Below are positions 1 through 64,000 of a DNA stretch of 64,000 nt, piece by piece. Source of the stretch: Clostridiales bacterium (lineage in GTDB: Bacteria > Bacillota > Clostridia > Christensenellales > Aristaeellaceae); contig JAFGGL010000019.1 in NCBI GenBank assembly GCA_016930575.1, positions 55,103-119,102 on the forward strand. Direction: 5' to 3'. Below the pieces are notes generated by a model. That model was not told where the DNA came from, made no database searches, and saw nothing but the letters and a program-made list of their open reading frames with translations. Made by a program: the position numbers and the translations under genes. Each line of letters begins with the position of its first letter. The first letter of the stretch is position 1.

Positions 1-1010
1 CCGATTGCGTATATTCCGACGGCAGCGATCCCGTGGGGATGCACAACTACTACACGCATCTGTATAACAAGACCGTGTTCGAGCTTCTGGAGCGCGAACG
101 CGGTAAGGACGAGGCCTGCGTGTTCGCGCGCAGCGCCACTGCGGGCGGCCAGCAATACCCCGTTCACTGGGGCGGCGACTGCTCAAGCACCTACGTGAGC
201 ATGGCTGAATCACTCAGGGCCGGGCTGTCGCTGTGCATGAGCGGGTTTGCGTTCTGGAGCCACGATATCTCCGGTTTTGAGGACACGGCGACCGAGGACG
301 TATACGTGCGCTGGGCGCAGTTTGGACTGTTATCCAGCCATTCGCGCCTGCATGGGTCTTCCAGCTACCGCGTGCCCTGGCTGTTCGGCGACCACGCGGT
401 AAAAGCCGTACGCGACTTCTCCAAACTCAAATGCCGCCTGATGCCCTACCTGTACACGGCCTCCGTGCATGCACACCAGACCGGCACGCCTGTGATGCGT
501 GCGATGGCGATGGAGTTCTTCGGCGATCCCGCCTGCGAGGCGCTTGACCGCCAGTACATGCTGGGCGGAAGCCTGCTGGTGGCGCCGGTGTTCCGCGAGG
601 ACGGCACGGTGGACTACTATCTGCCGGAAGGAACCTGGACGCATCTGCTCTCTGGCGAGACAAAAGAAGGCGGTGCGTGGAAGAAAGAAACATACGACCT
701 TTCCAGCCTGCCGCTGTTCGTTCAAGAAAATGCCATCCTGCCGCTCGGGCAGAGCGAGGAGCAGGTGGACTACGATTACCTGGACGGTCTGGAGCTGCAC
801 CTCTATCGCCCGAAGGAAGGCGTACCCGCGAAAATCGAAATGACCGACAGCAAAGGCAAGCGCACCCTGACGGTTACGATGACGAAGCAAAACGGCAAGA
901 TCACGCTGACCGTAAACGGCAAACACCGGGGGATCGCTGTCATCCTGCACGGCGATAAAGAAATCCGCGCGGCGCTTGCGCCGGACCAGAACGAAATCAC
1001 CCTTGCCTGA
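1..1010 (+). CDS. GH31 alpha-glucosidase/alpha-xylosidase, C-terminal part (5' end outside the window)
   Basis: ORF 33..1010 has GH31-like sequence (ARSATAGGQQYPVHWGGDCSSTYVSMAESLRAGLSLCMSGFAFWSHDISGFE; RLHGSSSYRVPWLFGDHAV; MPYLYTASVHAHQTGTPVMRAM); reading frame probably open upstream. Confidence 0.9.
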   Translation, partial: DCVYSDGSDPVGMHNYYTHLYNKTVFELLERERGKDEACVFARSATAGGQQYPVHWGGDCSSTYVSMAESLRAGLSLCMSGFAFWSHDISGFEDTATEDVYVRWAQFGLLSSHSRLHGSSSYRVPWLFGDHAVKAVRDFSKLKCRLMPYLYTASVHAHQTGTPVMRAMAMEFFGDPACEALDRQYMLGGSLLVAPVFREDGTVDYYLPEGTWTHLLSGETKEGGAWKKETYDLSSLPLFVQENAILPLGQSEEQVDYDYLDGLELHLYRPKEGVPAKIEMTDSKGKRTLTVTMTKQNGKITLTVNGKHRGIAVILHGDKEIRAALAPDQNEITLA

Positions 1011-1083
1011 CGCAGGGAGCCCTGTCATGAAACATGCCGCGCAGTCGCTTGCGTAAAGCGCAGGCGATAAAATTCATTTATAA

Positions 1084-1281
1084 CCCGCATTCCCAAAGCG
1101 CTGGACAGGGCATGCGCATGGCCTGCGCCTGCACGACGGCGTGGAAACTGATATCGTTTTCGATGACGGAAAGGCTGTATCCGCAAGCGTTCGTGTCCCC
1201 GAAGGCGCCGCGCCGCCTGTTTTCTGCTATCAAGGAATGCCAGCGGACAGAAAGATGACTGTGCAAGCGCAGAACCCCTGA
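1084..1281 (+). pseudogene. Degraded C-terminal remnant of a glycoside hydrolase (GH95-like C-terminus)
   Basis: Frame from 1084 reads PAFPKRWTGHAHGLRLHDGVETDIVFDDGKAVSASVRVPEGAAPPVFCYQGMPADRKMTVQAQNP*, with an in-frame TAA at 1081 and no start. Confidence 0.45.
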
Positions 1282-1403
1282 TACAGCATCATTTCGCCAA
1301 AAGTCAATCAATGCACCACGGAAGCGCCGTCCGCCGGCGGAACGCCTGTTGCGGTCATTACACAATAGTCACTATATATTTGGTAAATGTTCACTATTGT
1401 TGC

Positions 1404-1432
1404 TTGACGAAATCGTTTGAGGAAGTTAGAAT
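1404..1432 (+). promoter_or_regulatory. Sigma-A-type promoter TTGACG-17-TAGAAT upstream of the secreted protein gene
   Basis: TTGACG 1404-1409, TAGAAT 1427-1432, 17-nt spacer. Confidence 0.55.
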
Positions 1433-1488
1433 AACTGTACAGAAGTCGAGTTATCGACAACCCAACAAAACAAGAACGGGAGGAACCT

Positions 1489-3051
1489 ATGATGAAAAAG
1501 GCTTTATCACTACTTCTCTGTATTGCGATGATTCTGGGGGTAACCACCATCTCGCTTGCCGAGGAAGCCGAACCGACCGAAGCCGTTGCATACTTGATGT
1601 TTGCCGACGGCAGCTGGACCAACCAACGCTTTAGCACTGCGGATGAAATCGCCTTTGCGGCGACCGACGTGGTCGTTGACGGCCCCGGAACCTACACCGT
1701 CGGCTTGACATTTGACGAGCCGGCCGAAGGGCTTTCGTTCATGGCGCTTGGCATTGAGGGCGGCGAAGCGCTGCTGCCCGGCGCGATCTACGAAGTGACC
1801 GAGGTCAAGGTCGACGGCGAAGCCGTAGCGCTTGGCAAATCCTACACTTCGACCGACGAAGGCGTCGTTACACGCAACAACCTCTATAACGAATGGGTCG
1901 GCGAGATCCCCGAAGACGCGCGCGTGACCGGCGACATTGCCGACTACACGCCCACCGCCGTCAGCAAGGATGATTTCACCTCCTACTCGAGCATTGAAGT
2001 CACCTTCACCATGGTTTCCACCGATGCGTTCATCATGTTCGCCGACGCCGCCTGGAACAATCAGCTGTGGTCGCTCGCGGACAAGACCACCGCGGAGATC
2101 GGCGCGGCCAAGATCTACAAGGAAGGCGACTACGAAGTGTCGCTGACGTTCCCCGAAGCCATCGCCGGCTTTGCCTTCATGGCGCTGGAAGTGGTCGACG
2201 GCAACATCACCTTCCCCAACTACTGCTATGACATCACCGAGATCCTGGTCGACGGCGAAGCCGTGGACATCGCAAAGGGCTACACCAGCTCCGACGATAA
2301 CGTGGAGACCCGTTCCAACATCTACAACGAATGGGTTGCCGAACTTCCGGCCGACGCGCGTACCGGCGACGGCGACCTGGAGGGTTGCTCCCCCGTCCTC
2401 TTTGCCGCCAACGAAGCCACCATCACCGAGATTACAGTGAAATTCACCGTGACCTTCGTGGTGCTTAAAGCAGCCGAAGAAGAGAGCAAGATCGCAGAAA
2501 ACGGCGAATACCCGGCCTTCCTGATGATCGCCGACGACGAATGGGGCGGCAATTGGGCCAACCAGAAACCCGGCACCGCAGGCGATACCGTAGTGACGGG
2601 CGACGGCGTTTATGAAGTGAAAGCCTCCAAGGAAAGCCTGGGCATCGCGGAAGACGCGACCTTCGGCGCCCTGGCCGTGCTGCTTGTGGATATCGTGGAC
2701 TTCGGCTCCGCCGTCCTGCAGACCAACGGCTATTCCTCCAAGGACACCCAGTACATCGATTCGACCAGCGACGACTGCATCCTCACCGTGAAAACGGCGC
2801 TGTATGTGGACGGCGTGAAGACGGGCGTGAACCAGAATATGGTTGTATTCGGCAACATCGAGGGCAACCACCGCCTGCGTATCGAACTGTTCAACATCTG
2901 GGGCCCGACGGCAAATGCGTCCGGAATCAACGACGCAACCTTCGCACCCATGGATGAAGTCTCCATCGTGTTCTCCATCGAAGGCAGCGGAATCAACACC
3001 GGAGCCGATACCGACATCGACGCCTACTGCATGGCAAACCATCCGCAGTAA
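1489..3051 (+). CDS. Secreted protein with three related ~140-aa modules, possibly carbohydrate binding
   Basis: Signal peptide MMKKALSLLLCIAMILGVTTISLAEE; repeated motifs YLMFADGSWTNQ / FIMFADAAWNNQ / FLMIADDEWGGNWANQ. Confidence 0.8.
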   Translation: MMKKALSLLLCIAMILGVTTISLAEEAEPTEAVAYLMFADGSWTNQRFSTADEIAFAATDVVVDGPGTYTVGLTFDEPAEGLSFMALGIEGGEALLPGAIYEVTEVKVDGEAVALGKSYTSTDEGVVTRNNLYNEWVGEIPEDARVTGDIADYTPTAVSKDDFTSYSSIEVTFTMVSTDAFIMFADAAWNNQLWSLADKTTAEIGAAKIYKEGDYEVSLTFPEAIAGFAFMALEVVDGNITFPNYCYDITEILVDGEAVDIAKGYTSSDDNVETRSNIYNEWVAELPADARTGDGDLEGCSPVLFAANEATITEITVKFTVTFVVLKAAEEESKIAENGEYPAFLMIADDEWGGNWANQKPGTAGDTVVTGDGVYEVKASKESLGIAEDATFGALAVLLVDIVDFGSAVLQTNGYSSKDTQYIDSTSDDCILTVKTALYVDGVKTGVNQNMVVFGNIEGNHRLRIELFNIWGPTANASGINDATFAPMDEVSIVFSIEGSGINTGADTDIDAYCMANHPQ

Positions 3052-3063
3052 TACCTGAGTATA

Positions 3064-3109
3064 CTTTCCCCGCCGACGGATTTCGGTATCGGCGGGGAAA
3101 GCTTTTTTT
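3064..3109 (+). terminator. Rho-independent terminator
   Basis: CTTTCCCCGCCGA...GGCGGGGAAAG followed by TTTTTTT. Confidence 0.75.
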
Positions 3110-3126
3110 GGAAAGGAACAGTCGCC

Positions 3127-4281
3127 ATGAAACGCCTGTGTTTACTCCTGCTTATTTTGACGATGCTGTTTTCCTGCGCCGCTGCGGACGGAAATGCGCA
3201 CCGTACGGGGACCGTAGAAGACGTTACAAGCCTTGATTTCGTCGCGATGCTTGGCGCGGGCTGGAACCTTGGCAACTCGCTGGAAGCCACCGGCGTCCCG
3301 AGCAAAACGATTGCGGAGTATGAAACCTGCTGGAGCAATCCCTTAACCACGCAGGAGATCATCGATGTCATCGCCGATATGGGATACAAAACCATCCGCA
3401 TCCCCGTCGCATGGTCAAACCTCATGGCGGACGACTTTACCATCCACCCGGACCTTCTGGACCGCGTTGAAGAGGTGGCGGGGTATTGCTTAAACCGCGA
3501 CCTGTACGTTATCATCAACATCCACTGGGACGGCGGCTGGGACAGCCTGTTCTATACGGATTACGAAACCGCCATCGCGAAATTCACCGCGATCTGGACA
3601 CAGGTGTCCGACCGCTTCCGGGATTACGACGGCCATATCATCTTTGAAGCGCTCAACGAAGTCGGCTGGACGCAGTTCTTCAACTACTACGGCGGCCTGC
3701 GCGCCGTGAACGCAAACCCCGAAAAATCCAAGCAGGGCTATGACCTTCTGCTTCAGATAAACCAGGTTTTTGTCGATCTGGTGCGCGCGTCCGGCGGCAA
3801 CAACGCCGAGCGGTTTTTGCTCATTCCCGGCTACAACACCGATATCGAACTCACCTGCCACGAACTCTACCGGATGCCCGAGGATCCCGCGGAGCATCTG
3901 CTGATCTCCGTGCATTACTACCACCCATGGGATTTCGTGGGCCTGGGGGAAGATGCCAGCTACGCGCCGATGCGCACCGTTTGGCCGGAGACTTCCGCGG
4001 ATGTCCAGGACATGAACTACTATTTAAATAAGATGAAAATCTTTATGGACAAGGGCTACGGCGTGGTGCTTGGTGAGTATTCCGTCTGTGACGGTTTGGA
4101 CGATAAAGACCCCGTAAGCGTCCGCACATGGGATACCATGGTGACGCGGACCGCCCTGCGCTGCGGCTACTGCCCGCTGTTCTGGGACAACGGATATATC
4201 CTGCTTAATCGCAAAACGCTGACGTTTTACGACGAGACGCTCGCCGAAGAACTGTCCGCGCTCGCGCGCTCGGCGCAATAA
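3127..4281 (+). CDS. Secreted GH5 endoglucanase-like glycoside hydrolase
   Basis: Signal peptide; GWNLGNSLEATG, VIINIHWDGGW, IIFEALNEVGW (acid/base E), VHYYHPWDF, VVLGEYSV (nucleophile E). Confidence 0.9.
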   Translation: MKRLCLLLLILTMLFSCAAADGNAHRTGTVEDVTSLDFVAMLGAGWNLGNSLEATGVPSKTIAEYETCWSNPLTTQEIIDVIADMGYKTIRIPVAWSNLMADDFTIHPDLLDRVEEVAGYCLNRDLYVIINIHWDGGWDSLFYTDYETAIAKFTAIWTQVSDRFRDYDGHIIFEALNEVGWTQFFNYYGGLRAVNANPEKSKQGYDLLLQINQVFVDLVRASGGNNAERFLLIPGYNTDIELTCHELYRMPEDPAEHLLISVHYYHPWDFVGLGEDASYAPMRTVWPETSADVQDMNYYLNKMKIFMDKGYGVVLGEYSVCDGLDDKDPVSVRTWDTMVTRTALRCGYCPLFWDNGYILLNRKTLTFYDETLAEELSALARSAQ

Positions 4282-4299
4282 GCAATTCCGAGGAGATTT

Positions 4300-5766
4300 A
4301 TGAACGCCGCACTCACCAGAAACCTGCCGCTCCAACACCGCGCAGCCGACAGAATGTACTACCTGCTGCGGATTGCGGCTTTATTCGCCATGGCGCTGAT
4401 GTTCTTTCCGGATATCAGCTCCGCCAAAGTAACAATACTCATCAACAAAAGCGTATCGCTGTTTTCGGCGGGGATATCATATTCCGGCCTGATTTCCGAC
4501 AGCGCGCGCCCGCTGCGGCTGGAGTGGGTGCAGGCGAGTACCTATCAGATCCTGCATTACGGCTCGCTGATTGCTGTACTCGGCGGTCTTTTTGCCGGCG
4601 CCTGCGGCTGCATGTCGCTTGGCAGCCTGCGCCTGAAACGGCTGGGCAATATTTTCGGCATAGCCGGCGGCGGCATGCTGATGCTTGGCATGGGGATGAC
4701 CTACATCGCCTACCGCCAGTTTGCCGCGATCGTGGAAAAGGCCGACCGCATCGCCGCCACGCTGCCCGACGCGGTGTTCATCTACGCCGGGCTCGGGCTT
4801 TTGATACTTCTGATCTCTGTGATAGTACAAGGCATATTGCCGCGCGCGGACAAAAACGACCGCTTTGAAATGAAGGCCAGATACCGCCTTTTTTTGATGT
4901 TTTTGCCCATTGTAGTGCTGGCGTTCGTGTTCGCGTACCTGCCGCTTTACGGCTGGCGTTACGCGTTTTACGATTACCAGCCCGGCGGCACGCTCTCGGC
5001 GGAGACTTTCGCAGGATTCAAGTACTTCCAGGCGCTGTTCCAGAACGAATCGACCCGCAACGACATGATCCGGGTGCTGAGAAACACGCTGGTGATGAGC
5101 GGGCTTGGCATCGCGACCAGCTGGGTGCCGCTGGTGATCGCCATTTTGATGGCAGAGATCCGCTCAAAGTTCTTCCTGCGCTCGGTGCAGACCATCATCA
5201 CCATCCCCAACTTCATCTCCTGGGTGCTGGTATACGCGGTGGCGCTAGCAATGTTCAACACCGACGGTTTTCTCAACGGTTTCCTGGGGCTTTTGGGGGT
5301 ACAATCCGATACCAATTATTTAATGGGCAACCAAAACATCTGGCTGAAGATGCTCGCCTGGGGCATGTGGAAGGGCGTGGGGTGGTCGTCCATTATCTAT
5401 GTCGCGGCAATCACGGGTATCGACGTGCACCTCTACGAAGCTGCCACCGTAGACGGCGCGGGGCGCTTCCAGAAGATGCGCTATATCACGCTGCCCAGCC
5501 TGATGCCCACCTATATGGTGCTGCTGCTGCTGGCGGTCGCCGCCATCCTGAGTAACGGCATGGACCAGTACTACGTGTTCCAAAACGCGCAGAACACCTC
5601 CACCATCGAGGTGCTGGACCTGTACGTGTACAACATCGGCATCGGCGAAGGCACGTCCATCCCGCTGTCCACGATCGTGGGGATGTTCAAGACCATCATC
5701 AGCGTGATGCTGCTGTTCATCGCCAACAATGTGTCCAAATGGACGCGCGGCGAGAGCATTGTGTAA
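4300..5766 (+). CDS. LplB-type carbohydrate ABC permease with an extra N-terminal multi-TM domain
   Basis: C-terminal ~290 aa has the permease signature (LYEAATVDGAGRFQKMRYITLPSLMPTYMVLLLLA); ~190-aa hydrophobic N-terminal extension. Confidence 0.85.
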   Translation: MNAALTRNLPLQHRAADRMYYLLRIAALFAMALMFFPDISSAKVTILINKSVSLFSAGISYSGLISDSARPLRLEWVQASTYQILHYGSLIAVLGGLFAGACGCMSLGSLRLKRLGNIFGIAGGGMLMLGMGMTYIAYRQFAAIVEKADRIAATLPDAVFIYAGLGLLILLISVIVQGILPRADKNDRFEMKARYRLFLMFLPIVVLAFVFAYLPLYGWRYAFYDYQPGGTLSAETFAGFKYFQALFQNESTRNDMIRVLRNTLVMSGLGIATSWVPLVIAILMAEIRSKFFLRSVQTIITIPNFISWVLVYAVALAMFNTDGFLNGFLGLLGVQSDTNYLMGNQNIWLKMLAWGMWKGVGWSSIIYVAAITGIDVHLYEAATVDGAGRFQKMRYITLPSLMPTYMVLLLLAVAAILSNGMDQYYVFQNAQNTSTIEVLDLYVYNIGIGEGTSIPLSTIVGMFKTIISVMLLFIANNVSKWTRGESIV

Positions 5767-5781
5767 AGGAGGGAGAAACAG

Positions 5782-6717
5782 ATGCGCAAGCAAAAAAACG
5801 AGCTGAACCACGCAGGCTATAAACGCACGGCCGGCGACCGGATTTTTGAAAATCTGAACGCACTTTTCTTCGTTCTGTTCATGCTGCTGTGCCTGTTCCC
5901 TTTTTACTACCTGCTCATCAACACGATCTCGGATAACGACCTGGTAGCGCGCGGCTCGATCAACTTCTGGCCGGTCGGGCTGACGATCTCCAATTACATT
6001 GCGCTGAAAAATGTAGCGGATCTGGGCGTTGCCTTTCTGGTAACGCTGGGGCGCACTGTTATCGGCACCATCACGATGGTCGCCGTATCGGCCTTCGCGG
6101 GATATTTGGTAACGAAACAGGAGATGTGGAACCGCAAGTTCTTCTATCGTATGCTGGTGATCACGATGTACTTCAACGCCGGGCTGATCCCCATGTACTT
6201 AAACATCAAAATGCTGGGGCTAACGGATACCTTCTGGGTGTATATCATCCCGGCGCTCGTGATGCCGTTCAATATCATCCTTGTGAAGACGTATATCGAA
6301 AGTATCCCGCCCGATCTGGAGGAAAGCGCGCTGATCGACGGCGCCGGATACCTCAAGATCTTTACAAGCATCATCGTTCCCCTGTCGATGCCGATCCTGG
6401 CGACGATCGCGATCTTCGGCGCGGTGGGACACTGGAACGCGTTCATCGATTCCCTGATATACAACCAAACCGCGATCCAGCTGCACACGCTGCAGCACGT
6501 GCTATATACCTACCTGAATAAAACTTCCAACCTGGCCGCAATGATGAACTCCGGCGCGGATGCGGCAGCGGCCGCGCAGGCCGCGCAGGCGGCGCTGAAC
6601 AATAAAGTAATCAAATATACCATTTCCATGGTCACCATTCTTCCCATACTGATGGTCTACCCCTTCATGACTCGGTATTTCCAAAAGGGAATCATGCTGG
6701 GCGCGGTCAAGGGGTAG
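5782..6717 (+). CDS. YtcP-type carbohydrate ABC transporter permease
   Basis: ESALIDGAGYLKIFTSIIVPLSMPILATIAIFGAVGHWNAF; C-term YPFMTRYFQKGIMLGAVKG. Confidence 0.9.
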   Translation: MRKQKNELNHAGYKRTAGDRIFENLNALFFVLFMLLCLFPFYYLLINTISDNDLVARGSINFWPVGLTISNYIALKNVADLGVAFLVTLGRTVIGTITMVAVSAFAGYLVTKQEMWNRKFFYRMLVITMYFNAGLIPMYLNIKMLGLTDTFWVYIIPALVMPFNIILVKTYIESIPPDLEESALIDGAGYLKIFTSIIVPLSMPILATIAIFGAVGHWNAFIDSLIYNQTAIQLHTLQHVLYTYLNKTSNLAAMMNSGADAAAAAQAAQAALNNKVIKYTISMVTILPILMVYPFMTRYFQKGIMLGAVKG

Positions 6718-6748
6718 GCAACACATCCATTCAACAGGAGGGCTAAAC

Positions 6749-8461
6749 ATGAACAAGAAACCCCATCAAAGAATCACCGCATTGCTTGTAACGGCCGTAC
6801 TCGCTCTGATGCTCTTCATGCCTTCGCTTGCCGCCGCGGCGGACGAGCCTATCCAACTTGTCTGCTTCAGCCAGCTTGCAAACTATTCCGGTAAACTGAC
6901 GGGATGGATCGCAAAAGTGCTGCTGGACCGCTTCAACGTGGAGATCACCATCGTTCCCGATTTGGAAGGCGTGTATGAAACACGCATGGAATCCGGCAAT
7001 CTGGGCGATCTCGTGGTCTGGGGCAACAACGGCCGCGAATACCTCAACGCCGCCCAGGGCGGATACCTGTTCGACTGGGAGGAAGATGATCTGCTTTACG
7101 ATTACGCGCCCAATATCGCAGAGAATATGTCCGCGGCGCTGGAACAAAACCGTATGATCTCCGGTATGGACACGATTTACGGTTTCGGTTACAACGTGGC
7201 ATCCTCCACGGAGGATCATGAGGCCTTCTTCTATACCTGGGATATCCGCTGGGATCTGTACAAGGAGCTGGGCTATCCCGAGGTTAATTCGCTTGACGAC
7301 CTTTTCGATCTGTTTGTGGCGATGAAGGAGATCTGCCCGCTGGATGAAAACGGCAACGAGACCTACGCGTTCTCACTGTGGCCGGACTGGGACGGCAACA
7401 TGGTGATGTACATCAAGGCGTTCGCCACCGCATGGTACGGGTACGACGAGTTCTTCTTCGGCCACCTCAACTGTGAGACGGGCGAATACTACAGCGCGCT
7501 GGAAACCGGCAGCCCGTACCTGGAGATGGTGAAGTTTTTCAACAAGCTCTACCGCGCGGGGCTTTTGGATCCCAACTCCATGACCGCTACCTACGATACG
7601 ATGACCGAAAAACTGCGCGCGGGCGGCGTGTTCTGCTCGATCTTCAACTACTCCGGTTCTTTTTCCTATAATACCGACGAACACATGGCGGACGGCAAGA
7701 TGATGATGTCGCTGGTCCCCGGCGATGTGAGGCCCATCGTATACGGCATGAGCGTGCTGGGCGGCAACCGCGTCTGGTCCGTCGGCGCGAAGTCCGAATA
7801 CCCCGAGCTGTGCCTGGAGATTATCGACTGGTTCTGCACCCCCGAAGGCCGCCTGACGATGGATTACGGCCCGCAAGACGTGTGCTGGTATTATGGTTCG
7901 GATGGGCTGACCCACTTCACGGAGCTTGGGAAAGCCTGCCAGAAGGACCGCAAGACCAATTTGGGCGACAGCCGATGGGATGAATTCACGGGCGGCGAAT
8001 GGTCCGGCGAATTCAACGACGGCTCCTTCCAGATTAACAACACGACCTGGTCCACCAACGCGACCAACCCCGTGACCGGCGAACCCTACAACAAGGATTT
8101 CTGGGCCAGCTACCAAACGCCCGCGACGTATGAGATCGACCAGGATTGGCGCGACTGGGCGGGCGTAGAGACGGTGCAGGCATATATGGAAAACCAAAAC
8201 TACGTCGTCAAAACCGCAACCGAGTACGCCGACCCGACGATGAGCGACGATCTGAACCTGATCTGGACGCAGGTGAAAAAAGCGATCGTGGACGGCACGT
8301 GGAACCTGGTGTACTCCAAGTCGGACGGGGAATACAATTATCTGCTCTCGCAGATCATCAAAAACGCCGACGGCTACGGTTATGAAACCTGTGAGGACTT
8401 TGGCGCAAGCGAAGCCGCCCGCTGGTGGCAGATGGTTATGGACATAAAAGCCGCTCAATAA
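6749..8461 (+). CDS. Extracellular solute-binding protein (LipO-like) of a sugar ABC transporter
   Basis: Signal peptide, position after the permeases, SBP-type sequence. Confidence 0.85.
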   Translation: MNKKPHQRITALLVTAVLALMLFMPSLAAAADEPIQLVCFSQLANYSGKLTGWIAKVLLDRFNVEITIVPDLEGVYETRMESGNLGDLVVWGNNGREYLNAAQGGYLFDWEEDDLLYDYAPNIAENMSAALEQNRMISGMDTIYGFGYNVASSTEDHEAFFYTWDIRWDLYKELGYPEVNSLDDLFDLFVAMKEICPLDENGNETYAFSLWPDWDGNMVMYIKAFATAWYGYDEFFFGHLNCETGEYYSALETGSPYLEMVKFFNKLYRAGLLDPNSMTATYDTMTEKLRAGGVFCSIFNYSGSFSYNTDEHMADGKMMMSLVPGDVRPIVYGMSVLGGNRVWSVGAKSEYPELCLEIIDWFCTPEGRLTMDYGPQDVCWYYGSDGLTHFTELGKACQKDRKTNLGDSRWDEFTGGEWSGEFNDGSFQINNTTWSTNATNPVTGEPYNKDFWASYQTPATYEIDQDWRDWAGVETVQAYMENQNYVVKTATEYADPTMSDDLNLIWTQVKKAIVDGTWNLVYSKSDGEYNYLLSQIIKNADGYGYETCEDFGASEAARWWQMVMDIKAAQ

Positions 8462-8481
8462 CAAACGGCTGCAGCCGCCTG

Positions 8482-8520
8482 CCGCGCCCGATGCCGCAAT
8501 ACTCCGCGGGCGCGGTTTTT
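8482..8520 (+). terminator. Rho-independent terminator
   Basis: CCGCGCCCG...CGGGCGCGGTTTTT. Confidence 0.7.
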
Positions 8521-8681
8521 GATTGCCTACATCTTGCGTTGTTTCTTGTTGTAGTCAGGGAAATGTAGTATACTATCATTGCAGCCACGAAAACCGTATA
8601 CGATTCACATCCTATTGAAATAGCACACCGCGGCGAATTTCCCGATTTCGGCCTTCATACAAGCGCGGAGGAAGGTTTGGC

Positions 8682-9142
8682 ATGGCGGCATCCATGAAAA
8701 GGACCCTGATCCTCGTTTTGGCGGCTTTCCTTCTTTTCCTGGTCCGGGCGCGGCCATCAAGCGCCGCCACGCGATGTTCAGGTGGATCGATATCGAGATC
8801 ACCGAAAACGTCGCGCTGGATTATGAGGACAGCGCGGGGAACATCAAGCGCTATTTCAAAACCAAGCGACTCACCGTCTCCATCGACGATTTCGGCACGG
8901 GATATTCGTCGCTCGGGTATCTGACGATCCTGCCGTTTGACAGGCTGAAGATCGCCAAGCCGCTGGTGGACAAGATCACAACCGACGAGCCCGGCCGCAA
9001 GATCGTCACCTTCGTCATCCTACTGGCGAAATCCCTCTATCTGCAGACCGATGCCGAGGACGCGGAGACCAAGGCGAGGCTTATTTCACAGAAACGGAGA
9101 CATGAATATGCAACTGAGCGGCGTATGTATCCTGACCGATGA
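8682..9142 (+). pseudogene. Remnant of an EAL-domain c-di-GMP phosphodiesterase
   Basis: Signal-like MKRTLILVLAAFLLFLVRA in one frame, then frame-shifted WIDIEITENVALD...KRLTVSIDDFGTGYSSLGYLTILPFDRLKIAKPLV; lacks the N-terminal EAL portion. Confidence 0.7.
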
Positions 9143-9461
9143 CGCGCCGGGGCTTGCCGCGTTTTATGAGCTTGTATTCCGGGAAGCGCCCGTGGCGGAA
9201 GGAAACCATTACGGGTTCAATGGCGCGCAGCTTGCGGTGTACGACCCGGGCGGCGTACGGGTCGTTCCGGATAAGAATATGTCGCTGATGTACTACGTCC
9301 CCGATCTGATGCGGGAGTACGAGCGGCTCCTGCGGGAATTGCCGCAGATCAATATCACCTCCCCGCCGGAACGCCGCCCATGGGGCGCGTTCTCCTTCTG
9401 GTTTACGGATCCGGACGGCAATACGGTCAGTTTCATCGAAAAAAAGGACGAAACCCTTTAG
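9102..9461 (+). CDS. VOC (glyoxalase/bleomycin-resistance) family protein
   Basis: MNMQLSGVCILTDDAPGLAAFYELVF...WGAFSFWFTDPDGNTVSFIEK. Confidence 0.8.
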   Translation: MNMQLSGVCILTDDAPGLAAFYELVFREAPVAEGNHYGFNGAQLAVYDPGGVRVVPDKNMSLMYYVPDLMREYERLLRELPQINITSPPERRPWGAFSFWFTDPDGNTVSFIEKKDETL

Positions 9462-9519
9462 GATTCTCCCTGAAAAGACGATACGCCCTTGATGCGCAGA
9501 ACAGACAGGCCGGAGGTGT

Positions 9520-9915
9520 ATGCACATGAAACTGGACGGATTGGGAATCTTTGTCAAAGATATGGCGGCGATGGTGCGCTTCTACCGCGACGTGCTCGGA
9601 TTTGAAATCAAGGAAGACGAAAACACGTCAAACGTCTTTCTGCAAAAGGACGGCACGCTGTTTCTTTTATACCGCAGAAGCGATTTTGAGAAGATGACCG
9701 GCAGGGCGTATGCTTACGCGGAGAAGATCAACGGCCATTTCGAGCTCGCCCTGAGCGTGGAGGACTACGCCGCGGTCGATGCGGCGTACCGGGACGCGCT
9801 CGCAAAAGGCGCGGTCTCCGTCATGGCGCCGACCACCGAGCCGTGGGGGCAGCGCACCTGCTATATCGCCGATCCCGAGGGCAATCTGGTGGAAATCGGC
9901 TCCTTTCAGCCGTAG
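9520..9915 (+). CDS. VOC family protein
   Basis: LDGLGIFVKDMAAMVRFYRDVLGFEI...WGQRTCYIADPEGNLVEIGSF. Confidence 0.85.
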   Translation: MHMKLDGLGIFVKDMAAMVRFYRDVLGFEIKEDENTSNVFLQKDGTLFLLYRRSDFEKMTGRAYAYAEKINGHFELALSVEDYAAVDAAYRDALAKGAVSVMAPTTEPWGQRTCYIADPEGNLVEIGSFQP

Positions 9916-9928
9916 ACGGGAGCGGCGC

Positions 9929-10141
9929 TTGAGCAAGTACGGCGCGCTGTGGCGGTATATCGCGCGGGACGGAAGGGACAGCTTCGTCCTCTCCTTTACA
10001 CAAATACAGGAAATACTCGGCTTCCCGATTGATCATTCTTTCCTGAATTATAAAAAAGAATTGCAGGAATATGGGTATAGGGTCGGGAAGATATCAATGA
10101 AAGACAAAACCATTATTTTCCTGAAACAGACGAAAACATAA
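9929..10141 (+). CDS. Small protein, DUF7662-like, TTG start
   Basis: SKYGALWRYIARDGRDSFVLSFTQIQEILGFPIDHSFLNYKKELQEYGYRVGKISMKDKTIIFLK. Confidence 0.5.
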   Translation: MSKYGALWRYIARDGRDSFVLSFTQIQEILGFPIDHSFLNYKKELQEYGYRVGKISMKDKTIIFLKQTKT

Positions 10142-10175
10142 AGCTCTTCCGTTCAGCCGCCAAAAAGGAGAACGA

Positions 10176-11345
10176 ATGCCTGCTTATCCAATAACCCCGA
10201 CCGTGATCCGCAGCGCTGCCGTTGTGCTGCCCGAGGGCATACGCCGCCTGGACATCGGCATGCGGCACGGGAAAATCGAGCGCATCGCGGAGACGCTCGA
10301 CGGCTACGAAACGGTGATCGACGCATCCGACTGCACGGTTATTCCCGGGATGATCGACGTGCACATGCACGGCGCGATGCGCGTGGACGCCAATACGGCG
10401 ACGGCCGAAGAGTTTGACACACTTTCCTCCTTTTTGGCTTCCGAAGGCGTAACGGGCTTCCTGCCGACTATCGTCTGCGCCGCGGAGCCGAAAACGCTGG
10501 ATGCGATCCGGCGGATATCGGAAGCGTGCGGAAACGTGGGCGGCGCCGATATCCTCGGCTGTCATATCGAAGGCCCGTTCCTTAACCCCGATTACAGGGG
10601 CGCCATCCCGCGCCGTTACCTGCAGGCGGGCGACGCGGCGCTGGTTGCGCGCTTTCTGGCCGCCGCCGGAAGCTGCAAACTGCGTATGACGGCCGCGCCC
10701 GAAGTACAGGGCGTGGAAGCGCTGATGCACTACATCGTATCCCAGGGCATCCTGGTCGGGCTGGGGCATTCGGGGGCGAGCTATGAGCAGGCGATGAACT
10801 GCATCCATCTGGGCGCGGACAGCTTCGTGCACGTGATGAACGCCATGACCCCGCTGGACCGGCACGAGCCGGGAATTCTCGGCGCGGCGCTGGAAAGCGA
10901 CGCGTATGCGGAATTCATCTGCGACGGGCTGCATCTGCACCCGGCCAACGTACGCCTGTTATTGAAGGCCAAGGGCCTTGACAAGCTCCTGGCGGTATCC
11001 GATTCGATAATGGCCGCGGGGCTGGGCGACGGGGTGTTTACGCTGGGCGCGGGCAAGGTCCTCGTCAAAGACGGCGACGCCAAGCTTCCCGACGGCCGCA
11101 CCCGCGCGGGCAGCACGCTCACGCTGCGCAAAGCGCTTTTAAACTTCATGAATTACACCGGGCTCCAGATCGATAAAGCCATCCTGCCGATGACCCGAAA
11201 CCCGGCAAAGCTGCTGGGGCTGGATAAACAAAAAGGCCGCATCGCCGAGGGCATGGACGCGGATCTCGCGGTGATGGACGCGCACATGAATACGGTATAT
11301 ACCTTTGTGGGGCAGCGGCTGACGTACCGTCGCGACGCGATGTAG
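10176..11345 (+). CDS. nagA: N-acetylglucosamine-6-phosphate deacetylase
   Basis: VIPGMIDVHMHGAMRVDA, GCHIEGPFLNPDYRGA, GHSGASYEQA, HVMNAMTPLDRHEPGILGA; typical length. Confidence 0.9.
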   Translation: MPAYPITPTVIRSAAVVLPEGIRRLDIGMRHGKIERIAETLDGYETVIDASDCTVIPGMIDVHMHGAMRVDANTATAEEFDTLSSFLASEGVTGFLPTIVCAAEPKTLDAIRRISEACGNVGGADILGCHIEGPFLNPDYRGAIPRRYLQAGDAALVARFLAAAGSCKLRMTAAPEVQGVEALMHYIVSQGILVGLGHSGASYEQAMNCIHLGADSFVHVMNAMTPLDRHEPGILGAALESDAYAEFICDGLHLHPANVRLLLKAKGLDKLLAVSDSIMAAGLGDGVFTLGAGKVLVKDGDAKLPDGRTRAGSTLTLRKALLNFMNYTGLQIDKAILPMTRNPAKLLGLDKQKGRIAEGMDADLAVMDAHMNTVYTFVGQRLTYRRDAM

Positions 11346-11347
11346 TA

Positions 11348-13384
11348 TCATTTAAAAAATATCAGATAAACCAACAGGCCGAACAACCCGATGCAGAACA
11401 ATAAAAGGCTGTAGCTCAGCGAGCGCTTGAGGCGTTTCATCGAGCGGCCCAACTCCTCGTTGCCCGCCGCCAGCGCGACCGAGAAATCGACGGTCGCCGG
11501 GCGGTTTTTGAGTATCGTTTTGTTAAGCATTGATACGCAGCCGTTCATCAGATCGCCCACGGCGTAGGTGAAGCGGTTGCCGCCGGGCATGGGCACGCGC
11601 CAGGCGCGCACATGCAAAAGCGCGCGGCGCAGCCAAGCGGCCAGCGTTTCCGGCAGCAGCGACACCGCCCAGGAGAACCAGGCGGCCATTGCCGTAAGCA
11701 TTTTAAGCACCGGCCGGTAGAGCATATCCTCCAGGTTGACGCGCGCGGGAACGGGGTTCATGTAGCTGCGGCCGCCCTCCGTTTTTTCACTCAGCAGGCC
11801 GCGGACGACGGCGAAATAGAGCAGCAGTCCAATACCGATCGATTCTGCGGCACCCAGCAGGTTTTCCGCGCTGAAATACGAGACCGCCCGTGCCTCCGTT
11901 TGCAGGAACTCCGCGCCGGCGCGCCCGATGCCGCCGATGAAGACGGACGGGAACAATCCCGCTAGAAGCGGGAAGACGGCCAAAACGGACAAAGCGATCA
12001 CGGACGCGCGCGTCATATACGGCGTTTTCGCGGGCTCCGCTTCCGGGCGCTCCCGGAACAGACAGACATAGAGCTTGAGCATATAAGCGGCGGTCAGCCC
12101 GCCCGCGAGGATAAACAGCCACTCGGCGGCAGTATAGAGCCACGCGCCGCCGTGTAAAAGGTGAATATACTCCGTCAGGCTTTCGTGCAGCAGCGATTTG
12201 CTCGCAAAGCCCGAGAACGGCGGCACGCCCGCGATACCGAGCATGCCCATGAGGAAAATCACGTGCAGCAGCGGTTTGCCGCGCCCGAACCCGCGCAGGT
12301 CGTTTAAATGCCGCTTGCCCGTGCGCATCACGGCCACGCCCGCGCAGAGGAATAAAAGCATCTTGAACGCCGAATGGTTTACCATGTGCGCGGCCAGGCC
12401 CTGCGCGGCGATGCCGCCGTGATAGGACAGCATTCCATACAGCCCCACGCCGACCAGGATGAACCCGATCTGGCTCATGCTGGAGTACGCCAGCACGCGT
12501 ATAAGGTTCATCGAAAGCAGCGCCCAAACACCGCCCAAAAGCATCGTGGCGATGCCGAGCCAGAAGATCAGTATGTGCCAGGCGGCGACCTCCCGCATGA
12601 CGTGCGCTGAAAGGAGGAGGACGCCGAACACCCCCGCCTTGGACAGCACCGCGGACAGGAGCGCCGTCGCGGGCGCGGGCGCGGCGGGATAGGCTTTCGG
12701 CAGCCAGACGTGCAGGGGGAACGCGCCGGCCTTGGCGCCGAAGCCGACCAGCATCAGCACGGCGGGCAGCATCAGCGACGATGCGGGGACGGTTTCCGGG
12801 GCAAAGCCCTGCGAGTAGCGCATCGCAAGCAATTCGCCCGGCAACAGCAGCATGCCCATCAGAATGCACAACCCGCCGATGACGGCGATCCACAGGTAAC
12901 TCTGCGCGGCGCGCAGGGATTCCTTCGTTTCCGAATGCGCGACCCACGGATAGCTGGCAAGCGACATGACTTCAAAGAACAGCACGGTCGTCTGCAATTG
13001 GTCGGATAAAAACAACCCGACGGCGGCGGACAGTGTCAGCAGCGAGAAGAACACGAAGCGCGGAACGTTCTCTTTTCCCTTAAAATACGAGAAGGAGAAT
13101 ACGGACGCGACCACCCACAGCAGCGCCGACAGCCAGGCGTACAGCGCGCGGAAGCCGTCCGACGCGAGCGAAATCCCCGCCGCGCAGAGGCTGGCGCTCG
13201 TCCATCCGCCCGCCTGCCCGTTCGCGGCCTGCCATAACAGGACAGACAGCGGGATGAGCGCCGCCAGGGACGAAGCCAGCATGCCCCACAGCGCGTACCG
13301 CGCGCGCCTGCGCCCCAGGGCGTAGGCGAACACGGCCCCGATCAGGGGCAGCAGCACCGCGATCCAAAGCAGGTGGTTGTTCAT
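11348..13384 (-). CDS. NuoL/M/N-MrpA/D-type proton-conducting antiporter subunit (paralog 5)
   Basis: FFEVMSLASYPWV (TM5 Glu) and GFGAKAGAFPLHVWLPKAYPAAPAPATALLSA (TM7 Lys motif). Confidence 0.9.
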   Translation of the reverse strand: MNNHLLWIAVLLPLIGAVFAYALGRRRARYALWGMLASSLAALIPLSVLLWQAANGQAGGWTSASLCAAGISLASDGFRALYAWLSALLWVVASVFSFSYFKGKENVPRFVFFSLLTLSAAVGLFLSDQLQTTVLFFEVMSLASYPWVAHSETKESLRAAQSYLWIAVIGGLCILMGMLLLPGELLAMRYSQGFAPETVPASSLMLPAVLMLVGFGAKAGAFPLHVWLPKAYPAAPAPATALLSAVLSKAGVFGVLLLSAHVMREVAAWHILIFWLGIATMLLGGVWALLSMNLIRVLAYSSMSQIGFILVGVGLYGMLSYHGGIAAQGLAAHMVNHSAFKMLLFLCAGVAVMRTGKRHLNDLRGFGRGKPLLHVIFLMGMLGIAGVPPFSGFASKSLLHESLTEYIHLLHGGAWLYTAAEWLFILAGGLTAAYMLKLYVCLFRERPEAEPAKTPYMTRASVIALSVLAVFPLLAGLFPSVFIGGIGRAGAEFLQTEARAVSYFSAENLLGAAESIGIGLLLYFAVVRGLLSEKTEGGRSYMNPVPARVNLEDMLYRPVLKMLTAMAAWFSWAVSLLPETLAAWLRRALLHVRAWRVPMPGGNRFTYAVGDLMNGCVSMLNKTILKNRPATVDFSVALAAGNEELGRSMKRLKRSLSYSLLLFCIGLFGLLVYLIFFK

Positions 13385-13400
13385 CCGATATCCTCTCGTA

Positions 13401-15437
13401 TTACCACAGCATCAGGTACATCAAAAGCCCGAACAGCCCGAGACAGAACAGCAGCAGGCTGTAGCTCATCGAGCGCTTGATCTTGCGCATGGATTGGCCC
13501 AACTCCTCGTTGCCGGCCGCCAGCGCGGCCGAGAAGTCGATTTCAAACGGGCGGCGTCTGCGCACGGTTTTATTGAGCAGCGCCACGGCGCCGTTGAGAA
13601 AGCCGCCGACGGCCATGGTGAAGCGGTTCCCGCCGGGCATGGGCACACGCCAGGCGCGCACATGCAGAAGCATCCGGCGGCCGCCCGCGATAGCGAGCTC
13701 CGGCAGGGAGGCGACGAGCCAAAAACACGCGCCGACCGCCGCCGTCAGCCCCTTCATCAGCGGGCGGTAGGCCGTCTCCTCCAGGTCCATCCACGTGGGT
13801 TTCCGGTCGACGTACACGCGCCCGTCCGCGGTTTTCTCGCTCAGCCAGACACGCACCGCTAACAGGTAGATCAAAAGCCCGACGCCTATGGATATCACAG
13901 CGTTCGCCAGCGCTTCGGTTGTGTAAACACGGATTGGTTCAACCTCCACATGGAAAAACCCGGCGCTCAACCGCCCGATGCCGCCCAGGATCGCCGAGGG
14001 AAACAGGCCGACCGCAAGCACCGCAGCGGCGCAAAGCGACAGCAACGCGGCGGAGCCTTTGGAAAACGAAGGATTTTTCGTTTCGTCCTCCGCCCCGCGC
14101 TCCCAGAACAGGCAGACGTAGAGCTTGAGCATGTAGGCGACCGTCAGCGCGCCCGTCAGGATGAACAGCCATTCGGTGGCGGCATAAGTCCACGCCCCGC
14201 CGGAGAGGTGAATGTACTCCGTCAGCGCCTCGTGCAGCAGCGTCTTGCTGGCAAAGCCCGGGAACAACGGTACGCCCGTGATACCCAGCATCCCAGCCAG
14301 GAACAGGGCATGCAGCAGCGGCTTCCCGCGCCCGAAGCCGCGGATGTCGTTCAGGTTCAGGGAATGCCGCCGCATGGCGACGGCGCCCGCGCACAGGAAC
14401 AGGATCAGTTTGAACAATGCGTGATTGACCATGTGGGACACAAAGCCCTGCATGGCGCCGCCTCCATGCTCCAGCAGCAAGCCGAACAGCCCTACGCCAA
14501 GCATTATGAAACCGATCTGGCTCATGCTGGAGCAGGCCAGGATGCGCTTCATCTCCACGGCCAGAAGCGCAAGCACCGCGCCGACCACCATGGTAATCAC
14601 GCCGATCCAGAAGATCAGCGCGTGCCAGGCGGCGATCTCCCGCAGGAACTTCACCGACAGCAGCGCGATGCCGAACACCCCGGTCTTTAAAAGCATCCCC
14701 GACAGCAGCGCGCTTGCGGGCGCGGGCGCCACGGGGTGCGCCTTGGGCAGCCACACGTGCAGCGGGAACGCGCCCGCCTTCGCCCCGAAGCCGACCAACA
14801 TCAGCGCGGCGGGGAGCATCAGGCGCGAGGGCTCTATGCCTTCGGTCATCGCAAAGCCCATTGAATACCGCAGCGAAAGCAGCTCATGGGGCAGCAGCAG
14901 CATTCCGATCAGCAGACACAGCCCGCCGATGACCGCGATCCACAGATAGGTCTGCGCGGCGCGCAGGGCCCCGGGCGTTTCCTCGTGCGCGACCCACGGA
15001 TAGCTCACAAGCGACATGACCTCAAAGAACACGATGGTCGTCAACAGCTGATCGGACAGAAACACCCCGATCACGGCGGACAGCGTCGTCAGCGTGAAAA
15101 ACGCATAGCGCGGCACGCTGGTTTTATTTTTGAAATACGATAGCGAGAACATCGCCGCGACGGTAAACAAAAGCGCCGCGAGCCAGGAAAGCAGCGCCGT
15201 GAAGCCGTCCGCCGCGAGCGCAAGCCCCATCACGCTAAAATGCGCCCAGGCAAAGGCGGACGTTTGCCCCTGAATGGTTTGAACAAGCAATACGGACAAC
15301 AGCGCAAGCGTGGCGGCGGATACGGCCGCCATGATAAGCAGGGCACGGCGGGGCCGCCCGCGGCCCAGGCCGTAGGCGACAGGCGCGCCGAGCATCGGCA
15401 GCGCCGCCGCGATCATTAGCCAAACGTTTCCCTGCAA
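13401..15437 (-). CDS. NuoL/M/N-MrpA/D-type proton-conducting antiporter subunit (paralog 4), tandem duplicate of 11348..13384
   Basis: Same length (678 aa) and high similarity; FFEVMSLVSYPWV, GFGAKAGAFPLHVWLPKAHPVAPAPASALLSG. Confidence 0.9.
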   Translation of the reverse strand: MQGNVWLMIAAALPMLGAPVAYGLGRGRPRRALLIMAAVSAATLALLSVLLVQTIQGQTSAFAWAHFSVMGLALAADGFTALLSWLAALLFTVAAMFSLSYFKNKTSVPRYAFFTLTTLSAVIGVFLSDQLLTTIVFFEVMSLVSYPWVAHEETPGALRAAQTYLWIAVIGGLCLLIGMLLLPHELLSLRYSMGFAMTEGIEPSRLMLPAALMLVGFGAKAGAFPLHVWLPKAHPVAPAPASALLSGMLLKTGVFGIALLSVKFLREIAAWHALIFWIGVITMVVGAVLALLAVEMKRILACSSMSQIGFIMLGVGLFGLLLEHGGGAMQGFVSHMVNHALFKLILFLCAGAVAMRRHSLNLNDIRGFGRGKPLLHALFLAGMLGITGVPLFPGFASKTLLHEALTEYIHLSGGAWTYAATEWLFILTGALTVAYMLKLYVCLFWERGAEDETKNPSFSKGSAALLSLCAAAVLAVGLFPSAILGGIGRLSAGFFHVEVEPIRVYTTEALANAVISIGVGLLIYLLAVRVWLSEKTADGRVYVDRKPTWMDLEETAYRPLMKGLTAAVGACFWLVASLPELAIAGGRRMLLHVRAWRVPMPGGNRFTMAVGGFLNGAVALLNKTVRRRRPFEIDFSAALAAGNEELGQSMRKIKRSMSYSLLLFCLGLFGLLMYLMLW

Positions 15438-15451
15438 CGCTTTATCCTCTC

Positions 15452-16894
15452 TTACAATCCAACGATTTGCGATAAATAATCGGCGATCGGTTTCCCCAGC
15501 AGGATCAGCGCGAGCATCGCCGCCGTTATCACCAGAAACAGCGTGAGCATCTGCCAGCCGGGGTCGCGCTTTTCAGAAGGCTTTTTTTCGATCGGCAGCG
15601 CGAAGGCCGTGACCGCGGGCTTGAGCAGATACGCCGCCGTGAACCCGGCGGAGATCAGCAGCACCGCGACGCCGGCGATGCCTATGATATGCCCGCTCCC
15701 GAAGGCCGCCGTGACCAGCGCCCATTTGCTCTGGAATATAATGAAGGGCGGGATGCCCACAAGTTCCACCGCGCAGAAGGCGAACACCGTCATCACGATG
15801 GGCATCTGCCGCCGCAGCCCCCGCAGCTCCTGCACGTATTCGCGCCCCGTCTGCACCAGGATCGCGCCCGCGCAGCTGAACAGCGTCAGCTTGATCAGGC
15901 TGTGGAAGATCATGTGCATCAGCCCCGCCTTGAGCCCAAGCGGCGTGAGCAGCAACAGCCCGAACAGCATATAACTGAGGTTGGAGATCGTGGAATAGGC
16001 GAGCCTGCGCTTTAGATGCTGCTCGTGCACGGCCTTTGCGCTGGCAAAGAGGATGGTGAACGCCGCCATCGACAGGCACAGCGTCTGCGCCCAGGTGCCG
16101 GAGATCAGCGCCGGGCCGTAGACGTAGTAAGCAAGCCGCGCCACCGAGAACACGCCCGCGTTGACCACCGCCACCGCGTGCAGAAGCGAGGTGACCGGCG
16201 TCGGCGCGACGGATGCCGTCGGCAGCCAGCCGTGCAGCGGGAACACCGCCGCCTTCACCCCGAAGCCGAAGAAGCCCAGCACGAACAAAAGCAGCATCAT
16301 CGTGTGCGGCGCCTGCCGCAGCGCGGGAATGCCGCCGTAGACAAAGATCGTCGTATCGCTGTAAACCAGCACGCTGATCATCGCCAAGAACCCGAGCGAC
16401 GCCGCGCCCAGCGTATAGTACAGGTACTTCCGTCCCGCGTACATGCTCCTGTGGCTGAAGCCGTGCGCCACCAGGAACACCGTGGCCAGCGTCAGCAGTT
16501 CAAAGAAGAAATACAGCGTGAACAGGTTCTCCGCCGAGGCGATCAAAAGCGTCATGGCGTAGCTTAAGAGATACTGCCCGAAAAACGCGTTCTCGCCCGT
16601 CTCGTGCTTCATGTACTCAAAGGCGTACAGCATCGAAAGCGGCCACAAAAACGCGATCAGCCCCGCGAATACCGAGCCCAGGCCGTCCAGCGAAAAAGCG
16701 ATCGTCATGCGGGAGGTGAACTCCAGCAGCACATAGCCGCGCCCGGGCTCCGCAAACAGCGCGAGGCACACGAACGCCGAGGTCGCGATCGTGGAAAGGA
16801 TGGCGATCCAGCGGCGGATACGGCCGCCCCGCCTGCCCCAGGTGAAGATCAGGGCGCTGCCCGCGATCGGGATTGCGAATGCGATCAGTAACAT
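15452..16894 (-). CDS. Proton-conducting antiporter subunit (paralog 3)
   Basis: FFELLTLATVFLV, GFGVKAAVFPLHGWLPTASVAPTPVTSLLHA; start chosen at MLLIAFAIPIAG rather than the longest ORF. Confidence 0.88.
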   Translation of the reverse strand: MLLIAFAIPIAGSALIFTWGRRGGRIRRWIAILSTIATSAFVCLALFAEPGRGYVLLEFTSRMTIAFSLDGLGSVFAGLIAFLWPLSMLYAFEYMKHETGENAFFGQYLLSYAMTLLIASAENLFTLYFFFELLTLATVFLVAHGFSHRSMYAGRKYLYYTLGAASLGFLAMISVLVYSDTTIFVYGGIPALRQAPHTMMLLLFVLGFFGFGVKAAVFPLHGWLPTASVAPTPVTSLLHAVAVVNAGVFSVARLAYYVYGPALISGTWAQTLCLSMAAFTILFASAKAVHEQHLKRRLAYSTISNLSYMLFGLLLLTPLGLKAGLMHMIFHSLIKLTLFSCAGAILVQTGREYVQELRGLRRQMPIVMTVFAFCAVELVGIPPFIIFQSKWALVTAAFGSGHIIGIAGVAVLLISAGFTAAYLLKPAVTAFALPIEKKPSEKRDPGWQMLTLFLVITAAMLALILLGKPIADYLSQIVGL

Positions 16895-16904
16895 GCCTGT
16901 CCCC

Positions 16905-18359
16905 CTATAGCAGCGCGCGGAGTATGGTGTCCACAGCGTTTCGCAGCGGCACGGAATACAGCCCGAACAGCAGCGCAAGCGCCGCAAGAATACAAAGCGG
17001 AACGATCATGCCGACCGGCGCGCGCCGGGCGCGCAGGCTCACCGCCGCATCGCCGGGGAAGAACGCGGTAAGCACCACCGGGGCGATGTACCCCGCCGTC
17101 AAAAGCGCGCTGACCAGCAGCACCACCGGCCCCAGCCAGTAAAACACGGGCATGCCGCTTTGCACCGCGCCCCGCGCAAGCACCCATTTGCTCAAGAATC
17201 CGCTCAGCGGCGGGATGCCGACCAGGCCGACGCCCGCGACGGTGAAACACCACATCGTGACCGGCATGATCTTGCCGATACCGCGCATCTCGTCCACGTC
17301 CGCCGTGCCGCCGTATACGATCAGCGCGCCGGCGCACAGGAACAGACAGGTCTTCATCACGCTGTGGAACACCGTGTGCAGCAGCGCGCCCTCCGCCGCC
17401 GCGCTTTGCAACAGGAATAGCCCGAAGAGGATATAGCTGATCTGGGAGACCGTGGAATACGCCAGCCTGCGCTTGATGTGCTTCTGGCGCAGCGCCTGCG
17501 CCGAGCCGATGAGAACCGTCAACAGCGAAAGCGATAATAGCGCCGTCTGCACCCAGCTGCCGCGCATAGCCTCCGTTCCCGCCGCGAAATAGATGACGCG
17601 GAAGATGCAAAGCACCCCCGCGTTGACGATGACGCCCGAAAGCACGGCGCTTGCGGGCGTGGGCGCGATGGGGTGCGCCGTGGGCAGCCAGCCGTGCATC
17701 GGGAACAGCCCGGCCTTCGTGCCGAACCCGAGGATGCAGACGAACAAAGCGATCAAAAGCAACGCCGGAGGATCTGCAAGCAGCTCCGCCGTAAGCGAGC
17801 CGCCCGCAACAAAGGTCGGGCTGGTCGTGTGCAGGGTCAGGTAGATCACGCCGAACAGGCCCATCATCGCGCCGGCGATGGAGTACAACAGGTATTTGAT
17901 GCCCGCCGCCACCGCTTCCTTCGTGCGGTCGTAGAGCACCATGGGAAAGGAGCACAGCGTCAGCGTTTCAAAGCACAGGTACATCGTTAAAAGCGAGCCC
18001 GCCAAGCACAGGCACATCAGCGCGAACAGCGAGAAGAAATAGAACGCGAAAAAGCGCGCGGGATTTTTCTCATGTTTGAAGTAGGTCAGCGCGTAGAACC
18101 CAGCCGCCATGAACACGCCGGAGAACAGTAGCCCAAACAGCCTGCCCGCCCCGTCGCTTTGGAACATGAAGGTCACGCCCGGCGCGACGGAGAACAGCGT
18201 CTGCACGCCGTCGCCCGTTATAGTCAGCGCGGCGACCGCCGCAAAGCACAGCGCAAGCCCGGCCCCCGCCGCGGCCGCCCGGAACCTGCGCGCAAACAGG
18301 AACCACGCCCCGAAAAAAAGGGGGATGGCCGGAACCAGGACGAACAGGATGCTCTGCAT
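16905..18359 (-). CDS. Proton-conducting antiporter subunit (paralog 2)
   Basis: CFETLTLCSFPMV, GFGTKAGLFPMHGWLPTAHPIAPTPASAVLSG. Confidence 0.88.
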   Translation of the reverse strand: MQSILFVLVPAIPLFFGAWFLFARRFRAAAAGAGLALCFAAVAALTITGDGVQTLFSVAPGVTFMFQSDGAGRLFGLLFSGVFMAAGFYALTYFKHEKNPARFFAFYFFSLFALMCLCLAGSLLTMYLCFETLTLCSFPMVLYDRTKEAVAAGIKYLLYSIAGAMMGLFGVIYLTLHTTSPTFVAGGSLTAELLADPPALLLIALFVCILGFGTKAGLFPMHGWLPTAHPIAPTPASAVLSGVIVNAGVLCIFRVIYFAAGTEAMRGSWVQTALLSLSLLTVLIGSAQALRQKHIKRRLAYSTVSQISYILFGLFLLQSAAAEGALLHTVFHSVMKTCLFLCAGALIVYGGTADVDEMRGIGKIMPVTMWCFTVAGVGLVGIPPLSGFLSKWVLARGAVQSGMPVFYWLGPVVLLVSALLTAGYIAPVVLTAFFPGDAAVSLRARRAPVGMIVPLCILAALALLFGLYSVPLRNAVDTILRALL

Positions 18360-18373
18360 GCTTCAATAACTCC

Positions 18374-19867
18374 TCAGGCCAGATTTTGAATGCCGGTCGT
18401 GATGAGGTTGATGATGTCCTTGGCAAAAAAGCCGATCGCCAGGTTGACGGCCCCGAACACGCTGAGCGTGACCGCGGTGAGCCTGGATTTGATGAACGGC
18501 TGACGCACGAACCCTTCCCTGGGTTTGCGGTAGAGCCCGAGCACCGTGTGCATGAAGTAAAAGGCGTTTAAAAGCGTACTTAAGGCCAGCGCCGCCAGCA
18601 GCGTGATACGCACCCAGCCCGCGCCCGAGATCGCGGCCTCGGCAAAGAAGATCTTGGAGAAGAACCCGCCGAGGACGGGGATGCCCACCATGCTCATCGC
18701 GCCCAGCGAAAATGCGATTCCCGGGATGACATAGCGGTAACCCGCGCCGCGCAGGTCCACAAAGCGCTTACTATCCCCCGAGGCGTCGCACAGCGGCGAG
18801 ACGGACAAAAACAGCATGCTCTTGCAAAGCGCGTGCACCACCAGGTGGAACATCGCCGCAGCCACGCCCACGTCGCTGCCAAGCCCGATCCACGCAAACA
18901 GGTACCCCATCTGCGACACCGAGGAGTACGCCACCATCCGCCGGATGTCCAGACAGCGGATGGCGCCGATAGAGCCGAGTATCATTGATAATACGCCCAG
19001 CACCAGCATCAAATTCAGCGCCATGTCGGACAGGACGACGTCGATGCCGATGACGCGGTAGAATATCTTCACAAGTAGGAAAAAGTACGCCTTGCTCACG
19101 ACGCTGGAAAGCACGGCGCTGGCCGCCGAGGTGGAATAGCCGTAGGCGTCGGGCAGCCACATATGGAAGGGAAACACGCCGCATTTGATGGCGATGCCCG
19201 CGATGAACAGCCCGATGATGACCGAGATGGGCAGCGCGTACGCGCCGTTCGCGGCATACCGGGCGATCACGGCGTGGATGTTCTCCATCAGCAAATGGCC
19301 CGTCAGGTTGTAGGTCAGGGCGATGGCGATCAGAATGAGGCCGGAACCCAGCAGGCTCAAAATCATATAGCGCATCGAGGCGACCATGGTGTGCCCCACC
19401 TGCCGCGCCATCATCAGCGCGCAGCTTGACAGCGCCATGATCTCGATGAACACGTATGCGGTAAACAAGTCGTTGGTATAGGTAAGCGTCAGCATCCCGG
19501 CCATGATCAGGTTGCACATCACGTAGAACAGCCCCTGCTTGGGCGTATCGATCTGCCGCTGCAGCTTGTTCATCCCCGAGAGCTGGGACAAAAGCATCAC
19601 GATGCTCAAGGCAAGCGCGATGACCGTCTCCAAAAGCCCAGCGCGCAGCTCGTTGCCCCAGGGCGCGGGGAAGTGCCCCATCATGTAGTTGTAGCTTCCG
19701 CCAAACGACAGCATGAAAGGCAGAAACCAAATATGCAAACAGACCACGGCCGATACCATGCCCACCGACAGCCATTTGGCGGCGCGGCGGGGCAGCACAG
19801 GCGTGACGACGGCCGAGATCATCGCAAGCATGATGGAAAAAAAAGGCACGTTTTGTACAAGCTGCAT
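18374..19867 (-). CDS. MrpD/MbhH-like proton-conducting antiporter subunit (paralog 1)
   Basis: FIEIMALSSCALMMARQ, IAIKCGVFPFHMWLPDAYGYSTSAASAVLSS; directly downstream of MnhC. Confidence 0.88.
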   Translation of the reverse strand: MQLVQNVPFFSIMLAMISAVVTPVLPRRAAKWLSVGMVSAVVCLHIWFLPFMLSFGGSYNYMMGHFPAPWGNELRAGLLETVIALALSIVMLLSQLSGMNKLQRQIDTPKQGLFYVMCNLIMAGMLTLTYTNDLFTAYVFIEIMALSSCALMMARQVGHTMVASMRYMILSLLGSGLILIAIALTYNLTGHLLMENIHAVIARYAANGAYALPISVIIGLFIAGIAIKCGVFPFHMWLPDAYGYSTSAASAVLSSVVSKAYFFLLVKIFYRVIGIDVVLSDMALNLMLVLGVLSMILGSIGAIRCLDIRRMVAYSSVSQMGYLFAWIGLGSDVGVAAAMFHLVVHALCKSMLFLSVSPLCDASGDSKRFVDLRGAGYRYVIPGIAFSLGAMSMVGIPVLGGFFSKIFFAEAAISGAGWVRITLLAALALSTLLNAFYFMHTVLGLYRKPREGFVRQPFIKSRLTAVTLSVFGAVNLAIGFFAKDIINLITTGIQNLA

Positions 19868-19868
19868 G

Positions 19869-20249
19869 CTATTCGTCTTCCCCCTTCATCATCAGCGTCA
19901 TGCTGTCGATATCCAGGGTATGGTAGCGGCGGTAGAGGCGGATGGTTAAAGCCAGCATCACCGCCGTGACGCTGACGGACACCACGATGCCCGTGAGCAC
20001 CAGGCCGCTGGGGATGGGGTTGACGTAGCCGGCCGCTGCCGCGCCTTCGGCCAGCACCGGCGCGGCGCGCCCCGCGATGAAGCCCTGCGAGGTCAGAAAC
20101 AGGAAGGTCGCCGTCTCCATGATGTTGAGCCCGATGATCTTCTTGATGAGGTTGTGGTGCAGCAGCAGCGTCGTAAACCCGATGCCGAACAAAAGGATGG
20201 CGACGGTGACGTCCAGATGCGTCCACAGCAGCGAGAGAATATCGCCCAT
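19869..20249 (-). CDS. MnhC/MrpC (NuoK-like) cation:proton antiporter subunit
   Basis: LFGIGFTTLLLHHNLIKKIIGLNIMETATFLFLTS...NPIPSGLVLTGIVVSVSVTAVMLALTIRLYRRY. Confidence 0.88.
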   Translation of the reverse strand: MGDILSLLWTHLDVTVAILLFGIGFTTLLLHHNLIKKIIGLNIMETATFLFLTSQGFIAGRAAPVLAEGAAAAGYVNPIPSGLVLTGIVVSVSVTAVMLALTIRLYRRYHTLDIDSMTLMMKGEDE

Positions 20250-21247
20250 CAAACCCCTCCTTTGCGTATCAGGGTGTAAAACACATACATCGTGCACATC
20301 ACGACCAGCCCGACGCAGATGTTCAGCGGCAGGATGAATCCCGCCGACAGGATGTTGCCCGGAACGCCCAGCGAAACGCCGCTTTCCAGATGGTTGGCGC
20401 CCGTGTAGAAGGAATAGCTTTTCAGCCCCGCGTAGCTGAGAAGCGCCGCGAACGTCACCCACTGGAAGGTACGGTAGGTGAAGAAGCGTTCGGTCTTTTT
20501 GAAGCCGTAGGCGTTTAAATATAGGATCAGCCCCGCGCCCATGATGGCGCCGCCGGAGAACCCGCCTCCGGGCGTGATGTGCCCGTTTAGTACCACGTAA
20601 AACCCGAACAGCAGCACCACGGGCGTAAGGAGCTTAGCGGCGAACTGAAGGATCTGGTCGTTCTTGGGCTCGTGGAAGCGGTCGTCGTACTCGGCCTCCA
20701 GCCAGGTCTTGGTGGGCTTGCCGTCCTTGTGGTCGTGCAGTTTCAATAAAAACAGCGCCGAGCAGGCGGCCGTGAACAGCACCGTCGCCTCGCCGAAGGT
20801 ATCAAACGCGCGGTAATCCAAAATCATGCCCGTGACCATGTTGACCGCGCCGGTCTCTCCGGGGCCCAGTTCCACGTAGCGCGCGGCGACCTCGTTGTTG
20901 TCGGGGTTGCCCGGGTCGCCGAACGGCGGCAGGGTATTCACCGTCCACAACAGGAACATCACGATGCCAAAGCAGGTGACCGCAGACAGGATACGGTACA
21001 GGCGCTGGATGATTTTCACGCCCGAAGAATACGACCACGCGTGGATCTGCCGGTACATCTCGTGCTCCTGCTCCTGGGCGCGCTGCACGCGCAGCTCGCG
21101 CACGCCTTCCAGCGCTTCCAGCGCCTCGTTGGAGGAGCGCGTAAGCCCTTGCGGCTGCTCGCCCAGGGAGGCGATCATGTCCTCGTCCAGCGGGCTTTCG
21201 TCGCCGTAGAACCTCTGGCGCAGGATGTCAGCGATCTTTTTCTTCAT
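20249..21247 (-). CDS. MbhE-MnhB/MrpB-like subunit with a hydrophilic N-terminal extension
   Basis: DYRAFDTFGEATVLFTAACSALFLL followed by LLTPVVLLFGFYVVLNGHITPGGGFSGGAIMGAGLILYL. Confidence 0.85.
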   Translation of the reverse strand: MKKKIADILRQRFYGDESPLDEDMIASLGEQPQGLTRSSNEALEALEGVRELRVQRAQEQEHEMYRQIHAWSYSSGVKIIQRLYRILSAVTCFGIVMFLLWTVNTLPPFGDPGNPDNNEVAARYVELGPGETGAVNMVTGMILDYRAFDTFGEATVLFTAACSALFLLKLHDHKDGKPTKTWLEAEYDDRFHEPKNDQILQFAAKLLTPVVLLFGFYVVLNGHITPGGGFSGGAIMGAGLILYLNAYGFKKTERFFTYRTFQWVTFAALLSYAGLKSYSFYTGANHLESGVSLGVPGNILSAGFILPLNICVGLVVMCTMYVFYTLIRKGGV

Positions 21248-21491
21248 CGTTTTTCACCTTGATCGCATGGAGTTTTTTGAGCGTGATAAAGAACAATATG
21301 CCCGTGACGCCCGCGCCGACGGCGGCCTCGGTGATCGCAAGGTCGGGCGACTGGAGCAATATCCACAGGATGCTCATCAGCAGGCTGTACGCCAGGAAGA
21401 TGATCACGGACACGAGCAGGTCCTTGGCGATGCAGGTGGCGACGGCGCATATCAACAGCGCGCCGAGCACGATCACCGTCAGCAGCGTCAT
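21228..21491 (-). CDS. DUF4040/MbhD-like subunit
   Basis: MTLLTVIVLGALLICAVATCIAKDLLVSVIIFLAYSLLMSILWILLQSPDLAITEAAVGAGVTGILFFITLKK. Confidence 0.85.
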   Translation of the reverse strand: MTLLTVIVLGALLICAVATCIAKDLLVSVIIFLAYSLLMSILWILLQSPDLAITEAAVGAGVTGILFFITLKKLHAIKVKNDEEKDR

Positions 21492-21811
21492 TTGCTCAGC
21501 ACCTCCATATCGCGGTCGAGCCGTGGGTTGGTGGTCGCCTCCAGGCGGGCGATCAGGTGGCCGGCGGTAGGGCTGGCGATCCACAGGAAGATCATCGTCA
21601 GCGCGAACTTGAGCACGATCCATCCGTCGGCGGCGCTGATGGAAAGCCCGATCATCAGCGCCAGGATGCCCAGCGAATCGCACATCGAGGACGCGTGCAG
21701 GCGGTTGAGCGCGATGCGGAAGCGGTACTGCCCGAGCACGCCCGCGGCGAGCACGACCAAACCGCCGAGCAGGAAAACGGCCGTGAGGATGAAGCGGACG
21801 ACCTCAATCAC
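21488..21811 (-). CDS. MnhG/MrpG-like antiporter subunit (GTG start)
   Basis: LGQYRFRIALNRLHASSMCDSLGILALMIGLSI...IASPTAGHLIARLE. Confidence 0.85.
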   Translation of the reverse strand: MIEVVRFILTAVFLLGGLVVLAAGVLGQYRFRIALNRLHASSMCDSLGILALMIGLSISAADGWIVLKFALTMIFLWIASPTAGHLIARLEATTNPRLDRDMEVLSK

Positions 21812-22112
21812 GTTTGATCTCCCCCTTCTCCTGTTTTTCCATCGCAACGCCCATGTACACCTTGCATAGCACCACGATCGCCAGGAAGCCGATCATCGCG
21901 TACAAAAGCGCGACGTCGGCCAGGTAGCCTTCATTCAGCATCAGCGCGAGCACGCAGATCATCCCCAGCGTCAGCGTGCAGATCATGTTGATGGCGATGA
22001 TTCGGCCGGTGATGCCGGGGCCGCGCACCGCGCGCTCCAGGCACAGGAGCGTGAGTACGGAAAGCACGGCCAGCACAGCCGTATACAGGGTTTGATAGGC
22101 TTCCTGCATCAC
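21804..22112 (-). CDS. MnhF/MrpF-like antiporter subunit
   Basis: RAVRGPGITGRIIAINMICTLTLGMICVLAL...YLADVALLYAMIGFLAIVVLCKVYMG. Confidence 0.85.
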   Translation of the reverse strand: MMQEAYQTLYTAVLAVLSVLTLLCLERAVRGPGITGRIIAINMICTLTLGMICVLALMLNEGYLADVALLYAMIGFLAIVVLCKVYMGVAMEKQEKGEIKRD

Positions 22113-22579
22113 TTCACCCCCAGCTTTTCCAGCCGCATCAGCCGCCGCTGGAACGAAAGGTTTTCGATACCCTCGGCAAAGCTTTGATCCAGGCAGTGCA
22201 CGGTGAGCTTTTCGCCCTCGCAGAACACCGAAAGCGTGCCGGGCGTCAGCGTGATGGAGTTGGCAAGCAGGCTTTGCGCCAGCGTGGTTTTCAACGGCGT
22301 ACAGAAGGTGATCAGCTGCGGTTTGACCTCATACTTCGTACGGAGCATGATGCGCATCAACTGGAAACTCGCCTGGACGATCTCCTTGAGCAGCACGGCG
22401 ACGTACACAAGCGCCGCGGGGATCATCCTGAGGATGCGCAGCTCGCGTCGCAGCCCGTAATCCAGGAATTTGACGCAGAAAAAATACAGAGCCGCGACGA
22501 TCACGGCCCCGATGCCCGCAATTTCAAGGGTGACGCGACCGTTGAACGCGATCCACAGGAGAAACAGCGCCGTCAGCAT
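22109..22579 (-). CDS. MnhE/MrpE-like antiporter subunit
   Basis: LPxx-type MnhE features: YVAVLLKEIVQASFQLMRIMLRTKYEVKPQLITFCTPLKTTLAQSLLANSITLTPGTLSV. Confidence 0.88.
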   Translation of the reverse strand: MLTALFLLWIAFNGRVTLEIAGIGAVIVAALYFFCVKFLDYGLRRELRILRMIPAALVYVAVLLKEIVQASFQLMRIMLRTKYEVKPQLITFCTPLKTTLAQSLLANSITLTPGTLSVFCEGEKLTVHCLDQSFAEGIENLSFQRRLMRLEKLGVK

Positions 22580-22641
22580 CCTTTTTACCTCCGCTACGAA
22601 TAAATAGAAAAACAGCGGGAAGGAGCCCCGCCCTCCCTGTT

Positions 22642-22670
22642 ATTTTATGCTCCGCGTTACCATTTGTCAA
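22642..22670 (-). promoter_or_regulatory. Sigma-A promoter (TTGACA-17-TAAAAT) for the Mrp/Mbh-like operon
   Basis: Minus strand TTGACA = 22670-22665, TAAAAT = 22647-22642, 17-nt spacer, upstream of MnhE. Confidence 0.65.
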
Positions 22671-22775
22671 TTTCGAAACGGTTTTTTTCTTGTGTGCGCT
22701 CAGGTCCGGAACATGGTATACTTTTTTACGGTTGTTGATGCCGCGCCGACAGGCGGATACGCTCCGCCGGAGGTC

Positions 22776-23723
22776 ATGATGATTACATTTTACTCCCCCA
22801 AAGACACGGATGCGCTTGTTTTGCTGCTGCGCGAGGCGTACGCCCTGCCGGACGCCGAGGTCCGCCTGCACCGGGACTGGATCGGGTATGTGTACACGGT
22901 GAAAACGCAAGCCGCGGCCTATGTCCTGAAGCTGTACCGCCCCTTTCACACACGATTCGCGCTCAACACCGTCGGCATCCTGCAATACCTTGAAGCCCGG
23001 GAGTATCCGGCGGCGCGAATCGTTCCCGCGATAACGGGAGAAGCGTATGTTATGGTGCGGACCTCCGCCGGAGACGCCGTGGCTATGCTGTATGATTTGA
23101 TTGCGGGCGAAGATCCGGACGTAGAAACCGACCTCGTGCCCATCGCCGCGCAGACAGGTATACTACACCGCGTAATGGCGGATTATACCGGCGAAATTCT
23201 GCAGCACGGCAAGGCACATTATATTGACCGATACCTTCAAATACTGGAAAGAATAGAATTCCCGCAGGATAAGCTTGCGGATGTTATAACCTATGGCGCG
23301 GCGTTGTGGGAACGGTTTGAACAATCCCCCAGAGGCTTCTGCCACGGCGACCTGCACTGTGGCAATATGCGCAGGGACAATCAAAAGCGGTACTGGCTGT
23401 TTGATTTTGACGCGGCATGTGTAGCGCACCCGGCCGCTGATATCGCCACCCTGTGCGACAGAACCGATTACTTTCATTTACAAGAGGACGCGTTTGCCGA
23501 AACACAGCGCGCGCTGGACTTGTTTATGCCCGCCTATGAGCGGGAGCGCGGGAGCGCGTTGGTTGAAGCGGACGTCCGGGCGGTGTACGCGTTCATCGCC
23601 ATCCGGCACTACGATATCCAGGCGACGATCACCGATTGCCAGGGCTATACGCTGCAAAATCTGGAAAACCAGCACCGATGGCTGATGGATTGGCGGGAAC
23701 TGTGCGCACGCAAAGGCGTCTGA
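22776..23723 (+). CDS. APH/choline-kinase-like phosphotransferase family protein
   Basis: FCHGDLHCGNMRRDNQKRYWLFDFDAACVAHPAADIA (Brenner motif HGDLHxxN...DFD). Confidence 0.85.
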   Translation: MMITFYSPKDTDALVLLLREAYALPDAEVRLHRDWIGYVYTVKTQAAAYVLKLYRPFHTRFALNTVGILQYLEAREYPAARIVPAITGEAYVMVRTSAGDAVAMLYDLIAGEDPDVETDLVPIAAQTGILHRVMADYTGEILQHGKAHYIDRYLQILERIEFPQDKLADVITYGAALWERFEQSPRGFCHGDLHCGNMRRDNQKRYWLFDFDAACVAHPAADIATLCDRTDYFHLQEDAFAETQRALDLFMPAYERERGSALVEADVRAVYAFIAIRHYDIQATITDCQGYTLQNLENQHRWLMDWRELCARKGV

Positions 23724-23775
23724 CGAATTTCTTTGCTTGTAATCGCACCCCGTTTTTGCTATAATCGCGTCTGTA

Positions 23776-23861
23776 GCCGGTGTGTCGGAATGGCAGACGA
23801 GGAAGACTCAAAATCTTTTGTGGGCGACCACGTGGGGGTTCAAGTCCCTTCACCGGCACCA
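23776..23861 (+). tRNA. tRNA-Leu (anticodon CAA), CCA encoded
   Basis: GCCGGTG...CACCGGC acceptor stem, ACTCAAAATC anticodon loop, long variable arm, GGTTCAAGTCC T-arm, ACCA end. Confidence 0.93.
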
Positions 23862-23862
23862 A

Positions 23863-23905
23863 ACCCGAAAGGCGGACGCGATTGCGTTCGCCTTTCGGGT
23901 TTTTA
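23863..23905 (+). terminator. Rho-independent terminator after tRNA-Leu
   Basis: AACCCGAAAGGCG...CGCCTTTCGGGTTTTT. Confidence 0.8.
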
Positions 23906-24023
23906 TATCGTTGATACTCATTTCGCATATTCTGCATTCATGGATGAAATCACTTGTTTTGATCGTTTTATCATCGGGTATATTTTCAAAGACCCACCAC
24001 GGCTTTTAAAGGAGATTTCAACT

Positions 24024-25082
24024 ATGATACGCAAACTTGGCATGATCGCGCTCGCGGTCATCATACTCATGTCCTCTGCGGCAGGCGCATCGGCTGCGAC
24101 CGGCCTTATCTACAGTGAGGATTTTTCTGGCTACGCGGTCGATTCCTTCCCTTCCGGCTGGAGTATCGTATCCAGCGGAGCCGGGAACAGCGAACAGAAG
24201 ATCGCAGACGACGCTGGAAACAAAGTGTTGCTGGCGAAGTCCCAGGCCGGCGTCAGCGCGGTGCTGCGGTACGCGCTGGGTGCATTGCCAGGCAAGATCA
24301 TCTTTTCGTTTGACGCTTCCATCCCCGGCGGCGGCTCCGTTTCCATCAGCAACGGAACGCTGGCGGCCTCGGTTAGCGGCGCCCCCGCCGATCAGTGGGC
24401 GAGCTATACGCTGACGATCAATTTCTCGCAGAAAACCTACGATCTGTCCATCAACGGCGCAACCGTAAAAAGCAGGGCAGGCCTTTCAGCGACGAGTGCG
24501 TCTACGGGGATTACCCTCAATACCGGCCATGCGACCGGGAACGATATCGCGATGATCGACAACCTCGTGATTCAGGAGACCTACGCCTACTACTCCCATA
24601 ATACGGTATGCTCCTTCGGCCCTCATTTCCGCGACGTATCCCCGGAACTCACCGATAAATGGTATATGTTCACGCCGGTCGACCTGAGCCGGGACGGGAC
24701 GCAAACCTATCCCCTCGTCGGCGGGGGCGCGTATATCATCGGGCAGGTAAACATTTACGTGTCGGGAGACAACGTAACGGTACTGTACCAGTATTTCAAC
24801 GACGATATCTGGGACGAACAACAGTTTTTCACGATCTTCCCCGATTACGGCAGCATTACCACCGTAACGCCGGAGGAAATCGAGCCGTTGTTCTCCTACG
24901 GGCAACCTATCAGCATAGCCTATGACCTGTCCGGAGATACGAACGTCATCCTGTTCGTGCGCAACGTTGTAACTTTCCGGGATGACAATCCCAAGATCGT
25001 CCGCTTCTGGGAGAATATACCGGAGTACAAAACCCAGCGGGAGCAGATGCTGGACCTTCTGGACGGAACGCAGGGATATTAG
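24024..25082 (+). CDS. Secreted protein of unknown function with LamG-like N-terminal module
   Basis: Signal peptide MIRKLGMIALAVIILMSSAAGASA; SEDFSGYAVDSFPSGWSI...; the longer ORF start would overlap the tRNA. Confidence 0.75.
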   Translation: MIRKLGMIALAVIILMSSAAGASAATGLIYSEDFSGYAVDSFPSGWSIVSSGAGNSEQKIADDAGNKVLLAKSQAGVSAVLRYALGALPGKIIFSFDASIPGGGSVSISNGTLAASVSGAPADQWASYTLTINFSQKTYDLSINGATVKSRAGLSATSASTGITLNTGHATGNDIAMIDNLVIQETYAYYSHNTVCSFGPHFRDVSPELTDKWYMFTPVDLSRDGTQTYPLVGGGAYIIGQVNIYVSGDNVTVLYQYFNDDIWDEQQFFTIFPDYGSITTVTPEEIEPLFSYGQPISIAYDLSGDTNVILFVRNVVTFRDDNPKIVRFWENIPEYKTQREQMLDLLDGTQGY

Positions 25083-25229
25083 TCATCTACATAGTCTTGC
25101 GGTCCGCGGCGATTTTAATCGCACGGATGTCTTTCAACCATTCCATCGTCTGAGTCGCCTTATTGCGAACCGACCGGAAAAGCGGGCTGCAGCTGCAGCC
25201 CGCTTTTCTCATTCCAGAATAAAGAAATG

Positions 25230-26372
25230 TCACGCCGTTTTGGCGCGCCGCCTCCGGTAGATCCAAAGCGCGCTTGCCCCGACCAGCAAAGCCGAGAAAC
25301 CGATACCCAGCCACAGCCAGGGCCTTCCGGCGTCGCCGGTCTGCGGCGAGGTAGAACCTCCGCAGTCGCCGATCATTTCCACATAGCGGAAGCTGGGATT
25401 GTTGAGCAGCTGCCCCATGGCGGGAGTCCACGATGTTTTTCCCGCTCCGCTGCTTAAGGCCGAAACCAGAATATCCCCCGAAACCGAGGGGCTGCGTGGC
25501 GTGGACGTCGTATCGTAAATCGCAGGTTCTTCTTCGCTGGAGAATATCACTTTCCCGCAAGTCACGATTAATTCATCGTCCTGGGTACCAGCGGGCCAGT
25601 ACAGGCCGCTCACGCCTTCCTGGCTTGTAAACTCTCCGTAGCCGCCGGTCACACGAACATCTCCGGCATACAGCGATCCCCCGGCGTATCCCTTCGCGAC
25701 CGATGTGATATTCCCGCCGCTCAATCCGAAGGAACCTTCCGCCCTCACTCCGATCGCGGTCGTACTTCCGGTAACGTCAATGGACACCTGTCCTCCAATC
25801 ATCGCTACATCCTGTGTGCACCGTATACCTGTCGAAAGCGCTCCGTAAACCGTGATATCTACCGTTCCGCTTTCGATGTATACGTCATAGGAATCCTCCC
25901 GGATCCCAACGACCGTCGTACCACCCGCGTCATTGTGAAGGTCAATGGTCAGGGTTCCTGTCGCGGCGCTTTCGGTGAACGTTATGGTGCCGTGCTGGCA
26001 AAACAGTCCGTGCAGCGATCCCGCTTTTGATCCGCTGTACGTCAGGAAATTGTTGCCCTCAAGTTCCACAATGACGTCCCCGCCAAGCACGACCATGATG
26101 TTTACCGTTCCCGAGGTCAGCGTGCTGAACGAAGCGTCTTTCAACCTTAGCGTTGGCGTAGGCGTGGTGCTCGTATCAAAAAACACATTCCAGTTTGCAG
26201 CCGTACCGTAACTGCCGCTGTTGAGCAGATACGGATTGCCCGCCGTTAGGGTACGGTTTGCCACCAAGACCTGCGTGGCAGGCCCGGCAAAGGCTACTGG
26301 CACCGTAATGAACAATAGTAAAACTGTAAACAGCGCTGCCAGCAGCAGGTGCTTTTTGATATTCATTTTCAT
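25230..26372 (-). CDS. Secreted surface protein with repetitive beta-strand-like body and SPQTG-TM-RRRR C-terminus
   Basis: Signal peptide; SPQTGDAGRPWLWLGIGFSALLVGASALWIYRRRRAKTA. Confidence 0.8.
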   Translation of the reverse strand: MKMNIKKHLLLAALFTVLLLFITVPVAFAGPATQVLVANRTLTAGNPYLLNSGSYGTAANWNVFFDTSTTPTPTLRLKDASFSTLTSGTVNIMVVLGGDVIVELEGNNFLTYSGSKAGSLHGLFCQHGTITFTESAATGTLTIDLHNDAGGTTVVGIREDSYDVYIESGTVDITVYGALSTGIRCTQDVAMIGGQVSIDVTGSTTAIGVRAEGSFGLSGGNITSVAKGYAGGSLYAGDVRVTGGYGEFTSQEGVSGLYWPAGTQDDELIVTCGKVIFSSEEEPAIYDTTSTPRSPSVSGDILVSALSSGAGKTSWTPAMGQLLNNPSFRYVEMIGDCGGSTSPQTGDAGRPWLWLGIGFSALLVGASALWIYRRRRAKTA

Positions 26373-26521
26373 AGGGTATATCCTCCGGATTTGATTGGGA
26401 AGTGTATTGCCTCATCGTTTTTACATTTGATTTAGAAATAGCAAAACTCTTAGAAAATCGGACAATCAACACGGACTGCCGCGGGGTCGCGGCAACCCGT
26501 GTTATGCTATTGAAAGCAACA

Positions 26522-27676
26522 TTACGCCGTTTTAGCATACCGTTTTCTGAAAATCCAGAACACGCCTGCGCCGACAAACACAGCCGCGAAACCGATACCC
26601 AGCCACAGCCACGGCCTGCCTGCGTCGCCGGTTTGCGGCAAGGGCGGCTCTTCGCTCTCGCCGAGCATCTCCACATAGTGGAAGCTGTAATTGCTGAACA
26701 GCTGCCCCATAGCCGGAGCCCACGTGGTTTTCCCCGTACCATCGCTTATGGATGCAACCAGAATATCCCCTGAAACCGAGAGGCTGGGGTACGGAGATGT
26801 TGCATCAAGAAGCGCCGCTTGATTTGCACTGGTGAATATAACTTGCCCGCCGGTCACTGCCATATCTTCACTTGTTGAACCGGGAGGAAAAAATAAACCA
26901 AAAGCGGAACCTAGGCCATCAAACTCTCCGGATCCGCCGGTAATACTTACCTCTGTGCTATATAGAGCCCCGCTGCTGCCGCCAAACCCATAAACAGTTG
27001 CGGAAACGGTACCTCCGCTCAGGCTGAACGCTGTATCCGCTCTCACCCCTGCAACATATGTCGAGCCCACAGGAACAGCTAATGATACCTGGCCGCCGCT
27101 GACACTCACCTGCTGTTCGGTAAATACGCCATAGGAATACATTCCCTGCGTTGAGATATCAATCGTCCCGCCTTGGATAGATATCTCGTTATGATTTCTG
27201 ATTCCTGCCGTCGTATACCCGCTGGCACCGTTCAATATGCTAATGGTCAAGTTTCCCGAAGCGCCGCTCTCGGTGATTGTCACGCTGCCATTCGGGCAAA
27301 ATATCCCGTTCATGTTTATGCCGCTACCACCGCTGTAATATAAGTAGTTCGTGCCCTCAAGCTCCACGATGATGTCTCCGCCATTCACAACAACGACACT
27401 TAATTCTCCTGATGCGTTTGTCATTGTATTAAACGACGCGTTTTTTAGCCTCAGCGTTGGCGCAGGCGAGGTGCTCGTATCGAAATGCACGTTCCAGTTA
27501 GAAGGATTGCCGTAGCTGCCGCTGTTTAGCAGGTACGGTTGGCTTACCGATAAAGGATGGTTTGCTATTACGACCTGCGTGGCGGGACCGGCAAGGGCGG
27601 CAGACATCGTAATACACAGCAGCAAAACTGTAAACAGCGCTGCCAGCAACAAGTGCTTGCTGATATTCATTTTCAT
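26522..27676 (-). CDS. LPXTG cell-wall-anchored surface protein, paralog of 25230..26372
   Basis: Signal peptide MKMNISKHLLLAALFTVLLL; LPQTGDAGRPWLWLGIGFAAVFVGAGVFWIFRKRYAKTA; AGGAGG RBS. Confidence 0.87.
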   Translation of the reverse strand: MKMNISKHLLLAALFTVLLLCITMSAALAGPATQVVIANHPLSVSQPYLLNSGSYGNPSNWNVHFDTSTSPAPTLRLKNASFNTMTNASGELSVVVVNGGDIIVELEGTNYLYYSGGSGINMNGIFCPNGSVTITESGASGNLTISILNGASGYTTAGIRNHNEISIQGGTIDISTQGMYSYGVFTEQQVSVSGGQVSLAVPVGSTYVAGVRADTAFSLSGGTVSATVYGFGGSSGALYSTEVSITGGSGEFDGLGSAFGLFFPPGSTSEDMAVTGGQVIFTSANQAALLDATSPYPSLSVSGDILVASISDGTGKTTWAPAMGQLFSNYSFHYVEMLGESEEPPLPQTGDAGRPWLWLGIGFAAVFVGAGVFWIFRKRYAKTA

Positions 27677-28129
27677 AGGATTTATCCTCCTGATTGATTG
27701 GTAAAGAATGGCTTCATTAGAATTCTTTGCATTTGATAGAAAAATAACACACACACAACTTGTGTCAACACCATGAGATGTTAAATGTTCTTTAAGTGAT
27801 TCAGCAAAGCATCATATATTAACTTGGAGATTTACAGTTTTTTACAGCATGTCTGGCGTCTGAAGCCGTAGATACATAACAATAATACTTATGCTTTCCA
27901 TATGATACTATAAAGCACCCGATATTTACCGGAAATGGTAATATTTTATTAAGATATTATTCATATATTTCTGTCGGATTCTGCGGCTTGCCATCGCCAA
28001 ACAAAGCGTGATAGACTGTGTTCGGAAATAACGCAACCGGCCGTTTTGCCGGAATGAAGTCAATACCGCATTTCAAGTCAAGAAATTATTCTTTGTTTCC
28101 GATATCGTTGATCGCGGGGAGGCGAGAGT

Positions 28130-29059
28130 TTGGCAGGGCACGAACAAAGCGAAGTATCGGCGGCGGTGGAGCGCATGCGAAAGTATATTGACGCGCATCT
28201 GCAGGAAGCGGTCACCGCAAGCGACGTGGCGAAGGCCGCCGGGTATTCCCAGTTCCACGCGGCGCGTATATTCAGGGAGGAAACAGGCCTGTCTCCGTTT
28301 GAGTATATCCGCCGGGAGCGGCTGACCGCGTCGGCGCACGCGCTGCGCGGCGGCGGCCAAAAGGTGCTGGACGTCGCGCTGGATTTCGTGTTCGCCAGCC
28401 ACGAGGGCTTTACGCGGGCGTTTGCAAACGGCTTTGGCATTACGCCCAAGAAGTACGCCGGCTGCCCGCCGCCGGAAGGCTGGCTTGTTCCCCGCCGGTA
28501 TCTCGACCGCTCCAAATCAAGACAGGAGGAAACGAATATGGATCAAACAGCGGTCATCTTCACACAAATCGTTGAGCGCCCGGCGCGCAAGCTGATTTTA
28601 AAACGCAGCAAAGCCGCCGGCGACTACTTCGCCTACTGCGGGGAGGTGGGCTGCGGAGAAAGCAACGCCTCCGCCCCGTGGGACATCCTCACGACCATCA
28701 AGGAAGCCTTGTACGAGCCCGTCGGCCTGTGGCTGCCGGACAACATGCGCCCGGCCGGAACGGGAGTTTACGCCCACGGGGTGGAGGTCCCCGCGGACTA
28801 CAGCGGCAAGATTCCCGAAGGTTTTGACGTGATCGACCTCGCCCCGTGCAAGCTGCTGGTATTTCAGGGCGAACCCTACGACGACTGTGATTTCCAGAGG
28901 GCCGTCGAGCTGTGCATGGAAAGAATCGGCAAGTTCAACCCCGAAGTCTACGGCTACCGGTACGCGCCGGATGAAGCGCCCAGGATGCAGCTTGCCCCCA
29001 TGGGCTGGCGCGGGTATATCGAACTGCTCCCGGTCAGGAGCATGAACAAGCAGGGATAG
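28130..29059 (+). CDS. AraC-family transcriptional regulator with GyrI-like effector domain
   Basis: TASDVAKAAGYSQFHAARIFREETGLSPFEYIRRERLTASAHAL; C-terminal GyrI-like domain; TTG start. Confidence 0.87.
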   Translation: MAGHEQSEVSAAVERMRKYIDAHLQEAVTASDVAKAAGYSQFHAARIFREETGLSPFEYIRRERLTASAHALRGGGQKVLDVALDFVFASHEGFTRAFANGFGITPKKYAGCPPPEGWLVPRRYLDRSKSRQEETNMDQTAVIFTQIVERPARKLILKRSKAAGDYFAYCGEVGCGESNASAPWDILTTIKEALYEPVGLWLPDNMRPAGTGVYAHGVEVPADYSGKIPEGFDVIDLAPCKLLVFQGEPYDDCDFQRAVELCMERIGKFNPEVYGYRYAPDEAPRMQLAPMGWRGYIELLPVRSMNKQG

Positions 29060-29096
29060 CCCCAAACCACAGACGTCCGGTTTAGCAGACGCCTTT

Positions 29097-29131
29097 GCCG
29101 CCGCGGGCCTCGTACAGCCCGCGGCGGTTTT
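29097..29131 (+). terminator. Rho-independent terminator
   Basis: CCGCCGCGGGC...GCCCGCGGCGGTTTT. Confidence 0.7.
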
Positions 29132-29213
29132 CTATGCCGCTGCCGGCATTTCCTTCCGGCGCAGGGTTTTTCTGTACAAATAAAAATATTCATGCATAAA
29201 TATAAAAAAGTGC

Positions 29214-29242
29214 TTGACAAAATATTACAAGTATATTAATAT
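29214..29242 (+). promoter_or_regulatory. Sigma-A promoter TTGACA-17-TAATAT upstream of the 1084-aa protein gene
   Basis: TTGACA 29214-29219, TAATAT 29237-29242. Confidence 0.6.
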
Positions 29243-29417
29243 ATTAACGAAATAGTAATAATTGTGTAATAATTATGTTATATTTCCCCCTTGCTCCTTT
29301 GCTCTCCGGCCATCAGCCCTACTGCCGCAACCCCTATACAGAAAGCAATAAAGACTGTTTTCACTCAAGACCGATTCTCACGTTATGAGCGCGCCTTAAG
29401 AGGAGGCCAATCATCAT

Positions 29418-32400
29418 ATGAGTATGCTGATGCATGAAGCATATCCGAAAGTATACGAAAAGCCTTATGTTCGCAGAAATAATCAAAAAGCTTACAGCTC
29501 AAGCATCGTAAACGCAGAGATATCAATCGCTAAAGGCAGTCCGTTATTCAAAGCAAGGGTCAGGCAGGCCCTGGAAGAATTGCAGATATCGGGCTATGCC
29601 GCCATAGACAAATATCCGCTGCCCGCGAAGTTCATCATCGCGAGCGATCGTATCATATATGACGGTACTCTCGGCATCCTGTACCTGAACCGGAAATTGA
29701 AAAAAGACGAAATGAAAGATATCCTGGTTTCCTGTTCGGAAGGCGTCCGGGATTTTTCTCTCTATTCCTTACGGGCTTTGCAGGCCATCCGGGCTTCGTC
29801 GGTCTACTATAAACTGAATACGGTCTATCGCAGGATTATGCGCAAACCCCTTGAAAAAAGAGTAACCAAAGACGTAATGAAAATCATCACTTCTCCGCCC
29901 AAAGGCAAGGTCTCAACAGAGGATCAGCACTTCCTGCTGACCACCATGCGGCTGGAGATGTTTATGAAGGCGCTGTGCGTGAAAGTAGAGAAGCGCTCGT
30001 TGATCCGTCTGCTGACCGAAGAACAAAAGAAACTGAAACAACGGCTGCTGTCGCTTCAGAAACAGCAGCTTGCGGGCTTGGATTCATTGGCCGAATGCGC
30101 ACAGCTTCGGGAAACCATCCAAAAAACGGACGAGCTCATCTACCGCAAGCGCCTGGCGTTTCAAAACAGGCTGATTAACCGGGTGTTCAGGAGTATCGAA
30201 ACGGAAAGCCGGACCGCCAATGTGCTTAAGATCAGTAAAAGAAACAGGAATAGACAGCAAAAGTTGGCTTCGGAAATACAGTCTCTGCAGTCCGCGCTTT
30301 CAAACATCGAAGCGGAGGGGTCGTACCACGGCCGCCGCAGGCAGGCGGCGCTGTCCAAGAAACTGACCGCGCTAAAGAGAAAAAACCTGCAATGTTCCTA
30401 CTTAAGCGCATGCTATGAAAACCGGCAGAAATTCACGAATAAACTGAAGGCCCACATGGAAAAGTACCATCAAACCGAGCTGATTCCCGCAAGTTTTCAC
30501 AAGTCGGCGCAGATGCGTGTTTTCAATACGCTGCGGTTTTTGATCAGCGCCCTGTTCGTAGGCGTATACCTGTTCGTCATCCGGTTCCCCCTGGCTCTCG
30601 CCCCCTTCCTGTTCCTGCTCGGGCTGTATGTATTCCAACCGATAGCCAATAAATTCACCATCCTGCTGATGACCAGATACACCAACAACTGCGGCCTGAA
30701 ACGGCTGTCCGCCCCCGAGCTGAAGCTTGAGATCGTAAAGCGGGCCGCTCACGGGCAGTACTTCTGCGCGGTGGACCTGCCGCTTTATACGGGCAAAGTC
30801 GAAGAACTCTATACGACCGAATACTACATCAAGAAAAACCTGAAGAATCTGCGCAATACGCTGTCGTATTACCCCAAACTCGCTATCATATACCAGATTA
30901 CATCCAATACCGCAGACAGGAAGATCGTCGAGCGGGAAGTCGCGATTACCCAACGGGCGCAGGCGATGGCGAACCTGCTTTACGGGAAGACCCGAATCTA
31001 CTTCCTGTATCTGCACAGAAGTTCGTCCACCGCCAAAAAGGTCGGTAATATCCTTGCCTCGCACCTGTTGAAGCAGCACGGCTATACCTATCCTGTGATC
31101 TATACCGACAAGGAGAAGTTCCAGACCACATTCGAGCCCAAACCGCTGTTTGACAGGGTATACGGCAATTTCCACGGTTCGCTTTGCAGACGCGCCCATG
31201 AATCGGCTTTCTCCATGGCCAGAAACAACGCGATTATCAAAGACATCCTCGCCGGCAAACAGATTCCGCTGTCGGACAAAATCGAGTTCTCCTTCTTCAT
31301 CGACAACAAAAATGAGATACAGCCCGGCAGTTTCGAGGCTGCGCTCGCGGCGATGCTGCACCCCGAAAACAGAAGCATCACCATCCTGCAGCCGCAAATG
31401 AGCATAGAGGATCCGGTGTATGAGGGGCGTTTTATCACCTCGGCGTTTCTGCGCATGATGCGCATCGCAAGAGACGTACACAACGACAGATACCTGGCCA
31501 CGCTCCACGGCTTGTACAACAACATGAGCGCGTATTACGGCAAGGGGATGCTGCGGCTCAGTCAATACGATTATATGGTGATGAACGAGATCCTCAACCT
31601 GAAATATATCGACTCGCACGACTGGCAGGAAAGCGTATTCAACCAGGCCGCCCTGGCAATCAGCGGCGATACCAGGATAAACGCCGTGAAACAGCCTGCC
31701 GACGATTGCGACAGCCAGTACAGCGTGTTATTGGAAAAGGGACATGAAAGCATACTTCTTACGCTGATATTCCGCAGCGATACATGCACAATACTCTATC
31801 CCGACGGGAATTCCCGGGAGATCTATATTGCGGGTAAAACCCCGGATGAAGAGAAAATCAAGAGTGCCCTGGATTACATTGACAACAAAGTCGACGTCGG
31901 GGAAAGAGAGTTGATCTCGACCATCGGCAGTTATCAGCGGGATGCACGGTGGCTGAAGGGCGATCTGCAGATGCTGCACACGTTTGCGGCCTACCGCAGG
32001 TATATGCCGCCGTATCACAGGTTTCACATGGGCAATATTTTCAGGCGGTTTGCCAATGAGCTCACGCTACTGACCTGGGTTGTGATGAATTTCGCGTTTT
32101 CGATACTGCGGCAATCGCCGACGGCCGGGCAGGAAACGCTGTTCATCCTGACCCTGTATTTGGCAATCACAGCCTTCGGTTTTGCCGGGATCGACCTGTT
32201 CATCTACCCGATATTCTTTGAAATCAAAAGCCGACCGGTCATGTATCCCCGGTCTGTGTTCAAGGTTTTCTTCAAAGCTGCAGCCGACGTATTGAAAAAA
32301 ATCGGCGTTGGCTTATGGCAGTTTGTGCTATACCTTTTGATCGCCTGGCCGAGAGTGTATCTCGGAATCAGAAGCTCGATCAAAGTACTCGCCGCGGGAA

Positions 32401-32672
32401 TCGATCAAAAAATAGATTGGGGCGCCGCCAGCAACGCCTGCATATCCGCGGAAGAAACCAGCAGGCAGGGCCTGCCGTTCGAACGGTTTCTGGTCCATTA
32501 TAAAAACTGTATGCTCCTGGGTATCATTCTTGTTGCGGGGCTGTTGTCCTTGATTCTACTCGGCAAAGCCTATACCTCCGTTTTGCTTCCGCTCAATCTC
32601 GGGATGATTGCCGTGGGTTTGATCTTCGCGCCGTTCGTCGCGTATTTCGTGTCCAAACAAATCAAGCAATAA
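29418..32672 (+). CDS. Large membrane protein resembling a divergent GT84 (cyclic beta-glucan synthase)/OpgH-like glycosyltransferase
   Basis: Several predicted TM segments; IEFSFFIDNKNEIQPGSFEAALAAMLHPENRSITILQPQMSI ... YYGKGMLRLSQYDYMV...IDSHDWQESVFNQAALAISGDTRI resembles the GT84/NdvB order DxD - MAHPxNR - GILQPRVS - GKGIYD - SHDLxEG. Confidence 0.6.
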   Translation: MSMLMHEAYPKVYEKPYVRRNNQKAYSSSIVNAEISIAKGSPLFKARVRQALEELQISGYAAIDKYPLPAKFIIASDRIIYDGTLGILYLNRKLKKDEMKDILVSCSEGVRDFSLYSLRALQAIRASSVYYKLNTVYRRIMRKPLEKRVTKDVMKIITSPPKGKVSTEDQHFLLTTMRLEMFMKALCVKVEKRSLIRLLTEEQKKLKQRLLSLQKQQLAGLDSLAECAQLRETIQKTDELIYRKRLAFQNRLINRVFRSIETESRTANVLKISKRNRNRQQKLASEIQSLQSALSNIEAEGSYHGRRRQAALSKKLTALKRKNLQCSYLSACYENRQKFTNKLKAHMEKYHQTELIPASFHKSAQMRVFNTLRFLISALFVGVYLFVIRFPLALAPFLFLLGLYVFQPIANKFTILLMTRYTNNCGLKRLSAPELKLEIVKRAAHGQYFCAVDLPLYTGKVEELYTTEYYIKKNLKNLRNTLSYYPKLAIIYQITSNTADRKIVEREVAITQRAQAMANLLYGKTRIYFLYLHRSSSTAKKVGNILASHLLKQHGYTYPVIYTDKEKFQTTFEPKPLFDRVYGNFHGSLCRRAHESAFSMARNNAIIKDILAGKQIPLSDKIEFSFFIDNKNEIQPGSFEAALAAMLHPENRSITILQPQMSIEDPVYEGRFITSAFLRMMRIARDVHNDRYLATLHGLYNNMSAYYGKGMLRLSQYDYMVMNEILNLKYIDSHDWQESVFNQAALAISGDTRINAVKQPADDCDSQYSVLLEKGHESILLTLIFRSDTCTILYPDGNSREIYIAGKTPDEEKIKSALDYIDNKVDVGERELISTIGSYQRDARWLKGDLQMLHTFAAYRRYMPPYHRFHMGNIFRRFANELTLLTWVVMNFAFSILRQSPTAGQETLFILTLYLAITAFGFAGIDLFIYPIFFEIKSRPVMYPRSVFKVFFKAAADVLKKIGVGLWQFVLYLLIAWPRVYLGIRSSIKVLAAGIDQKIDWGAASNACISAEETSRQGLPFERFLVHYKNCMLLGIILVAGLLSLILLGKAYTSVLLPLNLGMIAVGLIFAPFVAYFVSKQIKQ

Positions 32673-32744
32673 TGCCCGTTCGGGCATACGCGACAGCCAC
32701 ACTCTTTCCGTGCAAAACCACGCCGGATTTTATACCGCCATGTC

Positions 32745-32780
32745 GCCGTCGCGGACTGCATATCGTCCGCGGCGGCTTTT
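32745..32780 (+). terminator. Rho-independent terminator
   Basis: GCCGTCGCGGAC...GTCCGCGGCGGCTTTT. Confidence 0.65.
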
Positions 32781-32953
32781 CCTTTGCAAAGAAAAACTCA
32801 TTTCACATCTCGCTTCGCCGCGGCTCCCTTCTAATCGAAACAAGATGAGAAGACGACTAGACTGTCATTTGATTTGCAGCGAAGCATTGACCGCCGGCAT
32901 GGTCGGTGCTATCCTGAATGCAATGAGTCGAAACCAAAAACGGAGGTATCGTT

Positions 32954-33790
32954 ATGGCATTCACGAAGAAGACCTATCCGAACAATCCGCAAAGGACCGG
33001 CATGGCGCGGATGGTGGACGGCATTGCGTATTCGAAAATCGGCGGGGCAAAAACAACGCTCACGCTGCTGAGGCCCTGGGAAGAGGACGCGCGGTATCCG
33101 CTTGTTGTGTTTGTGCAGGGCTCGGGCTGGACGACCCCGGACCGCGGGTTTGAGATTCCCCAGCTTTCGCGGCTTTCGCAGCAAGGCTATGTGGTGGCGT
33201 CGGTCTGCCACCGCGACGCCACGGAAGGCAACCCGTTCCCCGCGTTCCTGCAGGATGTGAAAACGGCCATCCGCTTCCTGCGCGCGCATGCGGACGACTA
33301 CAGCATCGACGCTGGGCGCGTAGGCATCTACGGCACCTCCTCCGGCGGCAACACCGCCCTGCTTGCCGCCGCGACGGGCGACGATCCAAAGTACAGGACC
33401 GGAGAATATCCCGACGTGTCCGACGCGGTCAACTGCGTTGTATCCTGCTTCGGGCCGACGGATTTGACCATGATCCCGGATATCCAGGACCCGATGGACG
33501 ATATCTTCCTGGGCCTGATCGGCGACAACGATGCCGCCGCGGTGCTGCGGGAGATGAGCCCTTGCCGTTATATCAGCAAAGACGCTCCTTTCCCGCCCTG
33601 CCTGCTCGCGCACGGCACCGACGATTCGATCGTTCCGTATTTTATGGCAAAGGATATGGCGGAGAAGCTTTCCGCATGCGGAAAGGATGTGCGGCTGTTG
33701 ACCGTGACCGGCGCTCCGCACGAGGACACGTTCTGGAGCTGGCCGCTGATTGAGGATATCTATGCGTTTATCAAGGAACATATCGGCTGA
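32954..33790 (+). CDS. Alpha/beta hydrolase (esterase/lipase family)
   Basis: VGIYGTSSGGNTALLAAATGDD (GxSxG) and PPCLLAHGTDDSIVPYFMA, catalytic His in GAPHEDTFW. Confidence 0.87.
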   Translation: MAFTKKTYPNNPQRTGMARMVDGIAYSKIGGAKTTLTLLRPWEEDARYPLVVFVQGSGWTTPDRGFEIPQLSRLSQQGYVVASVCHRDATEGNPFPAFLQDVKTAIRFLRAHADDYSIDAGRVGIYGTSSGGNTALLAAATGDDPKYRTGEYPDVSDAVNCVVSCFGPTDLTMIPDIQDPMDDIFLGLIGDNDAAAVLREMSPCRYISKDAPFPPCLLAHGTDDSIVPYFMAKDMAEKLSACGKDVRLLTVTGAPHEDTFWSWPLIEDIYAFIKEHIG

Positions 33791-33817
33791 CGGCCTACCC
33801 TGCCTAAGGAGGTTCCC

Positions 33818-34570
33818 ATGATCCAAAACACGGCGAAGATCTACTTCTCCCCCACCGGCAACACCAAAAAAAGCGTGGACGCCATGGCGGCGGCCGTCGG
33901 AGGCAATATACTGGATCACGACGTGACCGTGGACAGGGACGGCGCGCCCTGCGTTTTCACCGCGGAGGACTTCGCGGTGTTCGGCATGCCCGTCTATGGC
34001 GGGCGTATCCCCATCGCGGCCAGGGACCGGCTGTTGCGGTTTCGGGGAAAACAAACCCCGTGCATCGTGCTGGTCACCTACGGCAACCGGCACTACGACG
34101 ACGCGCTTGTGGAGCTTGCGGATCTGGTGCAGGCGCAGGGATTTGTGGTCAAAGGCGCGGCGGCGCTGGTTGGTCGGCATACCTACGGCGATATCCAGGC
34201 CGGGCGCCCCGGCGCGGACGATTTGGCCGCGGACGCGGCGTTTGCCCGCAAGGCCGCGGCAAACGCGGTGGTAACTCCGCCGGATATTTACGGAAACCGC
34301 CCGTACAGGGACGGCGGAGGCGGCGGCGGGTTCCGGCCGCTGACCTCCGAGAACTGCACCGCCTGCGGCATCTGCGTGAGTAACTGCCCGATGCAGGCGA
34401 TCGGGGCGGACTGCAGAACCATCGATGATTCTTTATGCATCTCCTGCTTCCGCTGCATCCGCAAATGTCCGGAAAGTGCGAAACACATGAACACCGCAGA
34501 CTATCTCGCGTTCGCCGAGAGCTTTTCCGAACAGTTGAAAGCCCGGCGGGAGAACGAATATTTCCTGTAA
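33818..34570 (+). CDS. EFR1-type flavodoxin-ferredoxin fusion protein
   Basis: IYFSPTGNTKKSVDAMA plus CTACGICVSNCPMQAIG and CISCFRCIRKCPESAK 4Fe-4S motifs. Confidence 0.87.
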   Translation: MIQNTAKIYFSPTGNTKKSVDAMAAAVGGNILDHDVTVDRDGAPCVFTAEDFAVFGMPVYGGRIPIAARDRLLRFRGKQTPCIVLVTYGNRHYDDALVELADLVQAQGFVVKGAAALVGRHTYGDIQAGRPGADDLAADAAFARKAAANAVVTPPDIYGNRPYRDGGGGGGFRPLTSENCTACGICVSNCPMQAIGADCRTIDDSLCISCFRCIRKCPESAKHMNTADYLAFAESFSEQLKARRENEYFL

Positions 34571-34873
34571 CCGTATCGTCTTGCAATGAAGAGAATACCG
34601 GGATTTCCTCCCGCCACCGCTCCGGTAAGGTGCGGATATCCGCATACAGGCAGTTGAACGTCGCTGTGATCCGCGGCTTGACAAAAACACGCCTGTCCGC
34701 AGCCGATGCCTTTTGTGTTTTTAGTTCCGTTGTGATACTCTTCTCTCATATCCCGGATCATCGTTTCTGCTGCCCCGGCAGCCCTTATTGCATGGTAGGT
34801 CTTCCTGCTCAGAGATTTCACCCGGAACCTGCGAACATCTCAATACATATCCAGAAGAAAGACGATGGGTCCT

Positions 34874-35530
34874 ATGAAAAAGCATTGCTTGCAAACGGTC
34901 TGCCTGATCATTTCGCTTTTGATGCTCCGTCCCTGCGCCGCATCCGCCGGACAGGCTGCCGCCACGCCGCAGGAGATGCTGCAGGCGTATCAGAGCGTCC
35001 TGCTCGGCGACCAAAGCTATCTACGATACAACACCTTTGACGATCTGATTGAAGAAGCGGTAATGACAGACGAAATCACCGATTGGTACGACTATGTGCC
35101 GGGCCCCCCGTTCTCCTTCGTTGCGTTCGCCGTTACCGACCTGGACATGAACGGCAATCCCGAACTGCTGCTACAGCTTTCCGAAGATTTCGGATACGAA
35201 CTGCTCCGCTATGATAACGGCCGGGTATACGGCTATCCGTTCGTCGCCCGCGCCATGGAGGCCGTCACGGCGGACGGCGAGATCCACGGTTCCAGCGGCG
35301 CGGATAATTTCGGGTGGTACCGTATCTGCTTTCACGGCGCAGCGCTGCGGACGATCGTGATCTGTTGGAAGTACGACGAGGAAGCTCCTGCTTTCCGCTA
35401 CATGATCGGCGATACGGAAGGCACGGAGGAGGACTTCACGGCGCTTAACGACACGCTGTGGAACAAAGAAAGCGTGAGCTTCACGCCCTACAGCCCGGAG
35501 GCTGTTGCCGAAGCCGCAGCGGCGTTCTGA
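34874..35530 (+). CDS. Secreted protein of unknown function
   Basis: Signal peptide MKKHCLQTVCLIISLLMLRPCAASA; VTDLDMNGNPELLLQLSEDFGYELLRY motif. Confidence 0.65.
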   Translation: MKKHCLQTVCLIISLLMLRPCAASAGQAAATPQEMLQAYQSVLLGDQSYLRYNTFDDLIEEAVMTDEITDWYDYVPGPPFSFVAFAVTDLDMNGNPELLLQLSEDFGYELLRYDNGRVYGYPFVARAMEAVTADGEIHGSSGADNFGWYRICFHGAALRTIVICWKYDEEAPAFRYMIGDTEGTEEDFTALNDTLWNKESVSFTPYSPEAVAEAAAAF

Positions 35531-35701
35531 CACACTCCCGCGCGCCTGGACCGGACCGGGCCGGGCATCGGCTTCTCCCTTTCACTCAGCGTGCAGTCCC
35601 GGACGAGTGGGCGGTGTGCCGCATCACGGACGATGCGCTTTCGGTTTTTGCAAACATAGAATCTATAGCGCTTTGAATGATTCGCTTCCCGCATAACCGC
35701 G

Positions 35702-36142
35702 TTACCGCGTTTTTTTCAGGTACACCATATCCACAAGCTGCACACCGTCCTCGATCATCACGTGATCGTAGTTGTCTGTAAAGAAGTTCTTCACCCGGTG
35801 CGATTCAAAAAACCCGCACTTATGGTAAAAACCCAGGGTGCCCGGCACGTCGCCCGTTCCCACGAACATGGTTCGCAGGTCTGGGTAATGGGAGAACGCA
35901 AACTCGACCAGCGCCCTGCCGTAGCCTTTGCGCTGCGCTTCCGGCCACACCGCGATGTTTTTGAGCTCGTAGACGCCGTTTCCTTCGTTGGTGACCACGC
36001 ATTCGGCCTGCACGCCGTGGTCGTCCAGCACGAACATATCGCCGCGCATAAGATACTTGTCGATCATACCCTCCTGCTCATCAGCCAGCAGAAGCAGCTC
36101 AATATATTGTTTTTTATTTTCTTTCACCTGCGTAATCTTCAT
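35702..36142 (-). CDS. GNAT family N-acetyltransferase
   Basis: LKNIAVWPEAQRKGYGRALVEFAFSHYPDLRTMFVGTGDVPGTLGFYHKCGF. Confidence 0.88.
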   Translation of the reverse strand: MKITQVKENKKQYIELLLLADEQEGMIDKYLMRGDMFVLDDHGVQAECVVTNEGNGVYELKNIAVWPEAQRKGYGRALVEFAFSHYPDLRTMFVGTGDVPGTLGFYHKCGFFESHRVKNFFTDNYDHVMIEDGVQLVDMVYLKKTR

Positions 36143-36143
36143 C

Positions 36144-37934
36144 TTATCTCCTCGTCATGGAAAACGCATACAGCCGCGCCCGCGTCTCGCCGGTCGGCTC
36201 GCCCGCGCCCGGGAGCACATCCCGTTTCGTGGTGTATTTGCCGACCGTATCCGCTGTGGAATAGGGAATTTGCCGGGCTTCCTTCGTGGCGAGGACAAAG
36301 CGGCATATTGTGTTCACGCTGGCGGTCAGGCTGCGCGTGAAGGCCCCGCCGCCCAGTGTGATTTCCGCGCTGCCCGCATGACAGTCGAACGCGATCCCGA
36401 TCTCCGCCGCCTCGCCCGGAGCATATGCCAAAGCGGGTTCCATGCGCCCGTCTGTCAGCAGGTAGACCTGCCCGTCCGCGCGCAGGGAAATCCGCAGCGG
36501 AACGCCGCCACGGTCGTCCTGCAGTTCCATACACACCGCGCCATTGTCCGCCACCGCGTCCGTTTGCAGCCGCAGCCTGATATTTCCCGCCTCCGCGGGC
36601 GTAAACAGACGCTCGATAATCGCGCGGTCGTAGGGATCGCGGTCCGAAAGGCACAGCGCGTCCAGCCGGGCGCGTACGGGCGCCCACAGCGGCGAATAGA
36701 TATTCCAGCGCGCGGGAAGTTCTCCCGAATCCAGGGTTTCCTTTATCTCCGCGTCCCGCCCGCCCGTGACGGGCACGGGCACGCGGCTGACCCAGATATC
36801 CTCCTTGTTGTTGGAATACGCCAGCCACACGCCGCCGTCGGGCGCCTGCGGGTTGCGCTCGCAGATGCCGCGCAGGTACTGCGGCCCCAGGTTCTTGTCC
36901 GCCCCGCCGTAACGCAGCGGCGACATGGGGCCGGTGACGGCCAGCATATGATCAAACGTGTGCCCGTCTTTACCCGTCACAACGGCGATCGGCCAGCGGT
37001 GCTGGCCGTCCCGGGTGGGGTTGTAGAACAGCGCGAATTTCCCGTCCGGCGTCCGCTGCCCCCACACCTTGCCCGTTGCGGTGCGGAGGGTGGGGTTTTT
37101 CACGATCTCCCCGAAGGTCCTGCCGCCGTCCGAGGAGACCGCCGACAGGCCTTTTTTGTATACGCCCATCATCTCGGTATCGCTGATTGTATAGAAACTC
37201 AGCGCCTGTTCGCGCGGGGCGGGAAACAGCGCCTTGTCAAAGCGCTGTTCCTCGTACATCTGCTGCATCACGGGGCCGTCCTTGAGCAGCGCGCCGCAGG
37301 CTTCGACAAACGCCGCGTCCGCGCTGGTTTGGTAGGGCGAAAAGACGGGCGTGTTTTCGGCGTTGTAACCCGCGGGAGTGTTGTAGAGCAGGAAATGGAT
37401 CTCGCCGAACGTCCCGTCCGGGAATACGCGGCGCACCGCGCGGCCCACGCCCCAGCCGTCGCAGGGCATGGTGAGCCCGCGGTCGTGCACGATGCCGTAG
37501 AAGGAGAGGATCAGCAGCACGCCGCCCTGCGCGTGGTAAAAGCCCATGCGCTGGTGCGGCACGGTTCGCACGGTCTCCCCGAGCAGCGGGCTGCGCGGCC
37601 CCCTGTACTGCGCGGTCGGCACCTCGATCACGGGAAAGGCGACCTTTGGAAAGCTCCAGTCCATGCCGTTTTCGCTGGTCGTCAGTAGCGTCTGGCCGGG
37701 CACTTCGTGCTCGTCTGCGGGGTTGGAGAGGTATTCCAGGTAAAACCGGCCGCGGTACCACGCAAGCATCGGCGCGTGGTTGTACGTCCAGCCGAAGCCG
37801 TCCGCCCATTCGGGATGCTCGCGGTTGGCGCGCAGCGCCTGAAAGCTGTGCACGCCTTCCGCGTGCGGCAGCGCGCCGTCCTGAAAACGGATGTCGGCGA
37901 GGCGGCGGTCTTTCACGATCAACTGATCCGACAT
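36144..37934 (-). CDS. Sialidase-fold (BNR-type) glycosidase-like protein
   Basis: LTTSENGMDWSFPKVAF, SSDGGRTFGEIVKN (Asp-box-like), start chosen at MSDQLIVKDRRLAD. Confidence 0.65.
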   Translation of the reverse strand: MSDQLIVKDRRLADIRFQDGALPHAEGVHSFQALRANREHPEWADGFGWTYNHAPMLAWYRGRFYLEYLSNPADEHEVPGQTLLTTSENGMDWSFPKVAFPVIEVPTAQYRGPRSPLLGETVRTVPHQRMGFYHAQGGVLLILSFYGIVHDRGLTMPCDGWGVGRAVRRVFPDGTFGEIHFLLYNTPAGYNAENTPVFSPYQTSADAAFVEACGALLKDGPVMQQMYEEQRFDKALFPAPREQALSFYTISDTEMMGVYKKGLSAVSSDGGRTFGEIVKNPTLRTATGKVWGQRTPDGKFALFYNPTRDGQHRWPIAVVTGKDGHTFDHMLAVTGPMSPLRYGGADKNLGPQYLRGICERNPQAPDGGVWLAYSNNKEDIWVSRVPVPVTGGRDAEIKETLDSGELPARWNIYSPLWAPVRARLDALCLSDRDPYDRAIIERLFTPAEAGNIRLRLQTDAVADNGAVCMELQDDRGGVPLRISLRADGQVYLLTDGRMEPALAYAPGEAAEIGIAFDCHAGSAEITLGGGAFTRSLTASVNTICRFVLATKEARQIPYSTADTVGKYTTKRDVLPGAGEPTGETRARLYAFSMTRR

Positions 37935-37935
37935 T

Positions 37936-40512
37936 TTATACTCCCTCACGGTAATACCGGACAGGCCCCTGGATGCCCGTGGGCTTGATACAGGCGAAAA
38001 ACGACAGGGGGTCCCGGTGCGCGTAGAACGCGGTGTTGGTGACCTCGGCGCGGATAGCATGCGCGCCTGTTTTTTGCGGCGGAAAGCGGAAGGTATACGG
38101 CGGCGCAAGGCGCGTGCCCGCATAATGACCGTCCACCCACAGCTCCGCCGCGCCGGCGCATTCGCCCAGATCGACGGCGGCGCAGCCCTGCGGCAGGTCG
38201 GCCACGGTCTCGTAGCGCACGGTGCCGGAAAAGCGGGGTTGTTCATCGGGCGCGGTCACGTTGAAGAAGGTTTCGGCGGTTTGGTAGTGCGTGAACCCCG
38301 CCTCCCCCATCGCCCGCAGCGAGATATCCCATCGCGCGGACAGCGTTTCCGCGTCCCCAAGCGGCGCGGGCGCGGCGTCCGCCTCCGGCATCTTCCGGCC
38401 GGTGAAGACCGCCGCCAGCAGCTGGGACGGCTCAATATCGACCGTGATCTCCTGCGTGTTCCCGCTGCGCTCCGATTGTACGGCGTATTGTTTTTGCCGT
38501 TCGAAATCCAGCAGCCGTGCCGGACGGAGGTCCTCCGCGGCGAAGCGATAACGAACGGACTGCTCCGTGTTTTCGTTGAACAGCAGGAATACCGTTTCCT
38601 CCCCTTTCCGGTAGGGATAGAGACGGACGTCCGGCGTGTCCGTCAGGAACACGTAGGGCAGCGGCGCGGCCTGCGCGGCGAACGCCGCGGCGCCTTCCAG
38701 CTTCACGACGTCAAATCCCCGGAGCAGTTCCTCCAAATCTCCTTCGCCCTCGCTGAGCGCTTCGGGGAAGGCATCGATGAAGCAAACGGTCTTGCCCGCA
38801 TTTTTGATCGTTCGGCAGCGGTCCAGCAGCTTCCTGGGCCAGCGTTTGGCCCAGGGGATCAGCAACAGGTCGAAGTCCGCGCCCAAAAGCCCGTCGATGG
38901 GTATGACGGCACATTCAATCTGCCGTTGGTTGAGGACCTTCACCACGGCCTGCGTCTTCATGCAGGCCGCCGTGCCGTTTGCCCATTCGGCCTCGGCGTA
39001 ATAGAGCACCGCGGTCCTGGCCAAAGGCCTGCCGCCGGAGATCCACCCGGAAGCCCGCGCCATGGCGCCGAAGAGCTTGCCGATAAAGGGCATCATCGGG
39101 TTATGTTCAGCGTCGAAATGCGGCGGGGAATCCGGATCCGGGAACGCTTGCATGGTAAAGGCGTGCGGCACGAAGTAGTTCACGCCGCGCGACAGCATGA
39201 AGTTGGCCAGATACCGCATCTCCGCGACGTCCTCCTGCCAGCCGTACGCGCCGAAGATCTCGCACACGGTGCGGCCCTGTTTTTTCGCGTCCAGATGCGC
39301 GGCGGACACCGCCATCTGCGCCAGCATGAAGCCGAAAAAATCCTCGTCGGCCTCGAAGTCCTGCGAACTCCACGCGTGGCCCGCGCCGCGAAGCTTCGGG
39401 CGGATCTCATGAAGCACCACGTCGATGCCCGCCATGTCCTGTCCGCCGATTGCGCGGAAAAAATGCCCCGCGCCCGAACCGAGGCGCGCGTGGGTGTTGT
39501 TCTGCTCGATTACGTGCCCGATGTAAGCTACGCCGTGCGCGCGGCACCAATCGCCAAGGGGTTTTGCGTAGTTCTCGCCGTACAGGCGGCTGACGGTATC
39601 CATCACCGCGTAGCGCACGCGGGCGCTGTTTTCGCCGATATCATACCAGATGCCCGGCAGCAGCGCGCGGGCGTTATCGCCCAATGCCCGTTTCAGCTCG
39701 TCCATCAAGCCTGCGCGCCAGGGGATGGGGATGCGCGGATACTCGCCAAGCACGCCGTGATAGCCCCGCCCCGCCCGCAGCGCGGGTTCGTCGGAGAAAA
39801 AGCCCATCAATGTCTTGCCGAACGCCGCGCCGAAACGCTCGTAATGCGGCCGGTATACGGTATCGATCATCAGCTGCGCGCCCTCGGGCATCAAGGGATT
39901 TACAAAATGCCGCGGCGGCACGCGCTCGGCGACATAGGACGCCGACAGCACGAAAACACGCCAGATTCCCTCCGGCACGTTCCAGTACGCGACGCCGTCG
40001 CGCACGGTATCGGTGATATCCACAAGCTCGCCGAGTTTGTAGCCGCCGATATCCTCAAACGCGTCCTGCCGGTCGCTTTCCGTAAGGCGTTTCGCCGCGA
40101 TCACCGCGACCACGCCTTCGTCAAAGCGTAGCGTCGTTTCGTCGTCCTGCGCCAGAAACGCGCCGCCTTTCACCGGCCCTCGCGTGTCCATATGCTTTTC
40201 CCTGAGCATCATGCGGCAGTACGGCGTGCCGGTTGCCTTCCCCGCCGCGTAGCCGGAGGGGAAATGCTGATCGTCCAATATCCACAGTTTCAATCCGAGT
40301 GTTTCGCACTCGTCAAGCACGACGCCGATATCGTGAAACCAGCCTTCGCCCATGAAATCCGGATGCGTGCGCGATTCCGCGATCAGCGCGCCGCAGCCGG
40401 AGGCGTGCACCTGCCGCACGCCGCGGCGCAGGGTTTCCTCGTCCTCGCCCTTCATCCACAGCATCGGCAGAAGGTGCGCGGGATCCGCTACCCAAAGGCT
40501 GTGATCGTTCAT
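37936..40512 (-). CDS. Glycosyl hydrolase (GH106/alpha-L-rhamnosidase-like architecture)
   Basis: LWMKGEDEETLRRGVRQVHASGCGALIAESR..., LKLWILDDQHFPSGYAAGKATG, C-terminal GH2-like jelly-roll region (VDLGECAGAAELWVDGHYAGTRLAPPYTF). Confidence 0.75.
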   Translation of the reverse strand: MNDHSLWVADPAHLLPMLWMKGEDEETLRRGVRQVHASGCGALIAESRTHPDFMGEGWFHDIGVVLDECETLGLKLWILDDQHFPSGYAAGKATGTPYCRMMLREKHMDTRGPVKGGAFLAQDDETTLRFDEGVVAVIAAKRLTESDRQDAFEDIGGYKLGELVDITDTVRDGVAYWNVPEGIWRVFVLSASYVAERVPPRHFVNPLMPEGAQLMIDTVYRPHYERFGAAFGKTLMGFFSDEPALRAGRGYHGVLGEYPRIPIPWRAGLMDELKRALGDNARALLPGIWYDIGENSARVRYAVMDTVSRLYGENYAKPLGDWCRAHGVAYIGHVIEQNNTHARLGSGAGHFFRAIGGQDMAGIDVVLHEIRPKLRGAGHAWSSQDFEADEDFFGFMLAQMAVSAAHLDAKKQGRTVCEIFGAYGWQEDVAEMRYLANFMLSRGVNYFVPHAFTMQAFPDPDSPPHFDAEHNPMMPFIGKLFGAMARASGWISGGRPLARTAVLYYAEAEWANGTAACMKTQAVVKVLNQRQIECAVIPIDGLLGADFDLLLIPWAKRWPRKLLDRCRTIKNAGKTVCFIDAFPEALSEGEGDLEELLRGFDVVKLEGAAAFAAQAAPLPYVFLTDTPDVRLYPYRKGEETVFLLFNENTEQSVRYRFAAEDLRPARLLDFERQKQYAVQSERSGNTQEITVDIEPSQLLAAVFTGRKMPEADAAPAPLGDAETLSARWDISLRAMGEAGFTHYQTAETFFNVTAPDEQPRFSGTVRYETVADLPQGCAAVDLGECAGAAELWVDGHYAGTRLAPPYTFRFPPQKTGAHAIRAEVTNTAFYAHRDPLSFFACIKPTGIQGPVRYYREGV

Positions 40513-40598
40513 ACGTACCTCCGTAAAAATACGATGAGGGTGGTTCGCGGCAAGCCGCAAACCACCCTCTTCATTCCTGGTTGGTGATTATGCTCAGC

Positions 40599-42185
40599 TT
40601 ACTCGCCCAGCACCGCGTTCCACGCGTCGTTGTAGATCTGTTCCATTTCTTCCGCGCCGATCGAACGGGCATGCGCGATCACCGCGTCGTAGTTTGCGAT
40701 GGGTTCCTGTCCGGTGATATACTTGTCGATCTCCTGATAGACGTAGTCCTGCACCGCGATGTGCAACTCGTTGTAGCGCTCTGTCTGCTCGGCCGACAGC
40801 GGCGGGGTGAGCACCGGGTCGCGCAGGCCGGGGTCGGCGGCAATGGACTGCACCAGCGCCCGGAACGCCGCGATGGCTTCGTCGCTGCCCATCATGTAGA
40901 TTTCCATCTGGTTCTGTGCGCCGGTATCGCAGTAGGGAGCGATATCCAGGAGGCCGACGCCGATCGCCGACTGGATATCGTAGCTGGCGTTCGCGCCGCT
41001 GCCGTACTCTTCCAGCAGTTCCCGCTTGATGACCGGTACGCCGTTCACATAGTCAAAGGTGACGCCTTCCTTGCCGTAGCCGTTGACGTCGGCGCCCTGG
41101 TCGGAGAAGCACCAATCCAGGAACTTGATGCAGACGTCTGTGATCTTGCTGGAGGACGATATCACCCAGGCCTGGTCCAGCCAGTCTTCATTATAATGGA
41201 AATTGCGGGTTTGTCCAAGGGTGTTGGTCAGGGTGGGGATGACATCCAGCATGTAGCCGGGATCGACGGTGGCCAGCGCAGTGTTGAAGTTGCGGACCAC
41301 GCCGTCGTTATCCATAGTACAGATGGCCTGCCCGGAGGAGAGCTTCTCCACCCACAGGTCCTTGGTCATGGTGGCGTAATCGGGGTCGAGCACGCCGGCC
41401 TCGTAGGCCTTGTTCAGGTACGCAAGCACGGCCTTGAAGTTCTCGCTGGCCGGGCCGTACAGCCACACGCCGCCGAGGTCTTCGTCGTAGTACATGTCGG
41501 ACCCGGCGCCCAGCGGATAGCCCATGCAGTCCAGCAGCTTGCGGGTGCCGGTCGTGGAGCCGCCCTTGCGGTTGGTCATACCGATGAGACCGGGTTCGCT
41601 TGCCTGGATGGTCTGGATGGCGGTCAGCAGTTCGTCAAAGGTCGTGGGCACCGCCAGATTATACTTGGCAAGCAGGTCCGTGCGGATGTTGACCAGCTGG
41701 CCGCTGCGGCGCGCGTCCGGGTTCAGGCGCTGGATGGTGGGCGCGTGATAGTAACTGCCGTCCACGGTGAGCATGGCAAAGCTCGGATCGCTTTCCAGGT
41801 GCGCAAAGAGGTTGGGCATTTCATCCTTATGCTCCGACAGGTTGACGAACATATCGTCGCGGGCGTAGCGCTTGACGTCGTCGAGGCTGACGAGCATAAT
41901 GTCGGGCATGTCGTCGGTCGCGATCAGGATCTGCTTTTTGTCGTCGTAGCTGGCCTTGGGCGGCGCTTCGACAACGAGGCGGACGTTCAGGAGTTCCTCG
42001 ATCGTCTGCAGTTTTACGTTGTCCAGCTGAATGAGCTGCGAGGGATTCTCGTCACGCATGATGTGGATCTCCACCAGCGTATCGGACAGCCAGGTGGACG
42101 GCGTTTCGTCTGCCTGCGCAATGGTAATCAGCGAAACGGCTATCACGAGAACAAGGGTGAGGGCAAAAATGCGGCGGGTTTTCAT
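40599..42185 (-). CDS. Extracellular solute-binding protein of a carbohydrate ABC transporter
   Basis: Signal peptide MKTRRIFALTLVLVIAVSLITIAQA; DMPDIMLVSLDDVKRYARDDMFVNLSEH; next to permeases. Confidence 0.87.
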   Translation of the reverse strand: MKTRRIFALTLVLVIAVSLITIAQADETPSTWLSDTLVEIHIMRDENPSQLIQLDNVKLQTIEELLNVRLVVEAPPKASYDDKKQILIATDDMPDIMLVSLDDVKRYARDDMFVNLSEHKDEMPNLFAHLESDPSFAMLTVDGSYYHAPTIQRLNPDARRSGQLVNIRTDLLAKYNLAVPTTFDELLTAIQTIQASEPGLIGMTNRKGGSTTGTRKLLDCMGYPLGAGSDMYYDEDLGGVWLYGPASENFKAVLAYLNKAYEAGVLDPDYATMTKDLWVEKLSSGQAICTMDNDGVVRNFNTALATVDPGYMLDVIPTLTNTLGQTRNFHYNEDWLDQAWVISSSSKITDVCIKFLDWCFSDQGADVNGYGKEGVTFDYVNGVPVIKRELLEEYGSGANASYDIQSAIGVGLLDIAPYCDTGAQNQMEIYMMGSDEAIAAFRALVQSIAADPGLRDPVLTPPLSAEQTERYNELHIAVQDYVYQEIDKYITGQEPIANYDAVIAHARSIGAEEMEQIYNDAWNAVLGE

Positions 42186-42249
42186 TGGGTCTCCTCCTTT
42201 TTATATATTGCCAAACGGCCGTCAGCCGCTTAACAGGATCAGGGTTTGT

Positions 42250-43131
42250 TCACCCCTTTAGCGAACCGATCATCACGCCTTTAACGAAATGGCGCTGCAC
42301 GAAGGGATACACGATGAGGATCGGCAGGGTGGTTACGATGATGGCGGCGGCGCGCAGCGTGCCGTCGGTCACGGAGAAACTGGCCGCGCCGGTCGCCGCG
42401 ACGGTGGTCTCGTCGGCGAACAGGCCGCCGATGAGCATGTTGCGCAGCATGATCTGCAGGGGATACTTGGCCTTGGAATTGATGTAGAGCATGGCGTCGA
42501 AGTAGCTGTTCCAGTGCGCCACGGCGTAAAACAGCAGCATCGTGGCAAGCACGGCCTTGGACAGGGGGATGATGATCTTCCAGAGGATGACGATGTCGTT
42601 GGCGCCGTCCAGCTGGGCAGATTCGGTCAGCGAATCCGGGATGGCCTGGAACGTCGTGCGGATGATGATCATGTTGTAGGTGTTGATCGCCCCCGGCAGC
42701 ACCAGCGCCCAAATGCTGTCCATGATGCCGAACGCATTCACCGTCAGGTACAAGGGTATCATCCCGCCGGAGAAAAACAGCGTGAAGGTGACAATCGCGG
42801 TAAACGGCTTGCGCCCGGAGAAATTTCTGCGGGAGAGCGGGTAGGCGGCTAGGCAGCTCATCACCAGGTTGATCACGGTGCCGACCACCGTGTAAAGGAC
42901 GGAGTTCTTCATATAGAGGAACAGGTCGCCCTGCACGATGGCGCGGTAGGTGTCCAGCGTCACCAGCTTTGGCAAAACGGAGATGGTGCCCTTCATCACT
43001 TCCACGCCGTGGCTGATGGAGGTGATGAACATGAAATACATCGGGTACAGGGTCACCAGCATCAAAAGCGCCAGAAAGGTGATGTTGAAAACGTTGAATA
43101 CCCGCCGGGACGTCGAATGATCCTGCATCAT
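42250..43131 (-). CDS. Carbohydrate ABC transporter permease (YtcP-like)
   Basis: ESAQLDGANDIVILWKIIIPLSKAVLATMLLFYAVAHWNSYFDAML; C-term QRHFVKGVMIGSLKG. Confidence 0.9.
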   Translation of the reverse strand: MMQDHSTSRRVFNVFNITFLALLMLVTLYPMYFMFITSISHGVEVMKGTISVLPKLVTLDTYRAIVQGDLFLYMKNSVLYTVVGTVINLVMSCLAAYPLSRRNFSGRKPFTAIVTFTLFFSGGMIPLYLTVNAFGIMDSIWALVLPGAINTYNMIIIRTTFQAIPDSLTESAQLDGANDIVILWKIIIPLSKAVLATMLLFYAVAHWNSYFDAMLYINSKAKYPLQIMLRNMLIGGLFADETTVAATGAASFSVTDGTLRAAAIIVTTLPILIVYPFVQRHFVKGVMIGSLKG

Positions 43132-43144
43132 GCCGTCTCCCCCC

Positions 43145-44098
43145 TTACCACAGCGAAGTTTCCGTGAATCTGCGGGAGAGGGCATTGGTCAGGATCACAA
43201 ACATCAGCGTGACCAGGGACTGGAACAGGTTGACGCCCGTGGCGTAGCTGAAGTCCGCGTTGGTGATGCCGCGCCGGTACACATAGGTCGTGATCACGTC
43301 CGATACCGACTGGTTGGAGCCCGTCATCATCAGCAGGATCTTCTGGTACGATACGTTCATGATACGCCCCATGCTCAGAATCAGCATGATGATGATCGTG
43401 GGCATGATGCCCGGGATGGTGATGTGGATGGTCTGTTTCCACCGGCCCGCGCCGTCGATGCGCGCCGCTTCGTACAGCTGCATATCCAGCGTCGACAGCG
43501 CGGCGAGGAAGATGATCGAATCCCAGCCGATGCGCTGCCAGATGTTGGAGCCGATGTACATCGGGCGGAAATACTGCGCGGCGTTCAAAAATGGATACGG
43601 GCCCAGCCCTAAGCCCTCCAGCATGGAGTTGACGATGCCGGAGGATGAAAACAGGCTGTTCATCAATCCGACGACCACCACGACCGACAGGAAGTGCGGC
43701 AGATAGGTAACCATCTGCACCACGCGCTTGTAGCGGCGGTTGTTCAGCTCGTTTAAAAGCAGCGCCAGGATGATCGGCGCGGGGAAGGTGATCAGCAGGT
43801 TCAGGAGGTTCAATACGATGGTGTTCCTAAACACCGTCCAGAAGTACGGGTCCCTGACGATGGACAGGATATATTTCATGCCGCCCTGGCTCGTCCACGG
43901 GCTGTAGAGGATGCCGAGCTTCGGTTTGAAGTCCTTGAACGCCAGCGTGACGCCGTACATGGGAAAATAACAGAACAAAAGATAATAGAGAAGCGGGAGA
44001 AGCATGATCAGGTACAGGTACCGGTCGCGCACCAATACGCGCCTGAGACGCCGCCACCTGCCGCGTCCGGGCCGATTGTCCGTGATGGATGCGTTCAT
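43145..44098 (-). CDS. Carbohydrate ABC transporter permease (LplB-like)
   Basis: YLIMLLPLLYYLLFCYFPMYGVTLAFKDFKP; LYEAARIDGAGRWKQTIHITIPGIMPTIIIM. Confidence 0.9.
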   Translation of the reverse strand: MNASITDNRPGRGRWRRLRRVLVRDRYLYLIMLLPLLYYLLFCYFPMYGVTLAFKDFKPKLGILYSPWTSQGGMKYILSIVRDPYFWTVFRNTIVLNLLNLLITFPAPIILALLLNELNNRRYKRVVQMVTYLPHFLSVVVVVGLMNSLFSSSGIVNSMLEGLGLGPYPFLNAAQYFRPMYIGSNIWQRIGWDSIIFLAALSTLDMQLYEAARIDGAGRWKQTIHITIPGIMPTIIIMLILSMGRIMNVSYQKILLMMTGSNQSVSDVITTYVYRRGITNADFSYATGVNLFQSLVTLMFVILTNALSRRFTETSLW

Positions 44099-44371
44099 CG
44101 TTTCCCTCCGGGATCCCCAGGCAAACAGCAACCGATGAACCTGCGGGACGGCGAATTGGTTTCTCCGGATCTGCGGGAGGCAAAGCGGCGGCCGTGACGC
44201 GCCGGAGTATCGGCAGACCCAGGATAGGGGTGATCGGGCCGCCGGCGCGCGGGAGTGTATCTGCGCTGCGCCGGGACCCTCCCGCGCATCGGCCGCACGC
44301 AGTTTCGAACCATAAATCAGCGGTTCGGAACGCGGTATGCGCCGTCGCGGTGTGCAGTATTCCGCATAAAT

Positions 44372-44388
44372 GTTCAGTAATACTGAAC
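44372..44388. promoter_or_regulatory. Perfect palindromic operator GTTCAGTAATACTGAAC
   Basis: 8-bp arms around one base, downstream of the minus-strand promoter. Confidence 0.6.
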
Positions 44389-44405
44389 GCGGTTCTCTAA
44401 TATGG

Positions 44406-44434
44406 ATTATAGCGTAGAATGCCGGGGATGTCAA
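44406..44434 (-). promoter_or_regulatory. Consensus sigma-A promoter TTGACA-17-TATAAT for the ABC/GH operon
   Basis: Minus strand TTGACA 44434-44429, TATAAT 44411-44406, 17-nt spacer. Confidence 0.75.
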
Positions 44435-44504
44435 CACTGAGATGAATTAGATTCAAAATTTCCATCATTTTGCAAGAAAACGCGAACTTTCTGCGGAAAT
44501 GCCC

Positions 44505-44532
44505 TTGACAGACCGCAAGAATCGGGTACAAT
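44505..44532 (+). promoter_or_regulatory. Sigma-A promoter TTGACA-16-TACAAT for the DapA-family/IclR operon
   Basis: TTGACA 44505-44510, TACAAT 44527-44532. Confidence 0.65.
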
Positions 44533-44541
44533 TGTATATAT

Positions 44542-44562
44542 ATGTTCAGTATTGATGAACAT
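44542..44562. promoter_or_regulatory. Second operator-like palindrome ATGTTCAgtattgaTGAACAT
   Basis: 7-bp arms; related to the GTTCAGTAATACTGAAC site; lies just after the -10 box. Confidence 0.55.
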
Positions 44563-44586
44563 TGTTTCCGGATTGGAGGTAACCCC

Positions 44587-45528
44587 ATGATGCGCGAAGA
44601 GCTTTCGGGCTTTTGGCCTGTGATGATCACCCCGTTTGCGGCGGACGGCAGCATCGATTATACCTCGCTGGAACGGCTGATCGCCTGGTACGAAGCGGCT
44701 GGCGCGCGAGGCCTGTTCGCGGTGTGCCAGTCCAGCGAGGTGTTTTCCCTGAGCCTGAAAGAGCGCGAAACGTTGGTTTCCTTTATCGTAAAGCACGCCC
44801 ATGTGCCGGTCATCGCGTCGGGCCATATTGCGGAAACCCTGGACGACCAGCTTCACGAACTGCGGCGGATGCGCCGGGCGGGCGCGGACGCGCTGATTTT
44901 CATCTCCAACCGCCTCGCGCCGGAAAACGCCCCGCCGGAGCGGTTTGCACAGTCGCTGGATACGCTGATGAACGGCCTGGATCCCGAGATCCCGCTGGGT
45001 TTTTACGAGTGCCCCTATCCTTACAAGCGCCTGCTGTCGCTGGACGAGCTGAAGCGATGCGCCGACAGCGGACGCTTTTATTTCATGAAGGATACCTGCT
45101 GCGATATCGGGCTGATCAAAAAACGCCTGCGCGTGATCGCGGGCTCAAACCTCCGGCTGTTCAACGCCAACACGACCACCCTGCTGGCCTCGCTGCGCGA
45201 AGGCGCGGCAGGATTTTCCGGCGTGATGACGAACTTTCACCCGGAGCTTTATCACTGGCTGCTGTGCAACTGGCAGGCCCGCCCCGAAGAAGCGGAGACG
45301 CTGCAGGCGTTCCTGACCGCCTTCTCCTTGATTGAACGGCAGGCCTATCCGATCAACGCCAAATACCACCTGCAGGCAATCGTGCGGGTGATCCGCGATA
45401 TTTATACCCGTGCGGAGGGAACGGGCGCCCTGTCCGCCACCTTCCGCGACGAGGTCGAGCAGGTGGCGCGCGCGGCGGACCGCGTGGGAGAACTGCTCAA
45501 GAAAGGTGCGCTTTATGGGAACCGCTGA
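44587..45528 (+). CDS. DapA/NanA-family aldolase or lyase (dihydrodipicolinate synthase family)
   Basis: GFWPVMITPFAADGSIDYTSLERLIAWYEAAGARGLFAVCQSSEVFSLSLKER; FYECPYPYKRLLS; FYFMKDTCCD catalytic Lys. Confidence 0.87.
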   Translation: MMREELSGFWPVMITPFAADGSIDYTSLERLIAWYEAAGARGLFAVCQSSEVFSLSLKERETLVSFIVKHAHVPVIASGHIAETLDDQLHELRRMRRAGADALIFISNRLAPENAPPERFAQSLDTLMNGLDPEIPLGFYECPYPYKRLLSLDELKRCADSGRFYFMKDTCCDIGLIKKRLRVIAGSNLRLFNANTTTLLASLREGAAGFSGVMTNFHPELYHWLLCNWQARPEEAETLQAFLTAFSLIERQAYPINAKYHLQAIVRVIRDIYTRAEGTGALSATFRDEVEQVARAADRVGELLKKGALYGNR

Positions 45529-46285
45529 TACCGCAGACAAGCACAGCGCAGTCAAATCGCTGGCGCGCGCGATGCGCGTTTTGGAGTGCTTCACCGTGGA
45601 GCAGCCGGAGCTCGGCGTATCCGAAATCGCGCGGATGCTTGACATGCAGAAAAGCACCGTGTTCAATATTTTATCCACCTTCCAGGACAGCGGCTACGTG
45701 GTGAAAAACCCGCAGACGAGCAAATATTACCTCGGCTTCAAACTGCTGCATCTCGGCTATATCGTCAACCAGCACCTCGGCCTGCGCGAGATCATGCTGC
45801 CGTCGCTGACGGAGATTGCCGAGACCTGCCGCGAGGTTTGCTATTTCGGCACCCTCAACAACGACGAGGTGCTCTATATCGAAGCGGTATACCCGTCCAC
45901 CCAGCAGCCGACCCGCAACATCCTTGGCGAGCGCGCGCCGCTGTTTTGCACGGGGCTTGGAAAGGCGATGCTCGCGTACCTGCCGGAAGAGAGAATCGCG
46001 CAGGTCGCCGCGCGCGAAAAGAAAGCCTACACGAGCCACACGCTGGTGGACGATATGGCGCTGATCAACAACCTGTCGGAGATCCGCATGAACGGCTATG
46101 CCGTGGACAATATGGAGCACGAGTTCGGCGTGCGCTGCGTGGCGGTGCCGTTGTTCGGCGCCGACGGCGGGATCATGGGCGCGGTCAGCGTGTCCGGGCC
46201 GTCGCCGCGCTTCGATCCGCAGACGATCATCCAGGACGCCAACATCATCCGGGAGATCATCCGGCCGCTGCAAAAATGCCTGTGA
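45515..46285 (+). CDS. IclR-family transcriptional regulator
   Basis: AVKSLARAMRVLECFTVEQPELGVSEIARMLDMQKSTVFNILSTFQDSGYVVKN; C-terminal IclR effector domain. Confidence 0.92.
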   Translation: MGTADTADKHSAVKSLARAMRVLECFTVEQPELGVSEIARMLDMQKSTVFNILSTFQDSGYVVKNPQTSKYYLGFKLLHLGYIVNQHLGLREIMLPSLTEIAETCREVCYFGTLNNDEVLYIEAVYPSTQQPTRNILGERAPLFCTGLGKAMLAYLPEERIAQVAAREKKAYTSHTLVDDMALINNLSEIRMNGYAVDNMEHEFGVRCVAVPLFGADGGIMGAVSVSGPSPRFDPQTIIQDANIIREIIRPLQKCL

Positions 46286-47409
46286 AGGAAGACGGCGGGG
46301 AACAAAGCCTGCGCTGGGAGCGCTATTTTCTGGATTACGCGACGCGGCGGTTCCCGGAAAAGCTGAATAAGCATCCCTAGAACTACAAGCACGACCTGTG
46401 CATGCTGGGATTGGACGCGCTGCATGAAGCGACCGGGCGGGAAACGTATAAGGCGGCGATGCTCAGCGCCCGCCCTTTTTTATTGGACGAACACGGCGAA
46501 ATCCGCAATTTCCCCGCGGGGGAATACAATCTGGATAAAATCAGCTTTGAAAAATCCCTGCTGCTTTTGCACCGCCGTACGCGTGACGAACGGTTCCTAC
46601 AGGCGGCCATGCGGTGTTACGGCCGGCTGCTGAAGCACCCGCGCACGCGGTCCGGCGGGTTTTCCCACAAGGACATCTACCCCCGCCAGATCTGGCTGGA
46701 CGGGCTGTACATGGCGCTGCCATTTTACGCGGACTGCGGGATATTGAACGGCGCGCAGCGGTTTGACGACATTCTCGGCCAGTTCGCGGCGGCGCGCGAT
46801 CGTTTGTATAACGAAGACACGGGCTTATACCTGCACGCCTGGGACGAAAGCCGCAAGGCCGCGTGGGCCGATCCGCATACCGGGCTCAGCCCCGCGCACT
46901 GGCTGCGCGCCGAGGGATGGTATCTGATGGCGCTGTGCGACTGCTACGAACCGTTGCGGGAGAAAACGGCCGGCGCGGCGCTGCTGAAGCGACTGCTTTC
47001 CGAAGCGCTTTGCGGTCTCGCGCCCTACCGGGACGCGGCCAGCGGCATGTACCTGCAGGTCCCCGACCGCGCCGGGGTTCCCGGCAACTATCCCGAGACC
47101 TCCGGCAGCGCGATGATCGCCTACGCCATGCTCAAGGGCGCGCGCCTCGGGATGATCGGCAAGGCATACGCCCAGACCGGAAAAATCCTGCTGAATAACA
47201 TCGGCAGTTTCAGTTTGCGGGAGGAAGGCGGGGAAACGCATCTGTATGGCATCTGCGGCAGCGCGGGGCTCGGCCCCGGGCCGCACAACAGAACGGACCG
47301 CGACGGCAGCGTGCGCTATTATCTCAGCGAAAAACAAAGCCCCGACAACCAGCACGGCGCGGGCGCGTGTATGCTCGCGTACGCCGAAGCGCTGCGTATA
47401 GGCGGCTGA
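46276..47409 (+). pseudogene. GH88/GH105 unsaturated glucuronyl/rhamnogalacturonyl hydrolase interrupted by an in-frame TAG at 46378
   Basis: MPVKEDGGEQSLRWERYFLDYATRRFPEKLNKHP*NYKHDLCMLGLDALHEATG...; same frame continues to 47409. Confidence 0.8.
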
Positions 47410-47522
47410 CTGGATAGCGCGCCGCCCAGTTTCGTGCTATACTATATCCCCCGCCCGGCTGACCGGGATACGGGCCCTGTGAGCGCTGTTCGGACCGTTT
47501 GAAAAATACAGAGGAATACACC

Positions 47523-48014
47523 ATGATTATCCCAATGACCACGACGTACGCGAAGCAGATTGCCGGATGGACCTATAAAAGCGAGTACGCGGTCTACAAC
47601 TTTAAAAACAACAGCGAAACGCTCGACGAACTGATGAACGGCGAATATTACGCGTGCCTGGATCCGGACGAAACCCTGACGGGGTATTTCTGCTTCGGGC
47701 AGTCCGCGCGCATCCCCACCGTGGAAAAGGACGTTTATCCGGACGACGCGCTGGATATGGGCCTGGGGATGCGGCCGGACCTGTGTGGGAAAGGCTTCGG
47801 ATACACGTTTGTAAAGGACGGGCTGGAGTTCGCGCAGCGTAAGTTTGCCCCCGGCCGGATCCGGTTGTCGGTGGCCGTGTTCAACCTGCGGGCAATCCGC
47901 ACATACAAAAAGCTCGGCTTCCGGTATGTTTCGAGCATCACGCACAGCCTCTCGCGCAAGTTGTTTACTATAATGGTTTATCCTTACGACGCCAAATCAG
48001 GGAGACATCCATGA
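47523..48014 (+). CDS. GNAT family N-acetyltransferase
   Basis: LGMRPDLCGKGFGYTFVKDGLEFA...LSVAVFNLRAIRTYKKLGF. Confidence 0.88.
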   Translation: MIIPMTTTYAKQIAGWTYKSEYAVYNFKNNSETLDELMNGEYYACLDPDETLTGYFCFGQSARIPTVEKDVYPDDALDMGLGMRPDLCGKGFGYTFVKDGLEFAQRKFAPGRIRLSVAVFNLRAIRTYKKLGFRYVSSITHSLSRKLFTIMVYPYDAKSGRHP

Positions 48015-48463
48015 CGCGCTATGTACATACCAACATCGTCGCCAAGGACGCGGAAAAGCTGATCGCGTTTTACAAGTCGGTACTGGGCTTACAAAGCATC
48101 CATCAGACGCGCGACCTGCGCGGGGCGTGGCTGGATAAGCTGACGGGGTTGAAAGCCGCGCACATCACGGGCGAGCACCTGCTGCTGCCCGGATACGGCG
48201 AAAACGGCCCGACGCTGGAGATCTTCCAGTACGACGAGTTTGCGGAGGATATCTCCCGTAAAATCAACCGCCCCGGATTCGCGCATATCGCGTTTGAAAC
48301 GGACGACGTGGAAAAGACGCTGAACGCGCTGCTCCGCGCGGGCGGAAGCGCCGTGGGCGAGACGATCTCCACAGTTTATTCGGACGGGCGCACGCTGACC
48401 GTGGTGTATGCGCGCGACCCTGAGGGCAATAGTATCGAATTGCAAAGCTGGCGGCAGCCATAG
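48011..48463 (+). CDS. VOC family protein
   Basis: VHTNIVAKDAEKLIAFYKSVLGLQ...FAHIAFETDDVEKTLNALL...ARDPEGNSIELQSW. Confidence 0.87.
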   Translation: MTRYVHTNIVAKDAEKLIAFYKSVLGLQSIHQTRDLRGAWLDKLTGLKAAHITGEHLLLPGYGENGPTLEIFQYDEFAEDISRKINRPGFAHIAFETDDVEKTLNALLRAGGSAVGETISTVYSDGRTLTVVYARDPEGNSIELQSWRQP

Positions 48464-48579
48464 CCAAATTCCAAGTGGGCGGAAGGTTTTCTTCCGCGAT
48501 ACGTGAAAACCAATAGCGTGCGGGAGTATCCTATCCACATGGTGCCGCTAAACAACGCGCTTACACATACGGAGGGACG

Positions 48580-49110
48580 ATGAAACCGATCCTTACAACC
48601 GAACGCCTGATCCTTCGGGAGATGGCGCAGGGCGATCTGCCAGCGCTGGCGGCCATCGTTAGGGATGAGGAAACCATGTACGCCTACAATGGCGCGTTTT
48701 CCGAACAGGAGACGCAGGAATGCCTGGACAGGCAGCTGACCCGCTATAGAACCGACGGCTTCGGCCTGTGGGCGGTCGTCCTGAAGGAGACCGGGGAAAT
48801 GATCGGGCAGGCGGGCGTCTCCATGCAGCCGGTGGAGGACGAGCAGGTACCCGAGATCGGCTACCTGTTCAACCGCGCGCACTGGCACCGGGGCTACGCG
48901 GCGGAGGCCGCGATCGCCTGCAAACACTACGCGTTTGAGGTTTTGGGCGTTCCCGAAATCTATTCCATCATACGCGACACCAACATCGCGTCCATGAACG
49001 TCGCCATCCGAAACGGCATGACGATACGCAAACGCTTCATCAAGCATTATAGGGGTGTGGATATGCCGCACTTTCTGTTCGGCGTGAGGAAGGATACAGA
49101 AACCCGCTAA
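48580..49110 (+). CDS. GNAT (RimJ/RimL-like) N-acetyltransferase
   Basis: LTTERLILREMAQGDLPALAAI...EIGYLFNRAHWHRGYAAEAAIACKHYAF. Confidence 0.9.
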   Translation: MKPILTTERLILREMAQGDLPALAAIVRDEETMYAYNGAFSEQETQECLDRQLTRYRTDGFGLWAVVLKETGEMIGQAGVSMQPVEDEQVPEIGYLFNRAHWHRGYAAEAAIACKHYAFEVLGVPEIYSIIRDTNIASMNVAIRNGMTIRKRFIKHYRGVDMPHFLFGVRKDTETR

Positions 49111-49120
49111 GCGGGTTTCT
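49098..49120 (+). terminator. Hairpin AGAAACCCGCTAAGCGGGTTTCT
   Basis: 10-bp perfect arms overlapping the GNAT stop codon. Confidence 0.5.
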
Positions 49121-49153
49121 GGGTGTATAAAACTTGTTATTCAGATATACTGT

Positions 49154-49281
49154 CAGCCTGTTCAGAAAGCCTGAGATGCAAGGAAGCAAAGGTGGTAAGG
49201 GGTTGAGCTTACTCATTCCGTAAGTGATGCCCCTTGCCATCCTGCGGCTGACAACGCAGATAGGGCTTTATGGGCAGGCTG
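49154..49281. repeat. Structured dispersed repeat, copy A
   Basis: Nested stems; shares conserved blocks with 56628..56752. Confidence 0.75.
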
Positions 49282-49951
49282 AAACCCGCTGGGCGGGTTT
49301 CTTGCCTGATACGGTCAACCCGAACACGTCTTTTTTAACCGCGCCGTATTGCAGGGCCGAGCAGTCCAGCATCTCCCGCATCTCCTCCGCCGTGTATGCC
49401 GCGTGCAGCGAGGTGAGGAAGCCGGGCCGGATTTCCTTTGGCTTGCACAGAGTATACGCCAGCCCTATCATCACGGCGCTTACGTCCCGCCGCATGTCGC
49501 AAACGCAGAATACGCCGCCGGGTTTCAACACCCGGTGGATTTCATTGAAAACCAAAACGGGGTCTTCCCATTCGTGCATCGATCCGTTGGAAAACACGGC
49601 GTCAAACGAAACGTCGTCAAAGGGCATTTGCATGCAGTTGCCCTCCACGTACCGCGCGCGCTTGTCGAAACCGTAATCCTTTGCGTTCTTGCGCGCGATT
49701 TTGACCATCTCCGGGCTGATCTCGCATCCGGTCAGCATGGAATCGGGCAACGCGCCGAGCAGTTCCAGCCCGATATACCCCGGACCCGGGCCGATCTCGA
49801 GGATGTTCGCGCCTCCGATTCCCTCCTTGAGGAAAGTTTTCACGTTGTTCATGCCCCTGTCGCGCATGCCCCTGGCAAAACTATCAAAAATCTCGACTGT
49901 GATCGCGTCCTGGATCCCTTCATCCGTTTCGGGTATCCTCGGTTTAACCAT
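49268..49951 (-). CDS. Class I SAM-dependent methyltransferase
   Basis: NILEIGPGPGYIGLELLG, FDAVFSNGSMHEWEDPVLVFNEIHRVLKPGGVFCVCDMRRD. Confidence 0.88.
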   Translation of the reverse strand: MVKPRIPETDEGIQDAITVEIFDSFARGMRDRGMNNVKTFLKEGIGGANILEIGPGPGYIGLELLGALPDSMLTGCEISPEMVKIARKNAKDYGFDKRARYVEGNCMQMPFDDVSFDAVFSNGSMHEWEDPVLVFNEIHRVLKPGGVFCVCDMRRDVSAVMIGLAYTLCKPKEIRPGFLTSLHAAYTAEEMREMLDCSALQYGAVKKDVFGLTVSGKKPAQRVSACP

Positions 49952-49969
49952 GGCGGGTTCCTCCTTCTT

Positions 49970-50129
49970 ATACTAATCCCAATCTTTGGTGCTATATGGA
50001 TTGCGTGTATTTTATTCGCAGTCGAGGAGAGGAAACGCAGGTGTAGTGGGGACTACATCAAGTTTTCTCGACAAAGAATGCGGATAAAAGACGACGCGAG
50101 ACAATAGCGATAAGGGTTGGGATTAGTAT
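49970..50129. repeat. MITE-like structured element with 13-bp terminal inverted repeats and nested hairpins
   Basis: ATACTAATCCCAA ... TTGGGATTAGTAT; internal GTCGAG/CTCGAC and GTAGTGGGGACTAC. Confidence 0.6.
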
Positions 50130-50659
50130 TACTTTTGCAGCATGCGCAGGGCGTCCCGCGCCCACGCGAGTTCAGCTTGGAAATGCAGTTCGTGGTGGCG
50201 AAACAGGATATGCACCATCGGTTTCGCGTCGTCCGGCACATGGCGCAGGGTCTCTTCCCTGTGCGCGTTGATGATGTCCAGCATGGGCCCTAATTTTCCG
50301 GCGTAGCTTTGCAGGTAAGCGGCCAGCTCAGCCGGCCTGAAGTGTTCCGCAAAGTAAAAGATCGCGTCGTTGTCAAAGGCGGGCCGGTATTCCGCCGCAA
50401 GCAGCTCCGAGAGCAGCCTCCGGCACGCCGCCGCGCCCTTGTCTGTGAGGCTGTACACGGTCTTCTCCGGCCTGGCGCCCGGCTTTTCGCTGATTGCAGA
50501 AAGTAGGCCGTCCGCGGCCATTTTGGAGAGGTGGTAGTAGATCGTGGGCAGCTTGATATGCGTGAAATCCGAAAGCATGTCGGCGATCGTTTTCTTGATC
50601 CGATACCCGTGCTGCGGGCCGTAGCGCTTCAGCAATCCCAGGATGTACAGCGGGACCAT
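50129..50659 (-). CDS. PadR-family transcriptional regulator
   Basis: MVPLYILGLLKRYGPQHGYRIKKTIADML...KLPTIYYHLSKMAADGLLSAISE...KTVYSLTDKGAA. Confidence 0.88.
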   Translation of the reverse strand: MVPLYILGLLKRYGPQHGYRIKKTIADMLSDFTHIKLPTIYYHLSKMAADGLLSAISEKPGARPEKTVYSLTDKGAAACRRLLSELLAAEYRPAFDNDAIFYFAEHFRPAELAAYLQSYAGKLGPMLDIINAHREETLRHVPDDAKPMVHILFRHHELHFQAELAWARDALRMLQK

Positions 50660-50680
50660 GTCGTCCCCTCCCTTTCGTAT

Positions 50681-50722
50681 AATAGTCAGGACTGAGTAAT
50701 ATTATACTCAGTCCTGACTATT
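50681..50722. promoter_or_regulatory. 42-bp palindromic operator candidate for PadR
   Basis: AATAGTCAGGACTGAGTA-atatta-TACTCAGTCCTGACTATT, perfect 18-bp arms. Confidence 0.65.
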
Positions 50723-50881
50723 TGTCAACCCCTTTTTAAAAACCCTTGCTGTTCAGGCGAAACAACGGTTTATACGGCGCGAAGCGCCGCCCCATTCCCC
50801 GAGTTCTGCCGATTGGCGGCGGCTTTCGGAAACACCGCCGCCATGATATACTGGTTCCGGGTCACGGGGGGGATGATAAGA

Positions 50882-51772
50882 ATGAAAAACATAAAAAAGA
50901 GAATAGAAGAAAAGCCCTCCAGAACGGCCGCGTGGACCTGCACGTGCCGGGCGCTTTCGTCGCTGGAAAGCGATCCGCGGTATCAAAGCGGGGACACCGT
51001 CGCGCTGAAGCTGCTACCGAAGTTTCTGCTCTTCGCGTTCAGGGCGGGGTTTTGCAGGAAGCTGTTCCAAGCCCTGTTCATACCCGGCGGCATGTACGAG
51101 TATGTCATCGCGCGTACGAAATACTTCGATTCCGTCATCGAAAGCGCGATCGCGGGCGGCTTTGACCAGATACTCATCTTCGGCGCCGGTTACGATTCCC
51201 GCGGCGTGCGCTTCCTCTCCGGCAGGGAAGCCGTGGAGCTCTACGAACTGGACGCGCCGGATACCCAAAACGCGAAAATCAATCAATTTCAAATACGGAA
51301 CGTCAGGATACCGCCGAACGTGATCCTCATTCCGATTGACTTCAACAGGGAAAGCCTCGGCGATAAACTGGCGGAAGCCGGGTTTAGGAAAGGAAAGAGG
51401 TCCCTGTATATGCTGGAAGGCCTGATCATGTATCTGGACCGGGAGGCCGTGGACCTGACCTTTCAACTCATGGATGAATACTCCGCCGCCGGAAGCGAGA
51501 TCGTGTTCGATTATGTCTGTTCGTCCGTGATTCAAAAGGAGAACACGCTCTACGGCGAAAAGCGAATATACAACACCGTGAAAGGCGCCAATGAGGAATG
51601 GCGTTTCGGAATCGAACGGGGACAGGCGGAAGCGTTCCTGAACCCCTATCATTTCAACGTCCTGGAGGATCTTGATTCCGGCGATCTGGAGGAGAGGTAC
51701 TTCAAGGGCGCGCAGCAAAAGAGGCGCGGGAGGCTCAACGCCACCCACTGTATCGCACACGCGAAGAAATAA
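50882..51772 (+). CDS. Leucine carboxymethyltransferase-like (LCMT/TIGR00027 type) SAM methyltransferase
   Basis: ARTKYFDSVIESAIAGGFDQILIFGAGYDSRGVRFLSG...YELDAPDTQNAKI...YMLEGLIMYLDREAVDL. Confidence 0.87.
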   Translation: MKNIKKRIEEKPSRTAAWTCTCRALSSLESDPRYQSGDTVALKLLPKFLLFAFRAGFCRKLFQALFIPGGMYEYVIARTKYFDSVIESAIAGGFDQILIFGAGYDSRGVRFLSGREAVELYELDAPDTQNAKINQFQIRNVRIPPNVILIPIDFNRESLGDKLAEAGFRKGKRSLYMLEGLIMYLDREAVDLTFQLMDEYSAAGSEIVFDYVCSSVIQKENTLYGEKRIYNTVKGANEEWRFGIERGQAEAFLNPYHFNVLEDLDSGDLEERYFKGAQQKRRGRLNATHCIAHAKK

Positions 51773-51778
51773 CGCTTT

Positions 51779-52555
51779 CTACAGCAGAAGTTCGCCCCGC
51801 AGGTAACACGCGGCCCTGCCGCCGATCTTCACGCGCGCGCCGCAGTCCTCGCAGTGCAGCACCCCGCCGCGCCTTGAAAGCTGGGCGGCGGTCATTTTGG
51901 TTTTCCCGAGCCGTTCGCTCCAAAACGGAATCAAGTTGGTGTGCGTCGAGCCCGTCACCGGATCCTCGTCGATGCCCGTGCCCGGCGCGAAGAAACGCGA
52001 AACGAAATCGTAGGTTTCGCCCTTCGCGGTGGCGATGAACCCCATCGGCCCGGGGATATTCATCAGCTTTTTATAGTCCGGTTGTATGCTTTTGAGCGCG
52101 GCCTCGCTCTCCACCAGGCACAGCAGGTCGCGGGACCTGTGCGTCTCCAGGATCTTCACTCCCAGCGCGTCCTCCACGCCCGCGGGAACGGCGCAGGGCT
52201 CGGGTTTGCGGCTTGGGAAATCCATGGTCAGCGCCTCGCCGCTGCGTGTGACGGTCAACTCTCCGCTCAGCGTTTGAAAGCGCACGCTTTGCGCGCCCGT
52301 ATCGAGGTACTTCATGATGACGTACGCGCTGGCGAGCGTCGCGTGGCCGCACAGGTCGATCTCGTCCACCGGCGTGAACCATTTGAGCTGATACCGTTCC
52401 CCGTCCCGGTAGAAAAACGCGGTCTCCGCCAGGTTGTTTTCAAAGGCGATGTTTTGCATCAGTCCCGCGTCGATCGGGCCGTCCAGCACGCAGACGCCCG
52501 CGGGATTGCCCGTGAAAACCGCTTCGGCAAACGCGTCCACCACATAATACTTCAT
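51779..52555 (-). CDS. PhzF-family isomerase
   Basis: YYVVDAFAEAVFTGNPAGVCVLD, FTPVDEIDLCGHATLASAYVI, GTGIDEDPVTGSTHTNLIPFW. Confidence 0.92.
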   Translation of the reverse strand: MKYYVVDAFAEAVFTGNPAGVCVLDGPIDAGLMQNIAFENNLAETAFFYRDGERYQLKWFTPVDEIDLCGHATLASAYVIMKYLDTGAQSVRFQTLSGELTVTRSGEALTMDFPSRKPEPCAVPAGVEDALGVKILETHRSRDLLCLVESEAALKSIQPDYKKLMNIPGPMGFIATAKGETYDFVSRFFAPGTGIDEDPVTGSTHTNLIPFWSERLGKTKMTAAQLSRRGGVLHCEDCGARVKIGGRAACYLRGELLL

Positions 52556-52689
52556 CCTGAGCCCTCCCCGCCGGAAAATGTATGATACTATTATACGCAG
52601 GAACGGCAGCTTGACAAGCGGCCGGCTTGCGTTGCGGCGCGGCGCGCCATCTGATACAATGCAGGGAGAACGAAAAGGAGGCGCATATC

Positions 52690-52926
52690 ATGCCGCACAT
52701 CGTGATCAAAACCATCGCGGGCCCCTCGCAGGCGCAGCTTAAGAAAGCCGCCGAGCAGATCGTCCAGATCGTCAACCAGACGATGGGCAAGCCGACGAAG
52801 TATATCTCCGTTTCGGTGGAGGAATATTCCTTCGGCGAGTGGGCGGACGTGTACAACGAATACGTGAAAGACCAGGACAACGTACTGGTGAAGCCCGGCT
52901 ACACCGATCCCAGAACCTTCACCTGA
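52690..52926 (+). CDS. 4-oxalocrotonate tautomerase family protein
   Basis: MPHIVIKTIAGPSQAQLKKAAEQIVQIVNQTMGKPTKYISVSVEEYS (catalytic Pro after Met). Confidence 0.85.
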   Translation: MPHIVIKTIAGPSQAQLKKAAEQIVQIVNQTMGKPTKYISVSVEEYSFGEWADVYNEYVKDQDNVLVKPGYTDPRTFT

Positions 52927-52927
52927 T

Positions 52928-54175
52928 ATGGCAACGGGCATGGACAGCCTGCGCGCGGATGCCGATACCGTCATCCGCGCGTCGCTTCGCGCCGCCATGC
53001 CGGAAAGCGCCGTTAAAAACGCGCTTGCCGGCAGGACGTTTGGCAGCGGGCGTTTGCTTATGCTGTCCGTGGGCAAGGCGGCCTGGCGCATGGCCAGGGC
53101 CGCCTGCGATACGCTGGGCGGCCGCATCGCCGGGGGCGTCGTCATCACCAAGTACGGCCACAGCGAGGGCGAGCTCAAAAACATCCGCATCTTCGAGGCC
53201 GGGCATCCCGTGCCCGACCAAAACGGCGTGGACGCGACGCGGGAAGCCCTGCGCATGGCGGACGGATTATCAGCGGAGGATACCGTACTGCTGCTGCTTT
53301 CCGGCGGCGGCTCTGCGCTGTTTGAAGACCCGCTGGTGCCGCTGGACACGCTGCGGGATATCACTTCGCAGCTTCTCAAAAGCGGCGCGGACATCGCGCA
53401 GGTCAACCGCGTCCGCAAACGGCTATCAGGCGTCAAGGGCGGGCGCTTTGCCCTGCGCTGCGCGCCCGCCAGGGTATTAACCGTCGCACTGTCAGACGTT
53501 TTGGGGGACGATCCCGCCGTGATCGCTTCGGGACCCGCGGCGCCCGATCCGTCCACGGCCGCGGAAGCACTGGGGATTGTTAAGCAATACGGCTTGCAGC
53601 TGGACGAACAGACGCTCGCGCTGCTTGCGCGGGAAACCCCCAAAACGCTAGGCAACGCCGAAATCGTCGTAGCGGGCAGCGTGCGCCGGCTGTGCGCGGC
53701 AGCAAAAGAAGAGTGCCGCAAACTTGGCTACGATCCCTACCTGCTCACCGACAGCCTCCGCTCCACCGCGAAGAAGGCGGGCGCCCTGCTTGGTTCGATC
53801 GCGCAGGTTCACCAGGAAGCGGATCATTCGCTTGCGTTCATCGCGGGCGGCGAGACCGTGGTGGAAGTCACGGGCGACGGCCTGGGCGGGCGCAACCAGG
53901 AGCTTGCGCTGACCGCCGCCATCAATCTGAACGGGCTTTTCAACACGGCGTTGTTTTCCATCGGATCGGACGGCACCGACGGCCCCACCGACGCGGCGGG
54001 CGGGTATGTGGACACGCAAACCGTACGCGCGCTACGCAAAAAAGGCGTCGATATTGACAAGGCGCTTGAGAACAACGACAGCTACCACGCGCTTTTAGCC
54101 TGCGGCGGGCTGATCAAGACCGGCCCGACGGGCACCAACGTGAACGACCTGACCGTGCTGCTGATACGGCGGTAG
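52928..54175 (+). CDS. Glycerate 2-kinase (GckA/MOFRL family)
   Basis: LMLSVGKAAWRMARAA, LLLLSGGGSALFEDPL, SDVLGDDPAVIASGPAAPDPST, IGSDGTDGPTDAAGGYVD, GTNVNDLTVLLI. Confidence 0.92.
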   Translation: MATGMDSLRADADTVIRASLRAAMPESAVKNALAGRTFGSGRLLMLSVGKAAWRMARAACDTLGGRIAGGVVITKYGHSEGELKNIRIFEAGHPVPDQNGVDATREALRMADGLSAEDTVLLLLSGGGSALFEDPLVPLDTLRDITSQLLKSGADIAQVNRVRKRLSGVKGGRFALRCAPARVLTVALSDVLGDDPAVIASGPAAPDPSTAAEALGIVKQYGLQLDEQTLALLARETPKTLGNAEIVVAGSVRRLCAAAKEECRKLGYDPYLLTDSLRSTAKKAGALLGSIAQVHQEADHSLAFIAGGETVVEVTGDGLGGRNQELALTAAINLNGLFNTALFSIGSDGTDGPTDAAGGYVDTQTVRALRKKGVDIDKALENNDSYHALLACGGLIKTGPTGTNVNDLTVLLIRR

Positions 54176-54218
54176 CACAAGCCGCTTCGCGGCCACACGA
54201 ACGACGGGAGCGATTCAA

Positions 54219-55079
54219 ATGCAGCAAGCGCTACTCGACGCGATCACGCGTTTCGCGGAAACCTCGGACGAGGTTATCGCTTTGATTCTGATCGGTTCCC
54301 AGGCGAGAGCCGACAGGAAAGCCGACGCGTTTTCCGATATCGATCTCATCATGGTCGTGAAGGACGCCAAACCGTTTATCCGCTCGGATTCCTGGCTTAA
54401 TGAGATCGGCGGGTTTCACATCTCGTTTACGGAACCCACCGTTGACGGACAGACGGAACGGCGCGTGTTGTTTGACGGCGCGCAGGACGTGGATTTCGTG
54501 ATCATGGACGAAGACGCGGCGATGCTGGCGCTGCGGCAGGGCGACGCAGCTGGTATCCTCGGCCAGGGATACCGGGTGCTTGTGGACAAACGCCGCGTTG
54601 CGCTTCCCGAGCGCGCGCCCGGAACCGCGTTTGCGCCTGCAGCCGAAGCCGAATTTCTCAACACCGTGCATGATTTCTGGTATCACACCGTATGGACAGC
54701 GAAAAAGCTGCTGCGGGGCGAACTATGGGCCGCCAAATTCTGCGCGGACGGGTATATGAAGTGGAAGCTGCTGTGGATGATCCAGCAGCATGAGCGCGCC
54801 GTACGCAAAACCGGCGGCGATACGTGGTACGCCGGGCGTTTTATCGACTTTTGGGCGGCGGACGATATCCGAAGCGATCTGAAAAACACCTTCGCGCATT
54901 ACGACCGGGCGGATATCGCGGCGGCCCTTCAGGAAACCACGAAGCTGTTCCGAAGGCTGGCGCGGGAGGTGGCGCAGGCCCAGGGATTTGCGTACCCGTC
55001 GCATGCGGACGACTACGCGACCGCTTGGGTGCTGGAGCAGCTTGAATCTCTTTCCGCAAAGAAAGGCGGCAGTCTATGA
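54219..55079 (+). CDS. ANT(6)-like aminoglycoside 6-adenylyltransferase family protein
   Basis: ALILIGSQARADRKADAFSDIDLIMVVKD nucleotidyltransferase motif and AadE-type C-terminus. Confidence 0.85.
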   Translation: MQQALLDAITRFAETSDEVIALILIGSQARADRKADAFSDIDLIMVVKDAKPFIRSDSWLNEIGGFHISFTEPTVDGQTERRVLFDGAQDVDFVIMDEDAAMLALRQGDAAGILGQGYRVLVDKRRVALPERAPGTAFAPAAEAEFLNTVHDFWYHTVWTAKKLLRGELWAAKFCADGYMKWKLLWMIQQHERAVRKTGGDTWYAGRFIDFWAADDIRSDLKNTFAHYDRADIAAALQETTKLFRRLAREVAQAQGFAYPSHADDYATAWVLEQLESLSAKKGGSL

Positions 55080-55735
55080 ACCTTGTCCGTATCCTGCTGG
55101 TGGAGGACGATACCATGATCGCCTCCGGCTTGCAGTACGCGCTGGAAGCGGAAGGCTACGAAGTAGCGCATGCCAAAGACGTTGCCGCGGCGAAGCTTTT
55201 TGCCGCGCAGGACAGGTTCGACCTGGCGGTGCTGGATATGCAACTGCCCGACGGCAGCGGCTGGGACGTGCAGGCGATGCTCTCCGGCACGTCCGTGTTG
55301 TTCCTGACCGTGGTGGACGACGAGGGCGCGATGGTGCGCGCGCTGGAGAACGGCGCGGACGATTACATCGTCAAGCCCTTCCGCCTGCGCGAGTTTCTGG
55401 CGCGGGTGAAAAGCGCGCTGCGGCGGCGCGCGGGCGGCGCGGGCGATACGCTGTCGGTCGGCGAAGTCGTCATCCATCCGGCGAAGCACACGGTGCACGC
55501 CGGCGGCAGGGCGCTGGAGCTGACGGCGCTGGAGTACAAACTGCTGCTGCTGTTTGCCGCAAATCCGGGGCAGACGCTGACGCGCACGCAGATTCTGGAC
55601 CGGTTGTGGGACGGCGCGGGCGATTTTGTGGAAGATAACACGTTGAGCGTGTGCATCAAGCGGCTGCGGCAGAAGCTTGGCGGCGCGGCGGACATCCAAA
55701 CCGTGCGGGGGGTTGGCTACCGTGTGGCTGAGTAA
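55076..55735 (+). CDS. OmpR/PhoB-family response regulator
   Basis: RILLVEDDTMIASGLQYALEAEGY...LAVLDMQLPDGSGW; C-terminal winged helix LTALEYKLLLLFAANPGQTLTRTQILDRLWD. Confidence 0.93.
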   Translation: MNLVRILLVEDDTMIASGLQYALEAEGYEVAHAKDVAAAKLFAAQDRFDLAVLDMQLPDGSGWDVQAMLSGTSVLFLTVVDDEGAMVRALENGADDYIVKPFRLREFLARVKSALRRRAGGAGDTLSVGEVVIHPAKHTVHAGGRALELTALEYKLLLLFAANPGQTLTRTQILDRLWDGAGDFVEDNTLSVCIKRLRQKLGGAADIQTVRGVGYRVAE

Positions 55736-56576
55736 ACGGGCGCTGGAAACGCTGTCGCAAAACATCCGCCGGATCGTGGACGGGGAGAGCGTGGATTTGC
55801 TTGACAACCGCGAGGGGCCGCTGAGCATCCTGCGCAACGACATCCAGACGCTGGTGCGCATGAAGCAGGAGCAGGCGGACGCCCTGCGGCACGACAAGGA
55901 GCGGCTGAAGGATTCGCTTTCGGACATCTCCCATCAGCTGAAAACGCCGCTGACCTCCATGATGGTGATGGCCGACCTGCTTGAGACCGCGCCGCCTGAA
56001 AAGCATGCCGAACTCGTGCGCAACCTGCAGACCGGCCTTACCCGCACGCAGTGGCTGACCGACGCGCTGCTGAAGATGGCCAAGCTCGACGCCGACGCCG
56101 TGGCGTTCAACGTCCGTAAGGCGGACGCGCGCGAGATCGTCGCCCGCGCGCTGGAACCGCTGAACATCCTGCTGGAGATGAAAGGCCAGGACGTCCGCAC
56201 CGCGGGCGAGGCGGAGCTGACCTGCGACGTGCGCTGGACGGCCGAAGCGCTGGGCAACGTGATTAAAAACGCGTCGGAGCACTCGCCCGCCGGAAAGCCC
56301 ATTCTGATCGCCTGCGGGGAAAACCCGATCGCCGCGTGGATCAGCGTCACCGACAGCGGCGAAGGGCTGAAACCGGGGCAGATCGCGCGGCTGTTCCGCC
56401 GTTTCCAGGGCGACGGAACAGCCGGATACGGCATCGGCCTGCCCCTGGCGCAGACCATCCTGCGCGGGCAAAACGGCGACATCGAGGTGGACGGCTCAGG
56501 CCTGCCGCCGCACGTTGCCGAACTGACCGACGAGGAATACTCCGGCGCGACCTTTACGCTGAAATTGTACCGATAA
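55722..56576 (+). CDS. Sensor histidine kinase without apparent TM segments
   Basis: LSDISHQLKTPLTSMMVMADLL H-box, NVIKNASEHSP N-box, GTAGYGIGLPLAQTIL G-box; GTG start overlapping the RR end. Confidence 0.88.
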   Translation: MWLSKRALETLSQNIRRIVDGESVDLLDNREGPLSILRNDIQTLVRMKQEQADALRHDKERLKDSLSDISHQLKTPLTSMMVMADLLETAPPEKHAELVRNLQTGLTRTQWLTDALLKMAKLDADAVAFNVRKADAREIVARALEPLNILLEMKGQDVRTAGEAELTCDVRWTAEALGNVIKNASEHSPAGKPILIACGENPIAAWISVTDSGEGLKPGQIARLFRRFQGDGTAGYGIGLPLAQTILRGQNGDIEVDGSGLPPHVAELTDEEYSGATFTLKLYR

Positions 56577-56627
56577 ATATTGGATTTACTGGATATAAGT
56601 TCATTAAGCATATTTCCGCAGTATATC

Positions 56628-56752
56628 CTGCCTGTTCAGAAGGCCCGAGATGCCAGGAAGCAAATTGGCCATGAGCTGAGCGTACACAATCCGTACGTGA
56701 TGCGAATGGCCATTGCAGCTGACACCGCAGATGGGGCCTTCTGGACTGGCAG
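56628..56752. repeat. Structured dispersed repeat, copy B
   Basis: Same conserved blocks and stem architecture as 49154..49281. Confidence 0.75.
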
Positions 56753-56768
56753 GTGACGATATTGTCAC
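56753..56768. promoter_or_regulatory. BceR-like operator GTGACgatattGTCAC
   Basis: 5-bp inverted repeat with 6-nt spacer, resembling BceR/BraR boxes (TGTGACnnnnnnGTCACA), upstream of the ABC genes. Confidence 0.55.
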
Positions 56769-56843
56769 TTGCTTTGTCATGTCGTTGTCATCTTCATATG
56801 CGATGATGACGCTGTACAGACATGAAATAACGGAGGCAAACGC

Positions 56844-57527
56844 ATGAAAATACTGCAAGTGGAAGGATTAACGAAAGTATACGGCAAAGGCGACGCGCAG
56901 GTGAAGGCGCTGGACAACGTTTCCTTCAGCGTGGAAAAAGGTGAGTTCATCGCCGTGGTGGGCGCGTCCGGTTCGGGTAAGTCCACGCTGATGCATCTGA
57001 TCGGCGGCGTGGACAGGCCGACCACGGGCAAAGTGCAGGTGGACGGCAAGGATATTTTCACCATGAACGAAAGCAACCTGGCCATCTTCCGCCGCCGCAA
57101 CATCGGGCTGATCTATCAGTTCTATAATCTCATTCCCACGCTGACAGCGGAGGAGAACATTTCCCTCCCCTACCTGCTGGACAGGCGCAGGCCCAATCCG
57201 GAAAAGCTTTTGGAGATTTTAGGCCTGCTGGCGCTTACCGACCGCAGAACCCACCTGCCGGGGCAGCTGTCCGGCGGGCAGCAGCAGCGGGTGTCCATCG
57301 GGCGCGCGCTGATCAACGACCCCGCCGTGATTTTGGCCGACGAGCCGACCGGCAACCTCGACAGCCGCAAAAGCCGCAGCATCATGGAGCTGTTCAAGAT
57401 GTTCAACCGGCAGTACAACCAAACGCTGCTCATCATCACGCACGATGAAAAAATAGCCTTGCAGGCCGACCGCATTCTCACCCTGGAGGACGGGCGCATC
57501 CTGCGCGACGAGGCGGTGCGCGCATGA
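56844..57527 (+). CDS. ABC transporter ATP-binding protein (BceA/MacB-like)
   Basis: VVGASGSGKSTLMHLIGGVD, LSGGQQQRVSIGRALINDPAVILADEPTGNLD. Confidence 0.93.
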   Translation: MKILQVEGLTKVYGKGDAQVKALDNVSFSVEKGEFIAVVGASGSGKSTLMHLIGGVDRPTTGKVQVDGKDIFTMNESNLAIFRRRNIGLIYQFYNLIPTLTAEENISLPYLLDRRRPNPEKLLEILGLLALTDRRTHLPGQLSGGQQQRVSIGRALINDPAVILADEPTGNLDSRKSRSIMELFKMFNRQYNQTLLIITHDEKIALQADRILTLEDGRILRDEAVRA

Positions 57528-59530
57528 AATCAATCACAGCGAGCCTTGCCTTGTCGCAGCTGAAAAACAACCGCAAACGCACAGCCGTTACCATCATTGG
57601 CATCGTTTTGTCGGTCGCGATGCTGACCGCCGTGTGCGGCTTCGCCGTCAGCGGCATCGAAACCATGCGCCGCCTTGCAGGCGATAACAGCGTGTCCGCC
57701 TACGCGTTCACGCTGATCTCCATGGCCGCGGTGCTGGGCGTCATTATCATGACGGCGTCCGTGGTGGTGATCTCCAATGCCTTTCGCATCAGCGCGTCGG
57801 AACGCACGCGGCAGTTCGGCATCCTCAAAAGCGTGGGCGCGACAAGCAAACAAATCACCAAAACCATGCTGCGCGAAGCTTTGTACCTTGCGGGCATATC
57901 CATTCCCGCGGGTATCGTCGTGGGGCTGCTGATACAGTGGCTGGGCGCGAGTATCGGCGATTTCCTGCTGGCGCCCATGAACAAGCTGATTGCCGAGGGC
58001 CTGGCAATCCATCTGCGGTTTGAGTTCTCGTGGGCCGTGATTTTGATCGCCGCCAGCGTATCGCTTGTTACAGTCCTGCTTTCAGCCTGGCTGCCCGCGC
58101 GCAGGGCCGCAAAGATTTCCGCCATTGAGGCCATCCGCATGACGCGGGACGTCAAGCTGCGCGGAAAGAAACTGCGCACTAGCAAGCTGGTGAGCGCGCT
58201 GTTCGGCTTCGAGGGCACGCTTGCGGCGAAATCCATCAAGCGCAGCCGGCGCAGCTACCGCGCCATGGTCACGGCGCTTGCGATCAGCATCATCCTGTTT
58301 CTGGCGTGCGCCAGCCTGGATTCGCAGATGACCATGACTATAAACAAGGTATACGCAAACATCGACGCCAACAGCTATACCCAGTTGTACATCAACCGAA
58401 CCGGGCCGCAAAAAGACTATGCGGATATTGATATCGCGCAGGCCGAGGAGATCACGCAAGCGCTGCGCGCATACCCCGATACGGAAATCTTCGGCCTGAA
58501 CATGAACGCCGGGTATGCGATAAGCGCACAAAATCCGGATTTGACCGATGCCCTGCGCGGTACCCTCGAGCCGGAACAGACGCATATAATCGCCGCGCTG
58601 GTTACCCCGGATCGCGCGCATTACGAAGCGCTGTGCGATATGGCGGGCGTCGAATTGGGTTCCAATATTCTCATCAACTCCGCACATCACATCATCGGCG
58701 GGAAAGCTACCGATATTCAACCGCTGCGTTTTTACGGCCAGACACTTGTGATAAAAGAAGGCGATACGGACATCCGCTTGCCGCTTGCGGCGCAGCTGAC
58801 CGGCGCGCAGGTACCCCAGGAGATCATGTATGCGTTAACGGAGGTGGATATCGTCGTCGCCGTGCCCGACAGTAAGCCCAGTATGCGTGCGGAGATCGTG
58901 TATACGTTAACGGAGGTGGATGTCGTCGTCGTCGTGCCCGACTGTAAGCCCAGTATGTGCGCCTGGTTCGGGCGCAGCGCAGACCTGCCGGGCTTTATCG
59001 CCTACGCGGAAGATACGCTGGCCGCGCTTTTCCCGCCAAACTCAGATACACAGAGCATGTATGTCTATTCCGTCACGGACATTGCCGCCATTACCGATAT
59101 GACCCGCGGCCTGACCAGCCTGATCAACGTATTCCTGTACGGGTTTGTGGGCATGCTTTCGCTGATCGGGCTGACCAGCGTGATCGCCGCTATCTCCGCC
59201 AACGTCCGGCTGCGCGCCCGCGAGTTCGCTATGCTCGTTTCCGCGGGCATGACGCAGGGCGGCATTCGCCGGATGCTGGCGCTGGAAAGCGTGATGTCGG
59301 CGCTCAAAGCGCTGCTATACGGCATTCCACTGGGCGCGGCAGGCGCGTATCTGGTCTACATAGCGATGACGCGGAACGTAGGTTTCGGCTTTGTGTTTCC
59401 GTGGCTTGCCCTGGCGGAGGCCGTCCTCGGCGTGTTTGTGATCACACTGATCACCACGCAGTACGCGTCCGTCAAGCTTCGCCGCGGTGGCAGCATTGTG
59501 GAAGTGATACACGCAGGCGAAGGCGTGTAA
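57524..59530 (+). CDS. FtsX-like/BceB-like ABC transporter permease
   Basis: FtsX domain (RTRQFGILKSVGATSKQITKTMLREALYLAG), large extracellular region, C-terminal FtsX repeat (RLRAREFAMLVSAGMTQGGIRRMLALES). Confidence 0.9.
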   Translation: MKSITASLALSQLKNNRKRTAVTIIGIVLSVAMLTAVCGFAVSGIETMRRLAGDNSVSAYAFTLISMAAVLGVIIMTASVVVISNAFRISASERTRQFGILKSVGATSKQITKTMLREALYLAGISIPAGIVVGLLIQWLGASIGDFLLAPMNKLIAEGLAIHLRFEFSWAVILIAASVSLVTVLLSAWLPARRAAKISAIEAIRMTRDVKLRGKKLRTSKLVSALFGFEGTLAAKSIKRSRRSYRAMVTALAISIILFLACASLDSQMTMTINKVYANIDANSYTQLYINRTGPQKDYADIDIAQAEEITQALRAYPDTEIFGLNMNAGYAISAQNPDLTDALRGTLEPEQTHIIAALVTPDRAHYEALCDMAGVELGSNILINSAHHIIGGKATDIQPLRFYGQTLVIKEGDTDIRLPLAAQLTGAQVPQEIMYALTEVDIVVAVPDSKPSMRAEIVYTLTEVDVVVVVPDCKPSMCAWFGRSADLPGFIAYAEDTLAALFPPNSDTQSMYVYSVTDIAAITDMTRGLTSLINVFLYGFVGMLSLIGLTSVIAAISANVRLRAREFAMLVSAGMTQGGIRRMLALESVMSALKALLYGIPLGAAGAYLVYIAMTRNVGFGFVFPWLALAEAVLGVFVITLITTQYASVKLRRGGSIVEVIHAGEGV

Positions 59531-59552
59531 CGTTCTGGCAGAAAAAACCAAA

Positions 59553-59588
59553 CAAAAGCGCCGGAGGGCATGCCCTCCGGCGCTTTTG
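59553..59588 (+). terminator. 36-bp perfect palindromic terminator
   Basis: CAAAAGCGCCGGAGGGCA/TGCCCTCCGGCGCTTTTG. Confidence 0.75.
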
Positions 59589-59694
59589 ATTTCCGGAGCA
59601 AACGGTTTTCCCATAGCGTATACGAAATCCCGGAACTGTGATAAACGGGAAAACGCAGGGAACAAATCTGCAAAACGAGGTGCGATATGCGTTT

Positions 59695-59835
59695 ATGAAA
59701 CCGAAAGGCTTGGCCGTTCTCCTGCGGGTGGTTATGCTGTTTTGTTGCTATTATACGCTAATTGATCCCATCCTTTACAACAGCGGAAATACGATCGCCA
59801 GTGTGTGTGGGATTTGCTTACTGATTGCCTATTGA
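59695..59835 (+). CDS. Possible small hydrophobic membrane peptide (46 aa)
   Basis: MKPKGLAVLLRVVMLFCCYYTLIDPILYNSGNTIASVCGICLLIAY. Confidence 0.3.
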   Translation: MKPKGLAVLLRVVMLFCCYYTLIDPILYNSGNTIASVCGICLLIAY

Positions 59836-60621
59836 CAGCCACTGCTGCTGCGCCTGCAGCCAGCGCTTGTGCAGCATGCGGGCGATGATGGATGGCGGCA
59901 CGAGGCGCGCGCCGAAGCGCAGCAGGTTATTGACGAGGCCGGGGATGTAGAGGGTCTTGCCTCGCAGAGACTTCGAAACCGTGCGGCATACGACCGTCTC
60001 GATCGCGTTGGTGGTCGCGTTGCCCCAGAAGCCCTGCGCGGCGATGGCCTGCAGGCAGTCCTCGCGTGTGGAAAGCCCGCCCGGGCACAGCGCCAGTACA
60101 TGGACGCCCTGGGGTTTGAGTTCCTCGCCCAGCGCGATGGAAAAATCCAGCAGAAAGCGCTTGGACGCCGCGTAGGTCGCCTTGAGCGGGATGGGATAGA
60201 GCGACGCGAGGCTGGAAACGAACACGATATAAAAATCCCGTTTTTCGTCGCGCAGCTTGAGCGCCTTGTGGGTGATGCGCAGCGTGGCCTCGATATTCAC
60301 GCGCAGGATGCTTGCAAGATCGTTGAAGCTGCGCTTCTGGAACGCGCCCTCGAAGTCCAGCCCCGCCACGTTGAACAGCATCCCGATGGCGATACCCTTG
60401 TCCTGCGCGTTTTGTATCAGACCGTCCACGGCGCTGTCGTCGGTGATGTCGCAGGCGTAGGTCTCCACCGGCACGCCGTACTGCCTGCGGATGCCGACGG
60501 CCGCTCTTTCCAGGCCCTGCGCGTCGATATCGGTGACGTACAGGCCGCAGCCGCGGCGCGCGCATTCCAGCGCAAACGCCCTGCCCAGCCCGCCGGACGC
60601 CCCGGTAATCAATACAAACAT
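59818..60621 (-). CDS. SDR family oxidoreductase
   Basis: FVLITGASGGLGRAFALE, NVAGLDF, SSLASLYPIPLKATYAASKRF. Confidence 0.92.
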   Translation of the reverse strand: MFVLITGASGGLGRAFALECARRGCGLYVTDIDAQGLERAAVGIRRQYGVPVETYACDITDDSAVDGLIQNAQDKGIAIGMLFNVAGLDFEGAFQKRSFNDLASILRVNIEATLRITHKALKLRDEKRDFYIVFVSSLASLYPIPLKATYAASKRFLLDFSIALGEELKPQGVHVLALCPGGLSTREDCLQAIAAQGFWGNATTNAIETVVCRTVSKSLRGKTLYIPGLVNNLLRFGARLVPPSIIARMLHKRWLQAQQQWLSIGNQ

Positions 60622-60635
60622 TTTTCTTCCTTCTC

Positions 60636-61475
60636 TCAAAACGACGTTCCGCAAAGCCGGTCGGACAGCGCCCAGAGCCGCTTAGCGTTTTCCCCGTTCA
60701 CCTGCCGGCTGAACCGCTGCGGCCCGCGCTGCCCGTAGTACAGACTATCCGCGTCGTCGCTTGTGATCACGTGCGCGTAGGTCTTTGCCGACGTATCGGC
60801 GGAAACGCCCCTGCGCTTGTGAAAGCGCCAGAACAGCTTCACGACGCCGGAGGTATTTTTCTCCCCAATGCCGGTGTTCACCAGCCCGGGGTCGATCCCG
60901 TAGCAGCGTACTCCACTCTGCGCAAAACGCCGGTTGAACTCCTGGGCGAACAGCAGGTTGCACAGCTTTGACTGCTTATACGCAAACAGCGGGCGGTAGC
61001 GGCGCGTGAGCATCACGTCTCCCCAGCGGACCTTCGTGCCCAGGTGCGACTGGCTGGAGGTGACCAGCACGCGCCCGCCGGCCTCGACCAGCGCGGGCAG
61101 CAACTGCTCTGTTAGTAGGAACGCGGCCAGGTGGTTGACGGCGAACACCGTTTCGTAGCCGTCCTCGGTGGTGGTGTAGTAGTTGCGCACGCAGCCGGCG
61201 TTGTTGACCAGCGCGTCCAGCCTGCCGCCGAAATCATCCCGCAGGGTTTTCGTCAGCGTTTCGCCCAGCCTGATGATTTCCGTTTGTTTGGACAGCTCGC
61301 AGGGGAAGAAGCGGATATCGGCGCCGGGGAACTCCTCTCGCAGCTTCCGCTCGGCGGCGCCGCAGGTTGCCTCGCTGCGGCCGACGCCCAGCACCGCCCA
61401 GCGCATCTGCGCAAAGGCGCGGCACACCGCGTAGCCGATGCCGGAGGTCGCCCCGGTGATCACGATGGTTTTCAA
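60636..61475 (-). CDS. SDR family oxidoreductase (retinol dehydrogenase-like), TTG start
   Basis: TIVITGATSGIGYAVCRAFA, LVNNAGCVRNYY, TSSQSHLG, YKQSKLCNLLFAQEF. Confidence 0.9.
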   Translation of the reverse strand: MKTIVITGATSGIGYAVCRAFAQMRWAVLGVGRSEATCGAAERKLREEFPGADIRFFPCELSKQTEIIRLGETLTKTLRDDFGGRLDALVNNAGCVRNYYTTTEDGYETVFAVNHLAAFLLTEQLLPALVEAGGRVLVTSSQSHLGTKVRWGDVMLTRRYRPLFAYKQSKLCNLLFAQEFNRRFAQSGVRCYGIDPGLVNTGIGEKNTSGVVKLFWRFHKRRGVSADTSAKTYAHVITSDDADSLYYGQRGPQRFSRQVNGENAKRLWALSDRLCGTSF

Positions 61476-62203
61476 TTGAGCGCTCCTCCGAACCAGTTCC
61501 ACGCGTGCCACCATTCAAGCGCGCCGGCGGAGATCGCGCAGACGGCATAGGTCAGCACAAAGCCGGCTACGAACGCAAACAACGAGATCAAAACGATCTT
61601 GCGCAGCGTGCGCCAGAGCTGCGGCGGCGTCTTCAGGCGTACGGGATACGGCAGCAGTTTGGTGCTCCCGGACGCGGCCGCCATGAAGTTCTTGCGATAG
61701 CGCAAGTAGGATTTCACCAGTTGCGTGACCAGGCCCGTCCAGAAATACACACCGAGGACGGACAGCGCCATCAGCGCCAGCATCGTAACGGCCGTGATCA
61801 ACGCGCAGAGGGTTGGCATGGGCGGCAGGATGCCGTAGGGATTCAGCCCGCCGATATAGCTTACCGCGACGGTCAGGCTTGCGGCGGCCAGCGCCGAAAG
61901 CACCGCCGAAAACGCGTACAGCGCGGCCAGGAACGGGAACGTTACGATGTCCACGAACGCAAGCCCGGTGCCCGCGATGATCTTCATCCCCGTGTTGTTC
62001 CTGCGGGGCGCCGAAGCGGCGGCGTACTGCGCGGCGATCTCCCCGGGATCGCCCAGTTTCGCGGCGATTTCCTCTTCCGAATAGCCGTCCCTGAGCTTGA
62101 AGGCGAAGTGCTCCTCGTACTCCTGCAGGATATCCCCGATATCCTCCACTTCTCGTTGTTTCAATTGCTTTTGCAGCAGGGATAAAAACTCATTTTTCGT
62201 CAT
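61472..62203 (-). CDS. DUF1700/HAAS-domain membrane protein
   Basis: MTKNEFLSLLQKQLKQREVEDIGDILQEYEEHFAFKLRDGYSEEEIAAKLGDPGEIAAQY. Confidence 0.88.
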   Translation of the reverse strand: MTKNEFLSLLQKQLKQREVEDIGDILQEYEEHFAFKLRDGYSEEEIAAKLGDPGEIAAQYAAASAPRRNNTGMKIIAGTGLAFVDIVTFPFLAALYAFSAVLSALAAASLTVAVSYIGGLNPYGILPPMPTLCALITAVTMLALMALSVLGVYFWTGLVTQLVKSYLRYRKNFMAAASGSTKLLPYPVRLKTPPQLWRTLRKIVLISLFAFVAGFVLTYAVCAISAGALEWWHAWNWFGGALN

Positions 62204-62516
62204 TTTCATCATCCTCCATAATGGCTTTGGCCGCTTCAATGAACTGCAGCCACTCCGCCCTGTCCTGTCTGAACTGCGCCGAGCCGGTTTCGGTCAGCTT
62301 GTAGTACTTGCGCGGCGGGCCGCCGCTTTCTTCCTGCAGATAGGTGGTCACCAGCCCGTCGCTTTTGAGCTTGCGCAGGATCGGGTATACGGTGCCGTCG
62401 GAAATGTCGATCCGCCTGGAGATGGTGTCGGAGATCTCATATCCGTAGCAATCCCTGTGTTCCAGCAACGCCAGCACGCACAGCTCGATCACGCCTTTTT
62501 TGTACTGCACATTCAA
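62190..62516 (-). CDS. PadR-family transcriptional regulator, TTG start
   Basis: VIELCVLALLEHRDCYGYEISDTISRRIDISDGTVYPILRKLKSDGLVTTY...GPPRKYYKLTETG. Confidence 0.92.
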   Translation of the reverse strand: MNVQYKKGVIELCVLALLEHRDCYGYEISDTISRRIDISDGTVYPILRKLKSDGLVTTYLQEESGGPPRKYYKLTETGSAQFRQDRAEWLQFIEAAKAIMEDDENDEK

Positions 62517-62731
62517 TCCGTTCGCCTCCCGTGTTCGCAAATCGTCAATACCAAACGATATTAACTACTATATATAATATAATAGTTATTTGCGCTTGTC
62601 AACCCCTTTATCAAATATTATTTTGACAAAAAGAACAGGACATCCCCGTGCCGGGACGTCCTGCCTGGAACGCCTGTGTCGTAACGGCTTGCGGCGTTCA
62701 ACCCCTATGCAATGCGTCGTTTGTTTCCGCG

Positions 62732-63136
62732 CTATTTCCTGTCGTTGGGCGAGGTAATGATCCACACGTAGCCGTACCTGTCTCGCACCAGGCCGCCCAT
62801 GCCGCCGTCGTCCGGCGGGGGATGCGGTTTCAGCCTTTGCAGCACCTCGCCCCCCGCGCCCAACGCGCCGATGATTTTTCCGGCCTCCGCCGAGCTGTCG
62901 CAGTGGATCATCAGCCGGACGGCGTTGAAGTTCTCCACAGGCTTGCGGCTGTCGGACGCGGCGATCACGCTGCCCGCGACCTTCGCCTCCACGTGCATCA
63001 CCTTGCCGTTTAGCTCCTCGCCGCCGGTCTCCGCGGTGTAGCGGGACAGATACAGGATCTCCCCGCCGAGTATGGAGATGTACGAATGGATCGCTTCCTC
63101 GCAATCGCCCCGGAAAGACAGGTATGGAATGATCAT
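62732..63136 (-). CDS. VOC family (PhnB-like) protein
   Basis: IPYLSFRGDCEEAIHSYISILGGEILY...GGMGGLVRDRYGYVWII. Confidence 0.88.
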   Translation of the reverse strand: MIIPYLSFRGDCEEAIHSYISILGGEILYLSRYTAETGGEELNGKVMHVEAKVAGSVIAASDSRKPVENFNAVRLMIHCDSSAEAGKIIGALGAGGEVLQRLKPHPPPDDGGMGGLVRDRYGYVWIITSPNDRK

Positions 63137-63188
63137 AGCGTCAACTCCTGTCTGTCGTTTTTATCTGCGTACAGTATATCACAGGTGT

Positions 63189-63917
63189 TTATAGCTTCGC
63201 TCGCTTTTTCGCGGATCTGCGCTTGATGAGCTTGCCGGATATCACAAGCAGCACCCCGTAGATCAGTCCCGTCACCAGTAAAATCAAGGACAAATCCCGG
63301 ATAGGCGTATAGGTCGGGGCGTATGTCCCTTTGATGCAGAAATGGGCAAGCAGGTACGACACCGGCAGCAATGAAATACGCCACAGCACTTTCTGTACTT
63401 TCCTGCGTTTGCGCAGTAAAAGCGTTGCCGCGAACAAAAGCACCGCCAGCGCCGCCGCAAAAACGATATAAAACTCCAGACACAACTTCGGTAGGAGAAC
63501 CATGTGCCCGCTCATGCCCTTGCCGTACAGCAACTCATTGCCCTCGCCGTACGCCTTGAAATAATACACGTTTACCACGTTTTCGCCGTTCGGATTGAGG
63601 ATGACTTCTTTTTCATCCTGGCCGCCGCTAAGCTTGCTTAATGCGCTGCTCCACGCGGTGATGAAGATCGTATTCCCCCCGCCCGTCTCTGACGGTTCTT
63701 TTTGGATACTGTAGCCGGAAACTTCCCCGCCGAACCGTACGGAAAGCAAGCCCTTTTCATGCGTCGTCAGGGAGATCGTTTTCGTGGAATACGGCAAATA
63801 TTCCGGCGCGGTCAGCCAGCCGAACGCCGTAACGGCGACCGCCAGACATACCAGCGCCGTGAGTATGATAGTCCACGCTTTTTCCGTTTGAAGCCTGGAC
63901 CGTATCTTTCTAAGTGG
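63189..63917 (-). pseudogene. Membrane protein of unknown function, apparently 5'-truncated
   Basis: Open frame upstream of the listed ORF start encodes LRKIRSRLQTEKAWTIILTALVCLAVAVTAFGWLTAPEYLPYSTK (N-terminal TM) with no clear start before the junction at about 63917. Confidence 0.45.
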
Positions 63918-64000
63918 ACTGACCCCGTATAATGTACATAGATTTAGAGTTAGAAAGGGAAGAAAAATAACTCTAGAGGAAGGTGCAGAAAATGGGGAGA
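63915..64000. mobile_element. Possible left end of an IS3-type insertion sequence (continues beyond the window)
   Basis: Sequence TGGACTGACCCCGTATAATGTACATAG resembles IS3-family termini; followed by a possible RBS and ATGGGGAGA at the edge. Confidence 0.4.

Follow-up and report, generated by a model that had tools for sequence, protein, structure and literature searches.

A probable stand-alone Mrp-type antiporter operon with five antiporter-like subunits in a Clostridiales genome, and its common four-subunit relatives in gut Clostridia

The 64,000-nucleotide stretch of DNA analysed here (the window) derives from an assembly with an estimated completeness of 95% and contamination of 5%, and carries on its minus strand an operon (22579-11348) of eleven open reading frames, all of which were identified by profile searches against Pfam and NCBIfam. 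Adjacent genes overlap or almost abut, and follow the order MnhE, MnhF, MnhG, MbhD, fused MbhE-MnhB, MnhC and five NuoL/M/N-type antiporter-like subunits (APLS). The operon opens with MnhE/MrpE (22109-22579, 156 aa; PF01899, E = 4e-27), followed by MnhF/MrpF (21804-22112, 102 aa), called from an NCBIfam match and from alignments with MrpF chains of the PDB, and by MnhG/MrpG (21488-21811; PF03334, E = 7e-18), whose start is uncertain, the reading frame reaching 21847. MbhD (DUF4040; 21228-21491, start inferred), which is homologous to a portion of the C-terminal domain of MrpA, was assigned through PF13244 and alignment with 6cfw_D. It precedes the 332-aa fused MbhE-MnhB protein (20249-21247; PF20501 and PF04039), which has an N-terminal extension, and the NuoK-like MnhC/MrpC (19869-20249, start inferred; PF00420).

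Five consecutive Proton_antipo_M proteins (E of about 1e-50 each) occupy the remainder of the operon, at 19867-11348: the MrpD/NuoN-like N1 (18374-19867, 497 aa), L2 (16905-18359, 484 aa), L3 (15452-16894, about 480 aa, start inferred), L4 (13401-15437, 678 aa), which bears a C-terminal extension, and L5 (11348-13384, 678 aa), a tandem duplicate of L4. N1, L2 and L3 were placed by profiles and phylogeny, L4 by profiles, pairwise identity and phylogeny, and L5 by pairwise identity, a structural model and phylogeny. An earlier note, made from the DNA letters without database searches, had described a minus-strand operon with these Mrp/Mbh subunits and five NuoL/M/N-type proteins; the profile search that it proposed bears this out, every subunit being assigned, and the MbhE and MnhB that it listed are both present, joined in a single reading frame.

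The promoter recognised in that note, TTGACA-17-TAAAAT (22642-22670, minus strand), agrees with the consensus at 11 of 12 positions, and 0.2 promoter-like sites of such quality would be expected by chance in the searched stretch. Between this site and mnhE, inspection of the sequence revealed a terminator-like stem-loop with a T tail (22617-22637, minus strand), a possible attenuator. A riboswitch was rejected as an explanation, since an Rfam search of the region upstream of mnhE, stem-loop included, returned no family match. Outside the operon, the window holds a tRNA gene (23776-23858), which is overlapped by a long frame of the open reading frame list.

Alignment of the five window APLS, numbered on N1, revealed as invariant the TM5 glutamate E142, the TM7 lysine K228, H341, H345 and K349, and the TM12 lysine K405. 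The TM5 Glu and TM7 Lys previously pointed out in all five proteins are thus upheld, and the TM12 Lys joins them. L4 and L5 are 61.5% identical as proteins and 69% identical as DNA, whereas identities of the remaining APLS pairs range from 26 to 37%. In a maximum-likelihood tree, the phylogeny of the five paralogues that the earlier note had called for, L4 and L5 form a sister pair (support 100/100) that leaves out the single copies from two same-genus genomes, and the L2/L3-type subunits group with a rhizobial MrpD-like subunit. Duplication by misassembly was rejected, because L4 and L5 differ at 31% of their bases, a divergence too large for an artefact. Each keeps every family-invariant residue. 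Judged from these comparisons, and within the data seen, L5 arose from the terminal MrpA/NuoL-like subunit by a tandem duplication specific to this lineage. By the same evidence, the eleven-gene set comprises four conserved APLS types, one of them duplicated: the five consecutive paralogues reported before are all there, but the last two are duplicates of each other, leaving four types plus a local copy.

The predicted structure of L5 (mean pLDDT 87) is best matched in the PDB by chains of MrpA and by NuoL, the match extending along almost the entire protein. Beyond residue 500 the model contains further helices, including one of 39 residues (551-589) that could correspond to the lateral helix in MrpA/NuoL, confidence falling below 50 near the C-terminus. 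A longer extension might be expected with more APLS, because one lateral helix would have to span a longer chain; the C-terminal extension of L4 and L5 is, however, no longer than in operons with four APLS, and the length of the lateral helix, having no clear relation to APLS number, was rejected as a marker of it.

A survey of related genomes, likewise suggested in the earlier note, revealed a common operon of ten genes, with four APLS, that the note had missed. Among 40 genomes, the window's own included, a Proton_antipo_M gene occurs in 15, namely the window's own, one lacking the operon (G002) and 13 relatives. The latter share the order E-F-G-D-EB-C-N-L2-L3-L4 as far as their contigs reach, the terminal subunit of one (G007) sitting on another contig end and the contig of another (G005) stopping inside EB. 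A scan of named genomes with an alignment of the fused MbhE-MnhB protein yielded 80 loci, mostly from Lachnospiraceae together with other gut Clostridia, with hosts such as Hungatella hathewayi, Coprococcus catus, Eisenbergiella porci, Butyricicoccus pullicaecorum and Schaedlerella arabinosiphila. The last APLS is reached in 66 of these loci, each of which has four (66/66), the other 14 being cut short at contig ends or close to them. In none of the four APLS types has any aligned copy lost the TM5 Glu, the TM7 Lys or the TM12 Lys (66-73 copies per type). One locus (L052) that appeared to be a second five-APLS case was rejected, its terminal gene being a single open frame matched in two pieces, which leaves four. 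The five-APLS state is rare, and the four-APLS operon is common in gut Clostridia, named strains included.

Two further observations concern these related loci. A AATAGGAAGG-like motif, a possible operator, lies within 100 bases of the mnhE start in nine of 70 upstream regions (L031, L035, L036, L041, L044, L056, L083, L095 and L099), against about one in base shuffles, the pattern having been picked post hoc. Two GA-cis RNA matches (14214-14298 and 15790-15875) lie near junctions of APLS genes in the Schaedlerella operon (L072).

In other families of the phylum, related operons carry two, three or four APLS genes, with three in Peptoclostridium acidaminophilum. Five APLS were found again in G144, a single-contig genome, and in its congener G105. 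Three of the five in G144 are of the terminal type and cluster together in the tree, which indicates that the number five arose there independently. On the same strand, this operon (L133/L134) is flanked by Fe-S proteins that resemble, by eye, parts of formate dehydrogenase or hydrogenase.

Group 3 Mrp systems lack mrpA and have one or more mrpD genes (PMC8415708). In the window, MnhE, MnhF, MnhG, MnhC and MnhB are encoded in one operon that has multiple MrpD-type subunits and no mrpA gene, and the APLS carry the TM5 Glu, TM7 Lys and TM12 Lys expected of the family. The MrpA with a fused MbhD/MbhE-like C-terminal domain that characterises the classical groups 1 and 2 was not found, MbhD and MbhE-MnhB being separate reading frames, nor was their MrpF Asp35, a residue outside the group 3 definition. 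From the gene content, the key residues and the fact that the operon is conserved with no redox module, we consider it probable that its product is a group 3 Mrp (CPA3) cation/H+ antiporter that stands alone, and that it does not serve as the arm of some redox enzyme encoded elsewhere.

In such an antiporter, protons would enter through the chain formed by N1, L2, L3 and the MrpA/NuoL-like L4 and L5, and the resulting charge movement would be coupled to the export of Na+ (or K+) at the junction of N1, MnhC, MbhD and MbhE, the exported ion entering between MnhE, MnhF and MnhG. The fifth subunit is the product of a terminal-subunit duplication in the window's lineage. Extra channels could bring in more H+ per cation expelled, so that a steep Na+ gradient could be sustained by a low proton-motive force, and the exchanger would connect the Na+ and H+ circuits of its host. 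This mechanism would fit the host, because the window's genome has a gene for an RnfD-type protein and genes for a V-type ATPase whose c-subunit pattern (LLPATQGIYGF / VMVETY) presumably resembles that of Na+-binding c-subunits. In its full form, the proposal places all five APLS (four in the relatives) in one complex, each carrying one proton, giving 4-5 H+ per cation, and treats the number of APLS as an adjustable gear, raised to five at least twice independently by duplication of the terminal subunit; we put it forward tentatively and find it, taken whole, rather doubtful. For Mrp with two APLS, a model of 2 H+ per Na+ has been put forward in a paper that describes the actual H+/cation ratio as unknown (PMC9568556).

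It was also considered whether the operon could be the membrane arm of a redox complex of the Mbh, Mbs or complex I type with its catalytic subunits encoded elsewhere, the second of the two readings offered in the earlier note. The MbhD/E layout is like that of Mbh/Mbs, and the window's genome does contain NuoB-, C-, D-, H- and I-like genes on another contig, C44; its NuoB-type and 49-kDa-type genes are confined to that contig, in keeping with the previous observation that the window has no redox catalytic genes. The redox locus, however, runs across the end of contig C4 and the end of C44 (L009, L010), apparently one Mbx/Mbs-like locus split by an assembly break, and comprises a complement of membrane genes (E, mbhD, EB, C and two APLS) in addition to NuoH, NuoB, NuoC, NuoD and a NuoI-GltD-like fusion. 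With membrane subunits of its own, this complex would have no need of the window's operon. Its NuoD-like subunit is devoid of CxxC pairs, and the complex is therefore probably not a hydrogenase. Neither the operon nor the fetched flanks of related loci gave matches to NuoB, C, D or H, so that adjacent redox subunits, which the earlier note had named as refuting evidence, did not turn up in these flanks. A NuoB-type or hydrogenase-small-subunit gene is absent from all 13 relatives that have the operon; among the 40 genomes, a NuoB-type gene occurs only in the window's own and in G002. Nine of the ten strain genomes behind the fetched loci likewise have no NuoB-type gene, and their only APLS genes are the four of the operon (split matches counted as one), whereas the remaining genome, that of Eisenbergiella porci, carries a single NuoB-type gene and an extra APLS-like gene elsewhere. 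A redox arm was rejected on the absence of NuoB-type genes from the relatives and most strain genomes, and we regard it as very improbable; the expanded Mrp antiporter, the other reading of the note, is favoured.

Within a stand-alone complex, both the substrate and the number of APLS at work could differ from what is proposed above. Alignments revealed that most of the cation path is kept, including MbhD Glu81 (the Na+-site Glu), Asp149 and Glu153 of MbhE-MnhB, His51 and Pro93 of MnhG, and Thr112, Pro113 and His128 of MnhE; roles for the residues of the Na+ route in Mrp have been proposed (PMC7419157). MnhC has Glu32 in the window and Asp in all relatives, as has MbhG at that position. MnhF departs from the pattern: where Anoxybacillus flavithermus MrpF has Asp35, Asn occurs in all 78 aligned copies (the window's, as Asn42, and 77 related ones), and at the Asp29 position the window copy alone has Gly. 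These two changes suggest that cation entry may differ. Asp35 has been called invariable in Mrp, its change to Leu inactivating the A. flavithermus antiporter (PMC7419157), and some Mrp systems carry K+ or Ca2+ (PMC5703873); the altered MnhF would be accommodated if this Mrp-like complex transported a different substrate, such as these ions, or had a modified coupling that bypasses the MrpF route. The conservation of the remaining path residues and the report that Asn at the Asp35 position is mild in Bacillus subtilis (PMC7419157) nevertheless make this unlikely. A better chance, although still below even, is given to the interchange of L4 and L5, whereby each complex would hold four APLS capped by one or the other, yielding two antiporter isoforms. 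Both are full-length terminal MrpA/NuoL-like paralogues, each with a C-terminal extension not exceeding in length that of four-subunit operons, and the second five-APLS operon, that of G144, also multiplies the terminal type only. Against this, L4 and L5 lie side by side in one operon and are presumably produced together, and both retain all family-invariant residues.

The stand-alone antiporter reading gains interest from the range of operons available for comparison, since two, three, four and five APLS occur in stand-alone operons of one phylum, with the four-APLS form in named gut strains. Comparing them side by side would show whether each APLS carries one proton, a question that arises equally for complex I. 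Such an antiporter may also help to account for the exclusion of Na+ by gut fermenters whose proton gradient is weak.

In the open-licence literature, no description was found of a stand-alone Mrp with four or five APLS, a many-MrpD Mrp of gut Clostridia included; an already described five-subunit operon, which the earlier note would have counted against itself, was thus not encountered there. Among the closest counterparts is a functional group 3 Mrp from Pyrococcus furiosus (PMC8415708), likewise stand-alone, which shares the absence of an MrpA gene and of a redox module, as well as the separate MbhD-like, MnhB, C, E, F, G and MrpD-type subunits, but has one MrpD instead of five (four in the relatives) and lacks the MbhE-MnhB fusion found here. 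The group 3 Mrp of Aphanothece halophytica, with two mrpD genes (PMC5703873), is also stand-alone with a multiplied MrpD-type subunit, and is a demonstrated Na+/H+ antiporter; it has fewer APLS, an mrpA gene and another gene order. Every functional part of the group 1/2 Mrp complexes (Bacillus pseudofirmus, 7QRU; A. flavithermus, 6Z16; Dietzia, 7D3U) has a homologue here, MrpA being the best match of the L5 model, yet these complexes differ in having two APLS, an MrpA with a fused C-terminal domain and MrpF Asp35. The arms of Mbh and Mbs (6CFW, 6U8Y) resemble the operon in the layout and sequence of MbhD, MbhE, MnhB and C, but have only one or two APLS and are joined to subunits of a hydrogenase or a sulfane reductase. 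Comparable numbers of APLS are known from complex I with extra pumps (PMC9040806), with four in Nitrospira 2M and in the rhizobial green complex I and five in Manganitrophaceae Complex_I_3; these are redox-driven quinone oxidoreductases, whereas the window operon has no redox part. The operon is thus genuine and represents a well-conserved variant within a transporter family already known, its fifth subunit alone being rare.
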